64,000 bases of DNA, from NCBI RefSeq assembly GCF_019880225.1, contig NZ_CP082284.1, positions 2,046,001-2,110,000 of the forward strand, read 5' to 3'. Position 1 is the stretch's first letter. Each line of letters opens with the position of its first letter. Source of the DNA: Halobaculum rubrum (GTDB taxonomy: Archaea > Halobacteriota > Halobacteria > Halobacteriales > Haloferacaceae). The notes beneath the pieces were generated by a model. The model searched no databases. It was not told the origin of the DNA and saw only the letters and a list, made by a program, of their open reading frames with translations. Below are positions 1 through 64,000 of this stretch, piece by piece. The translations under genes and the position numbers were made by a program.

Positions 1-417
1 GCAGCTGAGCTGTTCGCCGAGGTGAATGCAGACAAGCTTGAGCAGATGGAGTTCTCAAAGCGGAACGTCCTGCAGACATCGATGGAGCGTCCACTGTATG
101 ACCTCATTCTCGATGCGCACGGCGAGCGGAAACTCGAGTGGTGTGAGGACCTCATCGTCGAACGCCGGCGTGATGGGAGTACCTGGGTCTTCGAGAAAGA
201 GGCGTACATCTCGCAACAGGGGCAACGCTACCGCGTCAACGACCGAAGTCACGGTGCCGCGCGGGTCGACCGCTCGCTGCAGGCGTTGTACGATGAGTTG
301 AAGCCGACGATCACACCGTCGACGCTCCGGGAGGCCGGCGTCGAGGGCGACGTGGCGCCGGTGATCGCGTACTACCGTCAGAACTCTGAGTTTGACAACA
401 CCACCCTTGCAGAATAA
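1..417 (+). CDS. Unrecognised protein, C-terminal part (start outside window)
   Basis: The frame is open from the first base and ends with TAA at 415-417, leaving 138 residues of a longer protein. I do not recognise the family. The visible part is soluble, mixed charged and aromatic (for example a PLYDLILDAHGERKLEW stretch), with no membrane segment and no CxxC motif. It is followed by a gene-poor, less GC-rich stretch and lies just outside the proposed left edge of the mobile element, so it may belong to the chromosome or to another accessory element stacked at the same site. Confidence 0.6.
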   Translation, partial: AAELFAEVNADKLEQMEFSKRNVLQTSMERPLYDLILDAHGERKLEWCEDLIVERRRDGSTWVFEKEAYISQQGQRYRVNDRSHGAARVDRSLQALYDELKPTITPSTLREAGVEGDVAPVIAYYRQNSEFDNTTLAE

Positions 418-420
418 CAC

Positions 421-731
421 AACTCGGAGGCATCAATCGAAATCGTAAAATACGGAAATTCGTTGGTGGCACGACGGTGCAACCTGAGACGAGAGTGCTT
501 GACGAGTTGCCCCGCGCAACTAACAAGCATGTTAAGATCTACGCCGTTGCACTCGTCGAAATTCTTGGACAAGCCATCGGTAACTACAATTACTGCCACG
601 AACCGAGAGGAGGTCCGAGGATCGGAGTTCCGGCGTGACCACTGACCGATCTGGTCGGAGACGACCCAATCCTGAGAACTGAACACTGAATCGGCCCGTC
701 GCTGACGCACCGGTGTTCAGATCGGGGTGAT
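421..731. other. Gene-free stretch; weak candidate left attachment site
   Basis: I find no convincing gene here and the base composition is less GC-rich than its surroundings. The only recombination-like signal is GGTCGGAG at 653-660, which matches the tRNA-Trp acceptor end (GGTCGGAG at 19867-19874) in the same orientation; over 14 bases (GATCTGGTCGGAGA against GATGGGGTCGGAGG) 11 agree. It sits about 70 bases beyond the end of the integrase operon, where an attL would be expected. An 8-base match in this much sequence could arise by chance. Confidence 0.3.
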
Positions 732-932
732 CTACTCCTCAAAGAGGACGTACGCGCCCTCGATCTCGGGGTGCTCCTCGACGGTACCCTCGACGAGCAG
801 ATCGCCGAGAGCGTGCTTCACGTCCACCTCATCGAACTCGTCGGCGAGCGCGTCGACGAGTCGTTCCTTCGTTCGAGAACCCGGCTGTTCGAGGTTTTCG
901 ACGATCGCGGCATGGACAGATCGGTCCTTCAT
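732..932 (-). CDS. Small winged-helix-like protein downstream of integrase
   Basis: This is a 66-residue acidic protein. Its spacing of predicted helices and a short hairpin (VENLEQPGSRTKERLVDAL, then VKHALGDLLVEGTVEEH) resembles a small winged helix. It starts 10 bases after the integrase stop, so the two are almost certainly co-transcribed. In the SNJ2 provirus a catalytic-only integrase works with two small co-transcribed accessory proteins (Orf2, Orf3); this protein occupies the position of one of them. I see only one such gene here. Assignment as a recombination accessory factor is by context, not by homology I can verify. Confidence 0.65.
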   Translation of the reverse strand: MKDRSVHAAIVENLEQPGSRTKERLVDALADEFDEVDVKHALGDLLVEGTVEEHPEIEGAYVLFEE

Positions 933-941
933 GTTCAGTTT

Positions 942-1478
942 TCACCAGAGTTCCTCGGCCTCGGCGTCGAGCTGCGTGCCGGCGTACTGCAGGTAGTCGT
1001 TTGCGCTCGACAAATCGGCGTGTCCCATCGTCTGGCGGATGTACTGTGGCGTCGCGCCTCGCGCCGCGATCAGTGTCCCGTAGGTGTGCCGGAGGACGTG
1101 GGGCGTGATCTTCTTCCGGAGGTCGGTCTCGGCCGCCACCCGCTTCACACGGTTCGTGACTGTCTGTCGGGTCGCGTCGTACGCCTCGTGATAGCTGAAG
1201 TAGTCACGGAGCCGCCGTACCGTCCCCGGATGCTTCAGCGGGATCGTCCGTGCGGAGTGCTCGGTTTTCGGCGACCACTCGCCTTCGGCGGGCGGCACCC
1301 GCAACCGCTCGGCCTGCCAGTCGATCCAGTCGTCACGGAGGTGCGCGAGCTCGTCGGCTCGCAGGCCCGTGTGGGCGAGCGCGTAGATCGTCACCTGGTG
1401 GTCGAGATCTCGTTCGTCGGCGGCCGCGAGCAACTCGTCAAGCTCGGATTCGGTAAGGGGTTCTCTTGTCCACGCCAT
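942..1478 (-). CDS. int: Tyrosine integrase, catalytic domain only (IntSNJ2-like)
   Basis: This 178-residue tyrosine recombinase has the full catalytic set: R40 (in HTGLRADEL), K71 (WSPKTEHS), H127 and R130 (TPHVLRHTY), H153 (MGHAD) and nucleophile Y162 (ANDYLQY). It lacks the N-terminal SAM-like core-binding domain that gives usual integrases 300 or more residues. Short forms of this kind are typical of the IntSNJ2 family of haloarchaeal mobile elements, which need small partner proteins to integrate. It starts at ATG 1478, with a TATA-like GTATTTACG about 40 bases upstream, and is followed by the 66-residue gene. It should catalyse integration and excision at tRNA-Trp. Confidence 0.9.
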   Translation of the reverse strand: MAWTREPLTESELDELLAAADERDLDHQVTIYALAHTGLRADELAHLRDDWIDWQAERLRVPPAEGEWSPKTEHSARTIPLKHPGTVRRLRDYFSYHEAYDATRQTVTNRVKRVAAETDLRKKITPHVLRHTYGTLIAARGATPQYIRQTMGHADLSSANDYLQYAGTQLDAEAEELW

Positions 1479-1575
1479 GGCAGACAGTAAAACGAGTTTC
1501 CAGCGAGACGTAAATACGGCCCGTGCGGACCCCCGAACGCCGGCCGACTTTGACAGACGTATAGCTCTGTAAAAC

Positions 1576-1842
1576 TCAGTCCGCCGTCGGCGGCTGTCCG
1601 AACGCGTCTTGGTTCATGAGTCGCTGCGCGGCGAGCCGCTCGACGACCTCGGTGTCCTCAGCATCCGGAACGCGCGCGTCGTCGACGAGCCGAACCAAGT
1701 AGACGCGACGCCCGAGCCGGTCGACGACGACGGGCTGGTCGCCAGGGATCGAGCCGTCGTCACCGAGAACGCCGTCGCGACCGAGCCCGTCCTTCGGGAG
1801 TGCCACGAGCCCGCTACCGCCGTTTGCTTGCAGTTTGCGCAT
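1576..1842 (-). CDS. AbrB/SpoVT-like small regulator (DUF8053-like)
   Basis: This 88-residue protein opens with a swapped-hairpin-like pattern (GGSGLVALPKDGLGRDGVL) followed by QPVVVDRLGRRVYLVRLVD, the layout of AbrB/SpoVT-type DNA-binding proteins common in haloarchaeal viruses and plasmids. ATG 1842 is preceded 24-31 bases upstream by a TATA-like TTTATCC, so the transcript is probably leaderless. It diverges from the structural operon, and one arm of the long inverted repeat at 1848-1859 lies between its TATA element and its start codon. This position suggests a lysogeny-type repressor or an autoregulated gene. The regulator role is inferred from fold and context. Confidence 0.7.
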   Translation of the reverse strand: MRKLQANGGSGLVALPKDGLGRDGVLGDDGSIPGDQPVVVDRLGRRVYLVRLVDDARVPDAEDTEVVERLAAQRLMNQDAFGQPPTAD

Positions 1843-1847
1843 ACAGT

Positions 1848-1947
1848 GGCTGTCCTGACTATCCGGGATAAATGGCCCGTGCGGTGGTAGTCTCTGTACA
1901 GAGTCTCGTGTTTTCGCGGAGGTACTAGTACGGGGGTCAGGACAGCC
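1848..1947. promoter_or_regulatory. Divergent switch region with symmetric operators
   Basis: Between the two divergent genes lie a perfect 12-base inverted repeat, GGCTGTCCTGAC (1848-1859) and GTCAGGACAGCC (1936-1947), and a perfect palindrome CTCTGTACAGAG (1892-1903) exactly at its centre of symmetry (1897.5). Two more palindromes, TATCCGGGATA (1860-1870) and GTACTAGTAC (1922-1931), lie between them. The leftward TATA (TTTATCC on the minus strand, about 1867-1873) and the rightward TATA-like TACTAGTA (1923-1930) each sit just inside one arm, so a protein bound to the arms would cover both transcription starts. The cognate protein is not known; the AbrB-like protein is the obvious candidate. 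Confidence 0.75.
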
Positions 1948-1980
1948 GGAGTATCGGCCGCCCTACCGGCCGAACGGAGC

Positions 1981-2139
1981 ATGGAACCGGACACCCCGCC
2001 GCCCCGTGCGGGCGGCACCGACGGCGGTTTCGAGGAGCATCGTATCAAGCGCCCCCGCGAGCCCGGGCTCGATCTCACGGTCGGCGACGTAGCACGCGTC
2101 GACGAGTACGTCGACGATCTCGTCGGGAGGCGAGCGTGA
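1981..2139 (+). CDS. Small acidic protein, first gene of the structural operon
   Basis: The gene encodes 52 residues: a Pro/Gly-rich start (PDTPPPRAGGTDGGF), a basic patch (HRIKRPREPG) and an acidic helix (VARVDEYVDDLV). A GGAG ribosome-binding site lies at 1974-1977, a few bases before the ATG. Its TGA overlaps the next GTG start by four bases, the first of a long chain of such overlaps. There are no membrane segments and I do not recognise a family. Its helical tail resembles small DNA-binding proteins but this is not diagnostic. Confidence 0.6.
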   Translation: MEPDTPPPRAGGTDGGFEEHRIKRPREPGLDLTVGDVARVDEYVDDLVGRRA

Positions 2140-2372
2140 GCCTGGGAGACCTGATCGAGGCGGTCGAGCAGGCGTTGTCGACGCTCGACGAGCTGATCGG
2201 CGGGCTGCTGTCGATGCCGACGAGCGACGACGACTCCGGCCCGGACAACCGGCCGCCGATCACGCCGACCTCGAAGGCGATCGAGGCGTGGCCGACAGAG
2301 TCGCATCGCACAGACCCGCATCCCGGGCCGGCGTTCGAGGGACACCGCGTCCCGCTCGGAGGTGACTCGTGA
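2136..2372 (+). CDS. Small hypothetical protein of the element
   Basis: The protein has 78 residues. The first 27 form an amphipathic, hydrophobic helix (LIEAVEQALSTLDELIGGLL); the rest is Pro/Asp-rich and probably disordered. It starts with a GTG overlapping the previous stop and ends in a GTGA overlap with the next gene. I do not recognise a family. Its place at the head of the operon, before the first membrane proteins, suggests a small structural or assembly role, which is inference. Confidence 0.6.
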   Translation: MSLGDLIEAVEQALSTLDELIGGLLSMPTSDDDSGPDNRPPITPTSKAIEAWPTESHRTDPHPGPAFEGHRVPLGGDS

Positions 2373-2611
2373 GCGAGTGCCCGTGGCCCGGCTGCCACGA
2401 GCTGCCGACGGTGACCGTCGTCGAGCCTCCCGACGGTGCCGATGCGGTCACGGCGGGCACGACCGGCGCGCCGGCCGGCCGCTACTGTCCCGAACACGCC
2501 AAACGCGTCCGCGACGGCGACTCGTGGGAGCTCGAGGAGAGCGAGTCCGAGCGCGTCGAGTCGGACGTGCGCTGGCGCGACTTCTCACAGACGGAGGTCG
2601 CCGATGACTGA
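2369..2611 (+). CDS. Small zinc-finger protein of the element
   Basis: This 80-residue protein has a Cys4/His-type zinc site formed by CPWPGC near residues 4-9 and CPEH about 40 residues later, as in many haloviral small proteins. The C-terminal third is very acidic (ELEESESERVESDVRWRD). It starts at GTG overlapping the preceding gene by four bases and its stop overlaps the next ATG by eight. Zinc binding is visible; the partner (DNA, RNA or protein) is not. Confidence 0.65.
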   Translation: MSECPWPGCHELPTVTVVEPPDGADAVTAGTTGAPAGRYCPEHAKRVRDGDSWELEESESERVESDVRWRDFSQTEVADD

Positions 2612-3023
2612 CGGGGAGGTCCGCGTCAGCGAACGCGGTGAGGAGGCCGTCGTCGAGGCGCCGAGCCTGAACGGCGAGATCTTCGTCGACCTCGACAGCG
2701 GCGTGTCGGGACAGGCGACGGTGCACGCGCCGACCGGCACGAAAACCGTCCACGACGACGGCTTCAACCCGGACAGCGAGGCCGAAGACGAACCGGCCAC
2801 TGACGGCGGCTACGCGAGGCCGACGGAGCGGCTGACGCTCCGCGGCACCGGGATCACCGAGGAGGGCGGCGCGATGCTCGCCGTCTTCGGCGTGCTCTGC
2901 CTGCTCTCGGCGTTCGAACCGGACCTCGCGCCGCTCGGTGCGGCGGTCGCCGGCATCGGGCTGGCGTACATCGGCGCCCGAGCGAAGTTCTCGCTGGCGG
3001 CGACGGGAGGTGACGACGCGTGA
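2604..3023 (+). CDS. Membrane protein with polar N-terminal domain
   Basis: The protein has 139 residues. Residues 1-85 are hydrophilic with a beta-like pattern (EIFVDLDSGVSGQATVHAPT). Two hydrophobic segments follow near residues 93-110 and 115-130 (MLAVFGVLCLLSAF and GAAVAGIGLAYIGA). ATG 2604 was chosen because the longer open frame upstream is only a shadow of the preceding gene, and this ATG gives the overlap typical of the operon. Likely an envelope-associated small membrane protein; function unknown. Confidence 0.65.
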   Translation: MTDGEVRVSERGEEAVVEAPSLNGEIFVDLDSGVSGQATVHAPTGTKTVHDDGFNPDSEAEDEPATDGGYARPTERLTLRGTGITEEGGAMLAVFGVLCLLSAFEPDLAPLGAAVAGIGLAYIGARAKFSLAATGGDDA

Positions 3024-3283
3024 GCACGACGCCAGAGGCCCGCGTGCGGTTCCTCGGCGGGGTGCTCGCCACGTCGATCGTCTCGCTGTCGTTCACGCTG
3101 GCGCTGCTGTTCGACGGCGGGCTGCTCGCGGCGGCGTCGGCGCTGCTACCGCTCCCGCTGTGGGCGTACATTGCCTGGGAGGAACTCGGCACCGCGGCGC
3201 CGACGCGAGCTCGAGAGCCGGAGGTCGCAACAGACGGCGGACCACGGACTCGTCGCCCGGAAAGCGACGGAGACGACAGATGA
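3020..3283 (+). CDS. Small two-helix membrane protein
   Basis: This 87-residue protein has two transmembrane helices near residues 10-30 (LGGVLATSIVSLSFTLALLF) and 34-51 (GLLAAASALLPLPLWAYIAW), then a charged Arg/Asp-rich tail. The GTG start overlaps the preceding stop by four bases, and the TGA overlaps the start of the first exported protein. Such pairs of a small membrane protein just before an exported spike occur in pleolipoviruses (VP3 before VP4), but the resemblance is positional only. Confidence 0.65.
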   Translation: MSTTPEARVRFLGGVLATSIVSLSFTLALLFDGGLLAAASALLPLPLWAYIAWEELGTAAPTRAREPEVATDGGPRTRRPESDGDDR

Positions 3284-4797
3284 ACTACGACACACTATTC
3301 AGCAAGCGAGCAGCGGCGCTCGCGATGGTGGTATTGCTCGTCGTCAGTGCGGGCGGGGCGGTCGCACAGGCGTCGATGACGATCAACGATCCGGGCGAAG
3401 TCAACTACGAGAGCGACGCGGTGCACAACCCCGGAATCGGGGTGACCCTCGAGAAGGACACGCACCAGGTCGGCTGGGGACTCACGCAGTACGAAGGGAA
3501 CTCTGGTGAGCTGGTGACGCCAGACGCGCGAGTGAACGACTCGGAGGCGAACCCGGTCGGCGTGACCGCGACGGACATCAACTTCTCCGACGCGGGTGCG
3601 TTCCCGCGGTACAACGAGACTCACTCGGCGCTCGACGCGAGCGAGTGGTCGACGACGACCGGCGTCTCGGTCGCCGACACGACCACGGCGCCGAACGTCG
3701 ACGCGCTGAACGTCGCGACGAACGGCTCGTTCGCTGACGGCGACTCGGCGACGGCGACGTACGCGCTCTCGCAGTCGATCGACTCGGACGAGGCGAAGCG
3801 CTCGCTGCAGCTGTTCGCTGACGTGAACACGCTGGACGCTGGCGCACACGTCGAGATCCGCGTGGTCGACGAGGACAGCGACTACAAGACCGCCGTGATC
3901 GACCCGGACAACTCGACGGACGCCGATCACGTCCTCGCGAACGCGACTGGTGAGGGCTACGTGCTGCAGCACCAGCTCGGGGAGATGTCGACGACGACCG
4001 TCAGCGGTTCCGACGGCACGTTCGACAACATCCAGAGCGTCGAGATCGTCGTCGAGGACGGCGACGCGGACGTGTCGCTGTCGGTGATCAACTCCGAGAA
4101 GCTCGGCGAGTACACGCTCGGCGAGCAGCGCTACGACAGCGACGACGACGGTGAGGAGGACGAGACTCGGACGATCACCGAGCCGACGGGTCAGTTCTGG
4201 ATCACGGGCGTCGACACGATGGGCGACACGTTCTCGAACGCGGACATCGCCGGCATGGAGATCGCGATGATCTTCGACGCGTCGTCGCTGGATCAGGAGA
4301 TGGACGCGCACATCGAGTTCACCGACGACCGCGGTGACTCGGGCGTGTACCCCGGCTTCCAGTTCATCGTCGACTCGTACTACCGGCTGTCGCTGCCGAG
4401 TGCGTACGACGTGAGCTACTCGAACGCGGAGCTGACCGACGAGGTCGAGCTGCCGTCCTCGCGGTACCAGACGGTCGAGTACGCGGAGGGTGTCTCCGAC
4501 ACGGAGTTCGACGAGATCTCGAGCTGGTCGAGCGTGAAGTCGAGCTACGACTCGCAGGGCGACGAGGTGACGCTCGACTCGACGATCCAGCCGGGGACGG
4601 AGATCGCGCTGCACTACGAGTACGTCGTCACTGGGAGCGAGAAGGACAGCTTCACGGGCGGCGGTGCCGGGCCGGGCCAGTTCGGCCAGGAGTCGGGCGG
4701 CTGGCTCTCGAACATCCCGATCGTCGGACAGTGGCTCGCCGGTCTGATGGCCGTCGTCGGGTCCGTGATCGGCGGGAAGTGGGCCATGGGGAAGTAA
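3280..4797 (+). CDS. Exported, C-terminally anchored spike-like protein (505 aa)
   Basis: The protein opens with a cleavable-type signal (basic LFSKRAAAL, then MVVLLVVSAGG, ending VAQA near residue 29). A beta-rich, strongly acidic ectodomain of about 430 residues with several N-x-S/T sites follows. It ends in a glycine-rich linker (GGGAGPGQFGQESGG) and one transmembrane helix (GQWLAGLMAVVGSVIGGKW) at the extreme C-terminus. This topology and length match archaeal virus spikes such as pleolipoviral VP4, but I see no sequence signature that proves homology. ATG 3280 is chosen for its position at the signal peptide and its overlap with the previous gene. It probably decorates the particle surface. 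Confidence 0.75.
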   Translation: MNYDTLFSKRAAALAMVVLLVVSAGGAVAQASMTINDPGEVNYESDAVHNPGIGVTLEKDTHQVGWGLTQYEGNSGELVTPDARVNDSEANPVGVTATDINFSDAGAFPRYNETHSALDASEWSTTTGVSVADTTTAPNVDALNVATNGSFADGDSATATYALSQSIDSDEAKRSLQLFADVNTLDAGAHVEIRVVDEDSDYKTAVIDPDNSTDADHVLANATGEGYVLQHQLGEMSTTTVSGSDGTFDNIQSVEIVVEDGDADVSLSVINSEKLGEYTLGEQRYDSDDDGEEDETRTITEPTGQFWITGVDTMGDTFSNADIAGMEIAMIFDASSLDQEMDAHIEFTDDRGDSGVYPGFQFIVDSYYRLSLPSAYDVSYSNAELTDEVELPSSRYQTVEYAEGVSDTEFDEISSWSSVKSSYDSQGDEVTLDSTIQPGTEIALHYEYVVTGSEKDSFTGGGAGPGQFGQESGGWLSNIPIVGQWLAGLMAVVGSVIGGKWAMGK

Positions 4798-4798
4798 C

Positions 4799-5212
4799 AT
4801 GGCGACTGAACCGCTGACGCTGCTGGAGAAGGCACGCGGCCGGAGCCTCACCGGGATCGCCAAGCAGGGCATCGGCGGGTGGCTCCTGGCGCTGTCGACG
4901 AGTGCGATCCTCGGCGTGCAGGCGATCGTGAAGGTGCTGCTCGTGCCGGTCGACCTGTTCGTGAACATCACTGGCGCGGTGGGAGAGGCGCTGATCCTCT
5001 CGCCACTCGGCGTCGTGATCGCCGGGAGCGAGGCGTCCGCGCAGTCGGTTGCCGAGTTCGAGTTCCTCGGACTGCCGCTGGGGACCGTCCTCGTACTAAG
5101 TTCGTTCGCGGTCGTGTCGCTGTACCTGCGACAGCCGTGGTCGTCGGACTTCATCCCGGGGACGTTCACCGACATCCCGTTTCTCGGCACCGAGGAGGAG
5201 GGCGAGACGTAA
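4799..5212 (+). CDS. Multi-helix small membrane protein
   Basis: The protein has 137 residues with three hydrophobic segments, near residues 25-50 (GGWLLALSTSAILGVQAIVK onward), 53-75 and 92-110 (PLGTVLVLSSFAVVSLYL), and a polar acidic tail. The start lies one base after the spike-like gene's stop. There is no known domain. It belongs to the run of six small membrane proteins between the first and second exported proteins, and may be an internal envelope protein. Confidence 0.65.
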   Translation: MATEPLTLLEKARGRSLTGIAKQGIGGWLLALSTSAILGVQAIVKVLLVPVDLFVNITGAVGEALILSPLGVVIAGSEASAQSVAEFEFLGLPLGTVLVLSSFAVVSLYLRQPWSSDFIPGTFTDIPFLGTEEEGET

Positions 5213-5213
5213 C

Positions 5214-5255
5214 ATGACCGCCAGCCGACCGCGGACGGAGGTGGACTCGTGGTGA
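5214..5255 (+). CDS. 13-residue mini reading frame linking two membrane genes
   Basis: An ATG two bases after the preceding stop opens a 13-codon frame (TASRPRTEVDSW) whose TGA at 5253-5255 overlaps the GTG start of the next gene by seven bases. It may serve only to deliver terminating ribosomes to the next start (translational coupling), or may be chance. The GGAGG within it (5237-5241) is placed as the ribosome-binding site for GTG 5249. Confidence 0.3.
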   Translation: MTASRPRTEVDSW

Positions 5256-5590
5256 CGCGCGAGTCGCTGGCCGACCGGTTCCTCACGGAGAAGGGACGCA
5301 TCGCGGTCGGCACGCTTGGCGGCGGCCTCGTGGGCGGCGGTCTGTACGCGCTGCTGCAGGGCATCGTCGGCATCGTGTTGGGCGGCGGGCGAGCGCTCGA
5401 CATCTTGCTGGGCGGCTACGCGAGAGCGCTCCGGTCGAACGTGACCGCGCTGATCGCCGGCCTCGAGGCGGAGGTCGCCGACGCGTGGGACCCATTTCAG
5501 GCGGGCGTGTTCTCGCTGCCGCTGAACGTACTGGTCGTGATCGTCGGCTTCGCAGTCGCCGCTCTCGCCGTGAGGTGGTACGTTGGCTGA
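5249..5590 (+). CDS. Glycine-rich membrane protein
   Basis: The protein has 113 residues. A glycine-zipper-like first helix (residues 18-45, GTLGGGLVGGGLYALLQGIV) continues as a hydrophobic stretch to about residue 55, and a C-terminal helix follows near 90-112 (LNVLVVIVGFAVAALAVRWY). GTG start with GGAGG 8-12 bases upstream. Glycine zippers of this kind are common in membrane-remodelling and phage coat peptides. The stop overlaps the TTG start of the next gene. Family unknown. Confidence 0.65.
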   Translation: MVTRESLADRFLTEKGRIAVGTLGGGLVGGGLYALLQGIVGIVLGGGRALDILLGGYARALRSNVTALIAGLEAEVADAWDPFQAGVFSLPLNVLVVIVGFAVAALAVRWYVG

Positions 5591-6071
5591 CGACACGCCG
5601 ACGTGGAGCGTGATCGCGCCCGATTGGGTGCAGAACCTCTCCGAGCTCGGCAAGGCGCTATCGAACGGGAACTTCGCGTCGCTCGTCAGGAGCGTCGTGT
5701 TCCGGCCGATCGTCAAGACGATCATCGGCATTGCGGCGACAGTGTACGGCGCGATCCTGACGCTGTTTCAGGGGTCGGCGCCGGGGTTCTCACGCGACGA
5801 ATCCGTGTGGGGACTCGCCGACCTGTTCCCTGCGATCGCGAGCTACGCGCTCGACCTCGTCGAGTACGTGTACGGGGCCTACGTCGATGTGGGCCTGTTC
5901 GTTGCGAGCGCGATCACACCGTCAGTACCGGGGCCGATCGACGGCCTGATCCTGCTGGTGGTGTTCGCGGTCGAGGCGGTCGTGACGATGTTCCTGATCG
6001 TGCGAGGCACGCGAGCGGTCGCCGATGCGATCCCGGGCCTGTCCGGGATCGAGACGTTCATCTTCGGGTGA
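5583..6071 (+). CDS. Membrane protein with three or four helices
   Basis: The protein has 162 residues, starting at TTG 5583, which overlaps the previous frame by eight bases. Hydrophobic segments lie near residues 42-62 (PIVKTIIGIAATVYGAILTL), 82-108 (LFPAIASYALDLVEYVYGAY onward) and 122-142 (GLILLVVFAVEAVVTMFLIV), and a short tail follows. There are no soluble domains or motifs. The TTG is unusual, but no ATG or GTG nearby keeps the first polar residues (DDTPTWSVIAPDW). Confidence 0.62.
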   Translation: MADDTPTWSVIAPDWVQNLSELGKALSNGNFASLVRSVVFRPIVKTIIGIAATVYGAILTLFQGSAPGFSRDESVWGLADLFPAIASYALDLVEYVYGAYVDVGLFVASAITPSVPGPIDGLILLVVFAVEAVVTMFLIVRGTRAVADAIPGLSGIETFIFG

Positions 6072-6077
6072 TAGAGC

Positions 6078-6383
6078 ATGGGAAAGAGACTCAAGAAGAC
6101 GAAAGAGGCACTCACACACCCGATTTCAGCGGCGTCGAGCGCGGTCGCCGCCTTCGGTGCACTACTGAATCCGGATGTCGTGTTCGCGATCGGCTCGGCG
6201 CTGTACGCGTCGGCGCCGAGCCTGTTCACCGGTGGGTCTATCGCGGCGTTCACGCTGCCGCAGGTGTTCCCGACGCTGGCAGCGTTCAAACCGGTATTCC
6301 TCGCGATCGTCGCGATCGCGGGACCGCTGTACCTGATCCGGCTGGTGAACAACTCGACGGAGATCTTCGAGGAGAAACTATGA
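6078..6383 (+). CDS. Small membrane protein with basic N-terminus
   Basis: The protein has 101 residues. A Lys/Arg-rich N-terminus (GKRLKKTKEAL) precedes hydrophobic segments near residues 17-50 and 65-88 (FKPVFLAIVAIAGPLYLIRL), ending in an acidic tail. Such a polarity (positive inside) suggests a cytoplasmic N-terminus. It starts six bases after the preceding stop, and the stop overlaps the ATG of the following mini frame. Confidence 0.65.
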   Translation: MGKRLKKTKEALTHPISAASSAVAAFGALLNPDVVFAIGSALYASAPSLFTGGSIAAFTLPQVFPTLAAFKPVFLAIVAIAGPLYLIRLVNNSTEIFEEKL

Positions 6384-6445
6384 GCAACACACCAACATCG
6401 GAGACGCATCGCCGGCGAGCGCGAGGTGATCTCGGTGCCGACTGA
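6380..6445 (+). CDS. 21-residue mini reading frame
   Basis: ATG 6380 overlaps the preceding TGA by four bases and opens a 21-codon frame (polar, SNTPTSETHRRRARGDLGAD) that ends inside the next gene, 20 bases past its GTG. As with the 13-residue frame at 5214, it may exist to carry ribosomes across the gap rather than to make a functional peptide. Low certainty that the peptide itself matters. Confidence 0.3.
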   Translation: MSNTPTSETHRRRARGDLGAD

Positions 6446-6866
6446 GGTCGTCTCGCTGCTCGCGGAGAACTGGCTGTGGCTGATCGGCGGGGGCCTGCTC
6501 GCGCTGATCATCTACTGGATCGCCGACGAGGCTGGAGACGCGGCCGATCGCGTCGAGACGGTCGAGCGCGTCACTGATCGCGCTGAGCGCGCGACGGGCG
6601 GCGTCCTCTCGGGAACGCGAGCGCTGCTCGTGGGCTTCGTCGGCATCGGGCTGACCGCGGCGGGCGAGGTGCTCGGACTGGCGGCAGTCCTGAACGAACT
6701 GCTCGGCGGGGTACCGTACCTCGTCGGGATGCTCCTGTACGGTGGCCTGAGCCTCGCAGGTATCTACGTCGACGTGCGACCGTCCACACTCGGGATCGCG
6801 TTCGTGATCGTGTTCCTGGTGGTGTCGATGATCTGGATCGGCAACCGCGACGGGAGGGCGGCGTAG
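6426..6866 (+). CDS. Polytopic small membrane protein
   Basis: The protein has 146 residues with a first helix near residues 15-32 (WLWLIGGGLLALIIYWIA). A charged amphipathic helix follows (DEAGDAADRVETVERVTDRA), then three more hydrophobic segments to residue 140. The amphipathic linker could lie on the membrane surface. The GTG start at 6426 follows a GAGGTG-like site; a second GTG nine bases on is also possible. No family recognised. Confidence 0.62.
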   Translation: MISVPTEVVSLLAENWLWLIGGGLLALIIYWIADEAGDAADRVETVERVTDRAERATGGVLSGTRALLVGFVGIGLTAAGEVLGLAAVLNELLGGVPYLVGMLLYGGLSLAGIYVDVRPSTLGIAFVIVFLVVSMIWIGNRDGRAA

Positions 6867-6867
6867 C

Positions 6868-7092
6868 ATGGTCGTCGCCGAGATCGTCAACGGCTCGAAG
6901 ATGCTGATCGCCGGCGGGGGCGGCTTCGTCGGCGGGTGGTACGTCTGGGGCGCCGTCTCTGGTGTCCTCGCGGGGCTGCTCGACGCGGTCGGTATCTCGA
7001 CGCCTGCGGCGGCGTGGTTGGTCGCGGGGCCGCTCGTGGGCCTCCTCGTCGCGGCGTTCTCGGCGAACTACGTCGCGGGAGGTGGCTCGTGA
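6868..7092 (+). CDS. Glycine-rich two-helix membrane protein
   Basis: The protein has 74 residues with helices near 12-38 (KMLIAGGGGFVGGWYVWGAV onward) and 46-66 (AAAWLVAGPLVGLLVAAFSA). It is small and hydrophobic throughout, ending in GGGS. It starts one base after the preceding stop; its own stop overlaps the GTG of the next exported protein, with the ribosome-binding site GGAGGTG inside its last codons. The spike-like gene at 3280 is also directly preceded by a small two-helix protein. Confidence 0.65.
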   Translation: MVVAEIVNGSKMLIAGGGGFVGGWYVWGAVSGVLAGLLDAVGISTPAAAWLVAGPLVGLLVAAFSANYVAGGGS

Positions 7093-8786
7093 AGCGAGCA
7101 CTCCTCGCGGCACTGCTGGTCGTGTCGCTCGTTGTACCGCTCGTCGCCGTCGGCGGGGCCGTCGCCGACGGCCACGGCGCTGCGGCCAACGAGTCCGACA
7201 CGGACAGCGAGGCGAACACCTACGAGGAGCTGAAGCGCGGCGGCACGACCTACGAGAGCGCGCCGTCGTCGATGCGGTTCCTCGGCGACTACAGCAGCGC
7301 GACCGTCCGCGTGTTCCCGGTCGGACCGGGCGAGAGCGGCTGGCACTACCTCGAACGCGACGAGGTCGTGAACGGCAACCAGGTGCAGCTGCGGACGGTC
7401 CGTCTCGCGCCCGAGGACGAGCTCGACCGGACGCTGAACGTCACCGTCGTCGCGTGGCAGAAGAGCACTCGGACGGTCGAGCGCGGGAACACGACCGTCG
7501 AGGAGACGGTCGCGACGAACGTGAGCACGTACCGCCACCAGATCGAGGCCGGACGCGGGTACGACACGGCGAACGTGTCGCTGCCGGCCCACTACGACGA
7601 AACCTACCAGATCACGATGTGGGTTGAGGGGAGCGACGCCCGCTGGCGATTTGCCCACAAGAGCGTCGAGACGACGCGAGCGCTCCCGTTCGCGCCGACG
7701 TGGGGCGGATACTGGGAGTTCACCGCGACGAACGTCCTGATCTGGATCGTCGGGCTCACCGGCGTCACCGTGGTCAGCGCGGTCGGCTCGATCGAGCGGA
7801 CCGGGAAAGGCCCGGGCCTCGGGCTCGTGACGTGGGCGATCATCATCGCGATCGGGTCGGCGGTGATCGGCCTCGGCGCGTTCGTATGGACAGCGAGCTT
7901 GCTGTCGGCGGCGCCGCCGGTGATCGGCTTCGCGATCGCGGCGGTGATCGGCATCGTCGTGCTCGAAACCACGGAGAAAGGCGTGTACAGTGTCGCGCTG
8001 ATGCGCCTGTTCACCGGCGAGAAGTCGAACCCGCGCGGCGACCTCGCGCTTGAGGCTCGGGATGCCGACTTCGAGACGGTGACACTGGCGAACACGGACA
8101 GCGGGACGAAGGTGATCGAGACGGGGATCCGCCCGTGGCTCGCCCGGCTGCGGACTGGCGGCACGGAGTTCGTCGGCATCGACCGGCTGAACTTCGAGTT
8201 CGACCTCGGGACGCCGGAGGTCTCGTTCACCGACACGGTCGCCGATAAGCTGATCTTCGTCGACGAGGACGGCGTCAACGGCGACGGCGATCTCGCGACG
8301 GTCTCGCCGTCGACGGTCGAATGGGACCTGCCGATCCGCATCGAGACCGAGGACGGCGTGCGAACGAACTGGACGGCGCTGTTCTCGCTGGCGTTTCACA
8401 TGGTCGTCCCGTTCGCGCTGGCGTCGTTCACGATGGACTACCTGGGCGTCGGCGGCGGTCGCATCGTCGGGGCGCTGTTCGCCGCGGTCGTCGTCTACGC
8501 CGCTCACACCCGCGTCACCGAGGGCCGCGCGGAGTTCATGCCGGCGGTCGGCATGACCGAGGACGCGGTCGCGACGGCGATGCACATGGAATCGGAGGTC
8601 GACGACTACGAAACGCTCGAACAGGCACTCGACGCGCTCGTCGACGAGCGGAACTCGACGGACGAACTGATCGAGACACTGCGGAACCTCGACAGCGAGG
8701 CGGCCGTCCGCGATGCCTCGCGGCGTGACACCAACCCGGGTTCGTTCGTCGAGGGGACGGACCCGACCGCGGAGGCTGACGACTGA
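7089..8786 (+). CDS. Exported multi-pass envelope protein (565 aa)
   Basis: A signal sequence (residues 1-26, RALLAALLVVSLVVPLVA) leads a beta-rich ectodomain to about residue 205 with N-x-S/T sites near 117, 134, 145 and 162. Three helices follow at 214-234, 246-268 and 272-292, then a soluble domain (300-425), two more helices near 430-474 and an acidic C-terminal tail with coiled-coil-like heptads (DDYETLEQALDALVDE). It starts at GTG 7089 behind GGAGGTG. The soluble middle domain between helix groups is presumably on the inner face. No recognised family; a scaffold linking surface and interior is one reading. Confidence 0.72.
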   Translation: MKRALLAALLVVSLVVPLVAVGGAVADGHGAAANESDTDSEANTYEELKRGGTTYESAPSSMRFLGDYSSATVRVFPVGPGESGWHYLERDEVVNGNQVQLRTVRLAPEDELDRTLNVTVVAWQKSTRTVERGNTTVEETVATNVSTYRHQIEAGRGYDTANVSLPAHYDETYQITMWVEGSDARWRFAHKSVETTRALPFAPTWGGYWEFTATNVLIWIVGLTGVTVVSAVGSIERTGKGPGLGLVTWAIIIAIGSAVIGLGAFVWTASLLSAAPPVIGFAIAAVIGIVVLETTEKGVYSVALMRLFTGEKSNPRGDLALEARDADFETVTLANTDSGTKVIETGIRPWLARLRTGGTEFVGIDRLNFEFDLGTPEVSFTDTVADKLIFVDEDGVNGDGDLATVSPSTVEWDLPIRIETEDGVRTNWTALFSLAFHMVVPFALASFTMDYLGVGGGRIVGALFAAVVVYAAHTRVTEGRAEFMPAVGMTEDAVATAMHMESEVDDYETLEQALDALVDERNSTDELIETLRNLDSEAAVRDASRRDTNPGSFVEGTDPTAEADD

Positions 8787-9691
8787 TGTCGTCTGAACTC
8801 CCATCGCTCGGCGGTGACACTGACGAGACGGCCGCGGGGGCCGTCGACGGTCTCGCCGACGCGCTCGACCAACTGGACGAACCCAGATCGGGCGCTGTCG
8901 ACGAGTCGGTGCTCCCCGAGTTCGAGATCGAGGAGACTGGCGACGAGATCGAGTCGACGCGGCCGGCGCTGCAGGCGCTGAACGAGCAGCAGCTCGAGGC
9001 GCTGCGCGAGTTCCGCGACGAGGGCGTCGAACACAGGCCGGCGCTACTCCGGTGGCTGCTGCGGCTGCAGTACCGGACGCTGGGGCGCTTGCCGGACTAC
9101 TGGTACTCCCACATCGCGACAGACCCGACGGCGCTGGCGTGCGTCCTGACGGGCGAGACGCGGGGTGTGTACAACCGCCGCGGCGAGACGAAGATCACAC
9201 CAGCGGACGCGTGGTGCACGCGGCGCCGGCTCGTCGCTCGGTACCTCCGGCCGGCCTGTCGCGAGGCGTTCCGGTTCCTTCGACCGAAGGCAGCCGAGTA
9301 CCTCGAGGGCAACCGCGACCCGGAGAAAATGGCTGCACTGGCGATGCGACCGGCGCTCGACGAGCACTACTCGCGCCAGGAGCGCGCGATCGCGGAGTTT
9401 CACGAGGGGTTTGACTCCGTCGCGGTGCTCGATGAGTGGCTGCAGCGACTCGACGCGGCGACGTTCGGGACGATGAAAGCGGTCGAGCCGGACTTCGACT
9501 ACCAGCTGACGACGAGCCGGCTGCAGCCGGAGCTGACGACGTGTTCTGAGCCGATGTACGTCGAAGAACGTGAGCGGATTATCGCGTGGAATCTGCTCCC
9601 GGCGTGCAACGTTGCCGTCCGAGAACTGGCGGATCAGGCAGGGGAATCGCAAGACGAAGAAAAGACCGCGAGCAGCGGGGTCGAGCTATGA
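8786..9691 (+). CDS. Soluble protein preceding the ATPase (301 aa)
   Basis: The protein has 301 residues and no membrane segment. The first 80 are acidic and low complexity. The remainder is helical and rich in Arg and aromatic residues (LRWLLRLQYRTLGRLPDYWY; RYLRPACREAFRFLRPKAAE), a pattern of nucleic-acid or protein-assembly proteins. Its ATG overlaps the preceding stop by one base, and its last codons overlap the ATPase start by four, so the two are translationally coupled and may work as partners. Family not recognised. Confidence 0.65.
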   Translation: MSSELPSLGGDTDETAAGAVDGLADALDQLDEPRSGAVDESVLPEFEIEETGDEIESTRPALQALNEQQLEALREFRDEGVEHRPALLRWLLRLQYRTLGRLPDYWYSHIATDPTALACVLTGETRGVYNRRGETKITPADAWCTRRRLVARYLRPACREAFRFLRPKAAEYLEGNRDPEKMAALAMRPALDEHYSRQERAIAEFHEGFDSVAVLDEWLQRLDAATFGTMKAVEPDFDYQLTTSRLQPELTTCSEPMYVEERERIIAWNLLPACNVAVRELADQAGESQDEEKTASSGVEL

Positions 9692-10986
9692 GTAAGACAC
9701 AACAGACCCATGAGACGACGGAAGAGGAGATCGTCGAGGCGTTCGAGGCGGAGACGCGGACCTCGACGTACCGAGGAACGAACTACGGCGTGACCGACGC
9801 GGGGTCGATGCGCCGTGAGCACGGCCTTCGTCCGTTCTGGAAACAACTGTACGAGACGAGCGAGGCGGAGTCGATCGACACGAGCGCCGACGCGGTCGGG
9901 TACCCGGGGAACATCCCGGACTGCCTGATCCACCTGCGGCGTGACGAGCGCGAGCTGCTCAAACAGGACGACCCGGACCTGTCGAGAGTACCGAAGGCGC
10001 GCCGGCACGTCCTCCGATGGCTGGCGGTCGACGACCGCGCGCTCTCGTCGATGTCGATCGGCGGCACGGACCTGCTCGGCACCGGTCAGCCGGGCTCGGG
10101 GAAGTCGACGCTGGCGAACGACCTGGCGCGGCAGGTCTTGGAGATCAACCCGGAGGAGGCGTTCATCTGGCGCGGGACGCCCTCGCGAGCGGAGTGGACG
10201 CCACTCGCGCCGTGGACGAAGCTGCTGCTCCCGTCGAGCACGAACTCGCGCGTCCGGGTTCAGCCGCCCGCACACGCGTCGGGCTCGTTCACGCTCGACG
10301 CGGAGCAGGTCGCTCGCGAGGTCGTGTACTACGACGACGTGTACGAGCTGCTCGAGGAGTTCGAGGCGGGCAAGTTCCACGTCGTGTACCCTGACCCGGA
10401 GGGGCACGGCATCGAGGACGTGTTCCGGCGGTCGCCCCGAACCGACCAGTTCGACTGGATCAACGACGCGAGCATGGCCGACGACAGCGAGTACGACACG
10501 CCGACGCCGCTGTCGCACTGGTGGTTCGGCTTCGTGGTCGCGCTCGTCGACGAGGCGGGGCCGGAGTTTGCCTCGCTGCTCCTCGACGAGGTGGGCGACC
10601 TGCTGCCGCAGGCGGCCCGCAGTGGTCCGAAGAACCACCACTGGTACGAAAAGATCGAGGCGTACCGCGACGCGCTCGTCGACGCGCGGAAGAACAACAA
10701 GACGATCTACAAGTTCGGTCACAACGAGGCGGACGTCCACGATCTCGTCCGCCGGAAGCTCCGCTGGCGCGTGACGATGCCGGGGTGGCCGAACCCGACG
10801 GCGGGCGACAGCGTGGTCGGCTTCAAATCGGCTCCCATGGAGGAGCAGCACACCCAACACATGACGGTGGGGCGGGGGTTGTGGTGGACGGCGCTGCACT
10901 ACACGAAGTTCAGCTGGGGCGACTTGGCGAAGCCGACAGTCGCGAAGGTCGCTGTCGAGCTCGACGGTCGGGGTGGAAGCCGATGA
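9688..10986 (+). CDS. P-loop morphogenesis/packaging-type ATPase
   Basis: The protein has 432 residues. A Walker A (GTGQPGSGKST, residues 131-141) and a Walker B with catalytic acid (SLLLDEVGDLL, around residues 297-305) are clear. A polar sensor-like stretch follows (KTIYKFGHNEADVHDLVRR, about 338-356). The order 'P-loop, Walker B, N/Q sensor, Arg-rich strand' is that of FtsK/HerA- and Zot-like ATPases that pump DNA or drive assembly at membranes in archaeal and filamentous viruses. It is the only ATPase of the operon and so the likely motor for genome loading or particle extrusion. Exact family not settled; pleolipoviral VP8 is a comparable operon member. Confidence 0.75.
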   Translation: MSKTQQTHETTEEEIVEAFEAETRTSTYRGTNYGVTDAGSMRREHGLRPFWKQLYETSEAESIDTSADAVGYPGNIPDCLIHLRRDERELLKQDDPDLSRVPKARRHVLRWLAVDDRALSSMSIGGTDLLGTGQPGSGKSTLANDLARQVLEINPEEAFIWRGTPSRAEWTPLAPWTKLLLPSSTNSRVRVQPPAHASGSFTLDAEQVAREVVYYDDVYELLEEFEAGKFHVVYPDPEGHGIEDVFRRSPRTDQFDWINDASMADDSEYDTPTPLSHWWFGFVVALVDEAGPEFASLLLDEVGDLLPQAARSGPKNHHWYEKIEAYRDALVDARKNNKTIYKFGHNEADVHDLVRRKLRWRVTMPGWPNPTAGDSVVGFKSAPMEEQHTQHMTVGRGLWWTALHYTKFSWGDLAKPTVAKVAVELDGRGGSR

Positions 10987-11168
10987 TCGACGGGGTCGAT
11001 CGGCGCCGAGACCGGCGAGCAGTCAGTTTCCCGACACCAGACGCACGCGCGTGTTACGAGTCGAGTAGGCGCACCCCCCGGGGGCGGGCGCACGCCGTTG
11101 CTGCGACCGCTCGCGACGGGCCAACGCGTGGGCGGGCGGCCGCCTCGGTGGTGGTCGCTCGTGCGTGA
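10983..11168 (+). CDS. Small arginine-rich protein
   Basis: The protein has 61 residues, about a quarter of them arginine (GVDRRRDRRAV; SSRRTPRGRAHAVAATARDG). ATG 10983 overlaps the ATPase stop in an ATGA, and its stop overlaps the GTG of the giant exported protein by eight bases, exactly as in the rest of the operon. Strong basicity is exceptional in a halophile and would suit nucleic-acid binding. It could also be a coupling frame without a functional product; codon choice here is not decisive. Confidence 0.4.
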   Translation: MIDGVDRRRDRRAVSFPTPDARACYESSRRTPRGRAHAVAATARDGPTRGRAAASVVVARA

Positions 11169-14100
11169 CCGCACGCGTCGGATCGCGAGCGTCGCGCTCG
11201 TCGCGCTGCTGCTCGTGAGCACGGTCGCGGTCGGGATCCCGCTGGCGAGCATGACCGCGACGGCGGCGAGCCCGCCGAGCGGCATGGTCGGCGTGAGCGC
11301 GTCGAACGTTGAGGACATCCGCGCGTCGCCGGGATCGGGCGGTCTGTCGGAGAGCGCGCTCGACGGCGCGGTGTACGTCTCCGAGCACGCGAGTACGACC
11401 GAGGTGTCGATCGTGACTCGCGAGCAGGCGGAAGAAGTGGCGAGCGGCGCGTCGCCGTCGGATGTGGCCCACGAGGCGGTGTGCTCGTCGCCGGCGGCGG
11501 ACAAGAACCCGAACTTCGACTGTGAGACGACGCCGGCGCTGGTAATCTCCGACGACGTGCACGACGACGGCCGCCGCGTGGCGATCGATGTCAACGTGAT
11601 CGAAGACGCGCTCGGCTACGTTCCGAGCCGGCTCACCGTGCAGAACAACGAGACGGGCGAGCGGTGGGTGTCGCCGACGACGGTCGAGGACGGCTACCTG
11701 GTCGCGTCGGTCGAGCACTTCTCCTCGAACGCGGTCTCGTTCGAGTCGGAGATCTCGATCGAGGCGGCGAGCTCGTCGAACGGCACGACGTTCACGTACG
11801 ACGTGAGCGACCTCGACGCCGCGAGCGACCCGTCGATAAACTTGACGGGCGAGACTAACACCGGATGGGATAACGAGACCGCATTCCTCTCCGACGGAGG
11901 GAGTATGTCGATCTCTCCCGCGGGGACGAGTGTCGGCGGACCGTCGGCGAACGGCGAACCCGTGTTAGTCGCGACCGACAAATCCGGATCGAGGAGTAAC
12001 CCACTTACCGACGTTCAAGGCGACACGGCGCTCGTTTTCGACGGAAACGGTGGTGAGTTGCTATTAACCGATGCGCCCGGATATATCGACACACTCGAAA
12101 TCAACGGTAGGAAGGGTGCAGGGGATGTGTATGTCGATATATACATTTCCGACGAGGAGGCTGTCGACTCGACTCAAGCCGAGGGGACGCTCGTCGCTGA
12201 ATATGTCTCGTTGGAAAGTGGGACGAACACGATCGATCTTGACACCCCGGTTACCGTCGATGCGGGGACAAATATCACCGTCCAGTTAGTCGACCGTGGC
12301 TCTGATGCCCCCTTCTATATTGATTATCAAGACCAGCCCGACGGCGAGGATTGGTATTTCGGATATGACGACAGTAAAGAGGCCAAAATGGGCGACATAT
12401 CGGTATCCTCGTCGCCCGCCTCCGACGTGTCGGTTTCGTCGGACGACGGCGCGTCGGCGTCGTTCGGGAATTTCACCGCAGGAGAGACGAAAGAACGAGA
12501 GTTAGGCGTAACGACCGACGCGACAACCGTCGATCTATCCGCGACGAGCGGGGCCGTCGACGTTACACTAAAAATGGAGGAGCGGACCGCGACGGTGGAT
12601 CCCGGCGTGAAAGTTAACGGCGAGACGGTAAGCCACACGGGGACGCTGTCGGACGGCGAGACGGTGTCGCTGTCGGGGAACTCGTCGTGGCTCCAAGAGG
12701 GGACGAACGAGGTCGTCGTCGAGGTCGGCGACGGCTCGCTCTCGTCGGATGCGCCAGCTCCGAAGGTGGCGCTGAACTATTCCCACGATGCGGTCGACCG
12801 AAAGACGGTCAACTACGACGAACAGCAGTGGACGGTCCGCTACGACACGAGCAAGACCTTTGCGAGCGAGCGCTCGAACGCGTGGCTGAACACGACGTTC
12901 GAGCACGAGGTCGTCGCGATGCGGGATGTCGAGGTGCGGTGGAACGAGTCGGGCGACTTCGTCGGACTCGGGTCGTCGTACTACCAGCTCGACGGCAACG
13001 ACGTGGCGGTCGATCTCGACGCGGCCTACCCCGACGGCTCGACGATCCCGACGAACACGACCGTCGAGGTCCGGCTGAACGGGAGCCGAGTCGACCCGTA
13101 CAACATGACGATCTCCGTCGAGGAGGCGAGTAAGGCGGGCGACCCGCTGGCATCGCGCATCAAGGTCGACACGCGAAGCGAGGGCGCACACATCGACGTG
13201 GGACCGACGGCCGACGGCTCGCGGATCCACTACACGGAGAACGAGTCATGGTCGTCGCCGTCGACGTACTCGGTGATCACTGCCGACGACGAGCAGTCGA
13301 TGTACGTGCCCGGTGCGAGTGCTGGTGACGCGTTCACGGTCCGGAACCTACCGACGGCAGCGGAGACGGACGGCGACGTGAAGCTCACCGTCGAGAAGGC
13401 GGGCGAGACGCCGGAGATCGCGGTCGAGCCGGGACCGGCCGGCGACCGCGATGAGGTGACGTTCACCCACTACGCAACGGTCGACGACACCGAGTACGTG
13501 CTGTACTCGAAGACTGACGGGATCGTCCGCGACTCGGCGACGGCGAACTCGCCGGTGACGCTCGTCGACGACGACTCCGACGAGGTGCTGGTGATCCAGG
13601 TCGACGACACGAACACGTCGAGTTCGGAGCAAACGTCGGGGCCGTTCGTACCGCCGCAGTTCGGTGAGGAGACGGGCGGCGGCGTGCCGCTCGGGACGCT
13701 GGCGGCGATCGGCCTCCCACTCGTGGGCCTCGCTGGCGCGGTGGTCGTGTACCGCCGCCGTGGCGACTCGTCAAGTGACGAGGCATCGAGCGACAACGCG
13801 TCGACGCCGGTGCGCGTGGTCGCTACGGTGGGCCGCGCCGTCTCGACGGGCGTGCGGACGCTCTCGAGGGAACCGCGTGTGGTTGTCGCGCTCGGGGTCG
13901 TTGGCGGGCTTGGGCTCGTGCTGACGGGCGCGATCCAACTCCCGCCGGGCTCGGGCCTGGTGCTGGTGATCGCCGGCCTCCCGTTGGTGACGTATCTCGT
14001 GCTCCGGCGGCTCGACTCCTGGTCGCCGATCGTCTTTGGGACGGTCTCGGTGGTCGCGGTCGTGCTCGGCCTGCAGCTGCTCGGCGCCGACCCGATCGGA

Positions 14101-14235
14101 CAGGTGCTCGAGGCGCTGGGGCCGGGGGTGCTCATCCTCGGCATCGGCGTGCTCGTACTGGCGTACCAGGCGGTGCAGGCGGCGCGCGCACCGGAGGAGG
14201 TGAACAACATCAACATCGGGGACGGTGACGCATGA
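11161..14235 (+). CDS. Giant exported multi-domain surface protein (1024 aa), mosaic
   Basis: The GTG start at 11161 gives a basic n-region and signal helix (IASVALVALLLVSTVAVGI, cleavage near residue 36). A beta-sandwich-rich ectodomain of about 800 residues with many N-x-S/T sites follows. From about residue 844 there is a Gly/Pro linker and five hydrophobic segments (844-865, 907-926, 932-950, 956-976, 989-1009). Residues about 223-490 (bases 11830-12630) use AT-richer codons: 60-base samples at 12061 and 12301 hold 30 and 29 G/C, against 36 and 39 at 12841 and 13081. This suggests that a domain was swapped in by recombination. Likely the receptor-binding or outer layer protein of the particle. 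Confidence 0.72.
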   Translation: MRDRTRRIASVALVALLLVSTVAVGIPLASMTATAASPPSGMVGVSASNVEDIRASPGSGGLSESALDGAVYVSEHASTTEVSIVTREQAEEVASGASPSDVAHEAVCSSPAADKNPNFDCETTPALVISDDVHDDGRRVAIDVNVIEDALGYVPSRLTVQNNETGERWVSPTTVEDGYLVASVEHFSSNAVSFESEISIEAASSSNGTTFTYDVSDLDAASDPSINLTGETNTGWDNETAFLSDGGSMSISPAGTSVGGPSANGEPVLVATDKSGSRSNPLTDVQGDTALVFDGNGGELLLTDAPGYIDTLEINGRKGAGDVYVDIYISDEEAVDSTQAEGTLVAEYVSLESGTNTIDLDTPVTVDAGTNITVQLVDRGSDAPFYIDYQDQPDGEDWYFGYDDSKEAKMGDISVSSSPASDVSVSSDDGASASFGNFTAGETKERELGVTTDATTVDLSATSGAVDVTLKMEERTATVDPGVKVNGETVSHTGTLSDGETVSLSGNSSWLQEGTNEVVVEVGDGSLSSDAPAPKVALNYSHDAVDRKTVNYDEQQWTVRYDTSKTFASERSNAWLNTTFEHEVVAMRDVEVRWNESGDFVGLGSSYYQLDGNDVAVDLDAAYPDGSTIPTNTTVEVRLNGSRVDPYNMTISVEEASKAGDPLASRIKVDTRSEGAHIDVGPTADGSRIHYTENESWSSPSTYSVITADDEQSMYVPGASAGDAFTVRNLPTAAETDGDVKLTVEKAGETPEIAVEPGPAGDRDEVTFTHYATVDDTEYVLYSKTDGIVRDSATANSPVTLVDDDSDEVLVIQVDDTNTSSSEQTSGPFVPPQFGEETGGGVPLGTLAAIGLPLVGLAGAVVVYRRRGDSSSDEASSDNASTPVRVVATVGRAVSTGVRTLSREPRVVVALGVVGGLGLVLTGAIQLPPGSGLVLVIAGLPLVTYLVLRRLDSWSPIVFGTVSVVAVVLGLQLLGADPIGQVLEALGPGVLILGIGVLVLAYQAVQAARAPEEVNNINIGDGDA

Positions 14236-14525
14236 GCATCGTCGAACCGCTGCTCCGGTTCCTCGGTGTACCGGGAACGCTGATCACCGCGGCGGTGGTC
14301 CTGTTCTCGGCGTATCACATCAAGAGTCTGCTCGACGTGTTCACGCGCGTCGGCATTTGGGTGCGTATCGGGGGCGCGGCGATCCTGTTGGTGGTGATCT
14401 TCGCGGTGCTCGTGCCGGGGTTCGAGATCTCCGTCGAGGTGGGCCGGCTGTTCGGGTTCGGCCGCGGGCTGTTCGAGGGCACGCTAGATCTCGTCCGGCT
14501 GGTGGCGTGGGGTGAGCTGACGTGA
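14232..14525 (+). CDS. Small membrane protein
   Basis: The protein has 97 residues with hydrophobic segments near 14-28 (VPGTLITAAVVLFSA) and 42-62 (VGIWVRIGGAAILLVVIFAV), followed by an amphipathic C-terminal helix. It overlaps both neighbours by four bases. It follows the giant surface protein and resembles in size the small membrane partners that precede the other two exported proteins. Function unknown. Confidence 0.65.
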   Translation: MSIVEPLLRFLGVPGTLITAAVVLFSAYHIKSLLDVFTRVGIWVRIGGAAILLVVIFAVLVPGFEISVEVGRLFGFGRGLFEGTLDLVRLVAWGELT

Positions 14526-14833
14526 ACGAGGAGATCGTCGACCGCGTCCTCGAGGACGAAGACGCCCGCGCCGAGGAGCACGCCGACGGAGTGGCGAAGC
14601 GCGTGCTCCGGCTCGGCCTCGGAGTGGCGCTGTACGTGGCGTTCGCGGTCCCAGCGTTCGTCGTCGTTGGGGGCGCGGTCCAGGTCGCACTGGATGGAAC
14701 GTTCGGATCGGGCATGATCGCCGGAGCGGCGGCGTTCCTGGTCGTGACTCACACTGCAGAGGTGTACGGAGAGGCGGCTGCCGAGGCGGTCGACCGCGTC
14801 GCTGACCGCATCGTCGGGGTGTTCAACCAGTGA
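14522..14833 (+). CDS. Small two-helix membrane protein with charged termini
   Basis: The protein has 103 residues. A strongly charged N-terminal helix (DRVLEDEDARAEEHADGVAK) is followed by hydrophobic segments near residues 32-56 (LGLGVALYVAFAVPAFVVVG) and 62-76. A second amphipathic helix then ends the protein (EAAAEAVDRVADRIVG). Overlaps of four bases on both sides. Family unknown. Confidence 0.65.
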   Translation: MNEEIVDRVLEDEDARAEEHADGVAKRVLRLGLGVALYVAFAVPAFVVVGGAVQVALDGTFGSGMIAGAAAFLVVTHTAEVYGEAAAEAVDRVADRIVGVFNQ

Positions 14834-15237
14834 GCGAAGTCGAATTGTGGCACTTCCTGTCGTTTCTCGCGCCGGCGGCGTACGTGTTCGATTGCTACCG
14901 TCACCGACTCCCGCTGCGGGTTCGCATCCTGCTCGGCGACGTCGACCTTGAGGACCCGTGGACGGTGGAGGCGATCAAGGCGAGCTACGTTCGCGGCCGG
15001 ATCTCGGACGCGGAGCTCGAACGGCGACTCGATCTCGCCGTCGACGAGCGCGTGCCGCGACTCCGTCGCTCGCTCGAGTCAATCGGGCACATCGGGCCGG
15101 AGCGCTCGCGACAGGTTGCGCTGGCGGGCTACCGGAGCGAGCGACATCTGCGGCAGGCGTCCCGCGACGACCTTGAGGCGATCCCGGATATCGGCGAGCA
15201 ACTGGCGCCGGCGATCGAGCGAGAGGTCGCGCGATAA
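14830..15237 (+). CDS. Helix-hairpin-helix protein, last gene of the operon
   Basis: The protein has 135 residues. A short hydrophobic start (LWHFLSFLAPAAYVFDCY) is followed by a SHOCT-like segment (SYVRGRISDAELERRLDLAV) and a C-terminal pair of helix-hairpin-helix-like motifs (SIGHIGPERSRQVALAGY and DDLEAIPDIGEQLAPAIE), a fold that binds DNA non-specifically. A membrane-tethered DNA-binding protein at the end of an envelope operon could attach the genome to the particle membrane; this is inference from the domain order. GTG start overlapping the preceding gene. Confidence 0.7.
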   Translation: MSEVELWHFLSFLAPAAYVFDCYRHRLPLRVRILLGDVDLEDPWTVEAIKASYVRGRISDAELERRLDLAVDERVPRLRRSLESIGHIGPERSRQVALAGYRSERHLRQASRDDLEAIPDIGEQLAPAIEREVAR

Positions 15238-15296
15238 CTGACCGCGCGCCGGAGATCTGGCTGAAACCTTAGTAACATAGCCCCAGTACGTCGGAT

Positions 15297-15983
15297 ATGA
15301 CGAGCAAAATCCCGGAGGAAGACCTGATCGACGAGCTACAACGAATTGCATCGGTTTTCGAGGGGGTACCGACGAAGACCAAAATTGACACGGATGGAGA
15401 ATATTCCTCTGAGACCTACATACGACGCTTTGGCTCATGGAGGGAGACGCTGGCCGCGGCTGGAATTGAGGTGGGGGACCGAGTTGGTACCGGTTCGACA
15501 CTTTCTGATGAGGATCGAAGGGTGGCGTTACTTGAACTCGCGGACGACCTAGGGCATCCGCCTTCGGCCAGAGAGATGGACGATCACGGGAAGTACGGAT
15601 CAACCACGTACCAGTATCAGTACGGCTCATGGAACAAAGCACTGCGGAAGTTCGGGCTTGAGCCGGGGAGCAAGCCGGTTCCAGAGAGACAGGGTGGCGA
15701 GAACGAAAATCCAGAGGAGTGGACATTCTACTGGATGACCCACGAATGGCAGGAGACGAGAGAAGATGTTCTGGACAGGGACCGCCACGAATGCAGTGTT
15801 TGCCAGCGCTCAGATGAAGAGAATAGAGAGAAATTCGGCGTCGGGCTGAACGTTACCCACAACAGCCCAATAGATGAGTTTGAGTCGCTTGAAAAAGCGA
15901 ATGCGACAGAGAACCTGAGAGCGTTATGCTCGGTCTGCCACGGGAAGGCAGTGAATGGGATGGAGCCAACTGCGAGGCGGTAA
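15297..15983 (+). CDS. HNH homing-type endonuclease
   Basis: The protein has 228 residues. Two copies of the homing-endonuclease-associated DNA-binding repeat lie at about residues 10-58 (ending RRFGSWRETLAAAGI) and 76-122 (ending QYGSWNKALRKFGLEP). The C-terminal HNH domain has C166-x2-C169, H188 in NVTHNSP, N206 and C211-x2-C214-H215. It has its own upstream region rather than an overlap, and its AT-richer codons (29 G/C in the 60 bases from 15361) set it apart from the operon. It therefore looks like a free-standing homing endonuclease that inserted after the structural genes. It may cut rival elements that lack it. Confidence 0.88.
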   Translation: MTSKIPEEDLIDELQRIASVFEGVPTKTKIDTDGEYSSETYIRRFGSWRETLAAAGIEVGDRVGTGSTLSDEDRRVALLELADDLGHPPSAREMDDHGKYGSTTYQYQYGSWNKALRKFGLEPGSKPVPERQGGENENPEEWTFYWMTHEWQETREDVLDRDRHECSVCQRSDEENREKFGVGLNVTHNSPIDEFESLEKANATENLRALCSVCHGKAVNGMEPTARR

Positions 15984-16071
15984 GGGGGCCGGGTCAGGCC
16001 CCCGCATGCTGGGCGGTCCGACCGCGCCGAAGGCGCGGGAGGTACTTTCGCGATGTGGATTCTTATCCACA
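15984..16071. repeat. Cluster of three perfect hairpins between convergent operons
   Basis: Three perfect 7-bp stems lie within 88 bases: GGGGGCC/GGCCCCC with a 6-base loop (15984-16003), CCGCGCC/GGCGCGG with a GAA loop (16022-16038) and TGTGGAT/ATCCACA with a TCTT loop (16054-16071). The HNH gene ends just before and the leftward operon ends about 180 bases later. The remaining 16072-16253 is non-coding, GC-rich and then AT-richer. The cluster may be a bidirectional terminator, but no T-run follows. It may instead be an origin (single- or double-strand) of the element. Confidence 0.6.
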
Positions 16072-16253
16072 CCCCTAACGGAGAGCGGTAGCCCCCGGGC
16101 GCGGTTTCGGGGCGCGGCCGGCGCCGGCGCTGCCGCTCGTCGAGGTGATCGACTGGCTGAACACAAAACAAATTTAGAAGTACGTAGCAGAGGACAAGCG
16201 AATTTGTGTAAGAAGGGTGTCAGCCGAGTGTTGCCACTCAAAAGACCGCGGCG

Positions 16254-18473
16254 TCAGCCGGGGTTGAAGTAGTTCCACCCGGTCGGGAGCAGGTCGAGCA
16301 GCGTTTCGTCGGCGTACGTCACCTCCTCACCGTTCCGGAGCCGGCCGCGAACGCGGAACGTCCGCGAGAACAACCCGAGCGTGTCGCCGCCCTGGTCGTT
16401 CCGGAAGGCGATCGCGCCCTCGCGGATCAGCTGCCGCAGCTCGGAGCGGTCGGCACACTCCCACCCGAGCACGATCTCGTCCTTCTCGCCGTCCGCACGG
16501 ACCTCCTCGACCCAGTTGTCGCGCCAGCGCAGCCACGCCGAGCCCTCGCCGGGTGTCGCGGCGACGTTCTCAGCGCGCGTGAGGTTGTCCGCGGCGCCCT
16601 CGAGGTCGTGCTCGACGACGGCGTCGACGGCCTCCAGGCGCTTCACGACCTGCTGAGCGAGATACTGCGAGCGGAGCTGCACGTCGGCGTAGCGCGTCTG
16701 CACCATGTCACCGAGCTGGCGGAGCGCGCGCCGGACGGTCGAGACGGCCTTCCCGATCTCGTCGGCGATGTCCGCGGGCGAGAGCTGACCGCCGTCCGTC
16801 ACCAGCGTCCGAAGCGTGTCGACGTGGGTGTCGTTCAGGTTCCCCATGAAGGCCCAACGCTCGACGGCGTTGTTCTGTTCGCTCTCGATGCGCGGTGTCG
16901 GATCGTCGACGAGCTTTCGGAACCGCGAGGAGCTGACGGGCTCGAAGTAGTCGTCAGCGACGTACGGCCCCTCCGACGGTCGAAGCGGCACGTCGCCCCA
17001 CCGCAGGACGTTCAGCAGCGTCTCGTCGAGTTCGCGCTGCAGCGAGTCGAGATCCTCCCAGTACACGGTGTCGGACATGACCGAGTGCTGCAGGGAGACA
17101 CCGACTTTCGGATGCTCCAGGGGACCGGTGGCCGCGTCGGGATTCTTTCCGTAGTAGTGCTTGATCTCTTTCGCGAGATCGTGCCCGCCGACGAGGTGAC
17201 CGGCGCGCATCGAGCCGATCGTCGCCGTGTGGTACGATCCGGCTCGCTCGCGATCGTCGCGGACGGACTTCGCGTAGCCCTCGCGGTCGCCCGCCAGCAA
17301 CATACTCACGCGGTGCAGCGGGCCGTCGATCGCGATCAACTTCCCGGTCTCGCCGTCCTCGACGCGGACATACAGCTCGGCGTCGATGACGTTCGAGGAG
17401 CCGTGGATGTTCGAACGGTCGAACGACTCAGCCTCGACGTACGTCGGGCCGTTCCACTTCACGCCCTGTTGCTCGCGGACCGCTTCGATCGCCCGCTGCA
17501 GCAGGTCCGGATACCGGGAGAACTCGATGTTCGTCCCCTTCACGGCAACGTCGGTCCCGAGCAGGTCGGTCGGATTGATCGACACCGAGTCGCCGGCGCG
17601 GTTCTCGGCCTCCTGGTCGGGCCACCGCGGCCGGAGCCGGAAGTACGCTCGCGCCCGACCCTCGCCTTTCGCGTCTTTGAACGAGTCGTAGGCGGAGGGG
17701 AACACGTAGACACGGGGCTCTTTCACCGTGTCGAGGCGCCAGTCGATGTCGGCGGCGACGTGCTCGTCGGGCGGGTGGATGTTCGAGTCGGAGTACCGCA
17801 GCGCGACGGACCACTCCTCGACGGTCTCGTCGGCATCGAGATCGTCGTCGGCCTGTCGCTCGGCGACGCGCCGAGTCGCGCCCGGCAGCTCGTCGGCGGC
17901 GACCTCGAACCCGGTGAGCAGTTCGCCGTCGTGCTCTTTCCGCGCCGAGTCGAGCGCGTAGTACCAGTTGAACGGCTTGCGCCGCTCGCTCGTGTCGTAC
18001 TTGACGTAGGCGGAGAACTCGTGGAACCACGGCTGCACGACGCGCCGCTGGGCGAACGGGTCGAGGTCGCCCTCGACGCCCTGCTCGCCCTCCGGCGTGG
18101 CGCGCTGGCGCTGGCGTCGCTTGTACCAGGCGCGGAACGGCTGACAGTCGTAGTAGTGATCGTCAGGGTTTGCTCCGGACGAGGCGGTGTGTGGCTCGTG
18201 GCAGAACCGACACGTCGCGACGGGTCGCTGGGCGCACGACTCGGCGTGCGAGCGGGCCTGATCGCCCGTCTTGTGGTGGCCGCGGCAGTGACGACACACC
18301 GCGACGAAGCCCTCACTCTGTGGGCCGCTCTCGCGGTCCTCACGGGTGTTGGACTCGTCGGTGTCCCGGGCGTCGCGGGACGGCGAGCGCGACGCCTCGG
18401 CGCCGAGGAGGCGGTCGAGTTGCTCGTCGGCGTCGTCGCGGATCTCGTCGTCACCCGCGTCGGGACCGATCAC
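16254..18473 (-). CDS. Large zinc-finger/winged-helix protein, candidate replication protein
   Basis: The protein has 739 residues, starting at GTG 18473 and overlapping the upstream zinc-ribbon gene by four bases. Near residues 55-115 are Cys/His clusters (CRHCRGHH, then CRFCHEPH, then YYDC). A long central domain of about 400 residues is unassigned. Around residues 560-600 there is a MarR/ArsR-like winged helix (DGGQLSPADIADEIGKAVST, VRRALRQL). It resembles large haloarchaeal proviral proteins I know as DUF7845-type, often labelled MarR-like. I see no HUH, MCM or primase motif. Its size, position and operon make it the best candidate for replication initiation, but that is inference. Confidence 0.65.
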   Translation of the reverse strand: MIGPDAGDDEIRDDADEQLDRLLGAEASRSPSRDARDTDESNTREDRESGPQSEGFVAVCRHCRGHHKTGDQARSHAESCAQRPVATCRFCHEPHTASSGANPDDHYYDCQPFRAWYKRRQRQRATPEGEQGVEGDLDPFAQRRVVQPWFHEFSAYVKYDTSERRKPFNWYYALDSARKEHDGELLTGFEVAADELPGATRRVAERQADDDLDADETVEEWSVALRYSDSNIHPPDEHVAADIDWRLDTVKEPRVYVFPSAYDSFKDAKGEGRARAYFRLRPRWPDQEAENRAGDSVSINPTDLLGTDVAVKGTNIEFSRYPDLLQRAIEAVREQQGVKWNGPTYVEAESFDRSNIHGSSNVIDAELYVRVEDGETGKLIAIDGPLHRVSMLLAGDREGYAKSVRDDRERAGSYHTATIGSMRAGHLVGGHDLAKEIKHYYGKNPDAATGPLEHPKVGVSLQHSVMSDTVYWEDLDSLQRELDETLLNVLRWGDVPLRPSEGPYVADDYFEPVSSSRFRKLVDDPTPRIESEQNNAVERWAFMGNLNDTHVDTLRTLVTDGGQLSPADIADEIGKAVSTVRRALRQLGDMVQTRYADVQLRSQYLAQQVVKRLEAVDAVVEHDLEGAADNLTRAENVAATPGEGSAWLRWRDNWVEEVRADGEKDEIVLGWECADRSELRQLIREGAIAFRNDQGGDTLGLFSRTFRVRGRLRNGEEVTYADETLLDLLPTGWNYFNPG

Positions 18474-18598
18474 GCGCCGTCACCTCCGAGCAGGCCGTCG
18501 CAGTCCGAGCAGGTGAACACGCCCGAGTCGAGTTCTCGGACCTTCCGCCGCTTCCCGCACCCGCGACAGATGTCGTCGCGCGAGTAGGCGGCGCTCAT
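18470..18598 (-). CDS. 42-residue zinc-ribbon protein
   Basis: This short gene encodes a single treble-clef-like zinc ribbon: CRGC at residues 11-14 and CSDC at residues 30-33, with basic residues between (GKRRKVREL). Its ATG overlaps the preceding stop and its TGA overlaps the GTG of the 739-residue protein, each by a few bases. The Cys pairs, overlaps and codon use make it convincing despite its size. It is probably a nucleic-acid- or protein-binding accessory of the replication operon. Confidence 0.72.
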   Translation of the reverse strand: MSAAYSRDDICRGCGKRRKVRELDSGVFTCSDCDGLLGGDGA

Positions 18599-18810
18599 TC
18601 GAGGACCTCCGTGGACTCGCGCTCGTGGATCGTTCCCAACGGCTCGCCGCAGGTGCTGCAGTTCGGGAACTTCTCCTTGATCGTCTCGATGAGTTCGTCG
18701 ACCTGTTCGTCCCGTCCCTCTCCGTCGAGTACGATCTCGGTATGCTGTTCGGGGCAGCTGGCGTAGAGGGTGACTTCAGAGCGGTCGGTCGCGTGACGGT
18801 GGTCGCTCAC
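18595..18810 (-). CDS. Small CxxC protein
   Basis: The protein has 71 residues: an N-terminal segment with one Cys (ASCPEQH), an acidic helix and a CSTC near residue 51 followed by GEPLGTIHE. Together these could form a zinc site. It overlaps both neighbours by four bases in the leftward operon. It fits the run of small zinc-binding proteins seen in haloarchaeal proviruses; no specific family recognised. Confidence 0.65.
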   Translation of the reverse strand: MSDHRHATDRSEVTLYASCPEQHTEIVLDGEGRDEQVDELIETIKEKFPNCSTCGEPLGTIHERESTEVLE

Positions 18811-19475
18811 CGGCCGTCACCTCCGTCCTGATCCCGAACCTGACTCGCCCAGCGGTCGAACCAGTCGCGTTCCGCGTCTCGTTCGTAGCAGTCGCGACAT
18901 CGGAGCGCCGAGTGATCCGTCTCGCCGTGGGTCGGGAAGACGCGGACGTGAGCGGGCTGTTCGCAGTCTTTGTCGTCGCAGGTGAGCGTCTCGCCGCCGT
19001 CGGTGGTCAGCGTGGACTGCTCGGTAGTGGCGGCGGTGTCACGTTTACCGAGCCACGACATCTGCTCGCCGATCCCGCCGAGGTCGAGGCGCTGGAAGGG
19101 GAACGAGACGGGCGGGTGGATCCCGGCGTGGAACGTCTCGCGATCGCGGAGCGGGTCGATGTACGAGCGCCCGGCGAGCACGACGATCTCGTCGCCAGGG
19201 TCGGTGACGCCGAGCCACTCGATCAGCTCCATGCCGACCTGGTGGGCGAGCTCGTCGAGCGCGTCGCCGTCGAGGTCGTCGATGTGCGTCTCGTAGGGGT
19301 CGACCTCGATGTCGGGCTCGAGGAGCCCGTGCTCGGCAGAGAGGATCGCCCACTCGTCGCCGACAGTTTCGGCGTACTCGCGCTTCTTCGCGAAGTACGT
19401 CGAGGTGTACAGGTCGCAGGCTTCGGAGCGCTCGTCGCGCTTCGCGGCGCCGCAGCCGACGAGGACGTACTTCAC
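18807..19475 (-). CDS. DUF6884 protein with C-terminal zinc finger
   Basis: The protein has 222 residues. Residues 1-135 show the DUF6884 pattern, seen in phages and halovirus genomes: VLVGCGAAKRD at the start, LYTSTYFAKKREYAE, WAILSAEHGLLEP and later VVLAGRSYIDPL. This fold is nucleoside-processing-like (distantly YaaA/DUF523-type), but no activity is established here. The last 60 residues add a Cys4 site (CDDKDCEQ, then CRDC). It overlaps the genes on both sides and is probably involved in element DNA metabolism or host takeover. Confidence 0.75.
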   Translation of the reverse strand: MKYVLVGCGAAKRDERSEACDLYTSTYFAKKREYAETVGDEWAILSAEHGLLEPDIEVDPYETHIDDLDGDALDELAHQVGMELIEWLGVTDPGDEIVVLAGRSYIDPLRDRETFHAGIHPPVSFPFQRLDLGGIGEQMSWLGKRDTAATTEQSTLTTDGGETLTCDDKDCEQPAHVRVFPTHGETDHSALRCRDCYERDAERDWFDRWASQVRDQDGGDGR

Positions 19476-19726
19476 CGGCCGTCACCTCCGTCGGTCCGCG
19501 CGCGAGCTCTCGCGCCGTGGTTGAACGACGACTCGTCGTCGGGGTCGACGTACTCGGAAACCTCTTTCCCGGCTGCGGTGCCGCGGCTGATACGCGGCAT
19601 CGAGTCACAGCCGGAACACCGGTGCACGCGGTCGTCGTCGTCACCGAAGACGGCGGCGAAGCGTTCGGTGACGTGAGTGCCGCAGTGCAGGCAGTTCGTC
19701 GAACCGCCGGTATCCAGGCGGTTCAT
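19472..19726 (-). CDS. DUF7563-like small zinc-finger protein
   Basis: The protein has 84 residues from ATG 19726, chosen because GGAGGTG lies seven bases upstream and it overlaps the previous stop in CATGA; a GTG nine bases earlier is in frame but sits inside that site. A zinc site CLHC (residues 12-15) and CSGC follows the pattern 'C-x2-C, THVTERFAAVF, C-x2-C' of haloarchaeal DUF7563 proteins. The tail is acidic and then Arg-rich. Probable DNA-binding accessory factor of the element. Confidence 0.72.
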   Translation of the reverse strand: MNRLDTGGSTNCLHCGTHVTERFAAVFGDDDDRVHRCSGCDSMPRISRGTAAGKEVSEYVDPDDESSFNHGARARARTDGGDGR

Positions 19727-19836
19727 GGCCGACACCTCCCGTCGTCGAGAGCCGGACAGCGCTGCTCTGGGGTGTCGATGCGCGTGCCGCAGAATTCGCA
19801 GATCGAAGGGCGCTTACCTCCGGTTAGTGGAGGCAA
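19723..19836 (-). CDS. 37-residue zinc-binding protein, first gene of leftward operon
   Basis: From TTG 19836, preceded by CGGAGAG (19840-19846), a 37-residue protein carries CEFC near residues 14-17 and a second pair (RCPALDDGRC), enough for one zinc site. Its TGA overlaps the next ATG. The frame stays open into the tRNA gene, so the start is not certain, but any longer start would lie inside tRNA-Trp. Its 5' region is the junction with the chromosome: expression depends either on the AT-rich TAAAAGTATAT at 19845-19855 or on read-through from tRNA-Trp. Confidence 0.55.
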   Translation of the reverse strand: MPPLTGGKRPSICEFCGTRIDTPEQRCPALDDGRCRP

Positions 19837-19863
19837 GGCTCTCCGATATACTTTTATTGCAGA

Positions 19864-20041
19864 TGGGGTCGGAGGGATTTGAACCCCCGATCGACTGATA
19901 TCTCCGGTCGGCACCTCGGTACTCCAGAGGGTCGTCGTCGCGTCCGATGATCAGTCGGACGCTCGGTATATCAGTCTGGAGTTCGTCACCGGGCGCGTTG
20001 CCTCTGGAGTCAGTCGCCATACCGGGCTTGGCCACGACCCC
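19864..20041 (-). tRNA. trnW: tRNA-Trp (CCA) with 104-base intron
   Basis: On the minus strand the acceptor GGGGTCG (20041-20035) pairs with CGACCCC (19871-19865), followed by discriminator A at 19864. The D arm (GCC...GGC), the T loop (GGTTCAAATCC) and an anticodon CCA at 20007-20005 are clear. With exon 1 as 20041-20004 and exon 2 as 19899-19864, the joined loop is CUCCAGA on a 5-bp stem and the intron is 104 bases (20003-19900). The haloarchaeal tRNA-Trp intron is known to act as a C/D guide RNA, and GUGACGA and CUGA boxes are visible here. The 3' end is the element's attachment site. Confidence 0.93.
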
Positions 20042-20068
20042 GTGCACCCGTCCATATCCCGGAGCGCC

Positions 20069-20076
20069 GTAAAGGG
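20069..20076 (-). promoter_or_regulatory. TATA element of tRNA-Trp
   Basis: CCCTTTAC on the minus strand lies 28-35 bases before the mature 5' end of the tRNA, the usual spacing for haloarchaeal promoters. Confidence 0.6.
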
Positions 20077-20132
20077 ATTTCGATCGGATCTCGCTACTTG
20101 TGAGTCCCCACTGCCGTCCGGTCGTTCGCCGC

Positions 20133-20357
20133 TCACTCGCGGTCGGTTTCGCCCCACGAGCACTCCTGGCATTTGTACGCCGTCACGAACTCGGTGACGC
20201 TCGGCATGTATCCCACCGAGATGACGTCGCCGCCGCAGTCGGGACACTCGCGGTCGGCGTCCTCGATCGGCTCGGCGTCCATCACGGAGTCGCCCTCGAC
20301 CAGTTCGGCGAGCTTCTCCGGCGTGACCATTCGTCCTTCGACGACGCGATTGCTCAT
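20133..20357 (-). CDS. DUF5795 family protein
   Basis: The protein has 74 residues with the family pattern RMVTPEKLAELVEGDSVMDAE, then CPDCGGDVISVGYMPSVTEF and CQEC, a two-knuckle zinc ribbon at residues 39-66. The family is confined to haloarchaea and has no known function; it usually neighbours the DUF5794 gene, as here. A TATA-like CTTTTACC at 20388-20381 lies 24-31 bases before ATG 20357, indicating a leaderless transcript. It is the first chromosomal gene beyond the tRNA. Confidence 0.85.
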   Translation of the reverse strand: MSNRVVEGRMVTPEKLAELVEGDSVMDAEPIEDADRECPDCGGDVISVGYMPSVTEFVTAYKCQECSWGETDRE

Positions 20358-20437
20358 GCTCCGCCGTCGGCGGCCGATCGGGTAAAAGACCCCGGTCCGA
20401 GGGCCGACCTCGGCCGGTCAGCCGCCGTGACGCCGAC

Positions 20438-21499
20438 TCACAGCCAGGGTTCGCGCGAGGGGTCCCCACCCGACTCGTCGTCGGAATCGTCCGACGTCTC
20501 CTCGCGGTCGTCGGAGTCGACTGGGTCGATCCCCGCCGTCGGCGCCGTCGGCGAACTGCCGAAGGCGACGCCGGAGGCGGGGTCGCGGCGGCCGTCGGCG
20601 TCGGCGTCCGTCGCCGCTGCCGAATCCGCCGCGGCGACCCCGTCGTCGAGTTCGTCGCCGCCGTCGGTGGTCACCGCGCTGGTCGGGTCGGCGGTGCCCG
20701 AGTCGGATGCGCCGTGTCCGGCGTCGTCCCGCCCGACATCCTCGTCGGAATCCGGGTCGACTGCGTCGTCGGAACTCGGGTCGTACGAGAACAGGCCCGT
20801 GACCACGAGCACGCCCAGGGCGACCGGCTGCTCGGTCGGGAGCAGTCCCAGCACCGACAGCGAGAGGATGCCGAGCGCGACCGACGAGCCGAAGCGGAAC
20901 CGGTCGATGTCGACGCGACCCCGCAGACGGTCGCCCGCCAGCGCGATCGAGAGCGCGAACGCGACGCCGACACCCGCGGCCGCCCCGGCACGAGCGAGCA
21001 GGTCGGGGTTGAGCGTGACCGCCAGCTCCGCGCCGGCCGGCTGGAACGACGCGAGCAGACCGAGCCCGATGATCGCTCCGGGACTGGGGAGGTACTCGCC
21101 GATCTCGGCGCTGGCGGTCTTGGCCGCCACCGCGAGGATCACGAGCCCGGCGAAGCGGTGGAACACGTCGGGGTTCAGCAGACTCTGGATCGTCTCCGCC
21201 AGCGCGGCCTCCGCTACTGCAACCGGGACGAGCACGGCGCCGAGCAGGAGAATGGAGGCGGCCTTTTGGCGGGGCGTTCCCTCCATCTCGGCGAGCACGA
21301 CCGCCATCGTGGCGGAGCCGCCGAAGATGAGCAGGCCGGTCTCGATGATGCCGAACGGAACCGTGAGCGCGCCCGCGATGACGAGCGCGGGGAAGATTCC
21401 GTCGACCAGCGGCAGCCCCATGACGGTCGCGAGCAGTCGGGTTGCGCCGCCGACGCGCCGCTCCAGGCGGATCGCGATCGGATGTGCTGAGGTACTCAC
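20438..21499 (-). CDS. DUF5794 membrane protein
   Basis: The protein has 353 residues. Residues 20-220 contain about seven hydrophobic segments (for example LPLVDGIFPALVIAGALTVP and ASILLLGAVLVPVAVAEAAL), the signature of haloarchaeal DUF5794. The last 120 residues are an Asp/Ser-rich low-complexity tail, probably cytoplasmic. Function unknown. It lies in the same orientation as DUF5795, 80 bases upstream of it. Confidence 0.82.
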   Translation of the reverse strand: MSTSAHPIAIRLERRVGGATRLLATVMGLPLVDGIFPALVIAGALTVPFGIIETGLLIFGGSATMAVVLAEMEGTPRQKAASILLLGAVLVPVAVAEAALAETIQSLLNPDVFHRFAGLVILAVAAKTASAEIGEYLPSPGAIIGLGLLASFQPAGAELAVTLNPDLLARAGAAAGVGVAFALSIALAGDRLRGRVDIDRFRFGSSVALGILSLSVLGLLPTEQPVALGVLVVTGLFSYDPSSDDAVDPDSDEDVGRDDAGHGASDSGTADPTSAVTTDGGDELDDGVAAADSAAATDADADGRRDPASGVAFGSSPTAPTAGIDPVDSDDREETSDDSDDESGGDPSREPWL

Positions 21500-22115
21500 G
21501 GCTCAGCGAGACGACCCGGCATAACCCACGACCGGACGGGAGTCTGGTGACGAACCGGAGCCGGCGGACGCCCGGGCGGAGCAACGCGGAAGGCGTTCCC
21601 CCGTGCACCAGTCGAGTCCGCGCTTGAACGGAATAAATGTCGGGAGTGCAGCGTTGTCGCTCACCCGGCCGACGATACCCGTTACAGTGCGGGACTCGAA
21701 GTCCATACCGTCACTGTGTCGTAGGTGAGACTTAATGGTTGCGTGGGATGTGCCCACACGGTACGGGAGATCCCTCACCGATATTTAAATACCTGCTCTA
21801 CGGTTCCTCGCCTACTCGACGATATCGTCGTTACACTCTCGGGCTCAAGGCGCTCGCCGTGCAAGTTTTGCGGACGACATCGAGATCGGTGTGAGCCGAC
21901 CCGGCGTCGTTGTCGGCCGGGTCGCCGATCCCGCGAACTCCACCGTTCCGTTCGAATCGCCTCTGGAATTGTGTTCCAAAGCTATGCATCCCGATGTACG
22001 AGCGCTCGCAGTTCCGGGTGATATCTCGTAGGATCTGTACACGGATGTGTGGTACTCACTGTCCAGGCGCCTCGCTTCTCGCAACGTTTTTGCGGTGTCC
22101 CCGAACACCGTTGAT
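21500..22115. other. Gene-free stretch upstream of guaB
   Basis: I see no convincing gene in these 616 bases. Short open frames lack start signals or haloarchaeal codon use. An AT-rich TATTTAAATA (21782-21792) looks like a promoter element reading leftward, with no gene that obviously follows. The last 30 bases carry the guaB promoter. Overall composition is less GC-rich than the genes on either side. Confidence 0.5.
22086..22093 (+). promoter_or_regulatory. TATA element of guaB
   Basis: GTTTTTGC lies 23-30 bases before the guaB ATG, implying a leaderless transcript. Confidence 0.55.
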
Positions 22116-23609
22116 ATGGCGAACGACGGGTCCGACGGAAGTCCGTTCTCACAGAAACTGGAGGTACCGGAAGCGCTGACGTTCGACGACGTTCTGCTGC
22201 GCCCCAAAGAGAGCCGAGTCGAACCCGACGAGGCGGACGTTTCGACGCGCGTCTCCGCCAACGTCGAGCTGACGATCCCGGTGCTCTCGGCGGCGATGGA
22301 CACCGTCACCGAGTCCGAGTTGGCGATCGCGATGGCCCGCGAGGGGGGCCTCGGCGTGCTCCACCGCAATATGGACGTCGAGGAGACGGCCGCGGAAGTC
22401 GAGCGCGTCAAGCGCGCCGACGAACTGGTGATCCGACGCGAGAACGTCGTCACCGCCTCGCCCGACCAGCCCGTCCGCGAGGTCGACGCGATGATGGAAC
22501 ACGAGGGCGTCTCCGGCGCGCCCGTCGTCGACGAGGACGACGCAGTCCTCGGGATCATCTCGGGCACCGACATCCGGCCGTACCTGGAGGTCGGCGAGTC
22601 CGACGCGGTGTCGGAGGCGATGACCGACGAAGTCGTCACCGCGCCCGAGGACGTCGACGCGCGCGAGGCGCTCGAACTCATGTACGACCACAAGATCGAG
22701 CGCGTCCCCGTCGTCGACGACGACGACCGCCTCGTCGGCCTCGTGACGATGCAGGGCGTGCTCGCGCGCCGCGAACACACTGACGCCGCTCGCGACGAGT
22801 CGGGGTCGCTGCTGATCGGCGTCGCCGTCGGCCCGTTCGAGGAGGAACGCGCCGTCGCCGCCGACGAGGCCGGCGCGGACATCCTCTTCATCGACTGTGC
22901 GCACGCGCACAACCTGAACGTCCTCGACTCCGCCCGCGCGATCAAGACGGAGGTCGACGCCGACGTGGTCGTCGGCAACGTCGGCACCCGGGAGGCCGCC
23001 GAGGCCGCCGTCGACTTCGCCGACGGCCTGAAGGTCGGGATCGGCCCGGGCTCGATCTGTACCACGCGCGTCGTGAGCGGCGCGGGCATGCCCCAGATCA
23101 CCGCCGTCGCGCAGGTGGCCGACGTGGCTGCGCGCGAGGACGTTCCCGTCATCGCGGACGGCGGGATCCGCTACTCCGGCGACGCGATCAAGGCGATCGC
23201 CGCCGGCGCCGACGCCGTCATGCTCGGCTCGTACTTCGCGGGCACCGACGAGGCGCCCGGCCGCGTCATCACGATGAACGGCAAGCGCTACAAGCAGTAC
23301 CGCGGCATGGGCTCGGTCGGGGCGATGTCCGAGGGCGGCGGCGACCGCTACCTCAAGGACGTCGAGGAGGACGAGGAGTTCGTTCCCGAGGGCGTCGAGG
23401 CCGCGACGCCGTACAAGGGACCGCTCTCCTCCGAGCTCCACCAGCTCGTCGGCGGCATGCGCTCGGGGATGGGGTACGTCGGCGCGGAGACGCTCACCGG
23501 CTTCAAGCAGCGCGCTGAGTTCGTCCGCGTCTCCCAGGCTGGTCAGACCGAGGGCCACCCCCACGACGTGACGATCACCGACGAGGCGCCGAACTACAGC
23601 CCCGAGTAA
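22116..23609 (+). CDS. guaB: IMP dehydrogenase
   Basis: The protein has 497 residues, the normal length. It catalyses NAD-dependent oxidation of IMP to XMP, the committing step of GMP synthesis, in the cytoplasm. Visible features are the N-terminal barrel start ([13 protein letters not shown]), a CBS pair at about residues 105-225 ([20 protein letters not shown] and [20 protein letters not shown]), the catalytic loop [15 protein letters not shown] and the [12 protein letters not shown] flap region. ATG 22116 is chosen because a TATA element lies at leaderless distance; the frame extends further upstream without signals. Confidence 0.97.
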
Positions 23610-24130
23610 CGCTCTCGCGAACGTGACCGAGTCGGCGCGAAGCGCCGCCTCGGACTCGGTCGGAGATCGACGCTACCGCAGGAGTTCGATTCCACCCGAC
23701 GACGCCGGACGCCTCCGTCTCCAACCGAGATCGTCGAGCCCTCGACCCGAACCGGGGTGATTCGAACGTGGATCCGCTCGGTGCGATATGGGTGTAAACC
23801 GACAGCTTCGGTCGATCTCGGCTTCCTCGGCCGGTAGCCTTTCGACGGCGCTCACCGTACGACCCGTCGGTGGTTGGTGGCCACCGCGGATCGTGGGGCA
23901 CCACGGCGGGCGTGACGCGACCCCGCCACTCGACCCACCCGTTTTCGGCGCAGGGCTCCCGCATCGCATACGGTTAAGTACCCGGCGGTGACAACACCAA
24001 TCGATGGCCGGACGGCGTCGGTACGCTCGAACGCTCGCTCGAGGGAGAGTGGCCGGACCGGCATGCGCCGACCGGAAGCGTGGTATCGGTCCGTCGACCA
24101 GCGGCGGGCACAGGGGGGGAACGCACCAGC
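23610..24130. other. Gene-free stretch between guaB and the response regulator
   Basis: No convincing gene or RNA gene is seen in the first 360 bases. Near the right end GGTTAAGTACC (23973-23983) resembles a TATA element. It is followed about 22 bases later by ATG 24004, which opens a 44-codon basic frame ending inside the first codons of the response regulator (TGA 24136-24138). The frame could be a leader, but its Arg/Gly-rich composition argues against a real product. Confidence 0.4.
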
Positions 24131-24793
24131 ATGAGTGAGGACACGGACACCGCGGCGTCGGAGTCGTCGGCCGAGCAGCCGGTCGTTCTCGTGGTCGAGG
24201 ACGAGCCCGACCTCGCCGACCTGTACGCGGCATGGCTCGGCGGCGACTACGACGTCCGAACGGCGTACGGCGGGGAGGAGGCGCTCGGCGAACTCGGCGA
24301 CGATGTCGACGTGGTCCTTCTCGACCGTCGGATGCCCGGACTGTCGGGCGACGAGGTGCTCGACGAGGTCCGGGCCCGCGGCATCGACGCCCGCGTCGCG
24401 ATGGTCACCGCCGTCGAGCCGGACTTCGACATCATCGAGATGGGGTTCGACGACTACCTCGTCAAGCCGGTCACCCGGGAGTCGCTGCTGGAGACCGTCG
24501 AAGGGTTGTACACCCGATCGTCGTACGACTCGCGGATGCAGGAGTTCTTCGCGGTCTCGTCGAAGATGGCCGTCCTCGAGGCGGAGAAGGGACGCGCCGC
24601 GCTGGAGGAGTCCGACGAGTACGAGTCGCTCGAACGGCGCGCGCGCGAGCTCCGCGAGGGCCTCGACGAGGACGTCTCCGGCTTCGGCGACAGCGACTTC
24701 GAGCGGGCGTTCCGCGACCTCGACGCCGAGGGCGACGACGCGGACGACGACCTGTTCGACGAGGGGTTCGACGACGAGTTCGACGACCTCTGA
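24131..24793 (+). CDS. Response regulator with HalX domain
   Basis: The protein has 220 residues. A receiver domain spans residues 18-130: acidic pocket VVEDEPDLADLY, phospho-acceptor D in VVLLDRRMPG, Thr/Ala at VAMVTAVEPD and Lys in DYLVKPVT. It is followed by the HalX helical domain (about residues 135-185, SRMQEFFAVSSKMAVLEAEK), a haloarchaeal output module of unknown mechanism, and a very acidic C-terminal tail. No partner kinase is adjacent. It probably receives phosphate from one of the many soluble or membrane histidine kinases of the cell. Confidence 0.92.
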   Translation: MSEDTDTAASESSAEQPVVLVVEDEPDLADLYAAWLGGDYDVRTAYGGEEALGELGDDVDVVLLDRRMPGLSGDEVLDEVRARGIDARVAMVTAVEPDFDIIEMGFDDYLVKPVTRESLLETVEGLYTRSSYDSRMQEFFAVSSKMAVLEAEKGRAALEESDEYESLERRARELREGLDEDVSGFGDSDFERAFRDLDAEGDDADDDLFDEGFDDEFDDL

Positions 24794-24879
24794 ACGACGC
24801 CGGGTCGCACGGCTGCGCGCGGTCGCGCCGGCGAGAGGGAGTGACTGCAGTTCTATCGGCACCCCGTGATCGGGACCGA

Positions 24880-26184
24880 CTACGAGAGGAACCGTTCGAG
24901 CCGCGCCATCGCCTCCTTGAGATCGTCCAGTCCGGTCGCGTACGAGATCCGGATGTGCCCTTCGCCGCCCGTCCCGAAGGCGGTGCCGGGGACGGCCGCG
25001 ACGCCTTCGGCCTCCAGTAGTTCGGTCGCGAACGCGCGGGCGTCCCCGTCGGGAGCCACCTCGGCGACCCGCGGGAACGCGTAGAACGCGCCGCCCGGCT
25101 CCGACACCTCGATGCCGAGCTCGCGCAGTCGCGAGACCACGTAGCGTCGCCGCCGGTCGTACTCCCGACGCATCCGCTCGACCTCGTCGTCGCACCGCTC
25201 GATGGCCGCCACGGCGGCGTGTTGCGCGGTCGTCGGCGCCGACAGCATCGCGTACTGGTGGACCTTCGTCATCGCGTCGATCGCCGGCTTCGGCCCCATC
25301 GCGTACCCCAGTCGGAGCCCGGTCATCGCGTACGCCTTCGAGAAACCGTTGATGACGACCGTCCGCTCGCGCATGCCCGTCCGTGTCGCGACCGACTGGT
25401 GGTCGCCATCGTAGGTGAGCGCGGCGTAGATCTCGTCGGCGACGACGAGCAGGTCGTGCTCTCGACAGAACGCGGCGACGGCGTCCATCTCGTCGGCGTC
25501 CATCGTCGCCCCGGTCGGGTTGTTCGGGTAACAGAGCACGAGCACGTCGGCCTCGTCGGCGCCCGCCTCGCGCAGCGCCTCCGGCGTGAGCGCCCAGTCG
25601 TCCTCGTGGCGGGTGTGGACCGGGAGCGGTTCGCCGCCGGCGAAGCGCACGCCCGGTTCGTAGGAGACGTACGTCGGCGTGGGGAGCGCGACGGTGTCGC
25701 CGGGGTTCACGAACGCCCGGAACGCCAGATCGACCGCCTCCGAGGCGCCGGTCGTGACGAGGACCTCCGAGTCCGGGTCGTACGACTGGCCGTACCGGGT
25801 GACGCGCTCGGCGATCGCACGTCGAAGGTCGAGCATCCCCCGGTTGGCGGTGTAGCTGGTGCGGCCGCGCTCCAGGGAGTCGATCGCCGCCGAGCGCGCG
25901 GGCCACGGCGCGGTGAAGTCGGGCTCGCCGACGCCCAGCGAGATCACGTCGTCGCGGTTCTCCGCGACTTCGAAGAACTCGCGGATCCCCGACGGCGGAA
26001 CCGACTCGACGCGGTCGGCGGGCGCGAACCGCGCGGAGTCCTCCTCCCCCTCCTCCGTCCGCGGGGACCCCTCGGCGGTGCCGCCGTCGGTCGCGGGGTG
26101 GTCGCCGGTGCCGGCGCGGTCGCCGTCGCCGACGCCCTCGCCGTTCCCGGCTCGTTCGCCGTTCCCGTTCCCGTTGCCGCTCAT
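24880..26184 (-). CDS. Pyridoxal-phosphate aminotransferase with odd N-terminal extension
   Basis: The protein has 434 residues, class I/II aminotransferase (AspC/AraT-like). The PLP lysine lies in INGFSKAYAMTGLRLGY, with the conserved NNPTG (CYPNNPTGATMD), DEIYAALTY and C-terminal RISYATG Arg. Residues 1-50 are an extra low-complexity segment (SGNGNGNGERAGNGEGVGDG and on), not present in family members, which usually begin at about FAPADRVESVPPSG. ATG 26184 overlaps the stop of the upstream Lrp gene, so the extension is probably translated. Substrate cannot be read from the sequence; aromatic or aspartate-type is likely. Confidence 0.9.
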   Translation of the reverse strand: MSGNGNGNGERAGNGEGVGDGDRAGTGDHPATDGGTAEGSPRTEEGEEDSARFAPADRVESVPPSGIREFFEVAENRDDVISLGVGEPDFTAPWPARSAAIDSLERGRTSYTANRGMLDLRRAIAERVTRYGQSYDPDSEVLVTTGASEAVDLAFRAFVNPGDTVALPTPTYVSYEPGVRFAGGEPLPVHTRHEDDWALTPEALREAGADEADVLVLCYPNNPTGATMDADEMDAVAAFCREHDLLVVADEIYAALTYDGDHQSVATRTGMRERTVVINGFSKAYAMTGLRLGYAMGPKPAIDAMTKVHQYAMLSAPTTAQHAAVAAIERCDDEVERMRREYDRRRRYVVSRLRELGIEVSEPGGAFYAFPRVAEVAPDGDARAFATELLEAEGVAAVPGTAFGTGGEGHIRISYATGLDDLKEAMARLERFLS

Positions 26185-26672
26185 GGCGTCACGGAGAGCC
26201 GGTCGTCGTCGTCGTGGTCGGTGAAGCGGATCCCGCGCTCCTTGAACGTCTCCATCACGTAGTGGGTGACCGTCTTCGTCACCGCCGGCAGCGGCGCCAC
26301 CTCCTCGGAGACGAACCGCGACACGTCGCCCATCGACGAGCCGGAGACGTTGACCGCGAAGTCGTAGTCGCCCGACATCAGGCGCAGCGAATCGACCGCC
26401 GGCGACTCCGCGATCCGGCGGGCGATGTCGTCGTAGTCGGTCTCGCGGTCCAACTCGACGTTCACCTCGACGACGGCGCTGACGCGTTCCTCGTCGACGG
26501 CGTCCCAATCGACGATCGCGGTGTACCCGCGCAGGGCCCCCGACTCCTCCAACTCGGCGAGTCGCTCCTCGACCGCCGCCTCGTCCAGGCCGGTCTGGCG
26601 GGCCAGGTCGGCGGTGGACTCGCGAGCGTCGGCGACGAGCGCGTCTAGCAACGACCGGGTAGCCTCGTCCAT
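26181..26672 (-). CDS. Lrp/AsnC-family regulator
   Basis: The protein has 163 residues: an N-terminal winged helix (residues 1-50, STADLARQTGLDEAAVEERL) and a C-terminal RAM/AsnC ligand-binding domain with the YDFAVNVSG-type signature (LMSGDYDFAVNV). Proteins of this family sense amino acids and control their metabolism. Its stop overlaps the start of the aminotransferase gene by four bases, so the two form an operon and the regulator probably controls it in response to the amino acid the enzyme handles. Confidence 0.92.
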   Translation of the reverse strand: MDEATRSLLDALVADARESTADLARQTGLDEAAVEERLAELEESGALRGYTAIVDWDAVDEERVSAVVEVNVELDRETDYDDIARRIAESPAVDSLRLMSGDYDFAVNVSGSSMGDVSRFVSEEVAPLPAVTKTVTHYVMETFKERGIRFTDHDDDDRLSVTP

Positions 26673-26821
26673 ACGTGTCGACTCGTTCGCCCGGGCAAAG
26701 CGGTTTCGCCCGGCGCGATATCAGCGAACACGGTTCACGGGCGCGGGGGCGGCGCCGTGGCCGCGACGGGGAGGCGGCGCGATTCGGATCCCTGAAGCCC
26801 CGGAGAGCCACACGGGCGAGT

Positions 26822-27247
26822 ATGAACTACATCGCCTGGTCGGTGCTGGCGCTGGCGGCGTACTCGTTCGTCGCGCCGCTGATGCGGCTGGCGACCGCCG
26901 GCGAGGGGGCGATCCCGAGCACGGTCGCCGCGTTCGTCGCCAACTCGGTGCTCGTCGTCGCGACGCTCGCCGTCATCGGCTTCACCGGAGACGGCGTCGT
27001 CGAGCATCTCGCGGACCCGCGCATGCGCTACGTGCTCGCGGCGGGCGCGTGCCTCGCGGTCGGGATCCTCGCGTACTACCGCGCGCTGGCGGTCGGCCGC
27101 GTGTCGATCGTCGCCCCGATCTTCGCCATGTTCTTCGTCGTCTCCTCGGCGGTCGGCGTCGTGCTCCTCGACGAACCTGTCACCGCTCGGAAACTCCTCG
27201 GCGTCGGCTTCGCGGTCGTCGCCGTCGTCCTCGTCGCCGGCGAGTAA
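26822..27247 (+). CDS. EamA-type small transporter
   Basis: The protein has 141 residues with about five hydrophobic helices: WSVLALAAYSFVAPLMRLAT at the start and the EamA-like half repeat near the end (VSIVAPIFAMFFVVSSAVGV, then LDEPVTARKLLGVGFAVVAV). It is half the length of ten-helix EamA exporters, like the small four- to five-helix members that act as dimers. It starts with ATG 26822, divergent from the Lrp gene. Substrate unknown. Confidence 0.82.
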   Translation: MNYIAWSVLALAAYSFVAPLMRLATAGEGAIPSTVAAFVANSVLVVATLAVIGFTGDGVVEHLADPRMRYVLAAGACLAVGILAYYRALAVGRVSIVAPIFAMFFVVSSAVGVVLLDEPVTARKLLGVGFAVVAVVLVAGE

Positions 27248-27364
27248 CTCTCGGCGCGGGTCGGGGGGACCCATTCACGCCGACTCCGCTTTCGCGGCCG
27301 CTGTGGCCTCCGCAGCCGTCGCGGCCGCGAACGTTTATCGGCGATAGCGACGCAGACACCCCGA

Positions 27365-27778
27365 ATGTCCAGCTCGAAACCGAACACGGGACGGACGGCC
27401 GGGCGGGGGACGCGAACGCGATCGACTCGGCGTCGAGGCGTTCCTCGATCCGCTCGCGCCTCCGACCGACCCCCCGACACGCGCCGAGGAGCGCGGGGCG
27501 CCGGCGGCGACGCCCGGTCTGTCGCCGCTGCGGTCGCTGCTGCCGCGGTCGTCGCCGCCGCGGCCGCCGTCGCACTCGCCGCGGTGGTGGTCGCCGTCGG
27601 CGCCGACGCGACCGTCGCCGCGTTCGCCCCGACGACGCTGGGATCGCTCGGCATCCGGGACGGACTCGAACAGGTCGCCGCGGCGGGGACGGCGACGGCC
27701 GCCGCGAGCGCGGTCGTCGCGGTCACGGTCGCCACGTACGGCGTCGCCCTCGCGCTCGTGCGGGTCGCCGCCGCGTAG
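27365..27778 (+). CDS. Hypothetical membrane protein with basic N-terminus
   Basis: The protein has 137 residues. The first 50 are Arg/Ser/Gly-rich and presumably disordered. Two hydrophobic, alanine-rich segments follow at about residues 52-78 (AAAVAAAAVVAAAAAVALAA onward) and 108-135 (ATAAASAVVAVTVATYGVAL). A TTTATCGG element lies 22-29 bases before ATG 27365, which supports expression, but the composition is biased and the reading frame could be fortuitous. Family not recognised. Confidence 0.5.
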   Translation: MSSSKPNTGRTAGRGTRTRSTRRRGVPRSARASDRPPDTRRGARGAGGDARSVAAAVAAAAVVAAAAAVALAAVVVAVGADATVAAFAPTTLGSLGIRDGLEQVAAAGTATAAASAVVAVTVATYGVALALVRVAAA

Positions 27779-27820
27779 CCTTTCAGCGGTCTTTTGTACG
27801 GCCGTGCCGAACCTCGTTCC

Positions 27821-28027
27821 ATGACCGAGTTCGAGAAGGACGACAGCGTCGTGCTGCACGACGAGCACAGCGAGTTCGACGGCGAGACCGGCACCGTGAC
27901 CCAGGTGATGGAGACGATGTTCGGCGACGCCACCTACACGATCAGCTTCGAGGATGGCCAAGAGCAGGGCGTCCCCGCCGACGCGCTGGAGTCCGCCGAC
28001 GGCGACGCGGACGACGACGAGGAGTAA
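27821..28027 (+). CDS. Small SH3-like (DUF1918/KOW-type) protein
   Basis: The protein has 68 residues, very acidic. The pattern VVLHDEHSEFDGETGTVTQV, then TYTISFEDGQEQGVPADALE, is a small beta-barrel (SH3/KOW-like) as in DUF1918 proteins, ending in an Asp/Glu tail. ATG 27821 is preceded by TTTTGTAC about 26-30 bases upstream. It is probably a nucleic-acid- or ribosome-associated protein by fold; function unknown. Confidence 0.75.
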   Translation: MTEFEKDDSVVLHDEHSEFDGETGTVTQVMETMFGDATYTISFEDGQEQGVPADALESADGDADDDEE

Positions 28028-28094
28028 TCGACGCCGTCCGCGGTCGCGTTCTCGCCGACCGTGCGGGGACCCGTGCCCGTCGCCGGAGTCCAAC

Positions 28095-28102
28095 GCTTTT
28101 CA
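28095..28102 (+). promoter_or_regulatory. TATA element of the RNA-binding protein gene
   Basis: GCTTTTCA lies 23-30 bases before ATG 28125; leaderless arrangement. Confidence 0.45.
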
Positions 28103-28124
28103 CTCCCACCCACGTACCGGAAGT

Positions 28125-28604
28125 ATGAGCTCCGTTCCCTTCCACTACGTCGATCTGCGGGCCTTCTGCTACGCCACGGAGGACGAGCGGCGCGTCGAGG
28201 ACGCGCTGCGGACGTTCCTCCCCGCGGAGTTCGAGATCGAGCGCGTCGTCAACACCGGCCACCACGGCGACCGCATCGTCGTGCTCTCGGCGCGCGTCGA
28301 GCGCGCCGACGACGTGCGCCACGTGCTCTCGCGGATATCCGATCTGGCGGAATGGGACCGCGTCCTCGCCGAACTCGACGAGCGCGTCGACGACAACAAC
28401 TCGCTGTTCCTCCGGCTCGACAAACAGGCCGCGTTCAAGGGCCGCGCGGAACTCGGGGCGGGAATCACCTTCCGCGCGAAGGTGGAGGCGTACCCCGCCA
28501 AACACGAGACGGCCGTGGAGAACGCCCGCGAGACGTTCGAGGAACTGGCCGAGGCGGCCGAGGAGGCGGACGACGCGGGCGGCTCCGGCGGCGAGGCGGC
28601 CTGA
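28125..28604 (+). CDS. RNA-binding protein of the exosome-associated family (COG1325)
   Basis: The protein has 159 residues. It begins FHYVDLRAFCYATEDERRVE and continues with HGDRIVVLSARVERADDVRH and NSLFLRLDKQAAFKGRAEL, the conserved core of an archaeal family with a dsRBD-like fold. The family is often found with exosome or ribosomal genes and is annotated as 'RNA-binding domain, exosome subunit'. The C-terminal 30 residues are an acidic/Gly tail. Role in RNA processing is inferred from the family. Confidence 0.85.
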   Translation: MSSVPFHYVDLRAFCYATEDERRVEDALRTFLPAEFEIERVVNTGHHGDRIVVLSARVERADDVRHVLSRISDLAEWDRVLAELDERVDDNNSLFLRLDKQAAFKGRAELGAGITFRAKVEAYPAKHETAVENARETFEELAEAAEEADDAGGSGGEAA

Positions 28605-28646
28605 GTAGTTACGATCCGGAACGCCGATCGCACGTTGCTCGTCCGC

Positions 28647-29207
28647 TCAGGGCCACTTGATCGAGCAGCCGCGGCTCGGCCCCGGATCGAGGGTCACGTC
28701 CTCGCCGGCGAGCACGGCGTCGATCGCGTCCTCGATGTAGTACTCGGTCGCCTCGTCGTCGGGGTTGAGCGCGTCGTCGAGGCGGCCGTGGTACGCGAGG
28801 GTGAACTCGCCGTCGCCCTCGGTTCGCAGCAGGAAGGGATCCGGCGTGCACACCGCGCCGTACGCCTTGGCCACCTCCGCGGTCTCGTCGCGGAGGTACG
28901 CGTCGTAGGCGACCTCGCCCGACTCGACGTACTCCCGCATCTTCTCGAGAGAGTCCTCTGGGTACTCCGTGTCGTCGTTGGGGTTGATCCCGACGACCGC
29001 GCAGTCGTCGTACTCGGCGGCGATGCGGTTCAACAGTGGGAACTTCGCCTGCGCGTACGGGCAGTGGTTGCAGGTGAACACGACCAGCACCGCGGCGTCG
29101 TCGGCGAAGTCGGCGAGCGCGTGGGTGTCGCCGCCGACGTCGGGGAGTTCGAAGTCCGGTGCGGCGTCGCCGCGCGCGAGGTCGGAGTCGGAGTCCGTCT
29201 GGACCAT
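28647..29207 (-). CDS. Thioredoxin-like peroxiredoxin-family protein
   Basis: The protein has 186 residues. An AhpC/TSA-type thioredoxin fold has APDFELPDVGGD at the start, the redox motif TCNHCPYAQ (CxxC) near residues 45-53, and a later TPDPFLLRTEGDGEF strand. The form with N-H-C-P and an extra helix occurs widely as 'thioredoxin family protein' in haloarchaea and bacteria. It probably acts as a cytoplasmic thiol-disulfide or peroxide-reducing enzyme; there is no signal peptide. It is convergent with the preceding RNA-binding gene. Confidence 0.88.
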   Translation of the reverse strand: MVQTDSDSDLARGDAAPDFELPDVGGDTHALADFADDAAVLVVFTCNHCPYAQAKFPLLNRIAAEYDDCAVVGINPNDDTEYPEDSLEKMREYVESGEVAYDAYLRDETAEVAKAYGAVCTPDPFLLRTEGDGEFTLAYHGRLDDALNPDDEATEYYIEDAIDAVLAGEDVTLDPGPSRGCSIKWP

Positions 29208-29295
29208 ACGTAATTGTTCATGTGGACCGGAGAAAGTCGTTGGGTCGGCGGGTGGGTGGTGGTCGTGGGAGGCGTGGCCGGCGAAGCTATTTGTC

Positions 29296-29321
29296 TCTGA
29301 ATTCACTATAAATTCACAGAG
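29296..29321 (+). promoter_or_regulatory. Operator-like dyad before the toxin-antitoxin genes
   Basis: CTCTGAATTCACTATA is followed by AATTCACAGAG: two near-complementary arms with a perfect TGAATTCA inside the first, lying between a TATA-like CTATTTG (29288-29294) and ATG 29322. This is where an antitoxin would bind to repress its own operon. Confidence 0.5.
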
Positions 29322-29519
29322 ATGAGCAGGACGTCCATCCCGATCGACTCGGCGACGAAGGACCGTCTCTCCGATCTGAAGCGGGACGACGAGACGTGGG
29401 ACGAGTTCTTGATCCGGATCACCAGCGACGAGCAGCCGATCGAGTTCGGCGCGTGGTCCGACGACGAGGCCGACGAGGCCATGCAGCGGCTCCGCGAGGG
29501 ACGGGAGCGCCCTGAGTAA
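29322..29519 (+). CDS. vapB: VapB-type antitoxin (DUF7557-like)
   Basis: The protein has 65 residues. A short strand (RTSIPIDSATKDRLSDLK) followed by a helix is typical of ribbon-helix-helix or DUF7557-type antitoxins, with a tail rich in Glu and Arg that would wrap the toxin. Its last base overlaps the ATG of the PIN toxin gene, the usual coupling. It should bind the upstream dyad and neutralise VapC. Confidence 0.85.
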   Translation: MSRTSIPIDSATKDRLSDLKRDDETWDEFLIRITSDEQPIEFGAWSDDEADEAMQRLREGRERPE

Positions 29520-29908
29520 TGGTGTTTCTCGACTCCTCAACGATCATCCAGTATCTCCGCGGGGACGAGACCGTCCGCGACTACATCGACAGCCGCGAGC
29601 CGTGGTGGACCTCCACGATCTGCGTGTACGAGGTGATCAACGGTCGACTCGGACGAGGGAACACCGACGTGATGGGGGTGCGCGAGGAGTTCGGTGGCGT
29701 GCAGGCGGTCGAGCTCAACGAGTCGATCGCTCTCGAAGCAGGCAGACTTCAGGACGAACTGGTCTCCGACGGATCCAGACTCGCGACCGCCGACGTCCTC
29801 GTCGCCGCGACCGCTCGAACGACCGGCGACGAACTCGTCGTCGCCGATTCCGACTTCCAGACCGACCCGCTTCAGGACGTGATGACTGTCACGAACCTCC
29901 GAGACTGA
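29519..29908 (+). CDS. vapC: VapC-type PIN-domain ribonuclease toxin
   Basis: The protein has 129 residues. PIN-domain acids are all present: D5 (FLDSSTII), E38 (VYEVING), D92 (ATADVLVAATA) and D110/D112 (VADSDF). Such toxins cleave tRNA or rRNA when released from the antitoxin. It is translated from an ATG overlapping the vapB stop by one base. Because all catalytic residues are intact, the module is probably active. It lies in an intergenic setting with an AT-richer promoter, typical of mobile TA modules. Confidence 0.92.
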   Translation: MVFLDSSTIIQYLRGDETVRDYIDSREPWWTSTICVYEVINGRLGRGNTDVMGVREEFGGVQAVELNESIALEAGRLQDELVSDGSRLATADVLVAATARTTGDELVVADSDFQTDPLQDVMTVTNLRD

Positions 29909-29953
29909 CCCACTCGAACACCGCACTCTGCGGTCGGATCCGTCGGATCGCAC

Positions 29954-30283
29954 TTAGAATAGAGTCCGTAGTTTAGTCCGGATTTTCCCAAGGAATCCAC
30001 TCTGATTCTCCACAGCTTCACCCGCCGAATCTGGTTCCTCGTCGGTCTTGATCGAGCCGTCCAAAGCGACATCGGGAGAACTGGAATCCGAGAAGTCAGT
30101 ATCGCCTGAGCCACCCGTCGAACCGATCGAGTCGGGATCCATCGCCTCGGGTGAATCGATGCCTTCGGATCGTTCTCCGAGTTCTTCAGAGGAGAGTGGG
30201 GACAAAACGCTGTGCCCACAACTCCGGCATCGACCGACGTTGTTGTTGTGGGCTGTCCGGCACCTCGTGCATTCCCACGGCAT
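29954..30283 (-). CDS. Zinc-ribbon protein with disordered linker
   Basis: The protein has 109 residues. It starts with a zinc ribbon (WECTRCRTAHNNNVGRCRSC, residues 3-22), continues as an acidic Ser/Asp/Gly-rich linker and ends in a basic amphipathic helix (GFLGKIRTKLRTLF) that could bind membrane or RNA. The base composition is less GC-rich than its neighbours. Such ribbon-plus-helix proteins occur in haloarchaea without known function. Confidence 0.72.
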   Translation of the reverse strand: MPWECTRCRTAHNNNVGRCRSCGHSVLSPLSSEELGERSEGIDSPEAMDPDSIGSTGGSGDTDFSDSSSPDVALDGSIKTDEEPDSAGEAVENQSGFLGKIRTKLRTLF

Positions 30284-30387
30284 TTTTATTGTCTATCTGA
30301 AACGCATCTGTTGGTTCCGGTGGTGGTCTTCGATTTTACAGAGAGAAGGCCTGTAAAACTGAAACGTCGCTACGAACTCGATCCTCC

Positions 30388-31467
30388 TCAATCCGCCGCC
30401 GACGGCGCCGTGTGGAACGGCTGCGCGGCGATCGACTCCCGCAGGCGCGGCAGCGCGTCGCGTCCGTGCTCGTGGGCCGCCGTCACCACGGCGAACACCT
30501 CCTCGCGGCTCACCTTCACGCCCTCGCCGGTGACGGCGCGCTCGGGATGCTCGGACAGTTCCCGAAGCGTCCCGACCGCAAGCAGGTACGGGATCGTCCA
30601 CGCGGCGAGGGTGTTGCCCTCGACCAGCGGGACGTGTTCGAGGTACGTCTGCGCGCCGTCGAGGAAGCCGCGGGCGTACTCCGTCGTGCGCGAGACGACG
30701 CTGGCGGTGCCCTCGCGGTGCTCGGGCGCGACGACCTCCTCTTGGGGAACGCCCTCGTCCTCGAGCCACTCGGCCGGGAGATAGACGTTGTTCTCCTCGG
30801 TGTAGTCGTCGTGGACGTCCTTCGCGACGTTCACGAGCTGCAGCAGGAGACCGAACTCCTCGGCGACCTCGTACAGCCGGTCGGCACGCTCGTCGTCGAC
30901 GGTGCCCAGCGCCGTGACGAGGTTCGTGATGAGGGTGCCGACCGTGCCGGCGACGTAGTAGCAGTACTCCTCCAGTTCCCTCCGGGTCTCGATGCGGAGG
31001 CCGCCCTCGTCGGCGTAGCGCTCGACGAAGTCGGCCATTCCGGTGGCCATCTCCCGGGCGGGCGGGACGACGGCGCGGCGGACCTCCGGCGGGAGTCCCT
31101 CGAAGGTGGCGAACACGCGTTCGACCGCCGCGACGACCTCCCAGTCGGCCGAGCGCTCGTCCGCCGGCGGGAGGTGAGGGCCGACCGAGGCGCGGAAGTC
31201 GCCGGCGTCGGTGTCGTCGTCGGGGTCGAGGGCCGCGTCGAACTCCCGCAGGAGCGCGGCCTGTTCGTCGGGGGCGATGTGGTCGGCGTCCTCGACGGTG
31301 TCGGCGATCCGGCAGACGAGATAGCCGAGACAGATGTACGACGACATCGGCTCGTCGAGGGTGTCGACAGTCAGCGCGAAGGTGCGCGACACTCCCTGCA
31401 CGGCCTCGTGGCACCACGCGAGGTCGGCGTCGGGGTGGGTCGCGGCGGGGCGATCGGCGTCGGGCAT
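30388..31467 (-). CDS. Squalene/phytoene synthase family protein (probable squalene synthase)
   Basis: The protein has 359 residues of the trans-isoprenyl diphosphate head-to-head family. Both Asp-rich motifs are present, DTVED (near residue 55) and DVHDD (near 220), with the FALTVDTLDEPMSSYICLGY start and YCYYVAGTVGTLITNL helix. It joins two farnesyl- or geranylgeranyl-diphosphates in the membrane-lipid/carotenoid pathway. The DTVED form and extra C-terminal length favour squalene synthase over CrtB. ATG 31467 has a TATA element at leaderless distance. Confidence 0.9.
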   Translation of the reverse strand: MPDADRPAATHPDADLAWCHEAVQGVSRTFALTVDTLDEPMSSYICLGYLVCRIADTVEDADHIAPDEQAALLREFDAALDPDDDTDAGDFRASVGPHLPPADERSADWEVVAAVERVFATFEGLPPEVRRAVVPPAREMATGMADFVERYADEGGLRIETRRELEEYCYYVAGTVGTLITNLVTALGTVDDERADRLYEVAEEFGLLLQLVNVAKDVHDDYTEENNVYLPAEWLEDEGVPQEEVVAPEHREGTASVVSRTTEYARGFLDGAQTYLEHVPLVEGNTLAAWTIPYLLAVGTLRELSEHPERAVTGEGVKVSREEVFAVVTAAHEHGRDALPRLRESIAAQPFHTAPSAAD

Positions 31468-31493
31468 TCAGTTGGAGTGGCCTAGGGTAGGAG

Positions 31494-31502
31494 GGTTAAA
31501 AA
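31494..31502 (-). promoter_or_regulatory. TATA element of the squalene synthase gene
   Basis: TTTTTAACC on the minus strand lies 27-35 bases before ATG 31467. Confidence 0.6.
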
Positions 31503-31629
31503 GTACTGTGTGGTACGTGTCGCGGTCGCGCCGCGCCTGTGGCCCCGAGTTGTGTCGCCGAGCGCGATCGATCCCGTCGCCGCCGGCGACACTGCAAAGA
31601 TTGAAGCCGCACAACTCACAGGAACGACC

Positions 31630-32775
31630 ATGGACTTCGGGCTGACAACCGAGCAACGACAGATCCGCGACATGGTCGCGGAGTTCGTCGACGAGGAGAT
31701 CGAACCGCGGGCCGCAGAGATCGACGAGGAGGACGAGTTCCCCCGCGACATCGTCGACCAGATGGCCGAACTCGGCCTGATGGGGATGCCGTTCCCCGAG
31801 GAGTACGGCGGCGCCGACCTCGATTACCACAGCTACGCGCTCGGGCTCTCCGAGATCGCGCGCGGCTCGGGCGGCCTCGGCACGGTCGTCGCCGCGCACA
31901 TCTCGCTGGCGGGCAACATGCTGTACGCCTTCGGCGACGAGGAACAGAAACAGGAGTTCCTCACGCCGCTCGCGGAGGGCGAGGACATCGGTGCGTTCGC
32001 GCTCTCGGAGGCGGGCGCCGGCTCCGACGTGCCCGCGATGGAGACCACGGCTCAAAAGGACGGCGACGGCTACGTCGTCAACGGCGGGAAGCTGTGGATC
32101 TCGAACGGCTCCGTCGCCGACACCGTCACGCTGTTCGCGAAGACCGACCCCGACGCCGGCAACAAGGGGATCTCCTCGTTCGTCGTGCGGCCCGAGGAGG
32201 ACGACGGCTTCATCGTCGAGGGCACCGAGCACAAGCTCGGCGACAAGGGCTGTCCCACGGCCGAGCTCCGCTTCGACGACATGTACGTCCCCGAGGACCG
32301 CCTGCTTGGCGAGGAGGGCGACGGCTTCGTGCAGGCGCTGAAGACGCTCAACGGCGGCCGGATCACTATCGCCGCCCGCGGCGTCGGCATCGCCCGCGCC
32401 GCTCTCGAGGAGGCCGCGGAGTACGCCACCCAGCGCGACCAGTTCGGCGGCCCCATCTCGCAGTTCCAGGCGATCCAGCACAAGATCGCCGACATGGACA
32501 CGAAGCTGCAGGCCGCGGAGCTGCTGATGCACAAGGCCGCCGACCTGAAGATCAAGGGCGAGCCGTTCATCAAGGAGGCCGCACAGGCGAAGCTGTACTC
32601 CAGCGAGATCAGCCGCGAGGTGGCCAACGAGGCGATCCAGATCCACGGGGGCTACGGCTACACCAAGGACTTCCCCGTCGAGCGGTTCTACCGCGACGCG
32701 AAGCTCAACGAGATCTACGAGGGGACCAGCGAGGTCCTGCGCAACACGATCGCACAACAGGTCCTCGACGAGTAG
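31630..32775 (+). CDS. Acyl-CoA dehydrogenase
   Basis: The protein has 381 residues, the standard length. It catalyses FAD-dependent alpha,beta-dehydrogenation of acyl-CoA and passes electrons to ETF. Visible are ALSEAGAGSDVPAMETTA, KLWISNGSVAD, QFQAIQHKIADM, EAIQIHGGYGYTKDFPVERFY with the FAD site and the catalytic Glu in YEGTSEV. ATG 31630 is chosen at the family start (MDFGLTTEQRQIRDMV). It is monocistronic, convergent with the MscS cluster. Chain length preference cannot be read. Confidence 0.95.
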   Translation: MDFGLTTEQRQIRDMVAEFVDEEIEPRAAEIDEEDEFPRDIVDQMAELGLMGMPFPEEYGGADLDYHSYALGLSEIARGSGGLGTVVAAHISLAGNMLYAFGDEEQKQEFLTPLAEGEDIGAFALSEAGAGSDVPAMETTAQKDGDGYVVNGGKLWISNGSVADTVTLFAKTDPDAGNKGISSFVVRPEEDDGFIVEGTEHKLGDKGCPTAELRFDDMYVPEDRLLGEEGDGFVQALKTLNGGRITIAARGVGIARAALEEAAEYATQRDQFGGPISQFQAIQHKIADMDTKLQAAELLMHKAADLKIKGEPFIKEAAQAKLYSSEISREVANEAIQIHGGYGYTKDFPVERFYRDAKLNEIYEGTSEVLRNTIAQQVLDE

Positions 32776-32830
32776 CGCGCGGTTCGAACGGCCGAACCCG
32801 GGCCCTCGGTTCGATCGGTTCGCGTTCTCC

Positions 32831-32868
32831 CGATTCGCTTCGATTCGCTTCGATTCGCCGTGTTCGTG
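32831..32868. repeat. Short tandem repeat, 10-base unit
   Basis: CGATTCGCTT occurs twice in tandem and continues as CGATTCGCC, between the acyl-CoA dehydrogenase and MscS genes. Repeats of TTCG in this context look like slippage-generated spacer DNA. Confidence 0.6.
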
Positions 32869-32933
32869 GGCGGCTCGACCCGGGAACCTCGCTGCCGTCC
32901 CTTCGAGGCGCTCACCTCGCTTCGCGCCTCGCC

Positions 32934-33884
32934 TCAGTCGTCGCCAAGCGCCGCTGGACCCTCGGCGGGCGTGTTCAGTTCCACGCCGCCCGAGAGGTCC
33001 CGCTGCGGGAACGGGATCTCGATGCCCTCCTCGTCGAAGCGCCGTTTCACGTTCGTCACGTACTCGCTGCGGATCTTGACGAAGTCGGCGCGCGAGGGGT
33101 TGGCGATCCAGATGCGGCTCTTGAGGCCGACGTAGCTGTCGGCGAGCTCCGTCAGGCGGACCGACGGCGCCGGGTCCGAGAGGACATCCGGGTGGCGCTC
33201 GGCCTCCTCGACGATGATCTCGGTCGCGTGCTCGATGTCGTCGCCGTAGCCGATCCCGAAGAGGAACTGCAGCCGGAGGGTCTCCTTCGCGACGGGGTTT
33301 TTGATCACGCCGTCGGTGAGCTGGGAGTTCGGCACCGTCAACAGTTCGTTGTCGAAGGTCCGAATCCGCGAGACGCGAAAGGAGATGTCCTCGACGATGC
33401 CGGCGTTGCCGTCCCACTCGATCCAGTCGTCGATGCGGAACGGCCTGTCGGTGAAGATGAAGATCCCGGCGACGAAGTTCTTGATCACGTCCTGCATCGC
33501 GAAGCCGATGGCGAGCGTCGCCGCGGCGGCGATCGTCGCCAACGACTGGAGGAAGTCGCCGAAGCCGGCGAGGCCGAACGCGACGGCGAGACCGACGAAG
33601 ACAACGATCACGGTGGTCAGCTTCTTCAGCGGCCGCTTCGCGTGCGTTTCGAGGCCCTGCGCGTCGAGGAGGCGACTCACCAGCGGAACGACGAGCATGC
33701 GCCCCGCCACCACGAACGCCGCCAGCACGACGAAAAACGTGATCACCGCACCCGCGGAGGCCGCGAACGTTGCGGGTACGCCGAACCCCTCCAGGAGGTC
33801 CGCGACGAACGTCGCGGGGCTTCCCGTCTCGCCCCCGGTTTGGAGGATCGACGCCGAGACTCCGGGTTCGTTCCCGTGTGTCAT
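32934..33884 (-). CDS. MscS-family mechanosensitive channel
   Basis: The protein has 316 residues. Three N-terminal helices (from AGAVITFFVVLAAFVVAGRM) lead to the pore helix with the Gly/Ala pattern LATIAAAATLAIGFAMQDVI, followed by the conserved beta domain (DRPFRIDDWIEWDGNAGIVE, then RTFDNELLTVPNS). It releases solutes upon hypo-osmotic shock, important for a halophile. Its ATG overlaps the stop of the upstream YhbY gene in an ATGA, so they share a transcript. Confidence 0.93.
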   Translation of the reverse strand: MTHGNEPGVSASILQTGGETGSPATFVADLLEGFGVPATFAASAGAVITFFVVLAAFVVAGRMLVVPLVSRLLDAQGLETHAKRPLKKLTTVIVVFVGLAVAFGLAGFGDFLQSLATIAAAATLAIGFAMQDVIKNFVAGIFIFTDRPFRIDDWIEWDGNAGIVEDISFRVSRIRTFDNELLTVPNSQLTDGVIKNPVAKETLRLQFLFGIGYGDDIEHATEIIVEEAERHPDVLSDPAPSVRLTELADSYVGLKSRIWIANPSRADFVKIRSEYVTNVKRRFDEEGIEIPFPQRDLSGGVELNTPAEGPAALGDD

Positions 33885-34129
33885 CGATGCAGCACGGCGG
33901 TGTGGCCGCGCGTCTCGATCAGGTCGGCCGACACTCGCTCGGCCAGGTCGGCGGCGAGTTCGTCCACGTCGGTCCCCGCCTGCGCCGAGCGGTGGAACTT
34001 CGCCTTCACGAGATCGCGTTCCGTCAGCTGGTCGTCGAGCTCGTCGACGACCGCCGAGACGCCCTTCTTGCCGACCCAGACGGTTACGTCGAGGTCGTGG
34101 GCCTGCTTACGAAGATCGTGGTCAGTCAT
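33881..34129 (-). CDS. YhbY/CRS1-type RNA-binding protein
   Basis: The protein has 82 residues, a single CRM domain with the family signature VWVGKKGVSAVVDELDDQL and TRGHTAVLHR at the end. Such proteins bind pre-50S particles or structured RNA. ATG 34129; overlaps the MscS gene downstream. It follows the RNase P subunit gene, a neighbourhood common in haloarchaea and consistent with a role in RNA processing. Confidence 0.92.
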   Translation of the reverse strand: MTDHDLRKQAHDLDVTVWVGKKGVSAVVDELDDQLTERDLVKAKFHRSAQAGTDVDELAADLAERVSADLIETRGHTAVLHR

Positions 34130-34235
34130 ACGGCTCGCTAGCCGTGGGCGCGGTTTGAAGCTTCCCGTTGCGCCTTCGGCGCCGGCGTTCCCGCGGAGTC
34201 GACGCCGCGTTCGGCCTCCTCGCCCACGATCTCCG

Positions 34236-34526
34236 TTACTCGGGGTACGGATAGCGCTCGGTCGCGCCGCAGTCACAGCGGATCACGACGTGGCTCCCCT
34301 CCTGCAGTCTGACCCGGGCGTTGCGGCCGGGAAGGAGGTACGCGTCGCACGCGTCGCAGGTGAATCGATCGAACCGCCGGGGGAGCCCGCAGCGGTGTCG
34401 CTCCGCGATCCGCCGCGCGAGCCTGACGGCCTCGCGCGCCCGCTCGTCGTCGCCCGCGCGGGTCAGCCGGCGAGCGAACTCCGCGAGGCGATCGATCCGC
34501 TCCTCGGCGATCGATGCGTCGTTCAT
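34236..34526 (-). CDS. rnp4: Ribonuclease P protein component 4
   Basis: The protein has 96 residues (Rpp21 family). N-terminal helices (IAEERIDRLAEFARRL) precede the zinc ribbon CDAC and CDCG with the family strand YLLPGRNARVRLQEG. It is a subunit of archaeal RNase P that supports tRNA 5' maturation together with Rnp1-3. It is in the same orientation as the YhbY gene, about 100 bases away, and probably co-transcribed. Confidence 0.93.
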   Translation of the reverse strand: MNDASIAEERIDRLAEFARRLTRAGDDERAREAVRLARRIAERHRCGLPRRFDRFTCDACDAYLLPGRNARVRLQEGSHVVIRCDCGATERYPYPE

Positions 34527-34638
34527 CGGGAACCGTACCGGATCGTCGACGACGCCCGCTGATAGCGGTTTCGGGAGAGCGGGTTCGAGTGTGTTCCCGC
34601 GGGCGTGGCGTCCCCAGCGGGTACCGGCGGACCGATCG

Positions 34639-36027
34639 TCAGTCGTCGCTCGCGGGGTCGCCCCCGACCTCCGTCGCGTCCCCGCGAGCGCCGTTCTCGG
34701 CCGGATCCAGCGACCGTTCGAGCCACAGCAGCGCCGCGACGACGAGCCCGCACACCGCGACGAGCGTCGGCCACAGCAGGCCGGACAGTCCGAGATCGAA
34801 GAACAGCCCGCCCGCGAACGAGCCGAGCCCGATGCCGAGGCGCTTGGCGACCTCGAGCATCGACAGTTGCGTCCCGCGCTCGGCCGCGCTCCCGAGGTCC
34901 GACATCAGCGCGGACGCCAGCGGGGAGTGGAGCACCTCCCCGACCGTCCGGAGGAAGAGGTGGCCGCCGACGAGCGCGACGCCCAGCAGCACCGCCGGCG
35001 CGGCGAGCCCGCCGCCGTCGGGGGCGGGGAGGAGATCCGCCCCCCACGCCGCGAGCATCGCGACGGCCCAGAAACACGCCGAGACAGCGAGCCCTCGGGT
35101 GCGGCGCCAGCCGCCGACCGCGTCGACCAGCGGGATCTGCAGGAGAACGATGGTGGCAGGGTTCACGACGTACAGCGTGCCGAGTTGGGCGGCCGTGAGT
35201 CCCAGCCCTTCCTTGGCGACGATGGGGACGGTCGTCTGCATCTGCGCGTACATGACCGCGAAGCCGACGTTGACGCCGGCCAACGCGAGTACTCGCGGGC
35301 GAGTCGCCGCGCGCCACCAGGCCGCGAGCGCGCCGGCGTTCGAGGCGGCTTCGCCGTCCGTGGTGACCGCTTGCTCCCCGTCCTCGCTGTCGGCCGCGCC
35401 GCGCGGCACGAACAGGAGGATCACCAACGCGACGACCGCGGAGGTGGCGCCGTCGGCGACGAAGACGGCGACCGAGGCGACCGAGTAGAGGGCGCCGCCG
35501 ACGACGAAGCCGGCGCCGAAGCCGACGTTGTTCGCCACCTTCAGGAGGGCGTACCCGCGGTCGCGCTCGGACGCGTCGGTGAGGTCCGCCGTCATCGCGT
35601 GACTCGCGGGCGTGTACAGCCCGCGGACGAACCCCGAGGCGACGCAGACGCCGACGAACGCGACGCCGAGCGCGGACACCCCGGTCGCGGCCGGGACCGT
35701 CGGGGGAACGACGCCGGCGATCTCGGGGACGAACGCGAACGCCGCGAGCGCGACCGCCGACAGCGCCATCGACGCGACCATCACGGGCTTGCGGCCGACC
35801 ACGTCCGCGAGGAGTCCGCCCGCGGCCGTCCCTGCGGCCGTTGTCACGCTCTTGGCGCCGAGCCCGAGCCCGACGACCGACAGCGCGATCCCGACCTGCA
35901 GGTGGAAGTGAACCGTCGCGAACGGGTAGACGAGCCCGCCGCCGAAGACGTTGATCAGTTGCCCCAACGCGACGACGTAGACGGCGCGGTCGAAGCCGCG
36001 GACGGCGTCGAGCGACGGACGGTACAC
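34639..36027 (-). CDS. MFS transporter
   Basis: The protein has 462 residues with twelve predicted helices, motif A between helices 2 and 3 (GGLLADVVGRKPVM) and a central cytoplasmic loop with DSEDGEQAVTTDGEAA. It belongs to the drug/metabolite efflux-like MFS group. GTG 36027 is chosen because the family starts at about this point. A perfect palindrome GAACCGTACGGTTC lies 28-41 bases upstream, where the TATA region should be, so transcription is probably repressed by a regulator such as the divergent RHH protein. Substrate unknown. Confidence 0.88.
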   Translation of the reverse strand: MYRPSLDAVRGFDRAVYVVALGQLINVFGGGLVYPFATVHFHLQVGIALSVVGLGLGAKSVTTAAGTAAGGLLADVVGRKPVMVASMALSAVALAAFAFVPEIAGVVPPTVPAATGVSALGVAFVGVCVASGFVRGLYTPASHAMTADLTDASERDRGYALLKVANNVGFGAGFVVGGALYSVASVAVFVADGATSAVVALVILLFVPRGAADSEDGEQAVTTDGEAASNAGALAAWWRAATRPRVLALAGVNVGFAVMYAQMQTTVPIVAKEGLGLTAAQLGTLYVVNPATIVLLQIPLVDAVGGWRRTRGLAVSACFWAVAMLAAWGADLLPAPDGGGLAAPAVLLGVALVGGHLFLRTVGEVLHSPLASALMSDLGSAAERGTQLSMLEVAKRLGIGLGSFAGGLFFDLGLSGLLWPTLVAVCGLVVAALLWLERSLDPAENGARGDATEVGGDPASDD

Positions 36028-36054
36028 GCGGCGGTGTTCGACGAACGGACAGGT

Positions 36055-36193
36055 GAACCGTACGGTTCGGTCCGCGGTGTTGAATGTCGTCTCTGCGTAT
36101 CAAACCCAGTATTCGTTTGATATGGGGCTTCTACGGCCCGTTCTCCCGATCTGGTCTGTCAAGTAACCAAAAGACTCTATACGGTTCGGTATA
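36055..36193. promoter_or_regulatory. Divergent control region with repeated dyads
   Basis: GAACCGTACGGTTC (36055-36068) is a perfect 14-base palindrome near the MFS promoter, and TATACGGTTCGGTATA (36178-36193) is a dyad near the RHH promoter. Both include TACGGTTCGGT, 118 bases apart in the same orientation. They are candidate operators for the RHH protein. Confidence 0.6.
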
Positions 36194-36219
36194 AGACTCC
36201 CACGAAGGAGGAACTCGGA

Positions 36220-36624
36220 ATGGCCAAAGACACCGTCCGGTATCCCGACGAAGTCGTCGACGAGATCGACGCGCTCGTCGACGACGGCGTCTTCGAGAGC
36301 AAGTCCGAGTTCTACCGCTTCTCCGCGGAGTACGTGCTCGCGCTCGTCAGCGACGACTGGGAGCCGGAGACGTTCAACTACGGCGAGATCCGCGACGAAC
36401 TCGATCTGCAGGAAGAGCCCGTACTGATCGGCGCCGACGGCGGCCGCGATTTCCTCAACGCGGTCATCACCGTCCGACAACTCGGCCTGCGCAACGACTT
36501 CGCGGAGGCCGAGCAGTTCATCGACGAGAACTACGAGACGACCGACCGCTCGGGGATGATCCTCGAGGAACTGCTCCGCGTCTACCGCGACCGCGCGGAG
36601 AACGGCTCGACGCCCGGCGTCTGA
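36220..36624 (+). CDS. Ribbon-helix-helix regulator
   Basis: The protein has 134 residues. The first 45 form a ribbon-helix-helix DNA-binding fold (TVRYPDEVVDEIDALVDDGV, then FESKSEFYRFSAEYVLAL), and the remaining 90 form an acidic C-terminal domain with helices that may dimerise or bind a ligand. It resembles the haloarchaeal RHH regulators with an extra domain. GGAGG sits a few bases before ATG 36220. It diverges from the MFS gene, and dyads lie at both promoters, which suggests it represses itself and the transporter. Confidence 0.85.
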   Translation: MAKDTVRYPDEVVDEIDALVDDGVFESKSEFYRFSAEYVLALVSDDWEPETFNYGEIRDELDLQEEPVLIGADGGRDFLNAVITVRQLGLRNDFAEAEQFIDENYETTDRSGMILEELLRVYRDRAENGSTPGV

Positions 36625-36740
36625 CGCCCGGATCGGTCGCATCGGCGCCTCCGTTCGCTCGATCCTATCGCTTCGGTCTCCGTCCTGTCACCCGCCGGTC
36701 GACCGGTACCGTCTACACCCCTCCGTCCACACGGGTCCGT

Positions 36741-38480
36741 ATGCGACTGGAACAGTACTGGGGCGTCGGGCCGAAGACCGCCGAGACGCTCCGCGGGTCG
36801 CTCGGCGAGGAGGCCGCGATCGCCGCCATCGAGTCGGCGGACGTGCGCGCGCTCGCCGACGCCGGCGTCTCCCGTGGGCGCGCGACCCGCGTGCTCCGCC
36901 GGGCCGGCGGGACGGAGGCGATGGATCTCTTCGGGACGCGCGACGCCCGCGAGGTGTACGACGACCTCCTCGACATCGCCGCGGGCTACGCCGTCACCGA
37001 TCACGCCGCCGACCGTGTCCGCGTGCTCACGCCGCTCACGAGCGACGAGCGGCGCGAGGACCGCCTCGACGACGTGCTCGAAGCCCGCGACGCGTGGGCC
37101 GGACTGAGCGAGACCGACCGCGAGGCGGTCCTCGACGCGTTCGCCGAGTACGACGACGCAGGCGGCACCGACCGCGCGGCCGTCGAGTGCGCGCTCGCGC
37201 TGCGTGAGGCGGGACTGGCCGGAGGCACTTTCGCCGCGCTCGACGGCGTCGACGAGGCGAGCCTCCGGGAAGCCGCCGCCGCGCTCGCCGCGCTCACCGA
37301 CGACGGCGTCGCCGCGGGCGCCGACGACCGACTCGACCGCCTGCGCGAGCGCGCGGCCGCCGCGCGCGACCTCGCGGACTCGGCGTTCGACGTGGTCGAG
37401 ACGGTGCGCGAGCGCGGCGCACGCGACGCCGACGCGTTTCAGTCGGCGGTCGTGGGATACGTCGCCGAGGAGACGGGTCTCACGCGCGGGCGCGTCGAGT
37501 CGGCCAGCCCCGACGGCGCCGTCGACTCCGCGGACTTCGTCGGTTCCACGCTCCGCACGCTCGCGGACGAACTGGCGGCGGCGGCCGACGAGCGCGCCAC
37601 CGAGGTCCGCGCCGAGTTGGAGGCGGACGTGGCCGACGGCGGCGCCGACGTGCGGGCGGTCGTCGACGCGGTCTCGGAGATCGCCTTCCTCCTCTCGCTG
37701 GCGCGGTTCGCCGTCGCACACGACCTCTCCCGGCCGTCGCTCGACGGCGACGGCGTCGCGGTCGCGAACGCACGGAACCTGTTCCTCTCCGGGGACGTGC
37801 AGCCGGTCACCTACGGCGTCGGCGAGCACGGGATCTCGGGCGATGCGCCCGCCGGCGACCGCGTCGCCGTCCTCACGGGGGCGAACTCCGGCGGGAAGAC
37901 GACGCTGTTGGAGACCGTCTGTCAGGTCGTGATCCTCGCGTCGATGGGGCTGCCCGTCCCGGCAGAGGCCGCCGAGGTCGGCCGGTTCGACACCGTCGTG
38001 TTCCATCGTCGGCACGCCTCGTTCAACGCCGGCGTGCTGGAGTCGACGCTGAAATCCGTCGTCCCCCCGCTGGTCGGCGAGGGACGGACGCTGATGCTCG
38101 TCGACGAGTTCGAGGCGATCACCGAGCCCGGCCGCGCGGCGGACCTGCTGAACGGGCTCGTGGAACTCACGGTCGACCGCGGCGCGGTCGGGGTGTACGT
38201 CACCCATCTCGCGGCGGACCTCTCGCCGCTGCCCGACGCCGCCCGCGTCGACGGCATCTTCGCCGAGGGCCTGACGAACGATCTGGAACTGCTCGTCGAC
38301 TACCAGCCCCGCTTCGGCGTCGTCGGCAAGTCCACGCCGGAGTTCATCGTCTCGCGGCTCGTCGCCAACGCCGGCGACCGCGCGGTTCGCCAGGGGTTCG
38401 AGGAACTCGCGTCCGCCGTCGGCGAGGAGGCCGTCCAGCGGACGCTCTCGGACGCGGAGTGGACTGCCGGAGAGAAATAA
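36741..38480 (+). CDS. MutS-type ATPase with N-terminal helix-hairpin-helix
   Basis: The protein has 579 residues. It starts with HhH motifs (YWGVGPKTAETLRGSLG; ADAGVSRGRATRVLRRAGG), then helical core segments, and ends with a MutS ABC-ATPase: Walker A GANSGGKTTLLE near residue 380, Walker B LMLVDEFEAI near 455 and a later H-loop-like TH (YVTHLAADLS). The mismatch-recognition domain I of MutS1 is absent. Such proteins occur across haloarchaea next to MutS1/MutS5 but their DNA substrate is unsettled; they may act on recombination intermediates. There is no MutL neighbour here. Confidence 0.88.
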   Translation: MRLEQYWGVGPKTAETLRGSLGEEAAIAAIESADVRALADAGVSRGRATRVLRRAGGTEAMDLFGTRDAREVYDDLLDIAAGYAVTDHAADRVRVLTPLTSDERREDRLDDVLEARDAWAGLSETDREAVLDAFAEYDDAGGTDRAAVECALALREAGLAGGTFAALDGVDEASLREAAAALAALTDDGVAAGADDRLDRLRERAAAARDLADSAFDVVETVRERGARDADAFQSAVVGYVAEETGLTRGRVESASPDGAVDSADFVGSTLRTLADELAAAADERATEVRAELEADVADGGADVRAVVDAVSEIAFLLSLARFAVAHDLSRPSLDGDGVAVANARNLFLSGDVQPVTYGVGEHGISGDAPAGDRVAVLTGANSGGKTTLLETVCQVVILASMGLPVPAEAAEVGRFDTVVFHRRHASFNAGVLESTLKSVVPPLVGEGRTLMLVDEFEAITEPGRAADLLNGLVELTVDRGAVGVYVTHLAADLSPLPDAARVDGIFAEGLTNDLELLVDYQPRFGVVGKSTPEFIVSRLVANAGDRAVRQGFEELASAVGEEAVQRTLSDAEWTAGEK

Positions 38481-38528
38481 CCCGGGCTCGGTCACTCCGC
38501 AGTCGCGACCGGGGCGGACCGAGTCCGA

Positions 38529-39302
38529 TCAGTCCGCGGTAGCCACGGGCGAGTCGCCGCCGGCGGTGCCGTCCGCCTCGTGGTCGACGGCGACCGCATC
38601 CCGGTCGTGCCGGAAGATCCCGCGATGCTCGTGGACGACCCACGTGTACGGTACCTTCGCGGCCACGTCCATGAACGTCACGAGCATGGCTGTGCCGAGG
38701 GTGGAGACGATCCCGAACCCGACAGGACTGGCCAGCCAGATGACGGGGTACAGCAGCCAGAGGACGCCGACCTGATTGCGGAGGCGGAGGAACAGCCGCT
38801 TCCGCTCGGGTGTCGTCGTGTTCGCGCGCCGCGGGTACTGGACGAACAGGACGTACAGCATGATCAGGAACGCCAGCGTGGAGACGGTGAACGCGCCCCA
38901 CCGGAGCGTCCCCGAGGTAGTCGTCGCGACGAACCCCGTCAGGATCATCGTCGCGTCGAGGCCGACGGCGCCGAGGACGACCGAGCGGTCGACGTCGACG
39001 ACGTGTCCGGCGTAGCCGACGAGCACGGGCGTCGTGACGAGCCAGTCGAGATATCGCACCCCCTCGACCTCGTAGCCGTTGACCGTGAACGCGCCGACAC
39101 CGAGGGTCATGCCGGCGTACGACAGCCCCGCGAACGCCGGGATCACCATCAGATACCGGAACTTCCCGGCCTCGGCGTCGAGGTCGCCGTCGCGCAACAG
39201 CCACATCACGACGCCGACGCCGACCAGCATCCCGAGCGTGCCGACGCCGTAGACGACCGAGTCGATACCCCCGAGCGACGGCGAGAGGAGATCGCCGATC
39301 AT
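38529..39302 (-). CDS. sopI: Sensory rhodopsin I
   Basis: The protein has 257 residues, seven helices. The retinal lysine K216 and counter-ion D212 (FMDVAAKVPYTW), D86 in the Schiff-base complex with R83 and T90 (RYLDWLVTTP), and Tyr at position 97, where proton pumps have Asp, show a sensor rather than a pump. The KVPY motif and Tyr97 match SRI more than SRII (which has Phe). It overlaps the transducer gene stop by four bases, the established htrI-sopI order. It gives orange-light attraction and near-UV repulsion through HtrI. Confidence 0.88.
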   Translation of the reverse strand: MIGDLLSPSLGGIDSVVYGVGTLGMLVGVGVVMWLLRDGDLDAEAGKFRYLMVIPAFAGLSYAGMTLGVGAFTVNGYEVEGVRYLDWLVTTPVLVGYAGHVVDVDRSVVLGAVGLDATMILTGFVATTTSGTLRWGAFTVSTLAFLIMLYVLFVQYPRRANTTTPERKRLFLRLRNQVGVLWLLYPVIWLASPVGFGIVSTLGTAMLVTFMDVAAKVPYTWVVHEHRGIFRHDRDAVAVDHEADGTAGGDSPVATAD

Positions 39303-40882
39303 CGGCGGTCACCCCCGTTGACGGCGTCGCCGCCGTCGCTCATCGCCGTCCTGTTCGCCCCTCCCCGACCGCCCGACGCGGAGGCCGTCGGCGTCCCGTC
39401 GCCGGTCGACTCCCGAAGCTCGAACTCCCCGAGCACCTCGAGCAGGTCGTCCGAGCGCGCGCGGAACGTCTCCGACTCCTCGACGACGGCGTCGACGGCG
39501 GTCGACTGCTCGCTGGCGGCTGCGTCCGCCTCGGCCGCGCGGTCGGCCGTCCGGTCGCTGTTCTCCGCGAGGTCGTCGATCGTCTCGGAGACGCCCGCGG
39601 CGGCCGACGCCTGCTCGGCGGTCGCGTCGCTGATCTCGCGAACGCCCTGGTCGAGGTCGTCCACGGCCTCCGCGATGTCGTCGAGGCGGTCGACGGCCTC
39701 GGCGACGGTCGTCGACCCGTCGCTCACCTGCTCGCTGGTCCGCCGGATCGCCTCGACCGCGCGCTCGGTCTCGGTGCGCACCTCGTCGATCATCTCCGCG
39801 ATCGCGTCCGCGCGGTCGCCGGTGTCCTCCGCGAGCCCTTTGACCTCCTCGGCGACGACGGCGAAGCCGTCACCCGCGTTGCCGGCGTCGCTGCCGGCGC
39901 GGGCGGCCTCGATCGACGCGTTGAGCGCGAGCATGTTCGTCTGTTCGGCGATGTCGCGGATGAGTTCGGCGGCCTCGGTTATCTCGGCGGTCGCCTCGTC
40001 GAGCGTCTCGATGCGGTCGACCGCCTCGCTCATCGTCTCGTCCACGTCGCCCATCGTCTCGATGGCGTCGCCGGCGGCCGTGCGGGCCTCCTCGGAGGCG
40101 TCGGCCGCCTCGTCGGTCCGCTCGACGAGCGACTCGGTCGTCGCGGCGACCTCCTCGGCGGTCGCCGAGAGGTCCGCCGTCTCCTCGGCGCCGGTGCGGG
40201 CGGTCGCGCGCTGCTCGTCGGTCGCGGCGTCGATGTCGTCGGTCGCCGCGAGCACGTCGTCGGTCCGCTCGTCGATCTGTTCGGCCGCGGTGCGAACGTC
40301 GGCGGCGCCGGCGGCCACGTCGCCGGCGAACGTGTCTACTCGCGCGAGCGCGACCTCCAACTCGTCGAGGGCGTCGTTGAACGCCGTGCCGACCGTCTCC
40401 ATCGCATCGTGCTCGCGGTCGACGTCGACCCGCCGGCGCAGGTCGCCGTCGGCGACCGCGCGCATCGTCTCGGCGTAGTCGGTCGCGGTCCGCTGATAAT
40501 CGTCCGCGAGCGACTGCGCGCGGGCCTCCGCGGCCTCCGCCTCCGCACGCGCGTCGTCGGCGTCCTCGATCCGGGAGGCGAGCGAGCGACGCATCCGGTC
40601 CACGGAGCTGTACACCCGACCGAGCTCGTCGGCGCGAGAGGTGCGTACCGCCACGTCGAGATCGCCGTCGGCGATGGCTTCGGTCTGTTCTTCCAGCGTT
40701 CGCATGGAGACGACGGTGTTGGTTCCCAGATACGCTCCCAACACCACCTGCCCCGCTGTCGCCATCAGTATCGTTCCCACGACGTTGCGCGTCACGAGCC
40801 CGTAGCCGACGGTCGCGCCCGTCGTGAGCGCGAAGCCGACCAGGAGCTTCGCCGCGAAACTCCGCCGAAGTAGTTGTACCAT
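39299..40882 (-). CDS. htrI: Transducer protein HtrI
   Basis: The protein has 527 residues. Two membrane helices (about residues 12-30 and 35-55, LLVGFALTTGATVGYGLV and VGTILMATAGQVVLGAYL) with almost no extracellular loop are followed by HAMP-like regions (EEQTEAIADGDLDVAV; MRAVADGDLRRRVD). A long methyl-accepting coiled coil holds the conserved hairpin tip EQTNMLALNASIEAARAG. A tiny loop between helices is the HtrI pattern; HtrII has a large periplasmic domain. It binds SRI and controls CheA. ATG 40882 was chosen; the frame remains open beyond it without signals. Confidence 0.92.
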   Translation of the reverse strand: MVQLLRRSFAAKLLVGFALTTGATVGYGLVTRNVVGTILMATAGQVVLGAYLGTNTVVSMRTLEEQTEAIADGDLDVAVRTSRADELGRVYSSVDRMRRSLASRIEDADDARAEAEAAEARAQSLADDYQRTATDYAETMRAVADGDLRRRVDVDREHDAMETVGTAFNDALDELEVALARVDTFAGDVAAGAADVRTAAEQIDERTDDVLAATDDIDAATDEQRATARTGAEETADLSATAEEVAATTESLVERTDEAADASEEARTAAGDAIETMGDVDETMSEAVDRIETLDEATAEITEAAELIRDIAEQTNMLALNASIEAARAGSDAGNAGDGFAVVAEEVKGLAEDTGDRADAIAEMIDEVRTETERAVEAIRRTSEQVSDGSTTVAEAVDRLDDIAEAVDDLDQGVREISDATAEQASAAAGVSETIDDLAENSDRTADRAAEADAAASEQSTAVDAVVEESETFRARSDDLLEVLGEFELRESTGDGTPTASASGGRGGANRTAMSDGGDAVNGGDRR

Positions 40883-40999
40883 TCTACACGCGTCCTCGAG
40901 TTGCCGACATATCAAGCCAGTCCGCAAAATATCGAATCTGAATCCAGGCGGCACCGTGTTCGCGGTCGACGCCGTGGCCCGAGGTGCCGACCGTCGTCG

Positions 41000-41866
41000 C
41001 TACCCGAACGAACCCAAACTCGACTGGAGATCGCGCTCGCTGTCGCCCTCGCCGACCTCGTACCCGACGAGGTCGCGCACGTCGACGGCGTACGTCGTTC
41101 CGCCGTTCTCCAGCACGAGGATCCGGCCTTTGGTGCCGACGACGGTGCCCGTGGCGAGCGTCTCCGTCACGGGCCGCTCGGCGAGGTCGAGGCCGTAGTC
41201 GAACGCGAACCGGGACTCGTAGTCGACGCCGTCGAGCAGCGCCGCCCACGCGTCGTCGTCGACGGCCGCTCCGAGGCCGGCGATCTTCGTCGGCACGCGG
41301 ACGCGGTCGGGGAGGCCGTCGGCGTCGACGGCGGAGTCGACCCGCCTGTCGTCGGCAGCGTCGCCGACGGTGTCGCCTCCGAGCGCCCGTTCGAGCCCGT
41401 GAGCGGCGATCCCGGCCTCGATCTCGCGGGCGATCCGGCCGTTATCGACGGTTCGCAGGTGGACCGCCCGGTCGGCGCCCTGCTCGCGCAGGCGGGTGTC
41501 GAGTCGCCACTCCCTCGTCACGCCCACCTTGAACGTGTCGGGGGCGAACGCGGCGACGTAGATCGCGTGGTCGTCGAAACAGTCCAGCTCGTCTTTGAGA
41601 CACGTCCCGGTACACCGCGCGCACACCCACGTCGACCGGTGGTCATCGCAGTACGGCGCCGCCTCGTTCCCGCAGGCGACGTGTCCGCCGTCGTGGATCG
41701 TCCCCGCACAGTGTCGCTCGCCGAGGCGCCACGACAGCTCCGTTCCGGGGTCGAGCGCGATCCGGTCGACCTCGCCGGTCGCGGTTCCGGGCGGGGCCTC
41801 CGGGTCCGGGGCGCCGTCGCTGACGAACAGCGCGCCCGGCGGCGTCTCGTAGCCCACGACCTGCAC
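41000..41866 (-). CDS. DUF2797 family protein
   Basis: The protein has 288 residues. Cys pairs for two or three zinc sites are seen (ERHCAGTIH, ACGNEAAPYCDDH, CARCTGTCLKDELDC) and the family core IYVAAFAPDTFKVGVTREWR, then LREQGADRAVHL, as in archaeal DUF2797, with a small beta-rich C-terminal segment (VGTKGRILVLENGGTTYAVD). GTG 41866 is chosen because CTTTAGCC lies about 27-33 bases upstream (leaderless); an earlier GTG at 41914 is possible. The GIY-YIG-like core suggests nucleic-acid handling, but function is unknown. Confidence 0.82.
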   Translation of the reverse strand: MQVVGYETPPGALFVSDGAPDPEAPPGTATGEVDRIALDPGTELSWRLGERHCAGTIHDGGHVACGNEAAPYCDDHRSTWVCARCTGTCLKDELDCFDDHAIYVAAFAPDTFKVGVTREWRLDTRLREQGADRAVHLRTVDNGRIAREIEAGIAAHGLERALGGDTVGDAADDRRVDSAVDADGLPDRVRVPTKIAGLGAAVDDDAWAALLDGVDYESRFAFDYGLDLAERPVTETLATGTVVGTKGRILVLENGGTTYAVDVRDLVGYEVGEGDSERDLQSSLGSFG

Positions 41867-42015
41867 GGGAGCGACTAGTTCCTGAGCGGCTAAAGCGGTG
41901 TCCTCTTCGACCACGGCCGGGTCGGTGTGTGGACACCGAGCGAGGGGTGGCCCGCTCGACCCGGCACGACGGTTCGTCGGTCCGTCCGTCCATCGAACCG
42001 TCGACAGCTCGCCGA

Positions 42016-42951
42016 TCAGGTCAGTTCCGCCAGTAGATCCCGCGTCGCGGCGCGGACGGCGTCGTCGCTGGAGGCGGGCGGCTCCCAGCCGAGCGCTGCG
42101 AGCTTCTCGACGGAGAGGCGCATCTTGGGCACGTCGCCGGTCCACCCGCGGTCGCCGCCGGTGTAGCTGTATTCGGGATCGAGCCCCATCTCCCCGGCGA
42201 CGATGTCGGCGATGCGGTTCACCGAGGTGGTCGTCCGCGAGCCGAGGTTGTACGTGTTGAGGTCGCGCTCGCCGTGTTCGACGACGTGGCACATCGCGTC
42301 GACGCAGTCGGTGACGTGGAGGTACGATTTCTCCTGGCGGCCGTCGCCGAGGATCTCCAGTTCGTCGGGGTCGGCCTGCAGCTTCTGGATGAAGTCGGGG
42401 ACGACGTTGCCGCGCTGGTACGGGCCGACGATGTTGGCGAAGCGGTACACCCACGCGGTGAACCCGTAGCTCTTCGCGTACGTCGAGATGAGCGCCTCGT
42501 CGGCCAGCTTCGACGAGCCGTAGATGCTGATCGGCTCCAGCGGGGCGTAGTCCTCCGGGGTGGGGCGGGGCGCCTCGCCGTAGACGGTCGAGGAGGAGGT
42601 GAACGCGAGGTTCGGGACCCCGGCGTCCTCCATCGCCTCCAGAACGTTGTACGTCATCTCGGTGTTCTCCTCGAACAGCCGACGGTCGTCGTCGAAGTTC
42701 GTGTCCGTGTACGCCGCCAGGTGGAACACGACGTCGAGGTCGGCCGTCACCGCCTCGCGCGTCTCGGCCTCGTCGGTCAGGTCGGCCTCGATCACGTCGA
42801 CGCCGTCGGGAATCCGATCGCGATCGCCCTTCGAGAAGTCGTCGGCGACGCGGACGTCCGCGTCGTACTCGGACTGGAGGTGTCCCGCGAGGTGCGAGCC
42901 GATCAGGCCGCCGCCGCCGGTGACGAGCGCGGCGGTTCCGGTCAGGTCCAT
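42016..42951 (-). CDS. NAD-dependent epimerase/dehydratase (UDP-sugar epimerase-like)
   Basis: The protein has 311 residues of the extended SDR family. The Rossmann motif is TGGGGLIGSH, catalytic YGSSK follows a Ser/Thr-rich SSSTVYGEA, and the NIVGPYQRGNVVPDFIQKL region is typical of UDP-glucose 4-epimerase-like enzymes. It probably acts in synthesis of sugars for S-layer or archaellin glycosylation, but the substrate cannot be read and no glycosyltransferases are adjacent. Confidence 0.92.
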   Translation of the reverse strand: MDLTGTAALVTGGGGLIGSHLAGHLQSEYDADVRVADDFSKGDRDRIPDGVDVIEADLTDEAETREAVTADLDVVFHLAAYTDTNFDDDRRLFEENTEMTYNVLEAMEDAGVPNLAFTSSSTVYGEAPRPTPEDYAPLEPISIYGSSKLADEALISTYAKSYGFTAWVYRFANIVGPYQRGNVVPDFIQKLQADPDELEILGDGRQEKSYLHVTDCVDAMCHVVEHGERDLNTYNLGSRTTTSVNRIADIVAGEMGLDPEYSYTGGDRGWTGDVPKMRLSVEKLAALGWEPPASSDDAVRAATRDLLAELT

Positions 42952-43006
42952 GACGGTTCGCGGGCGAGCGCGCAGAAAAGCTCTTGCGGTCCGGAGTCCC
43001 CCGCGA

Positions 43007-43951
43007 TCAGGCGGACGGTTCGACCTCGTCGGCTGCGAGGTCCGCCAGCGGCTCGTCGATCCCGAGCACCCCGGCGCTGCGTTCCCACAGCCGGCGCTGT
43101 GCACGCGGGTCCTGCGCCTCCGTGGAGGGCTTCTTCTCGCGACAGTCGGCGAAGTAGCGCCCCGTCGCGTCCGCGACGTCGTCGGCGACCGCGAGGTACA
43201 CCGCCGTCGCGGCGCCCTCCGCGGGCGTCGTCGCGAAGGGGAGCCGACCGAGCGCGCCGGCGACCCGCGAGAGCGGCCCGGGGAGGTCACGGAGGAAGCC
43301 CGACCCGGGGATCGCGCCCGGGTGGAAGCTGTTCGAGGTGACCCCACGGTCGTCGGCGCGGAGGCGACGGGCGAGCTCGGCGGCGAACTGCGCGTTCGCC
43401 AGCTTCGAGCGCTGGTAGGCACGCCACGAGGAGAAGTCGTCGACCGATTCCACCGCGTCGAGATCGATCCGGTCGCCGCGGTGTGCCTCCGAGGAGGTGG
43501 TGATCACCCGGGCGTCGTCGGCCAGGTCGTCGAGCAGCTCGGCGGTGAGCTGGTACGGCGCGAGGTGGTTCACGTGGAAGGTGTACTCGACGCCGAGGTC
43601 GGTGAGCCGCGCCTCGCGGAAGTAGCCGCCCGCGTTGTTGCACAGGAGGTCGAGCCCGTCGTCGCGGGCGGCACGCCGCGTCGCGTCCGCGAGCGCGCGC
43701 ACCTCCTTCGGCTCCGCGAAGTCGGCGGCGACGAACTCGGCGGTGCCCTCGTTGACGCCGGCCTCGATCTCGTCGACCACCGCCGACCCGGCCTCCTCGT
43801 CGCGGCCGTGGACGATCACGTGCGCCCCGAGCCGTCCCAACGAGAGCGCTGCCTCCCTGCCGATCCCGCTCGTCGAGCCGGTCACCAGCGCCGTCTTCCC
43901 GACCAGCCGTTCGTCGCCGACGCCGGCGATGTCCTCGGGGTAGGTACGCAT
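43007..43951 (-). CDS. Short-chain dehydrogenase/reductase
   Basis: The protein has 314 residues, a retinol-dehydrogenase-like SDR. Visible: cofactor motif TGSTSGIGR, NNAG, Ser in TTSSEAHRG and the active-site YQRSK. Starts at ATG 43951 and lies in the same orientation as the epimerase, 55 bases upstream of it. The SDR class is certain; the substrate is not. The upstream region holds the 67-base tandem repeat. Confidence 0.92.
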   Translation of the reverse strand: MRTYPEDIAGVGDERLVGKTALVTGSTSGIGREAALSLGRLGAHVIVHGRDEEAGSAVVDEIEAGVNEGTAEFVAADFAEPKEVRALADATRRAARDDGLDLLCNNAGGYFREARLTDLGVEYTFHVNHLAPYQLTAELLDDLADDARVITTSSEAHRGDRIDLDAVESVDDFSSWRAYQRSKLANAQFAAELARRLRADDRGVTSNSFHPGAIPGSGFLRDLPGPLSRVAGALGRLPFATTPAEGAATAVYLAVADDVADATGRYFADCREKKPSTEAQDPRAQRRLWERSAGVLGIDEPLADLAADEVEPSA

Positions 43952-44020
43952 GTGCGTCCGAAGGGGCTCGGGTCGGAAAGCGCCGTCGGCGGTGTCAGTG
44001 TCCGAGGTCCCGGTACGATC

Positions 44021-44154
44021 GCCCTCACGGATCCCTCTGCGGCTCGCCCACGAGCTCGCCGCACCTGTTCGAGGGCTCGCTGCGCTCGCCCTCACGGACC
44101 CCTCTGCGGCTCGCCTACAAGCTCGCCGCACCTGTTCGAGGGCTCGCTGCGCTC
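44021..44154. repeat. Two tandem copies of a 67-base unit
   Basis: A 67-base unit starting GCCCTCACGGA occurs at 44021-44087 and again at 44088-44154 with only about three differences, then begins once more (GCCCTC). It contains CTCGCTGCGCTCGCC, a motif frequent in haloarchaeal intergenic DNA. It lies between the divergent SDR and aTrm56 genes and appears to be a recent local duplication. Confidence 0.85.
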
Positions 44155-44177
44155 GCCCTCGCATGGGAAGCGAACCG

Positions 44178-44185
44178 CCCTTACG
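44178..44185 (+). promoter_or_regulatory. TATA element of the aTrm56 gene
   Basis: CCCTTACG lies 22-29 bases before ATG 44207. Confidence 0.4.
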
Positions 44186-44206
44186 CGGGCGTGTCGTCCA
44201 CCGCGT

Positions 44207-44767
44207 ATGAACGACGACGTTGTCGTCCTCCGCTACGGGCATCGCCCCGGACGGGACGACCGGATGACGACCCACGTGGGACTCACGGCGCGTGCCCTCG
44301 GCGCCGATCGCGTGATCCTTCCGGACAACGCCGGACAGTCCGCCGAGACGATCCGCGACATCACCGACCGCTTCGGCGGCCCCTTCGCCGTCGAGTTGCG
44401 CGACGACCAGCGCGCGTTCACGCGCAACTGGGGGGGAACGGTCGCCCACCTCACGATGTACGGGGAACGCGTACAGGACGTCGAAGCCGATATCCGCGCC
44501 GACTCCGTCGGCGACGGGACACGCCTTCTCGTCGTCGTCGGCGGCGAGAAGGTCCCGTTCGACTTCTACGAGGAAGCCGACTACAACGTCGGCGTGACGA
44601 ACCAGCCCCACTCGGAAGTCGCCGGCCTCGCGGTCTTCCTCGATCGCTTGTTCGATGGCGAGGAACTGGAGCGTGACTGGGAGGGCGCCGACCGCGTCGT
44701 GGTCCCACAGGAGACTGGCAAGCGCGTGGTCGACCCCGAGGACGCCGGCGCAGGGGACGCGGAGTAG
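44207..44767 (+). CDS. trm56: tRNA (cytidine(56)-2'-O)-methyltransferase
   Basis: The protein has 186 residues of the SPOUT family. VVVLRYGHRPGRDDRMTTHV at the start, ALGADRVILPD, LTMYGERV and the knot region LLVVVGGEKVPFDFYEEADY with NVGVTNQPHSEVAGLAVFLD are diagnostic of aTrm56. It 2'-O-methylates C56 in the T loop of archaeal tRNAs. Leaderless ATG 44207. Confidence 0.95.
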   Translation: MNDDVVVLRYGHRPGRDDRMTTHVGLTARALGADRVILPDNAGQSAETIRDITDRFGGPFAVELRDDQRAFTRNWGGTVAHLTMYGERVQDVEADIRADSVGDGTRLLVVVGGEKVPFDFYEEADYNVGVTNQPHSEVAGLAVFLDRLFDGEELERDWEGADRVVVPQETGKRVVDPEDAGAGDAE

Positions 44768-44849
44768 CTGCCGAGCGGAGCGGACGCCGGCCGAGGTCGG
44801 TTCGATCGCCACTCCACAGAATCGACACTGTCGCCGGGACGTCCGGGGC

Positions 44850-45176
44850 TCAGTGGTCGTCCTCGCGCCACTTCTGGCCGCACTCCGTGCAGGTGAAAAA
44901 GCGCGTCTCGGACTCGTCGGCCGCACGGATCTGCTTCAGCTCGTAGCGCACCGTCCGCACCTCGTCGCACTCGGGACACTTCTGTTCGACCGTCGGCCCG
45001 ACCTCCGCTTGGTCCATCTCGGAGACGTCGACCACGGTGGACCCCTCCTGCCCCTGGGTCGTCGTCATCCCCGCCTCGGCCGCTTCGTCGCGAAGCTCCT
45101 CGTGGCCGCACGACCCGCACACCCACGTGTCGCCGTCGGCTTTCATCATCGATCCGCACTCGTCGCAGAATTGCAT
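44850..45176 (-). CDS. tfs: Transcription factor S
   Basis: The protein has 108 residues with two zinc ribbons: C4-x2-C7 ... CGSC at the N-terminus and CPEC ... CTEC at the C-terminus, separated by an acidic linker. The C-terminal ribbon has the catalytic acid pair in RAADESETRFFTC, which reaches into RNA polymerase to activate transcript cleavage in backtracked complexes (TFIIS/Rpb9-like). A TATA element precedes ATG 45176 at leaderless distance. Confidence 0.95.
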   Translation of the reverse strand: MQFCDECGSMMKADGDTWVCGSCGHEELRDEAAEAGMTTTQGQEGSTVVDVSEMDQAEVGPTVEQKCPECDEVRTVRYELKQIRAADESETRFFTCTECGQKWREDDH

Positions 45177-45199
45177 GTTTCGTCGGTGTGCCGTCTTCG

Positions 45200-45207
45200 T
45201 ACTTAAG
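45200..45207 (-). promoter_or_regulatory. TATA element of tfs
   Basis: CTTAAGTA on the minus strand lies 24-31 bases before ATG 45176. Confidence 0.55.
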
Positions 45208-45261
45208 ATCCGGGTTCTCAGCGGGACTGCGTCGGACGCGACGACGGTCGCCGGCGACGCC

Positions 45262-45516
45262 TCAGCCGTCCCCTTCGGACTGTCCGGGCTCGCCGACGGC
45301 CTCCACCGGGAGGACGTTGTTGAGGTCGGCGTACAGGTCGTCGGGCGAATCGAACGTCTCGCCGGGGCACTCGGCGACGTACTCGCCGAGGTTCCCGTCG
45401 CCGTCGGAGAACCGGAGCGTCACGTCCGAGAACCGCGCCGCCGCGTGATCGCGGGCGACGGGGTAGGTCAACTCCTCGAACAACGACTCCACCCGCGACA
45501 GCCTGACGGTGGTCAT
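45262..45516 (-). CDS. DUF5789 family protein
   Basis: The protein has 84 residues matching the haloarchaeal DUF5789 pattern: VRLSRVESLFEELTYPVARD, then FSDVTLRFSDGDGNLGEYVA, and the near-invariant end LPVEAVGEPGQSEGDG. ATG 45516 is chosen since an earlier in-frame ATG adds residues the family lacks. Function unknown. Confidence 0.85.
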   Translation of the reverse strand: MTTVRLSRVESLFEELTYPVARDHAAARFSDVTLRFSDGDGNLGEYVAECPGETFDSPDDLYADLNNVLPVEAVGEPGQSEGDG

Positions 45517-45680
45517 GTGCGCCGATGCTACGTCGCCGAAGGATATCACTGTAGTGTCGGATTCCGGTCGTTCGGTGTTCGATCGGACACTCGCCCGCGG
45601 TGCGATCGACGAGCCGCCCCCCAGGACGCGGTTACGCTGGGCAGTTTAGCGGACGGGACCCGTCGCTACGTACGGACCGG

Positions 45681-46697
45681 CTACTCCGTACTGAACTCGA
45701 CACCGGTGATCTCGAATCGTGCGCCGCCGTCCGGCTGTTCCGTGACCTGTATGCTCCAATGATGGCCGGTGACGATCTGTTGGACGATACTCAGCCCGAA
45801 TCCGGTCCCTCTGTCGGTAGTGGTATATCCCGTCTCGAAGACACGTTCGCGCTTGTCTTGCGGGATCCCTGGACCGTCGTCCGCAACATAGAACCCGTCG
45901 GAAACAGTATCGATAGTCACGTGCGCATCCGATCCCGCGTGTTCGACCGCGTTTCGAAAGAGGTTCTCGAACAGTTGCTGTAGACGCGTCTCATCGGCCA
46001 CGACCCGTGGATCTCCGTCGGGCGCGTGTAAAACCGCTTCCGGGGTATCCACGTTACGCCACGCCTCTTCGGCGACGGCCGGTATCGAAACCGGCGCCGT
46101 CTCGCCCACCTCGCTGTCGCTCTGGGCGAGTTCCAACAGTTCGGTGATCAGTACATCCATCCGATCGAGCGCGTTGTCGACAAGCCGCAGCTCGTCCCGA
46201 CTGATGTCCTCCCGGAGAACGTCGAGATAGCCCTGAGCGACGTTCAACGGGTTCCGAAGGTCGTGGGAGACCACGCTGGCGAAACTTTCGAGCCGTTCGT
46301 TCTGACGCATGATCTCCCGTTCCCTGGCTCTCCGTTCGGAGATCTCTTTGATCGTTCCGAAGTGATAGGGTGTACCATCGATCGAGCGCTGCGTTGTGAC
46401 CGTCGCGACGGGTATCTCCCGATCGTTATACTTGTGTACTGTTTCGGCCGTCCGTGTCTCGTCGTCATCGAACGAGTCCCAGTACGAATCGAACCTGCTG
46501 GCTTCGATCTCCGGAGTGATCTCCCACAGGGTTTTTCCAACCAACTCCTCCGGAGGGACATCGAACAGATCAGCGTACGACTGATTAACGTAGATGTATC
46601 GTCCATCCCGTCCGTAGATCCCGACGCCGACGCCGACCGATTCGACCATTTCGGCGAGAAACTCGGGCGAGAGATCCACCGGAGAACCGGAGTCCAT
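45681..46697 (-). CDS. PAS-domain sensor histidine kinase
   Basis: The protein has 338 residues and no membrane segment. A PAS domain (about residues 15-125, VGVGIYGRDGRYIYVNQSYA) is followed by HisKA with the phospho-histidine in VVSHDLRNPLNVAQGYLDVL and a complete ATPase: N box FRNAVEHAG, G1 DDGPGIP and G2 GTGFGLSIV. ATG 46697 is favoured by a TTTTTAAC about 30 bases upstream. It should sense a cytoplasmic ligand or redox state; no response regulator is adjacent. It is the only kinase of this three-gene run that is intact. Confidence 0.92.
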   Translation of the reverse strand: MDSGSPVDLSPEFLAEMVESVGVGVGIYGRDGRYIYVNQSYADLFDVPPEELVGKTLWEITPEIEASRFDSYWDSFDDDETRTAETVHKYNDREIPVATVTTQRSIDGTPYHFGTIKEISERRAREREIMRQNERLESFASVVSHDLRNPLNVAQGYLDVLREDISRDELRLVDNALDRMDVLITELLELAQSDSEVGETAPVSIPAVAEEAWRNVDTPEAVLHAPDGDPRVVADETRLQQLFENLFRNAVEHAGSDAHVTIDTVSDGFYVADDGPGIPQDKRERVFETGYTTTDRGTGFGLSIVQQIVTGHHWSIQVTEQPDGGARFEITGVEFSTE

Positions 46698-46995
46698 GTG
46701 CTGTGGACTACGTGATCCAATAGTTAAAAACACCACCAGTGATCGTCCACGACTGTCGGGCGACTCCAGTATTCAACGCCACGGGTGAACTCGACGCCGT
46801 GTTTTCCGATCCCCTCTTGGGAAGACGTACTGAACCGGCGACGGCCCGGAACGACCTGCGACGTTCTGGTCCCGTCGAGGGCTCCGTTGACACCCCTGCT
46901 ACTGAGCGGAGAAGAGACGCATGCGTTCCACTACAGTCGGGCGAGGACCAAATGACACGCATAACTGATCCGCTACCGACACGGCGGAGAGACGA

Positions 46996-48684
46996 TCAGG
47001 TCGTGATGACGATCCGAACGCCGCGTTGATACTCGGGATCGACTGTGATGTCCCATCCCTGGGCATCGACGAGCGTCCGAGCGACCGGAAGCAACATTCC
47101 CGTTTTCGCGTCCGGCACCGCTTGCCCATAGGTGAACGCGGCTTCGACCTGCTCACTCGAGATGGGGGTTCCGTCGTCGGTTATACTGAGCACGCTGTCC
47201 CGCTGACTCACTTCGATCCGCGTCGCTCCGTTCGCTATCGCGAAATCGAACAGCTTCTCGAACAGGCGCTGCAATCGGTTCGTGTCGGCTTCGATCGTGT
47301 CCGCGTCGATACATAGCTCGCACGTGTCCCCCGCTACAGAGGCGAACGCGTGGGTCGCGATCCGCTCGATGTCGGCGCTGTCTTGCGGGTCGACTGACCG
47401 GCCGAGCTGTGCCAACATCGCTAGATCGGACACGAGGGTTCCCATCCGTTCCGTCATTCGGCCGGCCGTCTCGAGGCTCTCTACCGCGGATCCGGTCTCG
47501 CTCGTGGAGAGTCCGGACTGCGCAAGATCGATGTGCCCCTGCATGACATTGAGCGTGTTTCTGAGCTCGTGGGTGATCGCTTCCGCCAGGTCGTCCAACT
47601 GTGACTCGTGGCGTTCGATCTCGTCACGCTGCTGGATGAACTTCGAGATATCGGTGAACACTAACGCCTGTCCGAGAACCGTCTGGCCAGCGGTGAGTTG
47701 CGGTGCTGAAAGCAAGTAGTGCCGTGTGCCACCGGCGACTGTTGTCGTTATCCGCTTCGGAGTCTCGACCGGGAGATAGTCGGCGACCTGCGGTGAAACC
47801 GTGGGTAGTCCCTTCCCAGTGGAACCGGCGAGTTCGGGAAACAGGCGGGTCGCAGGAGCGTTCACATCGCGGATGATATCGTCCCTGTCAAGCAGAAGGA
47901 CGGCTTGATCGAGCTCGTCGATCAGCTGCTCGCGCCCGAACGCGCGAACGCGGATGAACGTGCCGTCGGCGACGTATAACACGCCGAGTGCGAACAGCCC
48001 CACGCCGACCGGCTCGTAGTTGAGTGTGAGGATCACGTCTCGGCCGAGAAAGCCGATCAGATCGAGGACGACTGGAAGCCCTGCGATCCCGACCAGAAAT
48101 GCCAACCGGCTGGTCGCGTACTCGGAGTTCCTGAACAGGTCGAACAGCAGATAGAACCCGACCGCGGCGAGAGCGTACGCCAGCACAGTCACGACCCAGT
48201 GCATCGCCCCGAACTGGATACGGAGATGCGGAAACGGGCTCGTCGCGTAGGCCGTTGTGAAATAGAGGCCATGAATCGGGCTCGTGATCTTGATACTGAC
48301 GATCGCTCCGAACACCGCGAGACCTGCTATCCGGAAGAGCCGCCGACGGTGGTACGATCTGCCGGCGTACGCCGAACAGAAGTACAGCCACGCTCCGACG
48401 GTAGCCAATCCGACGATGAGCCCGAGAATATAGAACACGATCTTGTTTTCAGGTGCGGGAGCAACGAGGCGACCGGCTTGGAAGGTCGCCCACAAGCCAC
48501 TGAACGCGAGTAAGGCGGTGAGCCCCCATCGGGTTTGACCTCCTCCACGCCGTGAACGACGTGGAATCCCACCACAGGATTCAGGCGGTCGTCGCCCTTC
48601 GGTTCCAACCCGCACTCGGAGGGAACCAGCGACACACTGGGGGAACTCTCGTTTGTTTCCCTCGGAGGGCTGTGGCGCGGTCAA
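46996..48684 (-). pseudogene. 7TM sensor histidine kinase, 5'-truncated and degenerate
   Basis: The kinase-like part covers about 46996-48537: six membrane helices (TALLAFSGLWATFQAGRLVA onward) of a seven-helix receptor, a PAS domain, and HisKA with ITHELRNTLNVMQGHIDLA. The first helix of the 7TM domain is missing: the frame upstream reads through an IS-like hairpin remnant and has no good start at the junction. The ATPase is eroded: the N-box region reads KLFDFAIANGATRI, without the usual Asn, G1 reads DDGTPIS and the G2 glycines are gone. Most likely a decaying gene, although the frame is still open. Confidence 0.7.
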
Positions 48685-48871
48685 GCACGCCCCATCGGAA
48701 TCCGTGTCATTGCCGTGTGAACCACCGCTGGTTCACCTCTCCTTGTGGTTCGGGGACGGCATCTCACCGATTCCGTAGCAGTCTCAGTATGATGCGCCAC
48801 CAACATAACTTTCCCGACGAACGAGTCGAGTGTCCGCTCGACCCCCGCCTGAAGACGGGAGTATGCGCTCG
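48541..48871 (-). mobile_element. IS200/IS605-like remnant between two broken kinase genes
   Basis: On the minus strand a hairpin CCACGTCG-TTCA-CGGCGTGG (48564-48545) followed by AGGAGGTCAA closely resembles the right-end hairpin of haloarchaeal TnpB (IS200/IS605-type) elements. At the other edge CCCGTCTTCAGGCGGGG (about 48858-48842) is a second such hairpin. Between them, about 300 bases hold fragments of coding character but no full tnpA or tnpB. The remnant's edges coincide with the truncated ends of both neighbouring kinase genes. Confidence 0.55.
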
Positions 48872-50113
48872 TCACTCTATCACGGCGGCCTGATCCCGGA
48901 TCGTTTTGATCGACGCCTGCCGTGCTTCCGCGTCCAGTTCCTCCGTTTCCAACAGTTCCGCGTGCCCGTCGATCACGTTCAGGGCGTTCCGCAGATTGTG
49001 TCGCAACACCCGATTGAGCACGTCGAGCGTTTGTGTCGTGAGCGTCTGTTCGGTGATGTCCTGTTCGATCGCCACGAACTGCGTTATCGTCCCGTGCTCG
49101 TCCGTGACGGGGACGATCTTCTGTCTGACTTCGAATAGCTCCCCGTGTTTGGTCTGGTTCGTCAGTTCGGCCTCCCAGATCTCGCCGGCCGTGATCCGAT
49201 CCCAGAGTTCCGCATAGAACGCCGCGTCTTGGTGTCCGGATCTGAGGATACGCGGGGTGAGTCCGATCGCCTCGTCGGCCGAATACCCGGTGATCCGTTC
49301 GAACGCGGGGTTGACGTACTCGATCGTTCCGTCGGGGTCGGTGACGAAAATGGCTTTCTCCGACTCCTTCGCCTGTTCCCGAAAGAGCGTGAGATCCTGT
49401 TCGAACCGTTTTTCGGCGGTCACGTCCTGCTGATAGCCGAGGTAGTTGGTGACGGTCCCCGCATCGGATCGGATCGGGACGATCGTGACACGGTTCCAGA
49501 ACATCGTGCCGTCCTTCCGGTAGTTCCGGAGTTCGACGGTGACGGGCTCTTCGGCCTCGATCGCGGCTCGCATCCGTGCGACCGGATCCTCGTGCGTGGC
49601 GTCACCCTGCAGAAACCGGCAGTTCCGACCGAGAATCTCATCGCGGGCGTAGCCGGTCTGTTCACAGAACCCGTCGTTGACGTATATGAGCGGGTTGTCC
49701 CGTTGGGACGGGTCGGAGATCGTGATCCCGATCGGGGCCTCGTCCATCGCTCTGTCATGGAGCAGGTGGCTCGCCGGCGAGTCGGCCACACCCGTCGGAA
49801 GCACCGTACTCCGGACGTGCCGGGAGCCATCCCACTCGATCAGCGAACTCACTACGATGCCACGTTGCGGCTGATCGGTGGCCGTCCGGAACTCGACGGC
49901 AAGCCCGAGCACGGGCGCGTCCTCGTTTTCCACCCGTGCAACCTGCTCACGGAACGAGGAACAGTACTCCGGCACAACGATATCCGCCAGCGAAGCCCCC
50001 CGAAGCTGCTCTCGTGATTCTGCCCCAACGAGTGTACAGAACGTGGGGTCCGCATAGACGATCTCCATGTCGGAGTGAACGAAAAATGAGTCCGGCAGGG
50101 CGGTCGGGTGCAC
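48872..50113 (-). CDS. LOV/PAS sensor kinase lacking its ATPase domain
   Basis: The protein has 413 residues. An N-terminal PAS-like region (1-115) is followed by a LOV domain (about 122-235) with the flavin motif GRNCRFLQG and adduct cysteine C165. A second PAS (about 250-360) and a HisKA helix with H372 in LRHNLRNALNVIDGHAELLE follow. It then stops at residue 413 just where the ATP-binding domain should begin, exactly at the edge of the IS-like remnant. It may still sense blue light and be phosphorylated in trans, but it cannot be a kinase by itself. GTG start at 50113. Confidence 0.82.
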   Translation of the reverse strand: MHPTALPDSFFVHSDMEIVYADPTFCTLVGAESREQLRGASLADIVVPEYCSSFREQVARVENEDAPVLGLAVEFRTATDQPQRGIVVSSLIEWDGSRHVRSTVLPTGVADSPASHLLHDRAMDEAPIGITISDPSQRDNPLIYVNDGFCEQTGYARDEILGRNCRFLQGDATHEDPVARMRAAIEAEEPVTVELRNYRKDGTMFWNRVTIVPIRSDAGTVTNYLGYQQDVTAEKRFEQDLTLFREQAKESEKAIFVTDPDGTIEYVNPAFERITGYSADEAIGLTPRILRSGHQDAAFYAELWDRITAGEIWEAELTNQTKHGELFEVRQKIVPVTDEHGTITQFVAIEQDITEQTLTTQTLDVLNRVLRHNLRNALNVIDGHAELLETEELDAEARQASIKTIRDQAAVIE

Positions 50114-50363
50114 ACTGGGAATCGCTGCTCGACAAAAGAGAAACTTGTGGACAATTGTCGTTCATCGGACAAATCGACATCGTTCGGACCGCTCCCGGCC
50201 GGTCTGTGGCAGTTGTCTTCGGATACGATACCTCCCGAGGAGGCGGTCGTTCCCGTACAGACCACTCAGTGGTCCGTATCCTACGGTGCGACTCCCGGTA
50301 GAGACAGCCTGCCACCTGGATTGGAACCGGACCGCGGAGGAGACTCGCCTCCGCTGCCGCGGC

Positions 50364-51140
50364 TTACTCGAACTCGGGGTCGCGCTTGTTCACGAACGCG
50401 TCCATCCCCTCGCGCTGGTCCGGCGTCCCGAACAGCCCCGAGAAGACGCGCTGTTCGTACTCGAGCCCCGCATCGAGGCCCGTCTCGTACGACTGGTTGA
50501 TCGCCTCCTTCGCCGCCGCGACGGCGAACTTCGGCTGGCCAGCGAGGTCGGCGGTCAGCTCGTCGATCCTGGAGTCGAGCCGGTCGTGGGCGACCACCTC
50601 GCCGACCATGCCGTACTCGTGGGCCTCGGTCGCGTCGATGCGGTCGCCGAAGAGGATCAGCCGCCGGGCGACCTCGTCGTTGACGAGCCGGGGGAGCCGC
50701 TGGGTGCCGCCCCAGCCGGGGACGATCCCCAGATCGATCTCGGTCTGTCCGAAGACGGCGTTCTCGGCGGCGACGCGGAGGTCACACGCCAGCGCGAGCT
50801 CACAGCCGCCGCCGAAGGCGTAGCCGTTGACCGCGGCGATGCTGGGCGCGGGGAACGTCTCCAGCGAGCGCGCGATGTCGTGACCCAACTCGGCGTACGC
50901 CTGCGCCTCGGGGGTGCCGAGGTCCTTCATGTAGGAGATGTCGGCGCCGGCGATGAACGCCTCCTCGCCCGCGCCGGTGAGCACGAGCGCCCGCACGTCG
51001 GCGTCCTCCGCCTCCGCGACGGCCGTCCGGAGCGCCTCCAACGTCTCGACGTTCAGGGCGTTGAGTGTGTCCGGGCGGTCGATCGTGATCGTGGCGATAG
51101 CGTCGTCGATGTCGAGGATGACGGTGTCGGATTCGGGCAC
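50364..51140 (-). CDS. Enoyl-CoA hydratase/isomerase
   Basis: The protein has 258 residues of the crotonase family. Oxyanion-hole glycines are in EEAFIAGADISYMKD and NGYAFGGGCELALACDLRV; both catalytic glutamates appear present (GGGCELAL; QTEIDLGIVPGWGGTQRLPR). It hydrates trans-2-enoyl-CoA in beta-oxidation and would act with the acyl-CoA dehydrogenases of the window, although it is not next to them. GTG 51140. Confidence 0.94.
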   Translation of the reverse strand: MPESDTVILDIDDAIATITIDRPDTLNALNVETLEALRTAVAEAEDADVRALVLTGAGEEAFIAGADISYMKDLGTPEAQAYAELGHDIARSLETFPAPSIAAVNGYAFGGGCELALACDLRVAAENAVFGQTEIDLGIVPGWGGTQRLPRLVNDEVARRLILFGDRIDATEAHEYGMVGEVVAHDRLDSRIDELTADLAGQPKFAVAAAKEAINQSYETGLDAGLEYEQRVFSGLFGTPDQREGMDAFVNKRDPEFE

Positions 51141-51248
51141 GCTAGGTGCCTCACGGCGTCGCGACCTAATCGTTTTCCTGCCGGCACCCCACGACCGCGG
51201 ACGTCGCAACCGGGAGGCCCAAATACCCCGGCGGGGAAGCCCCCCGCG

Positions 51249-51764
51249 ATGAGCGACCTCACCGACGAGGAACTGGAGCGGCTCGCCGACGTGGTGCGGC
51301 TCCAGCCGACGAAGAACAGCGAACTCGGCGACCGGTGGGGGATGGACAGCGGCAGCGACGTGCACGGCTATCTGGAGACCCACCTATCGGACCACTACTA
51401 CCGCGACGACAACAGCCTCATCCGGGCGACCGCCGAGGCCGCCGAACTCACCGGCGTCGAGCCCGGCGTCGTCGACGACGAGGACGACCCGAACGCGGTG
51501 CCCGAGCGGATCACGGTCCCCGAACTCCACGAACAGGTGTTCCGCGTCGTCGCCGACCACGACGAACGTTCGGAGTCGGTCGTCTCCGTCCTGAACAAGG
51601 TCCGCGAGGAGTACGGCGTCGACCCCGAGGCCGGCGACGTGCGCCGCGCGCTCCAGAGCCTCCGGCGAAAGAACGTCGTCGAGGTCGTCTACCGAACGGT
51701 GCCGACGTTCAAGCTGGCGGTGCCGCGCGAGGCAATCGACGTGGTCGTCGCCGCCGACCCCTGA
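51249..51764 (+). CDS. DUF5797 family protein
   Basis: The protein has 171 residues. LTDEELERLADVVRLQPTKN, then SELGDRWGMDSGSDVHGYLE and DHYYRDDNSLIRAT mark the haloarchaeal DUF5797 family; the N-terminal half is a winged-helix-like domain and the C-terminal half a second helical one (RRALQSLRRKNVVEVVYRT). It is probably DNA-binding; function unknown. Divergent from the enoyl-CoA hydratase. Confidence 0.87.
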   Translation: MSDLTDEELERLADVVRLQPTKNSELGDRWGMDSGSDVHGYLETHLSDHYYRDDNSLIRATAEAAELTGVEPGVVDDEDDPNAVPERITVPELHEQVFRVVADHDERSESVVSVLNKVREEYGVDPEAGDVRRALQSLRRKNVVEVVYRTVPTFKLAVPREAIDVVVAADP

Positions 51765-51831
51765 CACGGCTCACGGTTCGTCGGTCGGTTCTGCTCGGCG
51801 CACCGGTTGACCCTTCTTCCCGCCCTCGCTT

Positions 51832-52824
51832 TCACGTTCCCTTGTGCTCGACCGCTCGCCCGCGCTCCCGCTCGCGCCGCCGTTCCAACAGCGCCCGGAT
51901 CCCCTTCCCCGGACCGCCGTCGATCGGCCATCCCCGCGTTCGCCACTGCGGCGGCTCGGGCGAGAACTCCGGACAGCTGCCCTTGCACTCGGCGGCCGTC
52001 GGGACACGTTCCTTCGCTGCACAGTACGGAACGAGCGCGCGCCCCTCCCTGCGAAGCTCGAAGTGCCGACAGTCGGGCCGCATCGTCTCCCGGAACGAGC
52101 GCCACCCCTTGCCGTAGGCGCGCTCGGCCAACAGCAGCCGGGTTCGTGGGTCGCCGTCGGCGTCGAGCGCGGTCGGGTGCCAGACGACCTCCCCCGCGTC
52201 GGCGTCGACGCCCTCGGAGAAGTCGAACTCCATCACGCCGACCTCCACGGGAATGTCCTCCAATAGCGCCGGCGACACCCGATCCCCGGTCGCGGCGGTG
52301 GCGACCCACACCTCGTCGGCGAGGCCGGCGTCCACGTCGTGGCGAAGCTGGTCGGATAGCGCCGCGGCCGCGCTGGCGTCCAGATCCGGCTTGTTCTCGA
52401 TCGCGACCACGCGCTCGACCCACTCGGGATACTCGCGCAGGCGACGAAACTCGATACGTCCGTTCGCCCCGCGGCGTTTCTCGATCAGGTCGCGGCCGGC
52501 CGCGCGATGGACGGCCTCGCGGACGTAGCGCCACGGGAACCCCGGGTCGTCGAGGGCGTCCCGATACCACCGGTAGTCCGCGGGTGCCCCGCGGACGACG
52601 CGCAGGAGGTCCGAATCGAGCTCGCGGTCACCGAACGCGCGTCGCGCCGCCAGCGCGTCGGGGTCGACCTCCAGTACGACGGTGTCCCAGCGACGCTCGC
52701 GGGTGCCGAGCTGCCGCGCGACGACGACCGGACGCTCGCCGTCGGCGGGGTGCCAGGCGAGTTCGGCCCACCGGCTGACGAGCAGCTCGAAGGCGAACTC
52801 GCTGTCGCCGGCGCCCCGAAACAC
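51832..52824 (-). CDS. DUF5787 family protein
   Basis: The protein has 330 residues. It begins FAFELLVSRWAELAWHPADG and includes EWVERVVAIENKPDL and DEVWVATAATGD, a PD-(D/E)xK-nuclease-like pattern with the acidic and lysine residues, then a Cys cluster (PDCRHFEL, YCAAKERVPTAAECKGSCPE) that could bind a metal or FeS cluster. Haloarchaeal-only. The nuclease-like reading is inference from the ENK pattern. Confidence 0.85.
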   Translation of the reverse strand: MFRGAGDSEFAFELLVSRWAELAWHPADGERPVVVARQLGTRERRWDTVVLEVDPDALAARRAFGDRELDSDLLRVVRGAPADYRWYRDALDDPGFPWRYVREAVHRAAGRDLIEKRRGANGRIEFRRLREYPEWVERVVAIENKPDLDASAAAALSDQLRHDVDAGLADEVWVATAATGDRVSPALLEDIPVEVGVMEFDFSEGVDADAGEVVWHPTALDADGDPRTRLLLAERAYGKGWRSFRETMRPDCRHFELRREGRALVPYCAAKERVPTAAECKGSCPEFSPEPPQWRTRGWPIDGGPGKGIRALLERRRERERGRAVEHKGT

Positions 52825-52929
52825 ACCCGGAGGTGGCGCGGACGCGAACTAACCGGTTTCGGTGTCACCGCTGTGTCGACCGCCGGGTTCCGGCGGTTCC
52901 GATCCGGCTGTGCCGCGGGGCGCTCCCGG

Positions 52930-53391
52930 TTAGCTCTCGGAGCCGAGGAGGTAGCCGTCCGCCTCGGTGGCCTTGAGATCGTCCAGGTAGTCGTGGGCCT
53001 CCTCGAGAATATCTCGGGGGCCGTCCTGGGTGATGGTGTTGAGCGCTTGCTCGTAGTCGCGCCACTGTAGGTCGCGATGTTCGGTCGACAGCTCCGCGGA
53101 GGCTTCGAACGAGTGGGCGATGAACAGATGCACCGTCTTGTGGATGGTGTTGCCGCCCGCCTCGAACACGTAGTCGTACTCCCTGCGGAAGCCGTCGATG
53201 AGACGGAAGTCCTCGACCCCCGCCTCCTCGGTCACTTCTCTGATCGCCGTCTGCTGGAGTTCCTCTTCCCCTTCGACCCCGCCCTTGGGGAACTCCCAGT
53301 CCCCCGGTCGGCTCTTCAGGAGCAGGTACTCCCTGTGGCCGCGGGTGTCGCGGAAGAGGATGGCTCCGGCGCTAGTCGCTTCGACCGACAT
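52930..53391 (-). CDS. Nudix hydrolase (diadenosine tetraphosphatase-like)
   Basis: The protein has 153 residues. The complete Nudix box runs from GGVEGEEELQQTAIREVTEE to AGV. The start TSAGAILFRDTRGHREYLLL and the DWEFPKGGVE context are those of Ap4A hydrolases, which clear dinucleoside polyphosphates formed by stressed aminoacyl-tRNA synthetases. ATG 53391. Confidence 0.92.
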   Translation of the reverse strand: MSVEATSAGAILFRDTRGHREYLLLKSRPGDWEFPKGGVEGEEELQQTAIREVTEEAGVEDFRLIDGFRREYDYVFEAGGNTIHKTVHLFIAHSFEASAELSTEHRDLQWRDYEQALNTITQDGPRDILEEAHDYLDDLKATEADGYLLGSES

Positions 53392-53619
53392 TAGCGACAG
53401 GTAAGCCACCCCGGTTGAAGAGTATGTCGGAGCGGAGACCGCTCCACCGGCCGAAACGACGGCTGTTCGGCCCCCAGCAACCGCGAGCCCGTCTCCGGTC
53501 TCCCAGATCGGCCCGTTCGTCGAGGCCAAAACGACGCCCGTGTGAGCCCCCCGCGTGCCGGTGTGTGGGTAGATGCGCTTTTAGCGCTCCGGCGAAACAG
53601 AACGGGTAGACCCCAGCTC

Positions 53620-53952
53620 ATGACCTTCGTAACCAAGCTCCGGTTCCAAAGCGGGGACCGAGCCGCGCTCGACGACACGGTGAACAGTCTCCGCGAGATG
53701 CTGGAACGGAAGGGCGCCGAGTGCAAGGGCCCACATACGGAACCGTCGGAACGTATCCGCGTGCCGCTGTACGAGGGCCTCTCCTCCGGGACCGAGCTCG
53801 GTGAGTGGACGTTCGAGGTGTTCGCACGCCGCCTCGAGATCCACGGGAACGACCACATCGCCCGCGAGGTCGGCCACATGGACTTCCCCGACTCCGTCCA
53901 CGTCGAGATCGAGCTCGAGCGGAAGAAGCCGCTCGGTCACCGACAGAACTGA
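53620..53952 (+). CDS. uS10/mL48-family ribosomal-like protein
   Basis: The protein has 110 residues with the ferredoxin-like S10 fold: TFVTKLRFQSGDRAALDDTV, then KGAECKGPHTEPSERIRVPL and WTFEVFARRLEIHGND. This paralogue of S10 is widespread in haloarchaea and annotated as RNA-binding or uS10/mL48-like; it is distinct from the true rpsJ product. It lies 27 bases upstream of the riboflavin reductase gene and is probably co-transcribed. Confidence 0.85.
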   Translation: MTFVTKLRFQSGDRAALDDTVNSLREMLERKGAECKGPHTEPSERIRVPLYEGLSSGTELGEWTFEVFARRLEIHGNDHIAREVGHMDFPDSVHVEIELERKKPLGHRQN

Positions 53953-53979
53953 GCCGATCGACGACGGATCCCCGCTCCC

Positions 53980-54645
53980 GTGTACGTCCACGTCAACGCC
54001 GCCGTCTCCGTCGACGGGAAGCTCTCCTCGCGCCGCCGCGAGCAGGTCCGGATCAGCGGCGCCGCCGACTTCGACCGCGTCGACCGGATCCGCGCGGCCG
54101 CCGATGCCGTGCTCGTCGGCGTCGGCACCGTGCTCGCGGACGACCCGCATCTCACGCTGGACGAGGAGGACCGCCGCGTCCAGCGCCTCCGCGACGGCCG
54201 TTCCGGGAATCCCGCCCGACTCGTCGCCGACTCCCGCGCTCGCACCCCACCGGACGCCCGGATCCTCGACGACGAGGCGACGACGTACCTGCTCGTGAGC
54301 GACGAGGCCGACCCGGATCGGCTGGCCGACCTCCGCGACGCCGGCGCGGCGGTCATCGTCGCCGGCGGTGACGATGGCCGCGTCGACCTCCGAGCGGCCT
54401 TCGACGCGCTCGAACGCGAGGGGATCGAGCGCGTCATGGTGGAGGGCGGCGGCGAAGTGATATTCTCGCTGTTCGACGGGGGGCTGGTCGACGAACTCTC
54501 CCTCTACGTCGGATCGCTCGTTATCGGCGGCCGCGACGCGCCGACGCTCGCGGACGGCAAAGGATTCCTCGACGACTTCCCGCGCCTGGAGCTGGTCGAC
54601 GTCGCGCGCGTCGACGACGGCGTCCTGCTCTCGTACGAGACTTGA
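53980..54645 (+). CDS. arfC: Riboflavin-pathway pyrimidinone 5'-phosphate reductase
   Basis: The protein has 221 residues of the RibD C-terminal/DHFR-like family. AAVSVDGKLSSRRREQVRIS at the start, VLVGVGTVLADDPHLTL, and the NADPH-loop MVEGGGEVIFSLF are conserved. It reduces 2,5-diamino-6-ribosylamino-pyrimidinone 5'-phosphate in archaeal riboflavin synthesis. GTG 53980. Confidence 0.93.
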   Translation: MYVHVNAAVSVDGKLSSRRREQVRISGAADFDRVDRIRAAADAVLVGVGTVLADDPHLTLDEEDRRVQRLRDGRSGNPARLVADSRARTPPDARILDDEATTYLLVSDEADPDRLADLRDAGAAVIVAGGDDGRVDLRAAFDALEREGIERVMVEGGGEVIFSLFDGGLVDELSLYVGSLVIGGRDAPTLADGKGFLDDFPRLELVDVARVDDGVLLSYET

Positions 54646-54854
54646 AATACGGTGACGGGGCCATCCCGTCGCATGCGCTGACTCCTCACCGTCCGTCGTG
54701 CAGCGGGTGCGCGACTCACCGACGGACGCGACCGTGCCGCGAGTCGCCTGTTCGCTTCTCCAGACAGCGACGGCGCTCGGGAGTGCTGTCGTGTCCGTCC
54801 CAGCGTGCGATCCGCGGTTCCGCGGTCGTGCGTGCGGCCGACATTCGAGTGGAA

Positions 54855-54862
54855 CGGTTAAC
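54855..54862 (+). promoter_or_regulatory. TATA element of the thioredoxin gene
   Basis: CGGTTAAC lies 25-32 bases before ATG 54887. The rest of 54646-54854 shows nothing recognisable. Confidence 0.5.
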
Positions 54863-54886
54863 ACGCTCACTCGCCAACTAACGGGT

Positions 54887-55222
54887 ATGAGCAGCAACAC
54901 TGCCGCCGGGGAACCCGTTCACGTCGAGAGCGAGGAACAGTTCGCGGAGCTGACGGGCGAGGGGCTCGTGCTCGTCGACTACCACGCCGACTGGTGTGGT
55001 CCGTGCAAAATGTTGGAGCCGACGGTGAAGGAACTCGCGGCCGAGGTCGACGGGCTGACGGTGCTCAAAGTCGACGTCGACGCGTTCCAGGGGCTCGCCG
55101 CCGACGCCGGGGTACGCGGCATTCCGGCGCTACAGTTCTACGCCGACGGCGAGGAGGCCGAGCGGCTCGTCGGCGTTCAGGAGAAGGAGTCGCTCCTACA
55201 GGTCATCGACCGGCTACAGTAA
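54887..55222 (+). CDS. trxA: Thioredoxin
   Basis: The protein has 111 residues with the classic active site ADWCGPCKMLEP (near residue 40) and cis-Pro in RGIPALQFY. It reduces disulfides in cytoplasmic proteins with electrons from a thioredoxin reductase elsewhere. ATG 54887 sits at leaderless distance from a TATA element. Confidence 0.96.
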   Translation: MSSNTAAGEPVHVESEEQFAELTGEGLVLVDYHADWCGPCKMLEPTVKELAAEVDGLTVLKVDVDAFQGLAADAGVRGIPALQFYADGEEAERLVGVQEKESLLQVIDRLQ

Positions 55223-55285
55223 GCGACTTCGGGGACCCGCGACGGTGCCGCCGTCCCGCATCCGACCGCATCCCTTGCGCCCCGT

Positions 55286-56101
55286 TCACTCGGTCGCCTC
55301 GAACGCGTCGACGAGCGTCCCGTGTGCCTCGTCGTTCGAGGCGATCAGCCCCCGTGCGCCGGGGTCCCAGCGATCGCCGTTCACGTCGGTCACGCGGCCG
55401 CCGGCTCGTCGAACCAAGTGAACGCCCGCGGCGGTGTCCCAGGCGTTGAGCTCGACCGTCGAGACGACGGCGTCGAGCTCGCCGGTCGCGACGCCCGACA
55501 GCGCCGCCTGCGCGCAGCCGAACCGCCGCACGTCGCCGAACTCCGCGAGGACGGTATCGACGGCGTCAGTCAGACTCCGCCGGTGGGATCGAGACACGCC
55601 GAACACCGGGTTGACGAGGAACGCCTTCGGGTCGGCAGTATCGCTGACCGTCGCGGGCTCGCCGTTCCGGCGTGAGGCGTCGTCGCCGGCGACGTACAGA
55701 TCGCCGGTCGCCGGGGCGTAGTTCGCCGCGGCGACGGGCGCCCCGTCGCGACAGACGGCGACGCTCGTCATCCAGACGCGGTTCCCCTTCGCGTAGTTGA
55801 CCGTCCCGTCGATCGGGTCGACGACCCAGGCGATACCGGTCTCCGGAACCGACTTCAGCGCGTCGTCCTCCTCGCCGACGACCGCGTCGTCGGGGTACGT
55901 CTCGCCGACGTGCTCGATGACGTGCTCCTGGACTGAGCGGTCGACGGCGGTGACGGCGTCCATCGGCCCGTCCGCCTTCGTCTCTACCTCGAGCGCCGAG
56001 CGAAAGGCATCGAGTGCGACGGTTCCACCGCGTTCGGCCGCGTCGACGGCGGTCTCCAGCCGGTCATCGATCCCTGCCGGCGCCGACGGCTGATCGGTCA
56101 T
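55286..56101 (-). CDS. Inositol-monophosphatase-family phosphatase
   Basis: The protein has 271 residues. Metal-binding acids are in VVGEEDDAL and WVVDPIDGTVNYAKG, with a third in LNAWDTAAGVHLVRRAGG. Archaeal enzymes of this family act on inositol-1-phosphate and often fructose-1,6-bisphosphate (SuhB/FBPase type). Exact substrate cannot be read. Confidence 0.94.
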   Translation of the reverse strand: MTDQPSAPAGIDDRLETAVDAAERGGTVALDAFRSALEVETKADGPMDAVTAVDRSVQEHVIEHVGETYPDDAVVGEEDDALKSVPETGIAWVVDPIDGTVNYAKGNRVWMTSVAVCRDGAPVAAANYAPATGDLYVAGDDASRRNGEPATVSDTADPKAFLVNPVFGVSRSHRRSLTDAVDTVLAEFGDVRRFGCAQAALSGVATGELDAVVSTVELNAWDTAAGVHLVRRAGGRVTDVNGDRWDPGARGLIASNDEAHGTLVDAFEATE

Positions 56102-56233
56102 ACCTGTCGGTCGGGCTCCGGGTACAAGCTTCGGTCGATCCGATCGGAACGGAGCGGAAACCGTCCACTCACCGGCCGGGCGGTGATCCTCTGCGACGCT
56201 CGCGAGCGACCCGGCCGATGTCGCGGAAGCCGA

Positions 56234-56377
56234 TCAGTCCACGCGGCCGATCGCCACGTCGTGACCCGCGACGTTCTCGTGGTTCGCGGCGAGCCGAGCC
56301 GCGGCACGCTCGGAGTCGCTCAGGTGTTCCGTGGGACAGTCGTGGCAGACGACGTGGAACGTGTGATGGCGCATCAT
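56234..56377 (-). CDS. 47-residue CxxC microprotein
   Basis: ATG 56377 opens a 47-codon frame: MRHHTFHVVCHDCPTEHL, then a helix SDSERAAARLAANHENVAGH and a short end. A CxxC with several flanking histidines suggests one metal site, and the Asp/Glu-rich coding style matches real haloarchaeal genes. It lies between the inositol phosphatase and hflX genes, in their orientation. Small zinc-finger proteins of this size are frequent and functional in haloarchaea, but this one I do not recognise. Confidence 0.65.
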   Translation of the reverse strand: MMRHHTFHVVCHDCPTEHLSDSERAAARLAANHENVAGHDVAIGRVD

Positions 56378-56477
56378 GGACGCGGGGTCGAACCCGACCC
56401 TGTTTGGTATCTACAGGCTAACGGCACCCACGGGACCGGAAACGAGACTTCACGCGTGTGTTCGCCGCCGGCGACGG

Positions 56478-57827
56478 CTACGGCGACTCGACCGACTCCG
56501 GAGGTGCGTCCCGGTCGAGGTCGGCTGCGCGCGACCGCACCTGGTCGACGACCGCCGGCGGCGCCTGGAACTCCAACTCGACCTGCGCGGCGTCGTACTC
56601 CTCGCGCTCGACGTGGCCGTTGTCGTGCACCCACGAGACGAGGCTCATCGCCTCGTCCGACAGCGGGAGCAGCAGCAGCTCGCGTTTCCAGTCGGGGAGC
56701 TCCGCCTCGACGCGCTCGCGCAGGTCCTCGACGCGGTCCCCCGTCAGTCCGGAGACGCACACCGGATTCGGCGCCAGCGCGGACAGTGACTCGCGCTTGC
56801 GACGGAGTTCATCGTCGTCGAGGCGGTCCACCTTGTTGAACACGGTGACGATGGGCGCCTCGTTGCGCTCGTACAGGGTGTCGTGGGAGGTGACGAGTTT
56901 CTCGCGCATTTCCTCGACCGGCTCGCTGGCGTCGACGACGAGCAAGACGAGATCGGCGTGATACACCGACTGCAGCGTCGACTCGAACGACTCCACCAGC
57001 CAGTGGGGCAGATCGGAGATGAACCCGACCGTGTCGGTGAGCAGCACGTCGCGTTTGCCCGTGTTCGCACGGCGGGTCGTCGTCCCGAGCGTGGTGAACA
57101 GTTGGTTTCGCGACTCGGCCGTCGAGTCGAGGTCCGGATGTCTCTCCGCGTTCTCGTCGACGTCGAGATCGTCCGCGAGGCGTCGAAGCAGCGTCGACTT
57201 GCCCGCGTTCGTGTACCCCGCCAGCGCGACCAGATCGAAGCCGGACTCGCGGCGCTGCTCGCGGCGCTTCTCCTCGGTTTCCGCGATGGCGTCCAACTCG
57301 TCTTTGATCCGGCTGATCTGGGACTTGATGTCGCGCTCGCGCGACTCGTCGTACTCGCCCAGTCCCATGAACCCGGGTCGCTCGTCGCGCTTGGCGAGGC
57401 TCGCCTTCACTTCGGCACGCGGGAGCTCGTAGCGCAGCTCCGCGAGCTCGACCTGGAGCTGCGCCTTGCGCGTCTGCGCGCGCTGGCCGAAGATGTCGAG
57501 GATGAGCGTGAAGCGGTCGACCACCTCGGCGCCCTCGGGGAGCTTCGCCCCGATGTTGAACGTCTGGTACGGGCCGACTTCGTTATCGATGATCACGACG
57601 TCGGCGTCCTCCCGCGCGACGAGCCGCGCGAGCTCGTCCGCTTTCCCCTCCCCGAAGTGGTAGGCGGGGTCCTGATCCCGAGTCTGCGTCAGCGACGCGG
57701 TCACCTCGTACCCCGCCGCGGTCGCGAGGTCCGTGATCTCCGTCAGGTCGGCGCGTCCGCGGTCGACGCGTTTCGCGACGACCGCCGTCGGCGCTTCCCC
57801 GGTGTGGCGGTCAGGGATGGCTGTCAC
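56478..57827 (-). CDS. hflX: GTPase HflX
   Basis: The protein has 449 residues. The N-terminal HflX domain (QTRDQDPAYHFGEGKADELA, then IIDNEVGPYQTFNIG, DRFTLILDIFGQRAQTRKAQ) and coiled coil precede the G domain: P-loop GYTNAGKSTLL, G2/G3 TTRRAN and LTDTVGFISDLP, G4 FNKVD and a VSGLTG G5. It binds the large ribosomal subunit and can split stalled ribosomes. C-terminal segment about 60 residues. Confidence 0.95.
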   Translation of the reverse strand: MTAIPDRHTGEAPTAVVAKRVDRGRADLTEITDLATAAGYEVTASLTQTRDQDPAYHFGEGKADELARLVAREDADVVIIDNEVGPYQTFNIGAKLPEGAEVVDRFTLILDIFGQRAQTRKAQLQVELAELRYELPRAEVKASLAKRDERPGFMGLGEYDESRERDIKSQISRIKDELDAIAETEEKRREQRRESGFDLVALAGYTNAGKSTLLRRLADDLDVDENAERHPDLDSTAESRNQLFTTLGTTTRRANTGKRDVLLTDTVGFISDLPHWLVESFESTLQSVYHADLVLLVVDASEPVEEMREKLVTSHDTLYERNEAPIVTVFNKVDRLDDDELRRKRESLSALAPNPVCVSGLTGDRVEDLRERVEAELPDWKRELLLLPLSDEAMSLVSWVHDNGHVEREEYDAAQVELEFQAPPAVVDQVRSRAADLDRDAPPESVESP

Positions 57828-57993
57828 CCACCTCGCGGTTCGAGCTGTGTGGCTGTGCGTGCATACGCGCGAGTACGCGGCCGGAGGACTTCAATTCCGC
57901 GGCGGTGCCGTCCGGCGGCTCCCGACCGTACCGCGCGATCATCGAGGCATACCGTATGCGATCGCGACCGTGTAGCCGTTCGGCCCACAAACG

Positions 57994-58001
57994 ACTTAAC
58001 C
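57994..58001 (+). promoter_or_regulatory. TATA element of the FUN14 gene
   Basis: ACTTAACC lies 22-29 bases before ATG 58023. Confidence 0.55.
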
Positions 58002-58022
58002 GGTGACGGCCCACACGGCGGT

Positions 58023-58364
58023 ATGCCAGGACCAGAACTGCTCGCACAGTTGGATATCGACCCCCGACAGCTCGGGTTCGAACTCGGGACGGGGGCCGTT
58101 ATCGGGGGGATCATCGGGTTCGCGGCGAAGAAGATCGCGAAGCTGATCGCGGTGATCGTCGGGCTGGAGCTCGCGCTGTTCAAGTTCCTCGAGTCACGGG
58201 GCGTCCTGACCGTGAACTGGGACAAGCTCGGCAGTACGTTCGAATCGCTCGGCTCGGCCGCGACCGCCGAGACGCCGCCGACGTGGGTCGAGACCATCCT
58301 CTCGACGCTGTCGGTGTCGGCGGGGTTCACCGGCGGCTTCTTCGTCGGCTTCAAGCGGGGATGA
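58023..58364 (+). CDS. FUN14-family small membrane protein
   Basis: The protein has 113 residues. Two or three helices with small residues (GAVIGGIIGFAAKKIAKLIA, then VIVGLELALFKFLESRG and a C-terminal AGFTGGFFVGFKRG) match the prokaryotic FUN14 family, whose eukaryotic relatives act at mitochondrial membranes. Function in archaea unknown. It is divergent from hflX. Confidence 0.88.
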   Translation: MPGPELLAQLDIDPRQLGFELGTGAVIGGIIGFAAKKIAKLIAVIVGLELALFKFLESRGVLTVNWDKLGSTFESLGSAATAETPPTWVETILSTLSVSAGFTGGFFVGFKRG

Positions 58365-58403
58365 TCGGCCCACGGTGGGTCCGTCCCCGGTCGAAACGGG
58401 CCG

Positions 58404-59129
58404 CTATCGGCGGCTGATCTCGTCTTCCTCCTTCACGACGCGCGTCTCCGCTTCCCCGCTTGACACCTCGTTCGCGAGGTCGTAGAAGTCGTTCTGCAGC
58501 CCCGCGGGGAACGTGACCACGCCGACCCACGAGCCGTCGCTTTGCCACTCCTCGCGTTCCAGATCGCCGAACTCGCGCACCTTCGCCTGTCCGGAGCCGG
58601 CGTAGTCGGCGGGCAACTGCACCGCGACCGTCACCTCGTCGAACCGGATCGGGATGACGGGGCGCAGGGCCTCGAGCGCGTCGTCGATCTGGTTCTCGAC
58701 GGGCTCCATCGGGTCGATCGTGAACCCCGCCTCCTCCAGCGCGCGCTCGATGCGCTCGGGCGGGTGGGGCGCGTCGTCCATCTGCGGGTTCACCGCGTTG
58801 CGCGTGATGCGGTTGACGAGCTGCTTGTGCTTCTGTTCGAGCATCTCCTTGCGCTGCTCGGCGGTGATCTGTATCTCCCCGCGCTCGACGATCTCCGGGA
58901 TGATATCCAACGCGTCGGTCGTGCCGAACACTTCCTCGACGTCCTCCTCGGGCGGTCGGTCGCCGCGGGAGGCGTTCTCGAACACGTCCTCGGCGGCGAT
59001 CACGTCCTCGAGATCGCCGTCGAACTCGCCGCGTTTGATCGCCAGCGCCGCGTCCGGGTCGATCAGGACTTCGAAGCGCGTGCCGTGGGATTCCAGCCGG
59101 GCGGTGACGGCCTCGTCGAGTGATATCAT
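58404..59129 (-). CDS. sbds: Ribosome assembly factor SBDS
   Basis: The protein has 241 residues with the three-domain SBDS layout: N-terminal FYSH domain ([37 protein letters not shown]), central helices ([20 protein letters not shown]) and a C-terminal ferredoxin-like domain ([20 protein letters not shown]). It matures the large subunit by helping release aIF6. A TATA element lies 23-30 bases upstream of ATG 59129. Confidence 0.96.
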
Positions 59130-59151
59130 GGATGGTGGTTCCGCGGCCGTG

Positions 59152-59159
59152 ATTAAAAG
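59152..59159 (-). promoter_or_regulatory. TATA element of the SBDS gene
   Basis: CTTTTAAT on the minus strand lies 23-30 bases before ATG 59129. Confidence 0.6.
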
Positions 59160-59202
59160 GTATCCGGCGGACGCAACGGCCGGCGCGGTTCCCGTCGTCA
59201 GA

Positions 59203-59715
59203 TCACTCCAGTACGGTCTTCTCTTTCGTTACGACCTCCACGTCCGTGATCCGCGTGTCTGGATAGCCGCCGGTCGCGTCCTTCTCGGCGGCCTTCACCA
59301 TGTCCCAGACCGTGTTCAGTCCGGTCGTGACACCCTCAAGCGCCTCCATCTCACAGCCCGTCTTCCCGGTCGTCTCGACGGCGACCGCAAGCTCGATGCG
59401 ATCGTCGCTCACCTCGAACTCGGTGTCGACGTTCGTGATCGGGATCTGGTGGCACATCGGGATCGTCTCCCAGGTGTGTTTCACCGCCTGCACGGCGCCG
59501 ATCCGGGCGGTCGCGAGCACGTCGCCCTTCTTCACCTCGTTGCCGCGGACGGCGTCGACGGTCGACTCGGTGAGGTGGATCGTCCCGCGCGCGACCGCCC
59601 GCCGGGCGGAGTCGGGCTTGTCCCCGACGTTCACCATCTGCACGTCGCCCGCGTCGTCGGTGTGGGTGAGGTCGTCGTCCGCGTCGCGGTCGCCGTGTGC
59701 GTCGTCGTCGCTCAT
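59203..59715 (-). CDS. moaC: Cyclic pyranopterin monophosphate synthase
   Basis: The protein has 170 residues. The MoaC core is intact: [71 protein letters not shown] and the end [10 protein letters not shown]. It converts the MoaA product to cyclic pyranopterin monophosphate in molybdopterin synthesis. ATG 59715 lies one base from the stop of nnr, indicating an operon. The first 30 residues are an acidic lead-in. Confidence 0.96.
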
Positions 59716-59716
59716 G

Positions 59717-61162
59717 TCACTCCCCTTCGTCGCGGAGGGCTTGTGGGATCCGGTCCGGGAGGTCCGAGGCGGCGAGGCCGTCGCCGAACTCGTCGGCGGC
59801 CGCGTCGCCCGCGCGACCGTTCGCCCACGCCGCGAGCGCGGCCGCCTGCAGCGGCGACTCGACCTGCGCGGCGAGCGCGCCCGTCACGCCCGCGAGCACG
59901 TCGCCGGTGCCGCCGACGGTCATCCCCGGATTTCCGGTCCGCCCGATCCGGGTGTCCGTCCCGTCGCTGATCACGTCGTAGCGGCCCTTCACGAGGACTG
60001 TGTGGCCCAGATCGCCCGCGAACGCCGTCACGAGGTCGGCGCGCTCTCGCCAGTCGTCGGCGGTCTCGCCGCCCATCCTCAGCAACTCGCCTTGATGGGG
60101 CGTACAGATCAGCTCGGCGTCGGTCTCGACCTCGGGAACGACCTGGAGCGCGTCGGCGTCCACGACCGCGCGGCCGTCGTAGCCGGCGAGGAACTCGGCG
60201 ACGGCGTCGAGCGTCGCGTCGTCGCTACCGAGTCCGGGCCCGAAGACCACGGTGTCCTGGTCGGCCGCGCGGTCGAGCAGGTCGTCAACGTGGCGGGGCG
60301 CGAGGTGGTCGCCGTCGAACGAGCGGACGATGAGATCGGGGCCGTACCCTTGGATCTCGCGGGCGACGGGCTCGGGGCAGGCGACTCGGACGAGGTCGGC
60401 GCCGGCGCGGAGCGCGGCGCGGGCGGCCAGCGCGGGCGCGCCGGTGTAGGGGCCGCCGCCCACGACCAGCACCTCGCCGTTGTCGCCCTTGTGGGAGTCG
60501 GCGTCGCGGCCCAGCGCCAGCAGATCGCCCGGTCCGACCAACGTCTCGGCGGCGTCGGGGATGCCGATGTCCGCGACCGTCACGTCGGCGTCGAGATCCG
60601 CGAGCCCCGGCTTGTCGTCGTGGAAGGTGACGACCGCGTCGGCGTCGACGGCGATGCCGGCGGCCGTCCCCGTATCGGCGTCGACGCCGGACGGTACGTC
60701 CACGGCCACGACGGACACGTCGGCGGCGTTGAGTCGGCGGGCGACGGCCGCCTCCGGCTCTCTGAGCGCGCCGGTCACGCCGGTACCGAGCATCGCGTCG
60801 ACCACGAGGTCCGGGCCGTACTCGTCGAGGTCGAACTCGCGGGAGTCGGTGACGGTTCGGCTCGGGAGGTCGCTTTCGACGAGCGTATCCCAGTTCTCGC
60901 GGGCGATGTCGGTGCGGATCGTCCCCGGTCGGCCCAGCAGGAAGGTCTCGACCTCGAACTCGTCGAGGAAGCGCGCGGCGACCATCGCGTCGCCGCCGTT
61001 GTTCCCGCGGCCGCAGATCAGGAGGACTCGGTCGCCGGGGGCCGCCCGCTCGCGGACCGCGCGGGCGACGGCGTTGCCCGACGACTCCATCAGCTGTTTC
61101 GTCGAGACGCCGAGCGCCGCGGCGTTGCGGTCGACCATCGCCATCCGCTCGGAGGAGATCAT
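59717..61162 (-). CDS. nnr: Bifunctional NAD(P)HX epimerase/dehydratase
   Basis: The protein has 481 residues. The N-terminal epimerase domain (about 1-210) includes LLICGRGNNGGDAMVAARFL and DAMLGTGVTG. The C-terminal ADP-dependent dehydratase (about 225-475) includes HKGDNGEVLVVGGGPYTGAP and GNPGMTVGGTGDVLAGVTGA. Together they repair hydrated NAD(P)H. Its stop is one base from the moaC start. Confidence 0.95.
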   Translation of the reverse strand: MISSERMAMVDRNAAALGVSTKQLMESSGNAVARAVRERAAPGDRVLLICGRGNNGGDAMVAARFLDEFEVETFLLGRPGTIRTDIARENWDTLVESDLPSRTVTDSREFDLDEYGPDLVVDAMLGTGVTGALREPEAAVARRLNAADVSVVAVDVPSGVDADTGTAAGIAVDADAVVTFHDDKPGLADLDADVTVADIGIPDAAETLVGPGDLLALGRDADSHKGDNGEVLVVGGGPYTGAPALAARAALRAGADLVRVACPEPVAREIQGYGPDLIVRSFDGDHLAPRHVDDLLDRAADQDTVVFGPGLGSDDATLDAVAEFLAGYDGRAVVDADALQVVPEVETDAELICTPHQGELLRMGGETADDWRERADLVTAFAGDLGHTVLVKGRYDVISDGTDTRIGRTGNPGMTVGGTGDVLAGVTGALAAQVESPLQAAALAAWANGRAGDAAADEFGDGLAASDLPDRIPQALRDEGE

Positions 61163-61262
61163 GTGTCGACTCCGAGTTCGGCGGGGAGGGGGTAAAGCGC
61201 GGGGGTGGGGCCGGCGTTGGCGACTCCGGCACGGAGGCTGCGGTGTCGGTAGTGTCGGCCGA

Positions 61263-62423
61263 CTACTGCGACTGGCGGTACACGAGGTTGCGCTGTACCT
61301 CGCTGGCGCCCTCGTAGATCACCGGGATGCGCACGTCGCGGTAGACGCGGGCGATCCGGCGCTCCGTCAGGACCGAGCGCCCGCCGTGGAGCTGCATCCC
61401 GCGCTCGGCGCAGTCGACGGCCGTCTCGGTCGACTTGAGCTTCGCCATCGCGGCCCACAGCCCCGCGTTCTCGCCCTCGTGGAGCTTCTCGGCGGCGCGC
61501 CAGTTGAGCGACCGCGCGGCCTCGAACTCGGTGCGCATGTCCGCGAGGTCGTGCTGGACGGACTGGAACTCCGAGATCTTCCGGCTGAACGCCTCGCGGT
61601 CGTGAACGAACTCCCACGCCTCCTCGATGGCCGCCGCGGCGAGGCCGATACCGTGCCCGCCGACGACGACGCGGCCGTGGTTGAAGAAGTCCGCGAGCAT
61701 GTAGAATCCGCCCCCCTCGGCGCCGACGAGGTTCTCTTCGGGGACGAAGCAGTCCTCCATGACGATGTGGCCCTGCTTGGACGCGCGCATCCCCATCTTC
61801 TCGGGGATGTGTTCGGCCTCGTACCCGTCCGAGTCGGTCTCGACGATGAACAGCGAGTAGTTGCCGTAGCGGTCCTCGGAGTCGCCGGTCTTCGCGTAGA
61901 CGGTGAGCCAGTCGCCCTCGACGGCGTTGCCGACCCAGTACTTCTCGCCGGTGATCTCGTAGCCGCCGTCGACCGTCTCGGCCTTCGTCGTCATGCCCGC
62001 GAGGTCCGAGCCCGTCTGCGGCTCCGACACCGCGAGCCCGGAGATCTGATCGCCCTCGGCGACGGGACGGACGTACTCCTCGCACTGCTCGTCGGTGCCG
62101 TAGTCGTAGACGAGCTCGTTGCCAAAGGAAGGGAGCATCATCGTCAGCCCGATGCCGGCGTCCGCGCGGTAGAACTCCTCGGCGATGGCGAGCATCTGGT
62201 AGATATCGAGGCCGCGGCCGCCGTACTCCTCGGGGATGTCCTGTCCGACGAGCCCCGCCTCCTGGCCGGCCTCCAGCACCTCCCACGGGTAGTCGTCGGC
62301 CTCGAAGTGTTCCTGTGCCACCGGCGCGATGTGCTCTTCGGCGAACTCGCGAGCTTCCTGCTTCACATCGCGCGCGTGCTCCGGAACCAGTGACTCGTCC
62401 AGCAGACCGAGGTCCGTGTTCAT
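61263..62423 (-). CDS. Acyl-CoA dehydrogenase (second)
   Basis: The protein has 386 residues. AVSEPQTGSDLAGMTTKAET, EKYWVGNAVEGDWLTVYAKT, FQSVQHDLADMRTE, MQLHGGRSVLTERRIARVYR and catalytic Glu in YEGASEVQRNL are clear. The binding-site residues differ from the first copy at 31630, so it probably has another substrate range. ATG 62423 (an earlier in-frame ATG nine bases upstream is possible). It is downstream of menE. Confidence 0.94.
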   Translation of the reverse strand: MNTDLGLLDESLVPEHARDVKQEAREFAEEHIAPVAQEHFEADDYPWEVLEAGQEAGLVGQDIPEEYGGRGLDIYQMLAIAEEFYRADAGIGLTMMLPSFGNELVYDYGTDEQCEEYVRPVAEGDQISGLAVSEPQTGSDLAGMTTKAETVDGGYEITGEKYWVGNAVEGDWLTVYAKTGDSEDRYGNYSLFIVETDSDGYEAEHIPEKMGMRASKQGHIVMEDCFVPEENLVGAEGGGFYMLADFFNHGRVVVGGHGIGLAAAAIEEAWEFVHDREAFSRKISEFQSVQHDLADMRTEFEAARSLNWRAAEKLHEGENAGLWAAMAKLKSTETAVDCAERGMQLHGGRSVLTERRIARVYRDVRIPVIYEGASEVQRNLVYRQSQ

Positions 62424-62499
62424 AGCTATCATTCGGGAACGCCCGACCATAACGTCGGTGGAACTTCCGACCCGGGAATTCGCGTTTACCGAGGGAGCC

Positions 62500-64000
62500 T
62501 TACTCCTCCTCGTCGTCGAGGTCCTCGTCTCCGTCCCTCCCCTCCGCGTCGTCGACGCCGTCGGCATCGGTAGCACCGTTGGCACCGTCGGCATCGTCGG
62601 CGCCGTCTCCACTGTCCGCGTCGTCCGCGCTGTCCGCACCGTCCCGGTCGGCTTCGGATCGGGCCGTCGTCTCCCCGGCGTCGGTACCCCTACTGGCGTC
62701 GTCCGTCTCGCCAGATTCGCGCTCGGCGTCGCGGGCGCGTTCGAGCCGGTCCCGCACGGCCGGTCGCTCGACGGTGCCGGAGACGGTCCGGGGCAGCTCC
62801 TCGGCGAACGCGATCGTGTGCGGGATCTTGAACCCCGCCAGGCGCTCTCGGCAGAACGATTCGACGGCCGCGGCCGTCAGCGGGTCGTCGGCCGTCTCGG
62901 CCGGCTCGGCGGGGACGACGAGCGCGGCGACGCGCTCGCCCCACTCGTTGTCCGGCAGGCCCGCGACCGCGACGTCGTCGACGCCGGGATGCTCGCGGAT
63001 CGCCGCCGCGACCTCGCCGGGGTCGACGTTCTCGCCGCCGGAGATGATCCGGTCGTCGAGGCGGTTGAGCACGTACACGTAGCCGTCCTCGTCGCGGTAG
63101 CCGACGTCGCCCGTCCGGAGCGCGCCGTCGTCCGTCAACGCGTCGTCGGTCGTCGCCTCGTCGCGGTAGTACCCCGCGGCGATCGACGGTCCGGAAACCA
63201 CGAGTTCCCCCGTCTCGCCCGGCGGGAGCCGCGTCCCGTCCTCGTCGCGGACCGTCACGTCCGTCCACAGCAGCGGCCGACCCACGGTGCCGAGCCGGTC
63301 GAACGCCTCCCGGGGGCGCGCGGTCGCGATCTGGGAGGCCGCCTCGGTCATCCCCCACGAGGGGTGGACCGGAACCGAGAAGTCGCGACAGCGTTCGAGC
63401 AGCGAGTCCGGCGCGGGCGCGCCGCCGAGCAGCACCGCTCGCAGCGAGTCGGGGAGGGTCCCGCGCGCGTCGAGCATCCGCGAGAGCATCGTCGGGACGA
63501 GCGAGACGCCCGTCACGTCGTAGCGCCGGATGTCGTCGACGGCGCCGCCGGCGTCGAACGACTCCCGGAGGACGACGCTCGTCCCGTACAGCGTCGCCCG
63601 GTACAGCGGCATGATCCCGCCGGTGTGGTGCAGCGACAGCGTCGCGAGATAGCGATCGTCGGGGAGCACGCCCAGCCGGAACGCCGAGGCGGTCGCCGAC
63701 GACAGGACGTTCCCCATCGACAGCGGCACGAGCTTCGGACTCCCGGTCGACCCCGACGTGAACAGCATGACGAGGGTGTCCCCGCGTCCCCACCGAACCG
63801 CCGGCACCTCCCCCTCGGGCGCGGCGTCGATGTCGACCACGCGGTCGTCCTCGGGGTCGTCAAGCGAGACGACGGGGACCGGCGAGTCGGTCGACTTCCC
63901 GTCGGCTCCCTCGTCGCCGCCGCGGTCGTCCACACGCGCGGGCTCGAAACCGTCGACAGACCGCCAGCCAGTCGCGTCGTCGTCGTCACCGTCGTTGGCG
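62500..64000 (-). CDS. menE: O-succinylbenzoate-CoA ligase, C-terminal part (start outside window)
   Basis: The frame is open through the right edge, so the N-terminus is missing. Visible are the AMP-binding signature MLFTSGSTGSPKLVPLSMGN, SWGMTEAASQIATA, GELVVSGPSIAAGYYRD, TGDVGYRDEDGYVYVLNRLD and the adenylation-lysine region RTVSGTVERPAVRD, as in MenE of menaquinone synthesis. After the normal end of the family come about 75 residues of Asp/Gly/Ala-rich low-complexity tail (ADDADSGDGADDADGANGAT), an unusual extension. Confidence 0.88.
   Translation of the reverse strand, partial: ANDGDDDDATGWRSVDGFEPARVDDRGGDEGADGKSTDSPVPVVSLDDPEDDRVVDIDAAPEGEVPAVRWGRGDTLVMLFTSGSTGSPKLVPLSMGNVLSSATASAFRLGVLPDDRYLATLSLHHTGGIMPLYRATLYGTSVVLRESFDAGGAVDDIRRYDVTGVSLVPTMLSRMLDARGTLPDSLRAVLLGGAPAPDSLLERCRDFSVPVHPSWGMTEAASQIATARPREAFDRLGTVGRPLLWTDVTVRDEDGTRLPPGETGELVVSGPSIAAGYYRDEATTDDALTDDGALRTGDVGYRDEDGYVYVLNRLDDRIISGGENVDPGEVAAAIREHPGVDDVAVAGLPDNEWGERVAALVVPAEPAETADDPLTAAAVESFCRERLAGFKIPHTIAFAEELPRTVSGTVERPAVRDRLERARDAERESGETDDASRGTDAGETTARSEADRDGADSADDADSGDGADDADGANGATDADGVDDAEGRDGDEDLDDEEE

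Follow-up and report, generated by a model that had tools for sequence, protein, structure and literature searches.

A PATE element between two truncated sensor kinases of Halobaculum rubrum and its probable part in joining them

In a window of 64,000 nucleotides from the Halobaculum rubrum genome (3.06 Mb, 2 contigs), which is the whole stretch of DNA analysed here, two different sensor kinase genes are cut off at the two edges of a 344-bp mobile element, and this element probably caused the deletion or rearrangement that joined them. A preliminary description of the same DNA had placed an IS-like remnant between two broken kinases. The placement holds and the spacer is related to insertion sequences, with the ends of an IS200/IS605 element that carries tnpA and tnpB; judged by its sequence, however, it is a complete palindrome-associated, transposase-free element (PATE) of IS200/IS605 origin with both ends, rather than a remnant, and the edges first proposed (48541-48871) are refined to the slightly larger interval 48535-48878. 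Events of this kind are known, and the present one is instructive in that it offers evidence, at the resolution of single bases, for the ability of a small non-autonomous IS200/IS605-type element to unite two different genes. The features of the locus are listed in Table 1.

Table 1. Positions of the kinase genes, the element and its parts in the window
Feature	Position	Strand	Basis or remarks
Truncated LOV/PAS sensor kinase ORF, 413 aa	48872..50113	minus	Three PAS-type stretches, then HisKA cut inside the domain
Target tetranucleotide TGAT, left junction	48879..48882	minus	Within LOV kinase codons GTG-AT; empty site ends in TGAT
Complete PATE (IS200/IS605-type), 344 bp, by sequence	48535..48878	minus	12 full-length copies, 78-83% identical, in other haloarchaea
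Left-end near-terminal palindrome CCCGTCTTCAGGCGGG	48844..48859	minus	Sequence; folding
Right-end near-terminal palindrome CCACGTCGTTCACGGCGTGG	48545..48564	minus	Sequence; folding; compensatory changes in 5/9 pairs
Part of the PATE with conserved RNA structure; its 3' end is omega-RNA-like	48535..48767	minus	65 pairs; 97.7% of cells paired; 72 cells changed on both sides
7TM sensor histidine-kinase-like gene without TM1	46996..48534	minus	Pfam HisKA_7TM 22-210/224; homologue alignment
Intact PAS-HisKA-HATPase kinase	45681..46736	minus	Pfam; GC 0.58; same lineage-specific low-GC block

Read on the minus strand from high to low coordinates, the LOV/PAS kinase ORF is followed by the spacer, the 7TM kinase and the intact PAS kinase, and the element shares one orientation with the two genes that it separates. 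None of the three kinases is found between the 95-aa ORF (45262-45549) and the enoyl-CoA hydratase-like gene (50364) in nine congeners, and the kinase block has a GC content of 0.58-0.62 against 0.68 for the window, so the block is a lineage-specific acquisition. In the same congeners (L113-L121) the interval 45550-50363 corresponds to nothing, to 0.9 kb, to 1.7 kb of low-GC DNA, or to 2.4-2.6 kb with a permease-like gene, and it may be an insertion hotspot whose contents differ from one congener to the next. A 7TM homologue in tandem downstream was seen at none of the seven LOV-homologue loci examined. The comparison of synteny that had been proposed as a check thus supports acquisition within this lineage and does not decide between the possible histories of the joint.

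The LOV kinase gene is broken within the HisKA domain; the preliminary description had placed its end after HisKA. Pfam recognised the PAS domains; of the 66 positions of HisKA it matched 6-47 only, and it gave no HATPase. All six homologues compared (68-74% identity; from Natronosalvus, a Natronorubrum bangense plasmid, Natronomonas, the halophilic archaeon SHRA6, a Halorubrum MAG and Halopenitus) run on through a complete HATPase, extending approximately 165-185 residues past the break in the window. The bases derived from the kinase end with ...GCCGTGAT, the last of them at 48879; the AGAGTGA that follows is element sequence, and hence the stop codon of the ORF (TGA, 48872-48874, just within the element) is supplied by the element. 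The missing half was not found elsewhere in the genome, where only paralogues of 39% identity or less were present. Faster evolution of the fragment, as in the decay of a pseudogene, was considered and rejected: of the 165 positions that do not vary among the six homologues it departs from 10, and the homologues themselves, each left out in turn, depart from 10-21. From its domain content, the protein may still be able to sense; its HisKA is incomplete and its ATP-binding domain is missing.

On the other side of the element, homology to 7TM kinases begins at 48534, the very next base, at the threonine of an (Asp)-Thr-Arg motif, and the HisKA_7TM match starts at position 22 of the profile. All 51 aligned homologues have approximately 34 or more additional open-frame residues upstream, including the first hydrophobic helix. 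The earlier claim that this kinase lacks its first helix at the edge of the element is therefore confirmed, and the domain content suggests that the protein has lost TM1. The reading frame stays open for approximately 50 codons into the element (48535-48684), with TTG and possible GTG starts, so that translation of the shortened kinase could begin there.

It had also been proposed that the 7TM gene lost its ATP-site residues after the break, and this claim does not survive comparison with its relatives. In the window copy LFEKLFDFAI, TDDGTPI and KTGMLLPV stand in place of the canonical N-box Asn and the glycine-rich G1 and G2, so the N-box Asn and the G1 and G2 glycines of a functional histidine kinase are absent. 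The same degeneration is present in the nearest homologues (L033, L134 and L135) and, across several genera, in most members of the wider subfamily with the H-box RHELLNTLQI, and canonical ATP-site motifs are limited to more distant members (e.g. L044, L045, L047-L052, L056 and L057). The phosphoacceptor His is retained throughout these relatives. Being common to the subfamily across haloarchaea, the degeneration is older than the break; to read it as a sign of decay is tempting, and is corrected here. The degenerate group comprises the window gene together with L033, L034, L036-L038 and L134-L160, all with the H-box His kept. Matches to the subfamily at E <= 1e-110 occur in 58 of the 391 genomes of the class, and by its sequences it looks like a widespread and conserved family of pseudo-kinases.

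The element is present once in its own genome and matches sequences in 200 of the 391 class genomes scanned, about a dozen of these copies covering the full or nearly full length of the query at 78-83% identity; copies were also found on plasmids, and no similar element was found in phage records. All 13 aligned copies have TGATA or TGATG directly before the left end, and the right end closes with GGAGGAGGTCAA. Inside the element these copies are conserved at about 0.8-1.0; past its edges, which are those at which homology to the kinases stops, the value is 0.3-0.5, and a chance coincidence is therefore implausible. At 344 bp the element is too short for a transposase, and no tnpA or tnpB match was obtained in the window using the proteins of the Halorubrum salinarum plasmid pHAR01. 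Its palindromes are near-terminal without terminal inverted repeats, the repeat search giving one 15-nt non-terminal inverted pair only. IS605-type ends are indicated by the tnpA+tnpB insertion sequence L161, which shares both ends and the target, and mobility of the family is seen in other copies, from an occupied and empty site pair and from the differing flanks of full-length copies.

The exact limits of the element were taken from that pair. When the copy in Halorubrum ezzemoulense is compared with the empty site on H. salinarum pHAR01, the inserted copy is flanked by TTGAT and TAGCTG and no bases are duplicated, so that absence of target duplication is seen for the family in one pair involving another copy, and the element and its TGAT target in the window have the limits given in Table 1. 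An empty site for Halobaculum roseum/magnesiiphilum ends on the left at TGAT and diverges over approximately 40 bp on the right, and the Halorubrum pair was used alone. The H. ezzemoulense PATE (L162 2506-2850) splits a hypothetical gene that is uninterrupted in H. salinarum pHAR01 (L169 position 774); the family can therefore insert into coding sequence.

In the LOV gene the target is native, because the intact homologue L099, which reads GCAGTGATGGAG at the codons of the left-junction TGAT, has GTGATG there. Exactly at the 7TM break, the codon is GAT, with ACN next, in 10 of 20 intact homologues, and the window gene starts right after this Asp codon. The exact TGAT is absent at this point from all of the homologues listed; the 7TM ancestor may have had it, for which only a T as third base of the preceding codon would be needed. 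Both ends of the element thus look like true insertion junctions, the left one in one kinase and the right one in another.

We give about an even chance to an origin by homologous recombination between two PATE copies of the same orientation, one in each kinase, with deletion of the DNA between them. One copy would have entered the LOV kinase after the TGAT in its Ala-Val-Met/Ile stretch, and the other would have entered the 7TM kinase behind the Asp codon GAT of its Asp-Thr-Arg motif; recombination between them would have left a single hybrid copy and removed approximately 165-185 LOV codons, any intergenic DNA and approximately 34-50 N-terminal 7TM codons. The recombination step, the size of the deletion and the former adjacency of the two kinases are all parts of this reconstruction that we infer. 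It is favoured because it explains both junctions by known processes. Homology to each kinase ends exactly at an end of the element, the TGAT target is backed by the TTGAT/TAGCTG pair and by all 13 aligned copies, and the intact relatives have GTGATG (L099) and GAT-ACN (10 of 20) at the two breaks. The common orientation of the element and both genes, the longer proteins in 6/6 close LOV and 51/51 7TM homologues, and the absence of the missing LOV half from the rest of the genome (paralogues at 39% or less) also agree with it, and there are precedents in the element-bounded indels of Haloquadratum (PMC3119063) and in recombination between haloarchaeal IS copies (PMC10544981). Against it, the genome holds a single copy, so that the ancestor with two is unseen; none of the seven LOV-homologue loci has the 7TM homologue in tandem; the 7TM ancestor's TGAT is a reconstruction that no listed homologue matches exactly; and two co-oriented insertions in neighbouring genes ask much of an element that is present in few copies per genome. 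The preliminary description had suggested two recombining IS copies, and the junctions have the character that it predicted; the recombination itself is no more than the likeliest route, given the one genomic copy, the lack of tandem kinases in the relatives examined and a one-ended transposition that would give the same product.

Such a one-ended (adjacent-deletion) route would start from one PATE, in the LOV gene: TnpA acting in trans would have cleaved its right end and joined it 3' of a TGAT in the 7TM gene, with deletion of the DNA between. This would need one insertion only, would yield exactly the junctions seen (TGAT/LE in LOV, RE/ACCC in 7TM) and could draw on the TnpA-type (Y1_Tnp) gene present in the genome. 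That gene, however, is the only one for TnpA found in the genome and adjoins a different right-end sequence, GGAGGATGTCA, and we know of no well-documented adjacent deletion by an IS200/IS605 element; we regard this route as rather unlikely. Somewhat less probable again is that the two fragments were joined before the PATE arrived, for instance by a short-homology deletion at a shared GAT/TGAT or as the incoming block was put together. Microhomology could have come from the TGAT-like bases of both genes, and rearrangement during acquisition is plausible for a lineage-specific insert of low GC, yet the joint would have had to fall by chance on the target tetranucleotide and then to receive a separate insertion exactly there.

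Recombination may instead have been ectopic, between PATE copies on different replicons or at distant loci, so that the two kinases met by translocation or plasmid integration and not by a local deletion. The occurrence of PATE copies on plasmids and the lack of tandem neighbours among the homologues of the two kinases at the loci examined fit this reading, but neither a reciprocal product nor the missing LOV half was found in the genome, and we think it improbable. That nothing is broken, and both proteins naturally end and begin at the element, is scarcely credible: archaeal HK-like proteins with HisKA and no HATPase do exist (PMC5847659), but all close homologues of both kinases are longer and the protein ends coincide with the element ends, which refutes natural ends for the nearest homologues examined.

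The right two-thirds of the element appears to encode a structured RNA with strong covariation. In an alignment (A1) of its right 233 bases in 23 copies (the window and 22 other PATE copies), the consensus fold shows two-sided changes at 13 pairs, and 97.7% of its cells are paired, compared with approximately 36-50% for slid partners, so that a conserved RNA structure ends at the right end of the PATE. An omega-RNA-like RNA is likely there. The Rfam family HgcC matches 48522-48629 at 29.5 bits against a cut-off of 50, a sub-threshold score that does not place the RNA in the family; sub-threshold HgcC matches also occur at the right ends of other PATEs, and an equal score at the tnpB 3' end of L161. 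For the 5' helices of the RNA no Rfam family reached threshold, and a literature search for HgcC together with TnpB found no paper. Near another PATE copy (approximately 1 kb or less away), L070 2432-2655 matches the sot0042 RNA at a sub-threshold 59.1 bits (cut-off 88). A passage of PMC10544981, citing Gomes-Filho 2015, describes a PATE that is active as a non-coding RNA in haloarchaea. It is conceivable, and in our view very doubtful, that the omega-RNA-like RNA of the element, guided by the adjacent 7TM sequence and acting with TnpB in trans, could cleave alleles that are still intact and thereby drive or fix kinase rearrangements, leaving the ATP-less LOV sensor and the TM1-less 7TM protein as working non-enzymatic partners.

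The PATE class was defined in Haloquadratum walsbyi, where indels bounded by mobile elements were also noted (PMC3119063). The window element resembles those PATEs in having near-terminal palindromes and no terminal inverted repeats, no target duplication, no room for a transposase and IS605-like ends. Compared by description, its family differs in its TGAT target and in carrying a conserved structured RNA within a body of approximately 340-350 bp, and the window element differs in standing between two different truncated genes. With the tnpA+tnpB element of H. salinarum pHAR01 (L161) it shares the left end (92% over 48 nt), the right end (82% over 84 nt), the TGATA context and the closing GGAGGAGGTCAA, whereas L161 is approximately 1.84 kb long with both genes and the window element has neither. 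Homologous recombination between copies of ISHla1 in Halorubrum lacusprofundi loses or moves the DNA between them (PMC10544981); there, unlike here, the element bears a transposase and copies that are 100% identical remain, whereas the window has a single PATE and a second copy that is only postulated. Census papers list 'incomplete' histidine kinases, and the joining of genes by an element is one way in which such kinases can arise. Like the archaeal HK-like proteins with HisKA and no HATPase (PMC5847659), the truncated LOV kinase retains PAS domains and the HisKA His without a HATPase; unlike them, it took its architecture from an element junction that lies inside HisKA.
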